Of a stretch of 23,719 nucleotides of DNA, positions 1-23,719 are shown one piece after another. A program made the translations under genes and the position numbers. The DNA is from a virus: positions 1 to 23,719 of IMG/VR virus record IMGVR_UViG_3300027759_000425; one strand, 5' to 3'. Position 1 is the first letter of the stretch. Every line of letters begins with the position of its first letter. The notes beneath the pieces were generated by a model that was given only the letters and a program-made list of their open reading frames with translations, had not been told where the DNA came from and did not search any database.

Positions 1-538
1 GACGAACAAACTCCAGCAGATGGCGTCAGGATTTGTCTACGATAACAAGACGATAGCGTCAGAGGAAAAGGGAAAGTTCACTATGAAACAGAAGGTAATC
101 TGGTTCTCGTCGCACAAGTTTGAACTGATCGAAGAGATCCTGAACGAGAACCAACGCGACAACACGATCATCGTCTACAACTACAAGGAAGAACTGGCCG
201 AGTTGCTGCGCCGGTATCCCCACGCCCGCACCATCGACGACTTCAACGCCATCCAGCGGTGGAACGCGGGCGAGATCGAGCTGCTACTGATCCACCCCAA
301 GTCTGCCGGGCACGGCCTGAACCTTCAGTTTGGCGGCAGCAAGATCATCTTCTTGTCCATGCCCTGGTCGCTGGAGCTGTTCGAGCAGACGGTGGGACGC
401 CTGCACCGGGGCGGCCAGACCAAGGATGTCTGGTGTTATCTGCTGATCTGTAATAAAACTATAGACGAACGGATTTGGATCGCGCTTCAGGACAAGCGCG
501 CGATCTCTGACATAGCACTTGAGGAACTGACAGCATGA
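1..538 (+). CDS. SNF2-type DEAD/DEAH helicase, C-terminal part (5' partial)
   Basis: The frame is open from base 2, so the gene starts outside the window and the ATG at 20 is probably internal (TNKLQQMASGFVYD reads through it). What remains is the second RecA-like domain of a superfamily 2 helicase: motif V is seen as SAGHGLNLQ and motif VI as QTVGRLHRGGQ, whose arginines contact ATP in this family, followed by a short C-terminal helix. SNF2-like helicases are common in the replication blocks of podophages, where they act as ATP-driven DNA translocases in replication or recombination. The stop overlaps the next start as ATGA, implying translational coupling. The family call rests on the motifs; the precise role is inferred. 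Confidence 0.85.
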   Translation, partial: TNKLQQMASGFVYDNKTIASEEKGKFTMKQKVIWFSSHKFELIEEILNENQRDNTIIVYNYKEELAELLRRYPHARTIDDFNAIQRWNAGEIELLLIHPKSAGHGLNLQFGGSKIIFLSMPWSLELFEQTVGRLHRGGQTKDVWCYLLICNKTIDERIWIALQDKRAISDIALEELTA

Positions 539-738
539 ACTGGCGCGAGATCAATAAGGCGTTACCCGATATGGACGAGGACACCGTTCGCCGTCTGCTG
601 GATGATGAACGCAATGGCGAGCAGCGCCAGTCAGTGCTGATTCGCCTGCATCAACGCTACACGATGTTGCGAGCTACGCGTGAGCGCGCAGAGATCCTTG
701 GCGGCGCGGCGCTTCCAGAAGTAATGGCGCTCACTTAG
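535..738 (+). CDS. Small conserved phage protein downstream of helicase
   Basis: A 67-residue charged protein beginning MNWREINKALPDMDED. It is predicted mostly helical, rich in Arg, Glu and Leu, with no membrane segment or cysteine cluster. The ATG overlaps the helicase stop (ATGA), so the two are probably co-translated. I recall similar short proteins after SNF2 helicases in other phages, but I know no assigned function; a helicase partner is only a guess from position. Its TAG stop overlaps the TAA stop of the convergent endolysin gene, marking the boundary between the rightward early unit and the leftward late unit. Confidence 0.7.
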   Translation: MNWREINKALPDMDEDTVRRLLDDERNGEQRQSVLIRLHQRYTMLRATRERAEILGGAALPEVMALT

Positions 739-1244
739 GCCATGTCGGAGGCTTTGGCTTTGACCTCGGCCACGCGGCGGCTCCAGCCCTTGCCAAACGT
801 GTCAAAGGTGGTCAGCCGCTTAAGGAAGGCAAGCCGCATGTCGCAGAGAGCATCAATGGTCTGCGCGGGATCGCAAGCCGCGATAGCTTCTAATGATTTG
901 GGGCCAATTACGCCGTCTGCAAAGACACCTGCAATTTCTTGAAGATATTTTGCGGCGCGGCGGGTTCCAGAATTTACGGCCAAATCATACGTCGCGTAGT
1001 CCACGCCCGCCGGAAGCTGGTCGCCTTTGATCTTGTCCCAGTACATGGCCTTGTAGAATGGCTTCACGGCGTCAGGCGTCAGGCCGCGCATCTCAATCTC
1101 GGTGACATCGCGGTTGAGATACGCCTCCCAATTTTTCCGCGTGACCCCAAGATTGGTCATGCCGCCGGGGTCTTTTGGATGGTCAACAAATCCGCCCTCG
1201 TCAGCAATGACGAGCGCAAAGCATTTGTCAAAGTTGTCTTTCAC
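735..1244 (-). CDS. Endolysin, glycoside hydrolase family 108 with C-terminal peptidoglycan-binding domain
   Basis: Lysozyme-like enzyme that cuts peptidoglycan at the end of infection. The N-terminal half carries the GH108 signature ADEGGFVDHPKDPGG followed by MTNLGVT; the glutamate of EGG (residue 16 from the chosen start) is the expected catalytic acid. The C-terminal half (GVFADGVIGPKSLEAI onward) resembles the PG_binding_3 domain usual for this family. The start chosen is GTG at 1244, because it overlaps the holin stop as GTGA, has AAAGG 9 bases upstream, and gives a 169-residue protein that begins just before the conserved domain. The frame stays open to a TTG at 1316, which would add an unlikely basic leader inside the holin gene. 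No signal peptide or anchor is seen, so release should depend on the holin. Confidence 0.92.
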   Translation of the reverse strand: MKDNFDKCFALVIADEGGFVDHPKDPGGMTNLGVTRKNWEAYLNRDVTEIEMRGLTPDAVKPFYKAMYWDKIKGDQLPAGVDYATYDLAVNSGTRRAAKYLQEIAGVFADGVIGPKSLEAIAACDPAQTIDALCDMRLAFLKRLTTFDTFGKGWSRRVAEVKAKASDMA

Positions 1245-1630
1245 CGGGCGACGCCTTTGATCTTTTCGAATGTGCGAAGGCCGCCCATGCCGAGCATGGC
1301 GAAGACAAGCTGCCAAAGCATGTCGTCAAGCTTAGGCGGCGCAGCCAGATGAATGCCCATCGTAAGCGTGATCCACATGATGAGAGGGGCCAGCACGTAC
1401 TGGTAGGCCAACGCCAGGCCGCACGTCCATCCGATAAACGGACGCCAGCCAGACACGAAGACGTTTGCGTTGGCGGCTTCGACGGCGTTCACATCAGTCT
1501 GGGCCTTGTCCCAAGCCTGAAGGCTCGACCGCAGTTCGCTTTCAGCTTTGGCCTTGGCTTCTGGGTCAGGCACAAACTTGTCGAGAACTTTTAAGCCCGC
1601 CGCAATGGCGTCGTCAATTCCAAAGCTCAT
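1241..1630 (-). CDS. Holin, GTA-type three-transmembrane family
   Basis: A 129-residue protein with a charged N-terminal helix (residues 1-55), then hydrophobic segments around 66-78, 79-92 and 103-119, with a short basic C-terminus. The stretch VFVSGWRPFIGW before the first membrane segment is the hallmark of the GTA_holin_3TM family, first described from the gene transfer agent release cassette of Rhodobacter. Its role is to permeabilize the inner membrane so the endolysin reaches the cell wall. The ATG overlaps the stop of the upstream 77-codon gene (ATGA), and its stop overlaps the endolysin GTG, so the three genes form a tightly coupled lysis cassette. Function is secure from family plus context. 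Confidence 0.9.
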   Translation of the reverse strand: MSFGIDDAIAAGLKVLDKFVPDPEAKAKAESELRSSLQAWDKAQTDVNAVEAANANVFVSGWRPFIGWTCGLALAYQYVLAPLIMWITLTMGIHLAAPPKLDDMLWQLVFAMLGMGGLRTFEKIKGVAR

Positions 1631-1860
1631 TTGTCGGCCTTTCCGTCAAGTTTGTCGTAGATGCGTTGAAACATGTTTTCGATATGATCCATGCGCTTGT
1701 CCATGTCGAGCTTGCTGACATAGGACTTAGGCAGGTCTATCTCTAGATCGTGAAGGTCTGATCTCAACTCTTTGACCGCGCCCCACAGTTCGCGCGCAAA
1801 CCAACCGCCCGCGCCAATCGCGGCGACGCTGATCATGTTCAGGATGTTCTGCGTATCCAT
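1627..1860 (-). CDS. Small membrane-anchored coiled-coil protein of the lysis cassette
   Basis: A 77-residue protein with one N-terminal hydrophobic segment (about residues 6-22, ILNMISVAAIGAGGW) and a charged heptad-like tail ending HIENMFQRIYDKLDG. This single-anchor, coiled-coil layout is found in small phage proteins next to holins; candidates are an i-spanin-like protein, an antiholin or a second holin-like component. No partner o-spanin with a lipobox was seen, so a complete spanin pair is not supported here. The ATG has AGG six bases upstream and lies 7 bases after the preceding ejection gene; its TGA overlaps the holin ATG. The gene is clear; its role in lysis is inferred from position and topology. 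Confidence 0.7.
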   Translation of the reverse strand: MDTQNILNMISVAAIGAGGWFARELWGAVKELRSDLHDLEIDLPKSYVSKLDMDKRMDHIENMFQRIYDKLDGKADK

Positions 1861-1867
1861 TACAGAC

Positions 1868-3382
1868 CTACTGGTTAGTGTCGTTATACATCATAGCGCC
1901 GGGCAAAAGAAAATTACGGACAGCGGACGGAGATATGCCTTGTGGGGCCAAAGCGTTACCTACGTTACGCGCGCGTATGCCTTCCGCAAATTTGTTGGCA
2001 ATAGGCATCGCTTGCGCCGCTCTTGCGCTTTCCGCTGCTTTACCGATGGCTCCTGGGGCCGCAAAAAATAACGACCCAAATGGCCCGGTTGCGGCGGTTC
2101 CTACGGTTCCGGCTAGTGCGGACACAAGATTTCCAAACATGCTAGTGCGGCTAAAACCGGGCATTAAATTTTCTAGAGTTTGAAGTGATTTAGACCCGAT
2201 ATTTCCGTCTGCTATGTCCTTGATAACTTTCTGTTCTGCGGGGGTGTACTGCGCCAAACGATCTTCATTTTTAGCAAGCGAAGAAAATTGCGTGCGAAGC
2301 GCCTTGATTGGGTTATCAATTGTGGATGCGTCGGCTCTATGGATAAGCGTCTCAATTTCGGAGCTTTTCGCCACTGTACGAAATTTGTCACGCGCGCTGA
2401 CAAGCGCGTCTTTGACTGTGTCAGGCGCGGCAGCAGGAAGCAATGGGTCTTTGGGGACTACGTTTGACGGATTTATGTCCTTAAGCGCGTCGTCAAGACT
2501 GCGCGATATAGTTGATAAAACTTTTTGTTCGCCACCAGAAGCTTCATACGCTAGATCGCGTGCTTTCCCACGCAGTGCGTCAAGCTGCGTAAGCGATTGC
2601 GGCGTTTGCGCGCGGGTTTCCAAAACTTGGAGAAAATTTCGCGCCGTTGGGTCAAGCTCTTCGACATATCGCGATTTCTCCAGAGATTTCTTAACGTCGG
2701 CAATGGTTGACCGAAGCACGTCCGGATGAATTGCTAAATTGGAGTTATCCATCACGGCGTAATCAGCTTCCGCCGCCGCCCGCAACGCATTTGTAGTTGG
2801 CGTCGCCGCTTCCGCAGGACGAAGCGCATTTTTGGCGACGTTTACCGCGCCGGAAATTGTAGGCGACAACGGGTCTATGACCGTGCTTGCACCTTGCGCC
2901 AACTTTGCAATCTTAGGTAATTCCGCAGCTTTTGCCGCCGCCGCTACCTTTGATAGGCCACCTGCTACAGGCCCCGCAAACACACCACCTAACGCCCGCC
3001 CGCCCGCCTCCGAAGGTGACGCTGCGGGGCCAAACATGTAGTCGGCGATGTCTTGCGAAGTTGGAAAGAACGGTTCTTTACGAACAAGACCTTCCACGTC
3101 GCCTATGAGGCCGGGCATTGCCGTGACAGCGCCTATTGGCACCCCAACCGCAACGTCGCGCCATTGCTGACCTACTTCCGCCAGCGTTGGGATTTGCACT
3201 TCAGCTTCCGGCTGGTTTTTAAGCACACCCTTGCGGCGCGCGCGCTCGGACGTTGACCGCGCGGAAGGCATACCTTCGCCTGTCGCTGATGCGTCAAGCG
3301 TAAAGCCAGCAGGCAGTTCTCCCGCCGCAGATGCGGCAGGCGGCGCGTCAAGCGTAAAACCGGGAGGAAGGGTCGATGCCAT
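1868..3382 (-). CDS. Large internal virion/DNA-ejection protein (P22 gp16 position)
   Basis: About 504 residues, Ala-rich and mostly helical. The N-terminus carries two copies of LPxGFTLDA (residues 5-13 and 23-31), then a hydrophobic Gly/Ala-rich stretch, a long charged helical middle and a C-terminal hydrophobic part around GNLVSALAGTVGTAATGPFG that could insert in membranes. Position, last of three structural genes between the tail genes and lysis, matches P22 gene 16, whose product is ejected with the DNA. Sequence identity to gp16 is not evident by eye, so the role is inferred from synteny and composition. I prefer the ATG at 3382, which overlaps the upstream stop as TAATG and gives MASTLPPGF; an ATG at 3397 would add five residues. 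Confidence 0.72.
   Translation of the reverse strand: MASTLPPGFTLDAPPAASAAGELPAGFTLDASATGEGMPSARSTSERARRKGVLKNQPEAEVQIPTLAEVGQQWRDVAVGVPIGAVTAMPGLIGDVEGLVRKEPFFPTSQDIADYMFGPAASPSEAGGRALGGVFAGPVAGGLSKVAAAAKAAELPKIAKLAQGASTVIDPLSPTISGAVNVAKNALRPAEAATPTTNALRAAAEADYAVMDNSNLAIHPDVLRSTIADVKKSLEKSRYVEELDPTARNFLQVLETRAQTPQSLTQLDALRGKARDLAYEASGGEQKVLSTISRSLDDALKDINPSNVVPKDPLLPAAAPDTVKDALVSARDKFRTVAKSSEIETLIHRADASTIDNPIKALRTQFSSLAKNEDRLAQYTPAEQKVIKDIADGNIGSKSLQTLENLMPGFSRTSMFGNLVSALAGTVGTAATGPFGSLFFAAPGAIGKAAESARAAQAMPIANKFAEGIRARNVGNALAPQGISPSAVRNFLLPGAMMYNDTNQ
3291..3358 (-). repeat. Two-copy repeat encoding LPxGFTLDA
   Basis: GCGTCAAGCGTAAA occurs at 3291-3304 and again at 3345-3358, 54 bases (18 codons) apart. 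The copies encode the FTLDA part of LPPGFTLDA and LPAGFTLDA at the N-terminus of the gp16-position protein. Confidence 0.8.
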
Positions 3383-4899
3383 TATTGTGGTGTCCATTGC
3401 CCGTTGCGGAAGACAAGTTTTGCGCCATTAGGGCCAGTTGCTGTTTGGCCTTCTGTATACTTGGTTTCCTTTGACGCTGCCGTCGCAAGCGCACCGGCAG
3501 GCGGTACGCTAGCCGTCTTCTTATCTTCAGCCGCCGGGCTAATTTGCATTGGTTCCCCGCTGGCGGCACTTTCAAGCATACTTTTCAAATCTCTCAAAGT
3601 TGCCAAACGAGAATTGGCGGGCACTAATGGATCGGCAATTCGACCAACCATTTTTTCCACGACTCTACGGTCTTCGTTAGAGAAACCAGCGCCAAGTTTA
3701 CCGTTTACAAAATCCAAAAGAATCTTGGATTGGAACGTCTCTAAGCGGTTAATGTTTGTCATGCCCGGCGTCGCCGTACCAAAAGCGCCGCGCGCCAACG
3801 CCCCGCCAGTTTCCAGCAAGCCAGACGTAGATTTTTTAACGATATTCTCAAGTTCAGGATCGGCCACAAGTTTAAGAACTTGCGCGGCGTTTTGTTTTTT
3901 GCTGGCTTCTTCTTGTGTCGTTTTAACACTTGACTGCGCTATTTCGCGTGCGGTTGTTTCAGCACCTACTTGTTCCGCTTTGCGGGCCTCCGCCGCAGCT
4001 AAAATTTGCTCGACAGTTTGCGGCGCGGCGGGCGACATACCTGCGGCGGCAGGCGGCGTCGCAGCCGCCGTTTGCGCGGGCATGGCGGCATTAGCACCCG
4101 GTGCCCCCGTCTCCGACATCTGGATCTGACCAGTTCGTTTATTGCGAATGGCAGGACGACCGCCGATGGTAACGGCCTCTAAATCCTGCGCGCTGGTTCC
4201 GGTTTGAACGATGTTACGCACATTTTCGGGCGTAAATTCGCGCGACGCAATTGCAGGAAGATCGGGGTACACGCTGGCAAGTTTATCGTAGAGTTTAAAA
4301 TATTGATCCGGGGTCTGCGCGGTCGCAAAAGCGGGCGCAAAAAGAGCCGCAGTGCCCTGCATAAGATCAAGCTTGGCTTTATCATCCAAACGCTTTGCCG
4401 TTGAAGCTTCAGCAGTCATTTTGGATGTTAAACCGTTAAATTTTGCAATGGCCTCGTATGCGTCGGGATTGGTGCGGCGCAATCTAGTAAGCGCATCAGG
4501 ATCTGTCAGGCTATCATTTCCGCTAATGAAATCGCGCGCGGCGGCTCCCGCCTGAAGAGTCCTTTTTGTCTCTGCCAGTTTAAGCCGCGATTCTTCAAGC
4601 GCGGTTTGCGCGGCTTGCGTACTTACGCCAATAGAGCCCATCGACGCGGCATGGCGTTGAAGCGCCAACGCGGGTTCGTAATTGCCTGATGCAATAAGAC
4701 CCTTAATGACATCGGGCGTTGCTTTGCCGCCTGAACGGCTAAGGATAGCGTTTAGTGCGTTTTCTTTGTCAAGTTCTGCCGCCCGCTGTTGCATAAGCAT
4801 GTTGGATGTCTGCATTTTTTGCATGTGTTCAGCCACGCCCAACATGTTGGGGGCTTGAAACTGCTGAAGCTGCGGAAGCGTGGTGTTATATTCGACCAT
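3382..4899 (-). CDS. Internal virion/DNA-ejection protein (P22 gp20 position)
   Basis: A 505-residue protein, Gln/Ala-rich and helical at the N-terminus (LPQLQQFQAPNMLGVAEHMQ), with a low-complexity Ala/Pro linker near residues 265-300, a helical C-terminal half, and a small C-terminal element GPNGAKLVFRNGQWTPQ that looks like a beta hairpin and that I recall at the ends of other phage structural proteins. It lies between the gp7-like and gp16-position genes, so it fits the middle ejection protein of P22-type phages (gp20), which leaves the virion with DNA. A shorter segment (GAGFSNEDRRVVEKMVGRI) resembles parts of other phage ejection proteins. The start has AGGGG about ten bases upstream. 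Function is inferred from order and composition rather than a diagnostic motif. Confidence 0.72.
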   Translation of the reverse strand: MVEYNTTLPQLQQFQAPNMLGVAEHMQKMQTSNMLMQQRAAELDKENALNAILSRSGGKATPDVIKGLIASGNYEPALALQRHAASMGSIGVSTQAAQTALEESRLKLAETKRTLQAGAAARDFISGNDSLTDPDALTRLRRTNPDAYEAIAKFNGLTSKMTAEASTAKRLDDKAKLDLMQGTAALFAPAFATAQTPDQYFKLYDKLASVYPDLPAIASREFTPENVRNIVQTGTSAQDLEAVTIGGRPAIRNKRTGQIQMSETGAPGANAAMPAQTAAATPPAAAGMSPAAPQTVEQILAAAEARKAEQVGAETTAREIAQSSVKTTQEEASKKQNAAQVLKLVADPELENIVKKSTSGLLETGGALARGAFGTATPGMTNINRLETFQSKILLDFVNGKLGAGFSNEDRRVVEKMVGRIADPLVPANSRLATLRDLKSMLESAASGEPMQISPAAEDKKTASVPPAGALATAASKETKYTEGQTATGPNGAKLVFRNGQWTPQ

Positions 4900-4911
4900 T
4901 GTCGTCAGCCC

Positions 4912-5670
4912 CTACTGTCCTTTGAAGTAACTGTTAATTTGCCCGTAGTCCGCCGAAGTCATAGGACTACCGCCGCTGTACGGGTTCATTCCGCCAAAAC
5001 GGTTCAGGTACTGATTTTGCGTGTACGCGCTCATGCCTTGGCTAAGCGCGTTGTTGACCGCGTTTGCTTGGTTCAGGTAGCCAGACGCCTGCGCGTTGCC
5101 ACCCGCGACCGCAGCCTGTCCCAGACCTTGGCCCAGATTACCAGCTGCGCCTGTCAGCTGATTGGTGCTGGATTGTCCAGCGCCCATCAAACTTTGCAGC
5201 GGGTTCAACTGATTGCTGCGGTTGGTCTGATAACGGTTGAAGGCGTTGGTGTATTCCTGCGACCCAGCTTGCTGGCCGTAGTTCGTTGCGGCTTTGAGCG
5301 CCGCCCCAGAAATCATGCCGCCGCGCGCCGCAGCCTGCGCGTTCAACCCCTTCATACCTTCGCTCAACCGAAAGGCGTAACCAGGATCTGCCGTAAAATC
5401 TTCCATACCAAAATCGCGCGCGTACTTGCCGTAGCCGGGCGCAGTCTTGTCGCCGCCCAGCCCCAGCAACGTCATAAGCTGGTTTTGGCTGGTAAGCCCT
5501 GCTTCGCGGAACGGCGCTTGCAGTTCAACTTGCTTGTCAAACATTGCCCGCTGCGCGGCGGCGCTTTGCTGCGCTGCATTTTCCTGAGCGTTTGCAGCTT
5601 GGCTAGATCCATATAGACTTGCGCCTGCGCCTAGAACGCTAGCACCCAAAATGGCAGTTTCAATACCCAT
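4912..5670 (-). CDS. DNA transfer/ejection protein (P22 gp7-like)
   Basis: A 252-residue protein with a small hydrophobic N-terminus (ILGASVLGAGASLYG, residues 7-21), a Gln/Ala-rich helical stretch, and then the widespread phage signature at about residues 91-151: DFTADPGYAFRLSEGMK, followed by AAARGGMISGAALKA and SQEYTNAFNRYQ. Proteins with this block are annotated as DNA transfer or gp7-like ejection proteins in many podophages; P22 gp7 has 229 residues, close to this length. The Gln/Asn/Gly-rich C-terminus is probably flexible. The start has GAGGGG seven bases upstream and is one base from the stop of the GNAT-like gene. It should form part of the DNA conduit together with the two downstream ejection proteins. 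Confidence 0.85.
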   Translation of the reverse strand: MGIETAILGASVLGAGASLYGSSQAANAQENAAQQSAAAQRAMFDKQVELQAPFREAGLTSQNQLMTLLGLGGDKTAPGYGKYARDFGMEDFTADPGYAFRLSEGMKGLNAQAAARGGMISGAALKAATNYGQQAGSQEYTNAFNRYQTNRSNQLNPLQSLMGAGQSSTNQLTGAAGNLGQGLGQAAVAGGNAQASGYLNQANAVNNALSQGMSAYTQNQYLNRFGGMNPYSGGSPMTSADYGQINSYFKGQ

Positions 5671-5671
5671 A

Positions 5672-6031
5672 TCAGTTGCCCCTCACCAGCGCGCCGTCTT
5701 CGCGAACCTTGAACCCAAGGCGGTCGAAGATACCATACATATGCTCATGCCCTGGCATGATCCGCGTGTAGGCGTTCTCATGCGCGAACAGTTCCGCCAG
5801 TACCCCTCGCGTTGCCCACCGCCGCCGCCACTCAGGCAGAACAGACACATGAACTTCGCCGTCTTTGAAGTACGCCGCCCCTACACAGGTATCGTTGCGG
5901 ACTATAGCCTTAACGTCCCAACTTTGCAAAATGTTTGCGTAATCCTCGTATGCAACTGGTTGAGACCAATCCGTAGCGCGAAATCCAACCTCCAGCGCCA
6001 GATCCCGGTCATCAACCAACCGCGTTGCCAT
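5672..6031 (-). CDS. GNAT-like acyltransferase-fold phage protein
   Basis: A 119-residue protein with the layout of a minimal GNAT (N-acetyltransferase) fold: strands at VGAAYFKDGEV and HVSVLPEW (residues 50-68), an acetyl-CoA-loop-like region RRRWATRG (69-76), and a C-terminal FDRLGFKV (102-109) matching the usual GNAT motif B ending. Similar small GNAT-like proteins occur among podophage virion genes, where catalysis is often unproven. It sits between the tail fibre and the gp7-like gene, the place of P22 gene 14, with AAGGTGG upstream of the ATG. Whether it binds acetyl-CoA or only uses the fold structurally cannot be told; the loop lacks a clear canonical Q/RxxGxG. Confidence 0.7.
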   Translation of the reverse strand: MATRLVDDRDLALEVGFRATDWSQPVAYEDYANILQSWDVKAIVRNDTCVGAAYFKDGEVHVSVLPEWRRRWATRGVLAELFAHENAYTRIMPGHEHMYGIFDRLGFKVREDGALVRGN

Positions 6032-6039
6032 ACGCCACC

Positions 6040-7356
6040 TTACTCGTACAGGATGTTGACGCTACCGGCGTCGAACGTGTCGGTGCCGTTGACGGTGGTA
6101 AGGCGAACGCGGTCAAGGGTGCCAGCAAGAGATGGGGTTGCGCCGCCACAAAAATGTGTACCACTATTAGACACAAGAGATGTGGTTCCAGATGAAATCC
6201 ATGTGTTGCTACCAAATAGACAAAGCGTAATATTGCCGCTGTACACGCTTGCCGCCGTTAAACTTGATGTAACCAAAATACCAGCCGTAGATGTTGCAGA
6301 AACTACTATACTAGTTACGACTGACGCCGACGACGAATATCCGCTTGTTGTTACGCTACCAGATCCTATTTGAATAAGAATATTGCTTGTGCCGTTGGTG
6401 CTAATACCGCTTAACATGATCGTGATGCGCTTTACCCAAGACGGAATGCTTGTAAAATCCACAGACGTTCCGCTTGTTGTCGCGACGGCGGTCCCCTGCG
6501 TAATTTTTTGCGTCGGCGTAAACGTTGATCCATCAGTTGAAAATGGCACTTGTCCAATAGCGGTAGCTAAACCGGTGGACGGCGCGGCGCTAGTCCAAGT
6601 TGTGCCATTAGATGTCAACACATTTTTGTTTGTGCTAGGCGCGATTGTTTGGAACGCCGCCGTATTGTTACCCAGCAAAACGGAATTGGCGGCAAAAGTT
6701 GCCGCGCCAGACCCACCGTTAGCCACGCCCAAAGGTGATGTTAGACTGACAATGTTGCCGTTTGTGATTGAACCGCCGTAAACGATATTGTTGATAAGCT
6801 GGAACGCGGCTCCATCGTATTCAACCAGCATCATTTTGCCAGCCTGAATGTCTCCCGCAGACAACGCCACGGAACCATTCTTGGTGATGCTTGTAGCGGT
6901 CAAACTGTCGATGCTAAGTGTTGCCGCGCCAGTGTTGGTGTTGGCGGCGATGAAACTGTAGATTGCACCGGTTGCGTAGGCCGTCAGCGTGGGCGTAGCT
7001 GTAGCGGTGATAGAGTTTGTGCCCGCGATTGAACTGAGTTGGCTGTTGATGCCAAACGGATCATTGATGGACGGAATGCCGTCGTAGGTGCCGATAAGTT
7101 GGTTCGTTGAATTGTACAAGACAAACTTTAGCAAGACGCCTGTAGCTTGCCAGATTTCGTTTGGAGTACGACCACCTGCGTTTAGAATAATTGGGTTGGT
7201 GTTAGCTACCGTCCCGGCGCTGGTCGTGTAGGTTGCCAGTAGCGTGGTGGTGCCCGCCGCGTAACTGTACAGTTTGCCGCCAGCCAACGGGGTGCCGTTG
7301 TCATCAAAAAACTGAGCGCCTGCGCCAGCAAAAGCCGAAAGGTTGTAGGTTGTCAT
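6040..7356 (-). CDS. Tail fibre protein with virion-attachment N-terminus
   Basis: A 438-residue protein. Residues 11-95 form a common phage fibre/tailspike N-terminal module: FFDDNGTPLAGGKLYSYAAG, then NPIILNAGGRTPNEIW, which attaches adhesins to the tail. A beta-rich shaft follows with an NGGSG turn (213-217) and VLTSNGTTWTSAAP, the same kind of shaft unit seen twice in the 501-residue fibre encoded at 17463-18968. The C-terminal 150 residues start at TSGTSVDFTSIPSWVKRI and are Ser/Thr/Gly-rich beta sequence, probably the receptor-binding head. It follows the C1q-like gene with a 9-base gap; AGGA lies upstream of the ATG. Host receptor cannot be predicted. Confidence 0.85.
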   Translation of the reverse strand: MTTYNLSAFAGAGAQFFDDNGTPLAGGKLYSYAAGTTTLLATYTTSAGTVANTNPIILNAGGRTPNEIWQATGVLLKFVLYNSTNQLIGTYDGIPSINDPFGINSQLSSIAGTNSITATATPTLTAYATGAIYSFIAANTNTGAATLSIDSLTATSITKNGSVALSAGDIQAGKMMLVEYDGAAFQLINNIVYGGSITNGNIVSLTSPLGVANGGSGAATFAANSVLLGNNTAAFQTIAPSTNKNVLTSNGTTWTSAAPSTGLATAIGQVPFSTDGSTFTPTQKITQGTAVATTSGTSVDFTSIPSWVKRITIMLSGISTNGTSNILIQIGSGSVTTSGYSSSASVVTSIVVSATSTAGILVTSSLTAASVYSGNITLCLFGSNTWISSGTTSLVSNSGTHFCGGATPSLAGTLDRVRLTTVNGTDTFDAGSVNILYE

Positions 7357-7365
7357 TGTCCGATC

Positions 7366-7944
7366 CTATAGTATCTGCGCCACAGTCAAAACTGTACCTG
7401 GCGCTGCGGGATATGCTGGGGAAGTGCTGGCGGCGTAGGTTGCAATCTGAGCATAACCTAGCTTGGACAGTCCGTACAGTTCGAAATATTCGCCAGCGGC
7501 AAACGCGTAGGTGAAGTTTACGGCCATCAAAACGCTACCTGCTACGCCCGCGTGCTGGGATGGAACCGTCGCGCGTCTAGCGGTGGCGGCAACATCCGCG
7601 CCGTTGACGCGAAGCCAGACGGTCATATCGTCGTCATTGGACGCATCATTGTTGGTTAATTGGAGCGAAGCATTGATGATGTACCGGCCCGCCTCCACGA
7701 CAGTGACGCGCGACGACGCCAACGTAAACCCATGCGTGGCGTAGGTAAGCCCTACCGGCACAATGGTGGGCGTGTCCGCCGCCCAAGCCGTGCTAGTGGT
7801 GTCGTAGAACGCGGCGTTGGTCACTGCTGCCGCAGCGACGTTGTACAGGTATTCAAAGTACCGAAACCATTCGCGTGAGGGCGTCCGGTTGTCGTCTTCC
7901 GTAATGAAAACGCGCGAGCCAGGGATGCGGGTTTCGTTAAGCAT
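7366..7944 (-). CDS. C1q/TNF-like jelly-roll protein in the tail-needle position
   Basis: A 192-residue protein. The N-terminal 40 residues contain NRTPSREWFRYFEYLYN, an aromatic helical segment I associate with small phage tail proteins. The C-terminal ~110 residues have the strand pattern of C1q/TNF-like jelly rolls: GRYIINASLQLTN, MTVWLRVNG, VNFTYAFAAGEYFELYG. It lies immediately after the gp10 gene, where P22 and Sf6 encode the gp26 tail needle; the Sf6 needle ends in a TNF-like knob. The long trimeric coiled coil of a true needle is missing, so it may be a knob or tail-tip protein. The ATG at 7944 overlaps the gp10 stop by 8 bases and is preferred to the in-frame TTG at 7959. Confidence 0.68.
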   Translation of the reverse strand: MLNETRIPGSRVFITEDDNRTPSREWFRYFEYLYNVAAAAVTNAAFYDTTSTAWAADTPTIVPVGLTYATHGFTLASSRVTVVEAGRYIINASLQLTNNDASNDDDMTVWLRVNGADVAATARRATVPSQHAGVAGSVLMAVNFTYAFAAGEYFELYGLSKLGYAQIATYAASTSPAYPAAPGTVLTVAQIL

Positions 7945-9475
7945 TGGTGGCGCTCGCAATCAGCTTTGCGCCCATGATGTAGACCGGCACCGGGTCTGTC
8001 CCAGAGATCTCGTACACCCGGTCGCGGATCTTCTGGGTCATGCCAAGCCTGCGCCACAGAACGCGCTTGCCGTACTCGCCAATCATACCCATAGGCCGCC
8101 AATGTTCGTTAGACCAAGTATGGCCGCCGTCATCAGACCAACGCAGCATAATTTGAGGGTCTGTCCCCTGCACAATCACTGCGGTTGTTGTCTCTTCGGA
8201 CTCCCCACTGATAGCATCTGCGGACACCGCGTTTGACGATATGCTGCTAAGATACGTAGTTACCGCAGGCGTTCCGCCGTCCAAACCCACGCCTGACTCG
8301 CAATCAAGTTGCAGGCTGTGCTGGGCGGTGCGCGTCAGATTGTTGGTGTTGGGGGGCAACGCCCGCCACGAACGCAGCCATTTTTGGGTACGTCCGCCAT
8401 CCGCAAACAGCGTCAGATCGTATGTGTAGATCTCGCCAGATTGGTAATCGCCTAAAGTGATGGCGTTGTTGAAGAACGTCTGACACGCTGCGCGTTGGCG
8501 GGTAAAATCGCCGTTGGCATATCCGGCACGTTCGTGCCACGCATTTGTAGCTACATCGTACACCCACGTTGCGTTGGCGGACGGGAAAGATAGGACGTAG
8601 AAAGCGTGGCCGTCTTGCTGGTATGTATACGCTGTTGCGTCGCTGATGTTCGGATATTGCTGGATCTGCCACTCGACAGCGTGGGTGCTGACGCGGACGC
8701 CGCTGTAACCTTTGGCACGGTAAACAATGCCTTTGCCGCGTGTGTCTGCACCCAACCAAAAAACTGAGTTGTCGAGCTTGGCGACGGAGTACGTAGCGGC
8801 GCACCCGGTCTCCATGAACGCGCCTTGAATGCGCTGGAGGGGAAACCCCGCATTGCCCGCGTTGTACCAGACCTCAACCGTATTAACACCAAATAGCCAA
8901 GCTTCAGAGTGATCCGCAATGGAGGACACCAGATTGTCAGGCGAACCTTCCGCGCTGGCAAAGTCCAACGGGTCAATCGACGTACCGTCGAGAATGGCCG
9001 TGGACCACACAAGTTGGCTGTTTGGCTCTATGTAGATGAAATACCCATCCAGATATGAGACCGTCACCGCGCCCGTGAAATCGGGATCGGTGATTTGACC
9101 AAAAGCGTTTGTGGTGTTGTTGAAAATATAGCTGGGGCCATTGCAAGCTACAAAGAGCTGGATGCCGTTGTCTGCCATCGACACGGGGCCGTCGTTGGCG
9201 ACCGTACCCAACATAATCGCACGGTAACTGGTATCGACTTGGTACAGGCTATTGCCTGAGACAACGTACATGTAGTTGCCGTAGGAATGCAGCCCACGAA
9301 TCGGCCCTGTACCGATAGTAGCAAGCGTCCGCAACCCAGGCGCACGTTGAAGAAATGCGGAGGTTTTGCCGCCAGAATCCTCCGGCAGTACTTCGGGGAA
9401 CATGTTGATCATGCGGCTGTCCGCAGCGTTGACGCTGCGGGCCGTATACGCGGAGCCAAGGATGGGCGTCTGCAT
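7937..9475 (-). CDS. Packaged-DNA stabilization protein, P22 gp10-like tail hub
   Basis: A 512-residue protein (P22 gp10 has 472) with the family N-terminus: GSAYTARSVNAADSRMINMF, then EDSGGKTSAFLQRAPGLRTL. The remainder is a series of beta-propeller-like repeats rich in Gly, Tyr and Trp (for example GLHSYGNYMYVVSGNSLY and DYQSGEIYTYDL). In P22, gp10 binds below gp4 to extend the portal channel, keeps packaged DNA inside and provides the needle attachment site. Gene order agrees: it follows the gp4-type gene with a TGATG overlap and precedes the gene in the gp26 position. Identification is strong from sequence style and synteny. Confidence 0.93.
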   Translation of the reverse strand: MQTPILGSAYTARSVNAADSRMINMFPEVLPEDSGGKTSAFLQRAPGLRTLATIGTGPIRGLHSYGNYMYVVSGNSLYQVDTSYRAIMLGTVANDGPVSMADNGIQLFVACNGPSYIFNNTTNAFGQITDPDFTGAVTVSYLDGYFIYIEPNSQLVWSTAILDGTSIDPLDFASAEGSPDNLVSSIADHSEAWLFGVNTVEVWYNAGNAGFPLQRIQGAFMETGCAATYSVAKLDNSVFWLGADTRGKGIVYRAKGYSGVRVSTHAVEWQIQQYPNISDATAYTYQQDGHAFYVLSFPSANATWVYDVATNAWHERAGYANGDFTRQRAACQTFFNNAITLGDYQSGEIYTYDLTLFADGGRTQKWLRSWRALPPNTNNLTRTAQHSLQLDCESGVGLDGGTPAVTTYLSSISSNAVSADAISGESEETTTAVIVQGTDPQIMLRWSDDGGHTWSNEHWRPMGMIGEYGKRVLWRRLGMTQKIRDRVYEISGTDPVPVYIMGAKLIASATNA

Positions 9476-10185
9476 CAGAAGTTTCCGGCGAAGATGTTAA
9501 ACCGCTGGCGGGTGCTGACGATAGCGTAGGGGATCGACATGATGTCGTCAGGATTGTTGATCCGCTTGAGATTGCGTTTGGAATACATTGCGATGCGATT
9601 AACCGTAGGTGGCGGTTCAATGCCAAACTCAGGGGCAATTTCGCAAGCCAAGTTGTACCGAAACGCTCGCAGGTAGCCGGGCGGAAAATACAATTCCGTC
9701 GCCAATGTTGCGGGTTGCGTCAACTGCGCCGCCGATATGAAGTGCCACTCCAACACCTTGGTAGGAACCGGGTAGATGTGCATGTCGACGTTGGGGAAAT
9801 TGGTATTGATCCACATTACCTGTGGAAAAGTGCTGGTCACAGTTTTGACCGCAATGCCGTCGTACTGCTGCTGGTTGATTATCTTGATGCCATACGAGAT
9901 GCCGGTGGAGGCATCTACAAAATACGTTGCGTCGTCCATCAGAACCGGGCGGTCGCCAACAAAGTCGCCGGAAGGGCCAAGAGTTTGGCTAATAAGGCCA
10001 GGCAGCCATGAAAACACTTGCTCTTGCGTCGTGAACGTCGCAAGTTTTTCCGTACCCCAAGAATCAATCATTTGATTGAGTGCGGACAGCGCGTCTTGTG
10101 ACGTACCAGCGGATGGCGTTTCACCTTCGGCTAAAACGCCAAGAAGGCGAAGGGCTCCGTTAATCTGATCCCCGGCTGTCGTCAT
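9475..10185 (-). CDS. Head-tail connector, P22 gp4-like tail accessory factor
   Basis: A 236-residue protein beginning MTTAGDQINGALRLLGVLAEGE, followed by QDALSALNQMIDSWG, the helical hairpin that defines the gp4 tail accessory factor family. The middle (VMWINTNFPNVDMHIYPVP) is beta-rich and the C-terminus (ELYFPPGYLRAFRYNLACEIAPEFG) is the second conserved helix. In P22, twelve gp4 copies bind the portal underside and close the DNA-filled head; a muramidase activity has been reported for P22 gp4. At 236 residues it is longer than P22 gp4 (166), as in many environmental homologues. The first 26 bases overlap the preceding small gene; the ATG lacks a strong Shine-Dalgarno sequence, so coupling to that gene is likely. 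Confidence 0.92.
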   Translation of the reverse strand: MTTAGDQINGALRLLGVLAEGETPSAGTSQDALSALNQMIDSWGTEKLATFTTQEQVFSWLPGLISQTLGPSGDFVGDRPVLMDDATYFVDASTGISYGIKIINQQQYDGIAVKTVTSTFPQVMWINTNFPNVDMHIYPVPTKVLEWHFISAAQLTQPATLATELYFPPGYLRAFRYNLACEIAPEFGIEPPPTVNRIAMYSKRNLKRINNPDDIMSIPYAIVSTRQRFNIFAGNF

Positions 10186-10378
10186 GGTTTGTCAATCCCT
10201 CATTCAGCGGCTTGCGACCGCGTCGCCGGGGCGCAAGTTTGTTTACCGGCTCTGATGCGTCAGAGAACGGGGCTTCGCCAAGAGTATAGCGGCTCCAGCC
10301 ATTCGTTTCATCATAAATCGCTTCGGCTTCCATAGTGGCGACTTTGGTGCCGTGAACTGGGTGGCGCATGTAAATCAT
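10160..10378 (-). CDS. Small conserved protein with MRHPxHGTKVA motif
   Basis: A 72-residue protein with N-terminal MIYMRHPVHGTKVATMEAEA and DETNGWSRYTLGE, and a basic C-terminal patch PRRRGRKPLNE. I recognise the HP.HG.KVA pattern from small proteins next to capsid and connector genes of other phages; it probably folds as a small beta unit, but I know no proven role. It lies directly after the terminator and overlaps the gp4-type gene by 26 bases, so translation of the two is probably linked. The ATG at 10378 has AGGT eight bases upstream; an ATG at 10369 is an alternative. Confidence 0.72.
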   Translation of the reverse strand: MIYMRHPVHGTKVATMEAEAIYDETNGWSRYTLGEAPFSDASEPVNKLAPRRRGRKPLNEGLTNHDDSRGSD

Positions 10379-10393
10379 GAATGTACCTGTTGG

Positions 10394-10421
10394 AAAAACG
10401 CCCCGCCTTGCGACGGGGCGT
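10394..10421 (-). terminator. Rho-independent terminator after the decoration-like gene
   Basis: An inverted repeat with a perfect 8-base-pair stem, ACGCCCCG at 10398-10405 and CGGGGCGT at 10414-10421, with an 8-base loop. On the minus strand the stem is followed by a run of five T. It starts 7 bases after the stop of the decoration-like gene and ends just before the ribosome binding site of the next gene. This is an intrinsic terminator or attenuator for leftward transcription from the coat region. Confidence 0.85.
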
Positions 10422-10428
10422 CAAAGGG

Positions 10429-10821
10429 TTAGTCAACGCGGTACAGGGTCCACGTCAAATCGCCGGTCTTACGGGCGAGGAAACGAGCGGACACGTTAGC
10501 CGCAATCGCCAACGAACCAACCGTAGACCAGCCAGTTCCGCCCACAACGGACACCGTGTTGGTGCCGCCGATGTTGATGATGACAACATCAAAACAGCTG
10601 TTGTCCTTGGCGCTGGTAACCAGAGCCTCAGTGAGAGCCGTCGTGGGGAGCGTCAGGTTAGCGACAGCGCCCGTGTAGGTGATGATGCCGGAAGTAAGTT
10701 CCGCAGCGGTAAGAGTAGCCGCAGCGGTCTTTGCAACGGGGGTAGACTGAACGCCAAGCGTGACTTCAGTAAGGTTACCGTCGCCGAGCTGGTAACCACC
10801 AGCGCCATTCGGAAGAGCCAT
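10429..10821 (-). CDS. Putative capsid decoration protein
   Basis: A 130-residue, Ala/Thr/Gly-rich beta protein beginning MALPNGAGGYQLGDGNLTEV and ending LARKTGDLTWTLYRVD. It has no charged helices and no signal peptide. Small beta proteins of this kind directly after the coat gene usually decorate the capsid surface, and this start sequence is familiar to me from other phage head modules. The ribosome binding site is excellent: AGGAG six bases before the ATG, in a TAGGAGAATAT leader shared with the gene starting at 13729. Placement between the coat gene and a terminator suggests high expression alongside coat. Role is inferred from position and composition. Confidence 0.72.
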   Translation of the reverse strand: MALPNGAGGYQLGDGNLTEVTLGVQSTPVAKTAAATLTAAELTSGIITYTGAVANLTLPTTALTEALVTSAKDNSCFDVVIINIGGTNTVSVVGGTGWSTVGSLAIAANVSARFLARKTGDLTWTLYRVD

Positions 10822-10851
10822 GATATTCTCCTAAACAGTTGAAAGGGAGAT

Positions 10852-10869
10852 CTGGGGCCGCAGCCCCAG
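10852..10869 (-). other. GC-rich intergenic hairpin between coat and decoration genes
   Basis: A perfect 7-base-pair inverted repeat, CTGGGGC and GCCCCAG, around a 4-base loop, in the 58-base gap after the coat stop. The sequence after it on the minus strand (ATCTCCCTTTC) is not a proper U-tract, so it is at most a weak terminator. It may stabilise or mark processing of the coat message. Confidence 0.55.
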
Positions 10870-10879
10870 AAAGAAGTGG

Positions 10880-12094
10880 TTAACCCCACATACGCACGGC
10901 CATAGGCGCGCGGATAACGGAGTAGCCGTAAAGAACGTCAATACGGCAAGGCATACGGTCGTTGTTGATGTCGTACTGGCGAACAATACGCATCGAGATG
11001 CCGTTGTGAACCTGACGAGAAGCCATGTCCACGCCCTGCGGCATGAGCAGATCGGCGGTGCCGAGCGTGATGGCGTTCTTGTTGTAGATAAGGTTCTGCG
11101 GATACGCGGTAGACGCCGCACCAAGGAAGGTGACCGCAGCGTTGTCCGCCGGGAACGCGTCCACGGTCGCCAGCGCCTGAGAGGCGGTGAAGATCGGGGG
11201 CGAGATCGCCACGTCCGTCCAAGCGCCGCTGGAAGCAGTGGCGGTGGCGGTGACAACGAACTGCTGCAAGCTGCCGGTGGTCTGACGGGTCTGCGGGTTG
11301 ACCGAGTACACGCCAGCAATGGTGAACACGTCGCCAGCCCGAATCGTAGCGGAAGCGGTGCCGCCATCAAGGCTGATGGTGGATGCGCCCTGCGTCGTAA
11401 CAGCGCCGTTGACGAGGATCGTGTCCGTGGTGGAGCGCGAGCCGGTCGTGTGCTGGACGATAGACTGAGACATGTTGATTTCGTCATAACCAAGAACCCC
11501 CTCGCCCATCATGCCGGTCTTGAACTGACGGCTGATCGTGCTAACGGGGTTAAAAAAGCCCTTCATGCCCTCGACCAGACCGGCGTTGGCAGCGGGGTTC
11601 ACAGTGGCGTAACGCTGGTCCATAGGGACGGCGTACTCGTTCAGCTTCTGCTGGGCCTGAAGCAGGACAAGCGAAGTAGCCGGGGTCGTGCCGGGGGTGC
11701 CAACCGAGCTGTAGATGTTCTGGTAGGCGTTCGCCACGTCCGCGTCCACGCTGGCAGCAAGCTGGCTGACGCGGGGCTTCAGAACGCGCTCTGCGAAGTC
11801 ATCCAACTGCATGGTGAGTTCGGCAGAGGTAAAGTTCACGCCAATGTGCTTCTGGGTAGAAACAGTCAGGGTCGTGAACTGCTCGTTATCGTCCTGAACC
11901 TGAAGCGCAGCACCGTTGGTAACGAGAGCGCGGTCGGGCAGGCGGATACGCAGCGTGGAGCCAATCTTCGCGCCTTCGACGGCGAAGCTGTCATCGTACT
12001 GGCGGTTCACGTTGCGCGAAAGCACCAGGTTGTTTTCAAGGATCTCCAGAGCCTTCCTGGTGATCATGTCGATTGTAAGAATGCTGTTAGCCAT
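10880..12094 (-). CDS. Major capsid protein, P22 gp5-like coat
   Basis: A 404-residue protein (P22 coat has 430) with the family N-terminus MANSILTIDMITRKALEILE, the segment GSTLRIRLPDRALVTNG, and QKHIGVNFTSAELTMQLDDF at the E-loop/spine part of the HK97 fold. A beta-rich insert around residues 215-320 (TILVNGAVTTQGAS, AGDVFTIAGVYSVNP) matches the place of the P22 insertion domain. The C-terminus ends DINNDRMPCRIDVLYGYSVI, typical for this family. It forms the icosahedral head on the scaffold encoded just upstream. The ATG has AAAGG seven bases before it. Identification is strong. Confidence 0.94.
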   Translation of the reverse strand: MANSILTIDMITRKALEILENNLVLSRNVNRQYDDSFAVEGAKIGSTLRIRLPDRALVTNGAALQVQDDNEQFTTLTVSTQKHIGVNFTSAELTMQLDDFAERVLKPRVSQLAASVDADVANAYQNIYSSVGTPGTTPATSLVLLQAQQKLNEYAVPMDQRYATVNPAANAGLVEGMKGFFNPVSTISRQFKTGMMGEGVLGYDEINMSQSIVQHTTGSRSTTDTILVNGAVTTQGASTISLDGGTASATIRAGDVFTIAGVYSVNPQTRQTTGSLQQFVVTATATASSGAWTDVAISPPIFTASQALATVDAFPADNAAVTFLGAASTAYPQNLIYNKNAITLGTADLLMPQGVDMASRQVHNGISMRIVRQYDINNDRMPCRIDVLYGYSVIRAPMAVRMWG

Positions 12095-12119
12095 TGGTCA
12101 GCCTTTCAGGCGTAGAGGG

Positions 12120-12887
12120 TTAGCGGAATTTCGAGGCTTCCAGCTTCTTTACCTGTCGCGCCCGCTCTGCGGCAATCCATTCTGACGTAGTCATCGTTTT
12201 GATCGACCGTGGGTCAGTGGTGTCGAAAGCGGGAGCGCCACTGCTACGGGCAGTGACAGGCGAAATAGGCGTGGGCGCACTCGAAGATTTCTTGACCGGC
12301 GGGTTTGAAACCAAGGTGGCTTCAATTTTACCGATCTCCTTGGCCTGCAAGATGGGCGACAAACGAGAAATGCGGTCTGCTTCTTTGGGGTTGGACCCTA
12401 GGTAATACGCTACGTCAGGACCAACATCAGAGGTCTGGATCGTCTCGGCCATCACGGTCGTGATGCGAAGGTTGGGGTTGTACGCGACCTGTTCAAAGTC
12501 ATCGTATTTGCCCCGCGCGTCCTCTTCGCGGTCGTGGTAAGCTTCTACGTATTCAGACCGCTGCTTTTGAACTTCCCGTTCCCGCAACATCTGTTCGGCG
12601 TATGCTTTCGCATAGGTTTCAACCGAATCAAACTGGTCGGGCGGCGGTAATTCAGAAAGCGCCGCAGGAGCAGACGCCTTTTGGGCTTGCTCCCGTTCCC
12701 ATTTACGCTGCTCTCTTGCGAGGCGCTTACCGACTATGGCGTCCAATTCTTCTTGGGTAAAAGATTTGGGCGTTTCAGTCGTTTGATCTTCCGGCCTTGT
12801 ATCATCAGCAACTGGAGCCGCCGTAGCTTCCTGTTCTGGCATGGACACCGGGGTGTCCACTGGGGCAAGCGTGTTGTCGTCGTTCAT
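12120..12887 (-). CDS. Capsid scaffolding protein
   Basis: A 255-residue acidic, highly charged protein. It has a disordered Thr/Pro/Asp-rich N-terminus (1-42), a helical segment FTQEELDAIVGKRLAREQRK near residue 43, a long coiled-coil-like region rich in Glu, Arg and Gln, the conserved GSNPKEADRISRLSPILQA, and a basic C-terminal helix ARQVKKLEASKFR. This layout and the position directly before the coat gene fit P22-type scaffolds, whose basic C-terminal helices bind coat subunits during procapsid assembly. P22 gp8 is longer (303 residues). The ATG has CGGAG upstream; 25 bases separate it from coat. Confidence 0.88.
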   Translation of the reverse strand: MNDDNTLAPVDTPVSMPEQEATAAPVADDTRPEDQTTETPKSFTQEELDAIVGKRLAREQRKWEREQAQKASAPAALSELPPPDQFDSVETYAKAYAEQMLREREVQKQRSEYVEAYHDREEDARGKYDDFEQVAYNPNLRITTVMAETIQTSDVGPDVAYYLGSNPKEADRISRLSPILQAKEIGKIEATLVSNPPVKKSSSAPTPISPVTARSSGAPAFDTTDPRSIKTMTTSEWIAAERARQVKKLEASKFR

Positions 12888-12925
12888 GGGTTACTCCGAG
12901 GAGTGCCTGGCTACCGGCCAGTCGG

Positions 12926-13414
12926 TTAAACAGAAAGGCCAGCCACTTTCTCTTGGAAAGCCTTCACACGGGCCTCAAGGGCCTGCGTAGCGGATGTCAG
13001 GTCAGCAGCACGGGCGTCAAGAGACGCCGCCGTAGCAGCCTGACGAAGTTCGGTAGCGTTGCAAGAAGCTTCTTGCCGAGACAGAAGATCTGCGCGGGCG
13101 GCAAGCGCCGCGTCGTTGTCCGCCTTGGCGGCGTCAAACGCCGCTCGGTCAGCTTTCAGCTGGGCCTGATCCTGCTTCAACGCCGCTTTGGCTTCCTTAG
13201 CCCCGGCAACCAGTTCGGCGGCAGCAATTTTGGCTGCGGCAAGTTCATCAGCAGCTTTGGCGCGATCCGCAACAGCGTCTTGGGCCGCAGACAACGCGCC
13301 CTGACGAATAGCCAGTTCGTCCCGCAACGCGGCCATCGTAGCCAAGTTCTTGGGAAGCTGGTTGGTAAAGTAGTCCATGTAGTCCATTGGGGCGCTATCC
13401 TGTGAGACGTTCAT
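12926..13414 (-). CDS. Alanine-rich coiled-coil protein of the head module
   Basis: A 162-residue protein. After a short N-terminal stretch with YMDYFTNQLPKNL, nearly the whole chain (residues 25-160) is one long Ala/Lys/Asp/Gln-rich coiled coil (ALKQDQAQLKADRAAFDAAK is typical). It has one cysteine and no membrane segment. Coiled-coil proteins of this type sit near scaffold or tail genes in many phages; possible roles are accessory scaffold, ejection protein or fibre stalk, and the sequence does not decide. It is 38 bases before the scaffold gene and its ATG has AAAGG six bases upstream. Confidence 0.7.
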   Translation of the reverse strand: MNVSQDSAPMDYMDYFTNQLPKNLATMAALRDELAIRQGALSAAQDAVADRAKAADELAAAKIAAAELVAGAKEAKAALKQDQAQLKADRAAFDAAKADNDAALAARADLLSRQEASCNATELRQAATAASLDARAADLTSATQALEARVKAFQEKVAGLSV

Positions 13415-13423
13415 GGGCCACCT

Positions 13424-13729
13424 TTAGGCGTAATAGCTGATGTTGAGCTTGGCTCCCGCCACCTGCTCAATGAACCGGATCATGGTAAGATCGCCGTCGT
13501 ACTGAAGCGTAACACCTACGGCGAGCGGCATACCCACAGACGTTGTAGGAACGATATTGTCGTCGCGCCAACGGACAGCCTGACCTTCGGGGGTAATGAG
13601 GGCGATTACAGGACGGCAATTCAAACCGTTGAGATCCACGGCAGGCACCGTCAGCGCCGTGGAAGAGCTGAGCGAGGTGATCTGCTGATAGCCTAACCTG
13701 GTAGTAATGGCTTTCAGGTTAATCGACAT
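13424..13729 (-). CDS. Small beta-rich virion protein
   Basis: A 101-residue protein, MSINLKAITTRLGYQQITSL to AGAKLNISYYA, with the conserved-looking core AVRWRDDNIVPTTSVGMPLA and LQYDGDLTMIRFIEQ. I have seen this pattern in small proteins of many phages and prophages, near capsid or fibre genes; it probably forms a compact beta sandwich, but its role is not known to me. The ATGATG at 13732-13727 offers two starts. AGGAG is three bases from the first and six from the second, identical to the spacing in the decoration gene, so I choose the second. It overlaps the TGA stop of the fibre gene by one base (TGATG). Confidence 0.72.
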   Translation of the reverse strand: MSINLKAITTRLGYQQITSLSSSTALTVPAVDLNGLNCRPVIALITPEGQAVRWRDDNIVPTTSVGMPLAVGVTLQYDGDLTMIRFIEQVAGAKLNISYYA

Positions 13730-16026
13730 CATATTCTCCTAGATTCCGTGAAGGACCGAATTTCTATGAAGTACTGCGTCGGTCCCGTAACCGGCGGGGT
13801 GAAGGGGGTATACGTGATGTCTACTGCCTGCCCGGTTAGCGAGTATAGACCGTTTTGCGGGGAAAGCAAGAAGCCCCGCGTAATGGTTACACTACGACCC
13901 GTCAGTGCGTATGATCCGTTTTGCGGGAGGAGCGAAAAGCCCCGCGTGATGGTTACGCTTTGCCCCGTAAGCGCGTAAAACCCATTGTTGGCCGTTATAG
14001 AATACGCAACACTGGTAGATGGCGTATAAGTTATGACGATCAGGCCGTCACCACCGGAGCCGCCAGAAATACCGACTGTAGCTCGTATAGCTCCGCCGCC
14101 GCCGCCACCGCCGTAAACACTAGATCCGCCTGATCCGAAACTTGCCGTGCTGGCCCCGCCGCCGCCGCCTGCGCCGCCGCCGCCACCAATAGTCTTCAAA
14201 ATATCTATGCCAATGCCGCCACTAGCGCCGGTTTCTTGAGGGTTTGCAATGCCGCCACCGCCACCGCCGCCGCCTCCGTTACGCCCGGCAACGGGCGGAG
14301 CTGACGTTCCGCCGCCAAATCCTTGAGAATTATTACCGCCTGTAGCCCCAGAACCGTTACTTCCGCCACCATTACCACCACCGCCGCCACCACGGGCACT
14401 AGCATTTGTCGCGTTATTCGTTCCATTGCCCCCCACAGCGCCGTTGCCATTGGGGCCGCCAGCTCCACCACCACCACCACCGCCGCTTGTGGATGTCGCA
14501 GTGTTGGCTGCGGCAGAACCCCCATTGCCGCCGTTGAAAGTTGCCCCGGTTCCGCCTGCTCCAACGGAGACAGCTCCGTTAATAGTCATTGATGCGCCGC
14601 CGCCGCCGCCCGCAGAATATGTGCCGCCAGCGGGGTTGGGGATAGTCGTATCCGTTCCTGAACCCGCAGTGGTTGTACCACTAGCAGCTACTATTCCCGT
14701 AGACCCAGCGCCGCCTGTGCCAACTTGAATTGATGAGATGGTGAATGACGCGCCCACGCTGTAATTTGAAATTGCGGTGTATCCGCCGCCACCGCCGCCA
14801 TACCCGCCCCTGCGGCTTGCCGTTGTGGTATAATATGTGCCCCCACTTCCACCACCACCCGCGCCAACAAGGTAGATGGCGTTGTTAGCCGGGTTCCAGT
14901 CGGCTGGCGTTGTCCAAGATGTTACTGCGGTATTTGAAATGTAGTACACAACTTGCGGATAAGTGACAAACGCCGCCCCGCTTACGCGCCCATTGTTGGT
15001 TGAGTTGCCGCCCACATACCATGTGTAGGGTGTAGACCCATTAGATGTTGCTGTGTCGGGCGTAAATATAAGATCGCGCAGGGCCATGTAGTCGCCGCGC
15101 GGCGTGCCGGTGCCGGTGTAATTGATCGTTGCACTCGTGCCAGATGTGCCACTAGTCAGCGTCAATGTAGCGGTGGCACTGCCCGTTATGGGAGGATTAG
15201 CAGTAATAGTAGTCGTAGTGCTGGCAGGAAGAGTGATCGTGGACGTGGCCGTTGCCGCAAGGCCCACAAAAGTGTTTGCGCCTGTGACGGTTAGCGTCAT
15301 GCCTGAAAAAGCAGTTTTCACAATACAGTTAAATGTAGAACCACCACCCGCAAAGGTTCTAGCTGCGGAGGTTGGAGAAAAAGTTATGTCTCCAATGCCG
15401 GTTCCTGCGGTAGTTGTAAACCCAGATGGAGCTGCGTTGTTGAAGGTAGGGACGTTTCCTCCCGTTATAAGAATTGATCCACCATTGAATGTTATATTTT
15501 TTGTTCCCGCCGCCGTAGTAAAAGCCTGCGGGCACGTTACAGTTTTACCATTTAAGTCCACTGTACCATTGGTAAGAGTGAACTGACCAAAATTAGAACT
15601 TGTTCCGGTTAACGTAAGCGCATCTTGAAGCACCCAAGTACTTCCTGACCCGTTAAAATTGATATTACAGTAAATTCCAAATCCACCAAAAGTGAGAGTT
15701 TTGGAGCCTGTCCCCGCGAACGTAATGGTAAAGTTGCTAGAAGCAGGATAAGACACGGTAGCCGGAGAAACTATAGTGACGCTGCCATGAATTGCCCAAG
15801 AGCCGGATGTTGCGGTAAACGAAATATCACCATCAGTTATAGATATATTGGCGCAAGAAATAACGCTTGCGCCGATTGATACTGTGTAACTACCCGGCCT
15901 ATCAAAAAAAACATTGTCCGCAGAAGTGGGGACGGTTGTGTTGGCGGGGCCTCCAGAGGAAAGCGACCAGTTGGTCGCAATGTTCCAGCTTGTGTTGGCC
16001 GCACCCCTATAATATTTATCAGTCAT
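13729..16026 (-). CDS. Large fibre/adhesin with glycine-rich domain and C-terminal 22-residue repeats
   Basis: A 765-residue Ser/Thr/Gly-rich protein in three parts. Residues 1-~370 are beta-helix-like (ANTSWNIATNWSLSSGG, VPTSADNVFFD, many short hydrophobic-Thr strands). Residues 384-667 are a complete glycine-rich domain bounded by AIYLVGAGGGG and GLIVITY, with long Gly runs expected to form polyglycine-type helices. Residues 681-~739 hold three repeats of 22 residues, NGxYxLTGxxVxIT, then a short tail. Phage adhesins with such glycine-rich parts bind cell surfaces. It lies in a fibre block between portal and scaffold genes, 2 bases after the preceding small gene. It could be a tail fibre or a capsid fibre; nothing here decides. 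Confidence 0.8.
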   Translation of the reverse strand: MTDKYYRGAANTSWNIATNWSLSSGGPANTTVPTSADNVFFDRPGSYTVSIGASVISCANISITDGDISFTATSGSWAIHGSVTIVSPATVSYPASSNFTITFAGTGSKTLTFGGFGIYCNINFNGSGSTWVLQDALTLTGTSSNFGQFTLTNGTVDLNGKTVTCPQAFTTAAGTKNITFNGGSILITGGNVPTFNNAAPSGFTTTAGTGIGDITFSPTSAARTFAGGGSTFNCIVKTAFSGMTLTVTGANTFVGLAATATSTITLPASTTTTITANPPITGSATATLTLTSGTSGTSATINYTGTGTPRGDYMALRDLIFTPDTATSNGSTPYTWYVGGNSTNNGRVSGAAFVTYPQVVYYISNTAVTSWTTPADWNPANNAIYLVGAGGGGSGGTYYTTTASRRGGYGGGGGGYTAISNYSVGASFTISSIQVGTGGAGSTGIVAASGTTTAGSGTDTTIPNPAGGTYSAGGGGGASMTINGAVSVGAGGTGATFNGGNGGSAAANTATSTSGGGGGGGAGGPNGNGAVGGNGTNNATNASARGGGGGGNGGGSNGSGATGGNNSQGFGGGTSAPPVAGRNGGGGGGGGGIANPQETGASGGIGIDILKTIGGGGGAGGGGGASTASFGSGGSSVYGGGGGGGAIRATVGISGGSGGDGLIVITYTPSTSVAYSITANNGFYALTGQSVTITRGFSLLPQNGSYALTGRSVTITRGFLLSPQNGLYSLTGQAVDITYTPFTPPVTGPTQYFIEIRSFTESRRI
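13736..13740 (-). promoter_or_regulatory. AGGAG ribosome binding site that decides the start at 13729
   Basis: AGGAG lies three bases before the first and six before the second ATG of ATGATG. The same leader, TAGGAGAATAT, precedes the decoration gene with a six-base spacing, favouring the second ATG. Confidence 0.75.
13810..13986 (-). repeat. Three tandem 66-base repeats at the end of the large fibre gene
   Basis: Copies start at 13986, 13920 and 13854 on the minus strand with exact 66-base (22-codon) period; the third is partial. They encode NGFYALTGQSVTITRGF, NGSYALTGRSVTITRGF and NGLYSLTGQAVDITY. The first two are the most alike. Confidence 0.9.
14035..14865 (-). repeat. GGN-rich low-complexity tract (polyglycine coding)
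   Basis: Dense CCG/GCC/ACC triplets on the plus strand, encoding glycine runs in residues 388-664 of the 765-residue fibre. Not a tandem repeat with a fixed unit beyond three bases. Confidence 0.8.
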
Positions 16027-16028
16027 CG

Positions 16029-16259
16029 TTACACCGCCGGGTCAGCGGGGGTTTCTTCAACCAGCTCTTCAACCGGTGGCGCGGTGACAATGGCGTACCA
16101 GTTGTCGTAGCGGGCCTGCTTCATGGCCTGAATTTCTTCTGGCGTGAAGGAGTCGTAATCGCTCACGCGCATCACCAACGCGTCCTTCAGGACATAGGGC
16201 TCCGTGCCAATCTCAAATTCATCGGCCACTAACCCGCTTTCCAGAACCTTGATAGCCAT
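16029..16259 (-). CDS. Small acidic protein of the fibre block
   Basis: A 76-residue acidic protein, MAIKVLESGLVADEFEIGTE, then YDSFTPEEIQAMKQARYDNW and a Pro/Glu-rich tail. The ATG overlaps the stop of the upstream gene as TAATG, so this start is preferred to an in-frame start at 16304. I do not recognise a family. Its position among fibre genes and small size would fit a fibre-assembly chaperone or an accessory structural protein, but this is only an inference from context. Confidence 0.65.
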   Translation of the reverse strand: MAIKVLESGLVADEFEIGTEPYVLKDALVMRVSDYDSFTPEEIQAMKQARYDNWYAIVTAPPVEELVEETPADPAV

Positions 16260-16624
16260 TACGGCACCTCCGTCAAAACCCAAGTTACTGTAATTTCGTC
16301 CCAAACATACCTTTGGTTGTCAGTCGGGCGTGGCGTAGGTGCTTCCCATTGGCATGTTGCGGCGTTTAACACCCAAGACGCATACGGTTTAGGAGGTATA
16401 AACGCATCAAGCATTTCGTTGTAAATAAAACCGATCCCGGCATAATTTTTTCGCATACGCCCATTGTAACTGGTTTGTTTCCAAACACCACCAAACAAAT
16501 TGTTGCAAAAAGCTATTCCAATAGCTTCGTTTTCATTGCCTTGTTCATCTTTGCAGTCGTTATTTCCTACGACTATTACGCGAACAACAACGTTATTTTC
16601 GTCAAGTTTGGCAAAGTGCGCCAT
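16259..16624 (-). CDS. Conserved environmental-phage protein (MAHFAKLDENN family)
   Basis: A 121-residue protein with MAHFAKLDENNVVVRVIVV, FGGVWKQTSYNGRMRKNYAG, and DAFIPPKPYASWVL. I recognise this pattern from many marine and freshwater phages, usually close to tail fibre or virion genes; its function has not been established to my knowledge. The Trp, Tyr and Pro-rich centre suggests a small beta domain that may bind ligands or other fibre proteins. Three cysteines are present without a clear metal motif. AAGGGGG lies upstream of the ATG, and its TAA overlaps the next ATG. Confidence 0.78.
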   Translation of the reverse strand: MAHFAKLDENNVVVRVIVVGNNDCKDEQGNENEAIGIAFCNNLFGGVWKQTSYNGRMRKNYAGIGFIYNEMLDAFIPPKPYASWVLNAATCQWEAPTPRPTDNQRYVWDEITVTWVLTEVP

Positions 16625-16635
16625 TAATTGCCCCC

Positions 16636-17463
16636 TTAGAAAGTGATGCTTCCGCTGCTAGTCCAGGTATAAATTTTGTTGCCGCCTACATCTGTAAGCG
16701 TTGGTGAACCCGTTGTAGATGTTGCGTCTGGGTATGTATTTGGGTAGCTTATAATAACAATACCCGAACCGCCAGCACCAGATGTTCCCGTACCGCGCTC
16801 ATGCCCGCCGCCGCCGCCGCCAGTATTGGCTGTTCCAGCTACTGCTTGGTTAAACGAACCTGCGCCGCCGCCGCCTGTACCGCCTGCGCCTTGCGTTCCG
16901 GCGTATGCTCCACCGCCACCGCCACCAGCATAATAGGTGGCGGTTCCAGAAATAGATGACTGAGACCCAATGCCACCAGATCCGCCATTTGTAGTGCCTG
17001 TTCCTCCAACGGCCCCAGCGCCGCCGCCGCCAGCACCGGCAGTAGTTCCACCTGCTGCATTTCCGCCGTTATTACCTTGCCCACTTGTTCCTGAACCGCC
17101 AGTTCCGCCGTTGCTGCTGCCGCCGCCGCCAGATCCGCCCGTTGCACCGTTACCAAAACTAAAAGCCGGTGCGGCTCCACCACCGCCGCCTCCCGTAGAT
17201 GTTATTGTGCCAAATACGCTATCGTTGCCATTTCCACCAATTGACGAGGTTGAAGCGGTTCCACCGGCTCCAACAGTTACGGTAATTGGCGATCCTGCTG
17301 TAACTGCGTAGCCAGTTGCAGTGCGATAGCCGCCTGCGCCACCGCCGCCACCACCATAATACCCGCCACCGCCACCGCCACCCGCAACAACAAGATATTC
17401 AACAGTGCTTGGGGCAGCACTGACCGCAGCTACAGCAAGAAAAAAATTTTTAGCAGCAAACAT
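16636..17463 (-). CDS. Glycine-rich fibre/adhesin protein
   Basis: A 275-residue protein that is almost entirely one glycine-rich domain. After a short hydrophobic N-terminus (AAKNFFLAVAAVSAA), VEYLVVAGGGGGGG opens the domain at residue 21, and SGIVIISYP closes it near 241. The C-terminal cap, TLTDVGGNKIYTWTSSGSIT, is a familiar ending of phage glycine-rich proteins. The domain is the stand-alone counterpart of residues 384-667 in the 765-residue fibre. The ATG at 17463 overlaps the preceding stop as TAATG, so I prefer it to in-frame starts up to 17499. The N-terminus looks faintly like a signal peptide but more likely is an assembly segment. Probably a receptor-binding or fibre component. 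Confidence 0.8.
   Translation of the reverse strand: MFAAKNFFLAVAAVSAAPSTVEYLVVAGGGGGGGYYGGGGGGAGGYRTATGYAVTAGSPITVTVGAGGTASTSSIGGNGNDSVFGTITSTGGGGGGAAPAFSFGNGATGGSGGGGSSNGGTGGSGTSGQGNNGGNAAGGTTAGAGGGGAGAVGGTGTTNGGSGGIGSQSSISGTATYYAGGGGGGAYAGTQGAGGTGGGGAGSFNQAVAGTANTGGGGGGHERGTGTSGAGGSGIVIISYPNTYPDATSTTGSPTLTDVGGNKIYTWTSSGSITF
16762..17382 (-). repeat. Second GGN-rich low-complexity tract
   Basis: Same triplet composition as the tract at 14035-14865, encoding residues 28-234 of the 275-residue glycine-rich protein. Confidence 0.8.
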
Positions 17464-18968
17464 TATGGGGTGTATCCTTGCGCTATGCTGCCGTACCAAT
17501 TGGTGCCATCAGCAATAAAAGTAAGGATGTCCATTTTGCCCGCAGTAGCGGTGATTGTAGGTGCGCCAGCAGTGCCCCATTTGACACCAGTAAATGTTGC
17601 CGTACCATTGCCAGTTGCCGCAGCTTGTTTTAACAGTAGCACAAACGATTTGCCCGCAACGTTTGTTGGCATGGTAAACGTGCAAGCCGTTGAAGCAGTC
17701 AACGTAGCCGTCTGCACAGTTCCATTAGTCAACGCAATGGTATTGGAAGTAGTAACTGTCCCAATAGCCACCACCGATTCAACGTAATTTGTAACGGTAG
17801 GATTGTTGACCGTGGGAGAAGTGCCAAGAACAATGCTACCGGAGCCTGTAACCGCAGCCGCCAAAGCGGTGCCAACGCCAGTACCTAATCCAGTTATGCC
17901 CGCAATAGGCAAACCCGTGGCATTGGTAAGCGTACCGCTGGTGGGCGTACCAAGAGCGCCGCCATTGACGACAAAAGCCCCCGCAGATCCGGTGTTGACG
18001 CCAAGAGCCGTTACCACGCCAGTGCCGGTAGTGACGGTTGATGGAGCCGCGCCTGCGCCGCCACCTACCATGATGCGCTTGCAGTTAGCACCCCTGGAAG
18101 ACGCCCAGGTAGAAGAAGACCCAAAATACGGAACGCCGCCAGACGTGCCTGCAACTGTAAGGGCTAACGTGCCCGCTGCGGTAATGGGCGAACCAGAAAC
18201 CGAAATCAGACCGCCGGTAAACGATTGCGCCACACTCGTGACGGTGCCTGTTCCGGTTACAGTGGTCCATGTAGGTACACCAGCACCTCCAGAAGTAAGC
18301 ACTTGGCCTGCCGTACCCGTAGCCGAATACGCAAGGGCGGTGCCTGTACCGTAAGGAATAGTTCCTGCGGTAGGCGTTGCCGTGCCGCCAGTGCCGCCAT
18401 TAGCCGTTGCAAGCGTACCGGCAAGCGTTATGGTGCCGGACGTAGTGATAGGCCCGCCGCTGGTTGTAAGGCCAGTTGTGCCGCCGCTAACATTAACGCT
18501 GGTGACGGTGCCAGTGCCCGCAGCCGTGGTCCATGTAGGCGCACCCGCACCAGCAGACGTAAGCACCTGGCCTGCTGTACCGACAGCCGAATAGGCCAGC
18601 GTAGCGCCCGTGCCGTAAGGTACGGAGCCTGCTACGGGAGTGCTGCTGGGGCCAATCTGAAGCGTTTTGGTAGCCGCCAACGTAATGAACACATTTTTGG
18701 TGCCTGCTGAAAACGACACCGCGTTGTTGCTGTTTGAAGACGCTAAAACGGTTGTGCGGGCAAACACGTTGGCGCTGGAATACGTACCCAGACCCACTTC
18801 AAACTCAGCCGTTGTCTGGCCTTGAATGCAGTAATAGAACGTGTCTCCCGCACTCAAAACCGCAGAAAAAGTCCGATAGCCCGTAGGGGCCGCACCCGAA
18901 ACCGTAATGCTGCCCGTGCCCGTCGTGGTGGACGTGTCCTTGACACGATCTGCGGTTATGAAGGCCAT
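17463..18968 (-). CDS. Tail-fibre-like structural protein with duplicated shaft repeat
   Basis: A 501-residue Gly/Thr/Ser/Ala-rich protein. Residues 1-100 are a widespread phage fibre N-terminus: MAFITADRVKDTSTTTGTGS, then GDTFYYCIQG and VFARTTVLASSN. The shaft contains a 43-residue unit twice, at 116-158 and 204-246, each with YGTG, LAYSA, GTAGQVLTS, PTWTT and GTGTVTSV. The C-terminal 100 residues (QTATLTASTACTFTMP, then GKMDILTFIADGTNWYGS) are a typical beta-structured end that I have seen in other phage fibres. AGGA lies seven bases upstream of the ATG. It starts the main fibre block; attachment to tail or head is unknown. Confidence 0.83.
   Translation of the reverse strand: MAFITADRVKDTSTTTGTGSITVSGAAPTGYRTFSAVLSAGDTFYYCIQGQTTAEFEVGLGTYSSANVFARTTVLASSNSNNAVSFSAGTKNVFITLAATKTLQIGPSSTPVAGSVPYGTGATLAYSAVGTAGQVLTSAGAGAPTWTTAAGTGTVTSVNVSGGTTGLTTSGGPITTSGTITLAGTLATANGGTGGTATPTAGTIPYGTGTALAYSATGTAGQVLTSGGAGVPTWTTVTGTGTVTSVAQSFTGGLISVSGSPITAAGTLALTVAGTSGGVPYFGSSSTWASSRGANCKRIMVGGGAGAAPSTVTTGTGVVTALGVNTGSAGAFVVNGGALGTPTSGTLTNATGLPIAGITGLGTGVGTALAAAVTGSGSIVLGTSPTVNNPTVTNYVESVVAIGTVTTSNTIALTNGTVQTATLTASTACTFTMPTNVAGKSFVLLLKQAAATGNGTATFTGVKWGTAGAPTITATAGKMDILTFIADGTNWYGSIAQGYTP
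18231..18623 (-). repeat. Duplicated 129-base shaft unit in the 501-residue fibre gene
   Basis: Two direct copies, 18495-18623 and 18231-18359, encode 43-residue units that share YGTG, LAYSA, GTAGQVLTS, PTWTT and GTGTVTSV; an unrelated spacer of 45 codons lies between. Confidence 0.82.
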
Positions 18969-18980
18969 AGATCTATCCTA

Positions 18981-19397
18981 TCAGGTGGCTTGGAACACGC
19001 CATTTGTAGCGTCAAGAGTAACTGTTACCGTATCGCCGGACGTCACGGTAACACTGGACCCGTAATCCCAATACGCTACCGGGGTGTTTGTTGTAGCATC
19101 CCAAAGTATCGCATATCGAAACGTAAATCCAGCACCCGTTCCGGTCCATGCGGTGGGGCTTGCCAGTACTAGTTTGTACGTGCCTGCTGTCTGGGCGGCG
19201 GACGTAATGCTGGCAGTATTGCCGCCTGCCGTGTAACCGCCTCCCGTCGCCAAATCCGTAGTGCCCGCCGTAAACGTCGTGTCGGCAGCATTAACGGTAG
19301 CCGCAAGGGCTATTTTCCACGTATCCGTTCCAGCGTTGATGCCCTCCAAAAGAGGCTCGATAGCTGCGGTGTATTTGACGTAAGATGCAGTTGGCAT
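18981..19397 (-). CDS. Small virion structural protein, decoration or fibre-base candidate
   Basis: A 138-residue protein, MPTASYVKYTAAIEPLLEGI, DTWKIALAATVNAADTTF, then a beta-rich C-terminal half with GFTFRYAILWDATTNTPVAY and VTVTSGDTVTVTLD. I recognise this type as a frequent small structural protein of phages, near fibre or capsid genes, without a defined role. The pattern suggests an immunoglobulin-like or jelly-roll sandwich. GAGGT is six bases before the ATG. It lies between the ferritin-like gene and the 501-residue fibre, so it could anchor that fibre or decorate the head. Confidence 0.75.
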   Translation of the reverse strand: MPTASYVKYTAAIEPLLEGINAGTDTWKIALAATVNAADTTFTAGTTDLATGGGYTAGGNTASITSAAQTAGTYKLVLASPTAWTGTGAGFTFRYAILWDATTNTPVAYWDYGSSVTVTSGDTVTVTLDATNGVFQAT

Positions 19398-19405
19398 GTG
19401 CTACC

Positions 19406-19771
19406 TCACGACAAAAACTTGAGCTTGTACAGGGTTGATAGATACAACCCTACAATCTCATCAATGATGTTCTGCAACGCGCTGTCTTTTTCGTCTACCA
19501 CCTCGTATCGACAATCTTCAATCTCTTTGAGCTGGTTTTCTAAAAACTCGACCACATTGGTGGTTTTTTTGGCCGTCTGAAGACTGATGCCGCCAATCAA
19601 GCCATGACGGCCTTGGTAAGCTTCCGCAAACTTGTCCGCCAGGTCAACAATGCCATCGTAAAACCCTTGCAACGCCATGTGTTTAGCAAAGCTGCGGGTA
19701 TTGAGATGAACCGAATGGGCTACATCGCGGCCAAGGAACAGATACCCTACGAAATCGGAAGCTTTCTTCAT
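19406..19771 (-). CDS. Dps/ferritin-like helical phage protein
   Basis: A 121-residue all-helical protein. Residues H19, H31, D46 and E50 have spacing of 12, 15 and 4, the same as the ferroxidase ligands H51, H63, D78 and E82 of E. coli Dps, and the local sequence also aligns (HMALQGFYDGIVDLADKFAE against the Dps helix B). Dps Asp67 is replaced by Gln35. The C-terminal half (EFLENQLKEIEDC and IIDEIVGLYLSTL) would supply two further helices. I think it belongs to a phage family listed as DUF5856, but cannot check. The ATG overlaps the portal stop (ATGA), so it is a late, coupled product. Iron oxidation, DNA protection or a purely structural use are all possible. Confidence 0.75.
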   Translation of the reverse strand: MKKASDFVGYLFLGRDVAHSVHLNTRSFAKHMALQGFYDGIVDLADKFAEAYQGRHGLIGGISLQTAKKTTNVVEFLENQLKEIEDCRYEVVDEKDSALQNIIDEIVGLYLSTLYKLKFLS

Positions 19772-21948
19772 TGCGGCATTCCTTGGGGTGGCATTTCCAT
19801 TGGCATTCCTTCACCTGGCAGCTCTTGGCCGGGCATTTCGCCCGCCAGATCGCCGCTGGTGATCATACCGTGAACCGTGCCCATGACGATGTCTTGGATC
19901 TGCTCAGGAGACATGGACGCTTGAACGGCTGCAAGGCGCTTGGTCTCGGCGTCAAACGCCTTGATCGTCGCTTCAAAGTTCTTACGTTCCAGATCCTGCA
20001 TTTCAACAGACTGATGGACGTTCTGAAGCATTTTATGCATCATTTCCATCTCTTGACCCATCGCCTGCATCTGCTGTTCAGCAGCCTGAAGCGCCGGGGA
20101 TTTGTCGTCCGTTTCCAAAAGTTTGGGATCAATGGTCTTGGCAAACCGCGCAGACATTTCCTGCGCGCCAGGCCAATCCATGTTTTTGATAAACAGATCG
20201 CCCGCAACGGCCCAAAGATTGGGGTTAGCCTGAAGAAGCTGCGACATGGAGTCAAGAGCTTCCTGACGCTTGGTCATGTAGCTTGGCCCGGTCGTAACGC
20301 ACACATCGTACCTGCCAACGCCGGGGTTGTAGATCTTCTCAATCACAATGCTGGGGTTTTCAGGGCTGACGATCTTCTTGACCGGCTCTTGCTGCATGGG
20401 GTCAATCTTAGCCATGCTCGTTTCGCCGTCCATACCAATGATACGGGCGATGCGCTGCGTGTCGTAGATCTTGGGGATCATGTCTACGATCTGGCGGGTC
20501 GTGTAGCGGATGGCGCGGGCTAGGTTGTCAACGTAGTGATATGTGCCCGTATCGCCTTGTTTTTCGCGAGCCAAAATGGCCCGGCCTGACCGCTCGTTGC
20601 TGGTCGCGCCGAGGCTACTGTCGTACTGACCAGTGGTCGATTTGATGTCGTCAGACGCGCCTGCTTTGGCCTGTATGAGTCCAACTTGCGCCATAGGCGG
20701 GGGCGACCGCTGCGGGAGCGGCAGAACAGCGCCAGCGCCGTCCGTAACGTCAGGATTGACCTCCAGATAGGGCCAGTTGTTGACATTTGCGGTCTTCCAC
20801 TGCTGCTCATAACCTTCAAACTGGCCTCCGTAGCCGATAAACGGCGCTTTGGGGGCCAACGCCAGCATTTCGGTCTCGGCAGACACCCAATAGTTGTACA
20901 TCCGCTGGGCGTCTTTGGCGTTTCGCACCAATCCAGACACGAAAAGCCGTCCATCGACCTCAAATTCGTTGCCAACGACGCGGATGACGGGAATCCACTG
21001 GCCTGCCCAGTCGTTTTCTTCCAGCATCTCGTAGCCGTTGGTCTTGCACCACTTGACGCGCTTGCGGTCTACCTGGCGGCTCTTGAGAGGGGTCAACCCA
21101 GACGCCTTGAACATGGCGTCTTCGCGGCTGCCCTCAAATGCAGTGCGGTTGTCAGGGTACAGATTGAGCTTGGCGGGCTCGTATTCAATGTAGAAATACT
21201 CCGCAATGCGGACTACGTCTTCATTTAGCCAGTTGGACAGATTTTCGTCGCCAACGCCTTGCTGTTGGATAGACGAGATGGGCATGGCGTTTGGGAAAAG
21301 CCGGGCGTATTCAGACTTTGTGAGATCCTCGGTGATAAAGCACCATTTGGCGTCAGATCCGCATGGATCTTGAATGGTGGGGTCCATGTAGACACTAAAA
21401 GAGTTGCGAATGCGCCCGATGCGGATGTCTTGATCGAATGTATCATCGCTGCAATATTCCGTGAGCAGTCGGATGTAGCCCTCACCATACGTTACCTGAT
21501 TTTCGCAAGCAGTATCGTAAGCCACGTCTGCGTCCGAGATATACTCAATATGGCGAACGATGCCATCGTAGATTGCAGCAACTTCCACGTCTGCCTTGTC
21601 GTCAGCAGGAATGACCTTACCGCTTGGTCGATTCTGTCTCTGATCATTCGTCACCTGTCTGACGTGCTGGGGCAACTTGTTGATGGTCAAGCAAGGCCGG
21701 GCGTTGATCGTTTGCCCCTGCACAGAGCCACGAGTAGCCAACACGTCCGCAGGCCACTGCCACTGATTGTCAGGCGACCCGGCAAAGAAACGCAGGTCGT
21801 CCAACTCGTCTTCGCGACTCTCGGAATACGCGGCGATAGCCATCGTCAGACGACTACGCATTGTGTCCATGACGGTAGCGGGGTCTTTTTTACGAGACCC
21901 GCCACCGCTCGACACGCGGCCCGCTGCTGCTACCCCTGAGTAATCCAT
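19768..21948 (-). CDS. Portal protein, P22 gp1-like
   Basis: A 726-residue protein, nearly equal to P22 gp1 (725). The N-terminal part has YSESREDELDDLRFFAGSPD and NARPCLTINKLPQHVRQVTN, both typical of P22-type portals; the central part holds the wing and stem (NNWPYLEVNPDVTDG, SGRAILAREKQGDTGTYHYV), and the C-terminal third is a long Gln/Met/Glu-rich helix (LQAAEQQMQAMGQEMEMMHK) that would form the barrel, ending in a Met/Pro/Gly-rich tail. The portal forms the twelve-subunit DNA channel at one head vertex and binds terminase and gp4. It starts directly after the preceding stop (TAAATG), with a weak purine-rich site upstream. Confidence 0.94.
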   Translation of the reverse strand: MDYSGVAAAGRVSSGGGSRKKDPATVMDTMRSRLTMAIAAYSESREDELDDLRFFAGSPDNQWQWPADVLATRGSVQGQTINARPCLTINKLPQHVRQVTNDQRQNRPSGKVIPADDKADVEVAAIYDGIVRHIEYISDADVAYDTACENQVTYGEGYIRLLTEYCSDDTFDQDIRIGRIRNSFSVYMDPTIQDPCGSDAKWCFITEDLTKSEYARLFPNAMPISSIQQQGVGDENLSNWLNEDVVRIAEYFYIEYEPAKLNLYPDNRTAFEGSREDAMFKASGLTPLKSRQVDRKRVKWCKTNGYEMLEENDWAGQWIPVIRVVGNEFEVDGRLFVSGLVRNAKDAQRMYNYWVSAETEMLALAPKAPFIGYGGQFEGYEQQWKTANVNNWPYLEVNPDVTDGAGAVLPLPQRSPPPMAQVGLIQAKAGASDDIKSTTGQYDSSLGATSNERSGRAILAREKQGDTGTYHYVDNLARAIRYTTRQIVDMIPKIYDTQRIARIIGMDGETSMAKIDPMQQEPVKKIVSPENPSIVIEKIYNPGVGRYDVCVTTGPSYMTKRQEALDSMSQLLQANPNLWAVAGDLFIKNMDWPGAQEMSARFAKTIDPKLLETDDKSPALQAAEQQMQAMGQEMEMMHKMLQNVHQSVEMQDLERKNFEATIKAFDAETKRLAAVQASMSPEQIQDIVMGTVHGMITSGDLAGEMPGQELPGEGMPMEMPPQGMPQ

Positions 21949-22101
21949 TTATTTCTTCTTTGCGGTTTTGGCTGACTCTTTGAACGCCTTGGCGGTTGGT
22001 GCGCCAGCCGCGCTGGGCTTCCGCATCTTTTCGCCAGAGCCTTCCTTGATGCGCTCGCGTTTTGCATTGATGTTGGCATATAACCCAGGTTTAGTAGCCA
22101 T
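21949..22101 (-). CDS. Small basic protein upstream of portal
   Basis: A 50-residue, strongly basic protein: MATKPGLYANINAKRERIKE, then GSGEKMRKPSAAGAPTAKAF and a Lys-rich end. I recognise near-identical small proteins just before portal genes of many podophages. Their role is unknown; the charge suggests nucleic-acid or terminase contact. The ATG at 22101 lies one base after the stop of the preceding gene (TGACATG), and the TAA directly abuts the portal ATG, supporting coupled translation. An in-frame start at 22155 would overlap the upstream gene and is less likely. Confidence 0.75.
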   Translation of the reverse strand: MATKPGLYANINAKRERIKEGSGEKMRKPSAAGAPTAKAFKESAKTAKKK

Positions 22102-22102
22102 G

Positions 22103-22357
22103 TCAGCACTTCCACCGTTTGAGCGCCGCTTTGGCGCGATCACCATCTTTAGCATTGGCTGCTACTGCGCCCATTCGCGCGCAGAAAGAGGCTTTGCGGC
22201 CCTTGTCTGCTTCGGTCTTAGGGCTGGGAGCGGGCGCTTTGAGATTAGAGCCCGTCTCCCGATTGTACTTTTCACGCCCTTTAGCGGTCAGGCCAGCACC
22301 CTTGCTGACAGGCAGTTTTTCCCCGCGTCCGACTGATAGGGAGACAGACTTTGCCAT
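22103..22357 (-). CDS. Small basic conserved protein, DUF6321-like
   Basis: An 84-residue basic protein with GAGLTAKGREKYNRETGSNL, KGRKASFCARMGAVAAN, and a C-terminal ALKRWKC. This matches what I recall of the DUF6321 phage family (LTAKGRxKYNRxTGSNLKxP, SFCARM, RWxC). The two conserved cysteines, in FCARM and at the C-terminus, may bind metal or pair. Function is unknown; it is regularly near terminase and portal genes. The ATG at 22357 follows the stop of the preceding gene by one base, and it is chosen over an upstream in-frame start that would give an unrelated leader. Confidence 0.8.
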   Translation of the reverse strand: MAKSVSLSVGRGEKLPVSKGAGLTAKGREKYNRETGSNLKAPAPSPKTEADKGRKASFCARMGAVAANAKDGDRAKAALKRWKC

Positions 22358-22358
22358 G

Positions 22359-22769
22359 TTACTGACCGTGGATGATAGCGAAGTTGATGGTGATAGCTTC
22401 AGCCAGCGAACCTGCCGTAATGTTACGCACAGTGATGGTTGCAGAACCGGCGGCCAAACCACTGACCCACACGTTGTACGAACCAGAAGTGCCGCCGTAG
22501 ACGTTCAAAACCAACACGTCTTTAAGGCTGATTATCGAATTGGTCAGCGTGAACGTCACGTTGGTTGTGGCCGCCAACGACGCGTTATTCAAGGTAATCT
22601 GACCGCAAGACTTGTCCAGCGTCACGCCAGTAGACTTGCTGGTAAGCTGCGTGACGGCGCCTTGGGCGTCGGTCGAATAGCCAAGCTGACCGCCAGCCAA
22701 GACAAAATCAGAACCGATAATGTTCTGGTCTTCAAAAGCAACGCCGATTGATTTGGTGCTGGTGGACAT
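22359..22769 (-). CDS. Putative head decoration/structural beta protein
   Basis: A 136-residue beta protein: FVLAGGQLGYSTDAQGAVTQ, STGVTLDKSCGQITLNNASL, and a C-terminal half with SYNVWVSGLAAGSATITVRN and LAEAITINFAI. I recognise this as a widespread small phage structural protein, often next to terminase and portal genes, probably a jelly roll used as head decoration or head fibre base. The start at 22769 (MSTSTKSIGVAFEDQ) lies 2 bases after the terminase stop and is preferred to an in-frame TTG at 22787. It is the second decoration-like gene in the window, besides the one at 10429-10821; the two are not obviously related. Confidence 0.72.
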   Translation of the reverse strand: MSTSTKSIGVAFEDQNIIGSDFVLAGGQLGYSTDAQGAVTQLTSKSTGVTLDKSCGQITLNNASLAATTNVTFTLTNSIISLKDVLVLNVYGGTSGSYNVWVSGLAAGSATITVRNITAGSLAEAITINFAIIHGQ

Positions 22770-22771
22770 GG

Positions 22772-23719
22772 TTACGATCCCATCCAAGAGTTGGTGACGT
22801 TAGACGATGAGCTGTAGGCGTAGCGGGGTTTCTCAACGTAGGTGCGGGACGCCACAGGATACGCGAACGTCACCGCCAGCGCGTCTGCTGCGTCAGGTGA
22901 GGCTAATCCGCGTGCCCGCATTTCCTTTTTCCCTTCCAGGAAAATAGTACCCGACGAGTTCGGCTTCTTGGTTGGACCGGTCAGGTCCGCCTTCAGTTGC
23001 CGGTCCAGCGGGATGGACGCTGTCTTGAGCCAGTCCCGCATCGCGCCCCAGATCTCGGCGCGCTTGTTGCCCCACATAATGGAGTTTTTGGCCTTCCAGC
23101 CAAAGTTGACCCCTCTTACCTTGTACCGCTGTTCGTTCAGCCGGTCAAGGATGCCGTATCCCAGCCCGCCTTCGTCGATGACTGTCAGCGTTGGCTTGAA
23201 CTCCTCGATGGCGTCGATCACCCGCCCCACGATCATCATGGTGTCCTCGCCAGAATACCGTTTGATGGCGACGATGTCGCGCCCTTGCCGCACCACGATG
23301 ACGGTCGAGTCCGCCCCGCCGCGCGCCGGGTCAATACCCATGATGATGGGCGCGGTCATGTCCTTGTACCGGTCCCGCTTCATGGCGTCGTCTACCAGCA
23401 GCGGCCAGATGAACTGATCGTCGCCCACGGACGGAAACTCGCCATACACTTCAACCTTGGCTTCGCCGCTGTCCTCGCCATACTCCGCGATGATCTGGTC
23501 GTACACCTGCTTGTCGGTGTCCTCCACCGTCCGCGCGTCTACCGACGTAGTGTTCCAAAACGCCCGCTTGGCGTGGAACGTCTCGAAGAAATACCCTTGG
23601 TTGCGCCTAGGGTTGCTGAACGCGAACCAGTAGCGGTCCAGCACGTTCTCGGTGAAGAACCCCGCGCCCACCGCCCAGATCGGGTCCGGTATGCCGCTTG
23701 CCTCGTCGAAGATCAGCAG
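22772..23719 (-). CDS. Terminase large subunit, C-terminal part (5' partial)
   Basis: The frame stays open to the right edge; the first visible residues are LLIFDEASGIPDPIW, a Walker B motif with the catalytic Asp-Glu pair (codons at 23707-23702). Walker A lies outside the window. The nuclease domain shows IMGIDPARGGADST (first Asp, 23332-23330), LTVIDEGGLGYG (second Asp, 23176-23174) and GLASPDAADALAVTFA (third Asp at 22894-22892 or 22885-22883), the expected RNase-H-like metal site. VYGEFP is also typical. TerL powers DNA packaging through the portal and cuts the concatemer. A terS gene is expected beyond the right edge. The GTG at 23671 is internal, not the real start. Confidence 0.95.
   Translation of the reverse strand: MLIFDEASGIPDPIWAVGAGFFTENVLDRYWFAFSNPRRNQGYFFETFHAKRAFWNTTSVDARTVEDTDKQVYDQIIAEYGEDSGEAKVEVYGEFPSVGDDQFIWPLLVDDAMKRDRYKDMTAPIIMGIDPARGGADSTVIVVRQGRDIVAIKRYSGEDTMMIVGRVIDAIEEFKPTLTVIDEGGLGYGILDRLNEQRYKVRGVNFGWKAKNSIMWGNKRAEIWGAMRDWLKTASIPLDRQLKADLTGPTKKPNSSGTIFLEGKKEMRARGLASPDAADALAVTFAYPVASRTYVEKPRYAYSSSSNVTNSWMGS

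Follow-up and report, generated by a model that had tools for sequence, protein, structure and literature searches.

The window analysed here, i.e. the whole stretch of 23,719 nucleotides of IMG/VR virus record IMGVR_UViG_3300027759_000425 (positions 1 to 23,719), contains on its minus strand a gene of 121 amino acids (19406..19771) which Pfam, PHROG, AF2, Foldseek and hhalign assign to DUF5856/PHROG 858 and characterise as a putative reduced, Dps-like mini-ferritin. An ORF check confirmed the ATG start, the length and the residues listed in the first-pass annotation. The adjoining gene on the same strand encodes a P22-like portal protein of 726 amino acids (19768..21948; PF16510, 579 bits; phrog_156), and ORF coordinates and sequence place the stop of the portal gene and the start of the DUF5856 gene on the same four nucleotides, ATGA (19768..19771, minus strand). 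A likely ribosome binding site, AAGGA (19780..19784, minus strand), is found 8 nt 5' of the ATG, within the end of the portal gene. Elsewhere in the window, glycine-rich tracts of great length run through two ORFs (13729-16026, 765 aa, and 16636-17499, 287 aa), which are possibly of the tail-fibre adhesin type.

Membership of the window protein in DUF5856 (PF19174) is supported by a score of 80.7 bits against a cut-off of 34.6, and the same model was matched by all 71 aligned relatives. The protein also belongs to phrog_858 (E 7e-27), which carries the label 'starvation-inducible transcriptional regulator', and had no match in NCBIfam or PADLOC. A tblastn search with the window protein (E 0.01) retrieved 1,339 of 50,697 public phage records (~2.6%), and collection scans for relatives used single divergent members as queries; in the sequences sampled here, DUF5856 was seen almost only in viruses. 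Carriers include phage RaK2 and T4, whose record labels the gene MobD.6; the gene matching it is named rI.-1 in the records of AR1 and Aeromonas phage 25, so that T4 rI.-1 (MobD.6) is a member of the family. A literature search under DUF5856 returned nothing, no paper tying rI.-1 to Dps was found, and the papers found on phage Dps do not name DUF5856 as Dps-related.

The relationship to Dps was assessed by sequence at several levels. Searched alone against PDB sequences, the window protein reached only NapA, a Dps-family protein, at E 0.18, so profiles were needed; a 71-member DUF5856 profile placed NapA entries at the top (E 5.8e-5), followed by other Dps proteins, and a smaller DUF5856 profile matched Dps/NapA likewise. 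Profile-profile alignment with hhalign against 17 Dps sequences gave a probability of 90.3 and a score of 42.1, compared with 12.5 for the reversed control and at most 19.1 over 100 column shuffles. Kinship with bacterioferritin was rejected, its hhalign score of 13.3 falling inside the shuffle range. The Dps set consisted of E. coli Dps, a genomic Dps 81% identical to it and 15 others from the collection. Since none of the ferritin-family loci examined first (L343-L373) matched the E. coli Dps query and 19 ORFs there fitted a bacterioferritin pattern, Dps loci were chosen among lower-scoring matches. With E. coli Dps alone as target, hhalign gave a weak match (probability 7.8), so that significance requires profiles on both sides. 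Homology of DUF5856 to Dps is well supported, and the earlier observation that the helix sequence surrounding the proposed ligands aligns with Dps is borne out by the NapA and hhalign scores.

The first-pass annotation had proposed that H19, H31, D46 and E50 reproduce the 12/15/4 spacing of the E. coli Dps ferroxidase ligands H51, H63, D78 and E82. These residues and this spacing are present, and the exact H-H-D-E 12/15/4 pattern arises in 0.03% of shuffles of the window protein. The assignment of H19 (19715..19717, minus strand) as the H51 equivalent was nevertheless rejected, as every alignment sets H22 there: phmmer, hmmsearch and hhalign agree in placing H22 (19706..19708, minus strand), the histidine of 'HLN', opposite the one in Dps 'HWN' (H51 in E. 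coli), and three positions are gapped before H31 (19679..19681, minus strand; the H63 equivalent). H19 is conserved but lies outside the Dps ligand columns, since the Dps column aligned to it holds K/H/R/Q, and its spacing of 12 is a coincidence produced by a conserved HxxH together with the three-residue loop deletion. The equivalents of D78 and E82, putative ligands from the partner subunit, are D46 (19634..19636, minus strand) and E50 (19622..19624, minus strand). As read from the alignments, the ligand spacing in the window protein is 9/15/4, via H22. H22 and H31 are 9 residues apart in 215 of 240 family members, 12 apart in 11 and 13 apart in 14, and relatives which retain the loop, such as that at locus L206, read HWQTKSQSSFAEH and have the genuine Dps 12/15/4. 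The reported change of Asp67 to Gln35 (19667..19669, minus strand) was confirmed from the alignment columns.

Conservation was counted over 242 distinct DUF5856 members of wide divergence. H22 is present in 240/240, H31 in 241/241, D46 in 242/242 and E50 in 241 of the 242, the exception being D; H19 is found in 237/240, with K or R in the remainder. The Dps Asp67 position, which is D/E in 16 of 17 Dps sequences, is acidic in 12 of 241 DUF5856 members, the acid thus being lost in 95% and the column otherwise holding N/G/Q/A/R/S. Helix D contributes a family-specific acid, D104 (19460..19462, minus strand; D in 238/242, E in 3, A in 1), and Y115 (19427..19429, minus strand; 240/241), neither of which has a corresponding Dps ligand. 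In the alignment of 71 relatives, which share 27-96% identity with the window protein, 10 of 121 columns are invariant and these include all four ligand positions (hypergeometric ~2.5e-5). Synonymous codons vary at these otherwise near-invariant positions, and a median pN/pS of 0.21 indicates purifying selection on DUF5856.

The AF2 model of the window protein (pLDDT 95.2, pTM 0.89) is a four-helix bundle in which DSSP assigns helix A to residues 4-24 (19700..19762), helix B to residues 28-56 (19604..19690), helix C to residues 73-91 (19499..19555) and helix D to residues 97-119 (19415..19483), all encoded on the minus strand. Foldseek matches of the monomer in the PDB consist almost entirely of Dps chains, with a TMq of up to 0.75 and a probability of 1.00; their E-values of 0.037 and up are without significance on their own, as is usual for helical bundles. 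The fold matches of the T4 rI.-1 model are likewise mostly Dps; CopM, a DJ-1/ferritin-like protein and further bundles are interspersed among them. Helix B, which carries H31, D46 and E50, is unbroken, and ideal helix geometry sets H31 ~22 and ~28 Å from D46 and E50, so that H22, H31, D46 and E50 cannot converge in one subunit. In Dps, the site arises between subunits with antiparallel B helices. Convergence on one site, as had been anticipated either within or between subunits, would accordingly by the model be confined to a subunit interface, which fits Dps. The short BC helix of the Dps two-fold interface is absent from the model, where residues 57-72 form coil, making assembly of a Dps-like cage doubtful for the window protein. 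In T4-type members (L084/L394 and T4-like relatives), an N-terminal M-K-F-x-D-F segment precedes helix A; it is missing in the window protein, and where it is present its residues 1-5 are modelled with low confidence. The segment is reminiscent of the T4 capsid-targeting leader, a weak lead, but no cleavage site was evident at this N-terminus.

Proteins of the PF00210 Dps branch, including E. coli Dps, H. pylori NapA and L. innocua Dps, are the best matches of DUF5856 by both sequence profile and fold. They share the four-helix bundle and, in the same order, the near-invariant equivalents of H51, H63, D78 and E82 with the 15/4 spacing of H63-D78-E82, and some DUF5856 members retain the full loop and read HWQ. 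Unlike Dps, DUF5856 proteins have ~120 residues (156-185 in the Dps compared here), an A-B loop three residues shorter, no D67 equivalent, HLN in most members where Dps has HWN, no BC helix in the model, a conserved D104 and, in the window protein, no DNA-binding tail. Dps-family proteins have been described in Lactobacillus and Streptomyces phages and in 'Gratiaviridae', where they were proposed to relieve oxidative stress (PMC8008677, PMC6669764), so that the phage mini-ferritin is already known as a kind. Such bona fide phage Dps (125 records) match Dps directly by BLAST, whereas DUF5856 is a separate and more reduced family of ~1,340 records. What appears to be new is that a large family of unknown role is a reduced, virus-carried branch of Dps with a repeated link to portal genes.

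The coupling to the portal gene described for the window extends to its clade, in which a portal lies upstream of DUF5856 in 79 of 80 loci and 57 of these 79 show the 4-nt start-to-stop overlap. Packaging genes also precede DUF5856 directly elsewhere: an SU10-like portal in L404/L342 (L404:902-3378), a T7-like connector in L427, L429 and L430 (1223-3375) and a terminase gene in L422. Neither the SU10-like portal nor the T7-like connector has significant BLASTP similarity to the window portal. In the family tree, members adjoining P22-type portals form one clade (96/86) and those adjoining T7 connectors sit on a separate branch with moderate support; portal adjacency therefore probably arose more than once. 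Portal linkage across the whole family was rejected, as most sampled clades are without it. In T4, unlike in the window, the gene adjoins the antiholin gene rI and not a portal, lying in the rI operon 3' of rI with a 4-nt overlap; in Ackermannviridae it is located a few genes upstream of the primase, and in further clades beside RusA and GroES or before a tail-fibre-like gene. Coupling to the portal thus characterises certain clades rather than the family as a whole. A GroES-like co-chaperonin gene occurs near DUF5856 in two clades (L013:1586-1828, L105:3666-3923, L082:3555-3803), ahead of the portal in one and behind DUF5856 in the other.

Together, these data suggest that the window gene probably encodes a reduced mini-ferritin of the Dps superfamily with an interface iron site, whose oxidation of iron would, at a late stage of infection, protect phage DNA or the infected cell. 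The core of the earlier proposal of a phage mini-ferritin with a Dps-type site is thereby retained on the strength of profile, fold and conservation, its ligand set being corrected to H22. In the mechanism envisaged, two subunits, each a four-helix bundle of ~120 residues lacking the Dps DNA-binding tail and the BC helix, would pair via their B helices. H22 and H31 from one subunit would then meet D46 and E50 from its partner in a metal site at the dimer interface, a prediction that builds on homology and ligand conservation. This site would most likely bind Fe(II), which could be oxidised by H2O2 or O2, with less Fenton chemistry on phage DNA and in the infected cell as the expected outcome. 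Loss of the Asp67 equivalent points to a site with one strong and one weaker position for iron. The proposal that the protein is made during assembly is plausible for the window clade, where translation right after the portal would place it late and alongside assembly proteins; it does not hold in general, since T4, Ackermannviridae and others carry the gene elsewhere. A more far-reaching joint claim, that DUF5856 is a virus-specific mini-ferritin of T4, Ackermannviridae, jumbo phages and many short-tailed phages, independently co-translated with the portal in several lineages and delivered to the procapsid or its vicinity, where it shields DNA against oxidation by iron while packaging proceeds, is put forward only tentatively and is rather unlikely to hold in full.

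In the window clade the gene immediately follows the portal, and elsewhere it follows SU10-like and T7-like portals. This placement, the loss of the Asp67 position and the absence of a BC helix in the model would also suit reuse of the Dps fold and dimer as a structural or accessory component of the portal or virion, stabilised by a metal such as Zn and devoid of ferroxidase activity. The classical Dps iron ligands, however, persist in T4-type and Ackermannviridae members that have no portal linkage, and such reuse is considered unlikely. In T4, rI.-1 lies in the rI operon, and according to a review (PMC6832632) over-expressed rI.-1 slightly delayed the collapse of lysis inhibition and relieved the slow growth caused by rIII. 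A lysis-timing factor of the kind suggested for T4 rI.-1, which modulates lysis inhibition through protein contacts and uses the Dps fold only as a scaffold, could be imagined on these grounds, but the effect as reported there is slight and confined to over-expression, the gene is distant from lysis genes in many carriers, and RaK2 has a homolog although its authors found neither T holin nor RI (PMC3622015). As this explanation would also leave the invariant metal ligands unaccounted for, little weight is given to it; the lysis-inhibition effect itself says nothing about iron.

Two further explanations appear highly improbable. The name of PHROG 858, and the remote kinship with a superfamily in which some Dps members bind DNA, would be compatible with a DNA-binding or metal-sensing regulator; yet in the window protein helix A is not preceded by an N-terminal tail and the net charge is ~-3, and the name looks transferred from Dps ('DNA starvation') and not based on a test. 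Equally hard to sustain is an unrelated four-helix bundle with chance spacing: helical bundles do yield spurious matches and the 12/15/4 spacing based on H19 was indeed fortuitous, but the profile and shuffle controls, the near-invariance of the ligands over 242 sequences and the existence of intermediate forms that read HWQ and keep the whole loop all speak against it.

The probable assignment as a mini-ferritin gives DUF5856 a testable biochemical function, including for T4 rI.-1, on which the literature search found only over-expression data. If iron handling is confirmed, phages would widely carry an antioxidant mini-ferritin of their own, and its association with portal genes would connect it with DNA packaging or the late phase of infection. 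The family also illustrates how much of the Dps design can be dispensed with without loss of the interface ligands. Fold matches to the DUF5856 model in BFVD include the giant-virus proteins A0A481ZC29 (Pithovirus LCPAC404; E 8e-5) and A0A7D3V608 (Fadolivirus; E 4e-3). In the same database, a Dps-like domain is recognised by fold in the large viral proteins A0A6J7WIS1, A0A6J7XDU5, A0A8S5MNG7 and A0A6J5N5R9, of which A0A6J7XDU5 is named as a prohead protease and A0A8S5MNG7 as a NUDIX hydrolase; linkage of such a domain to a head protease would fit a role in the capsid.
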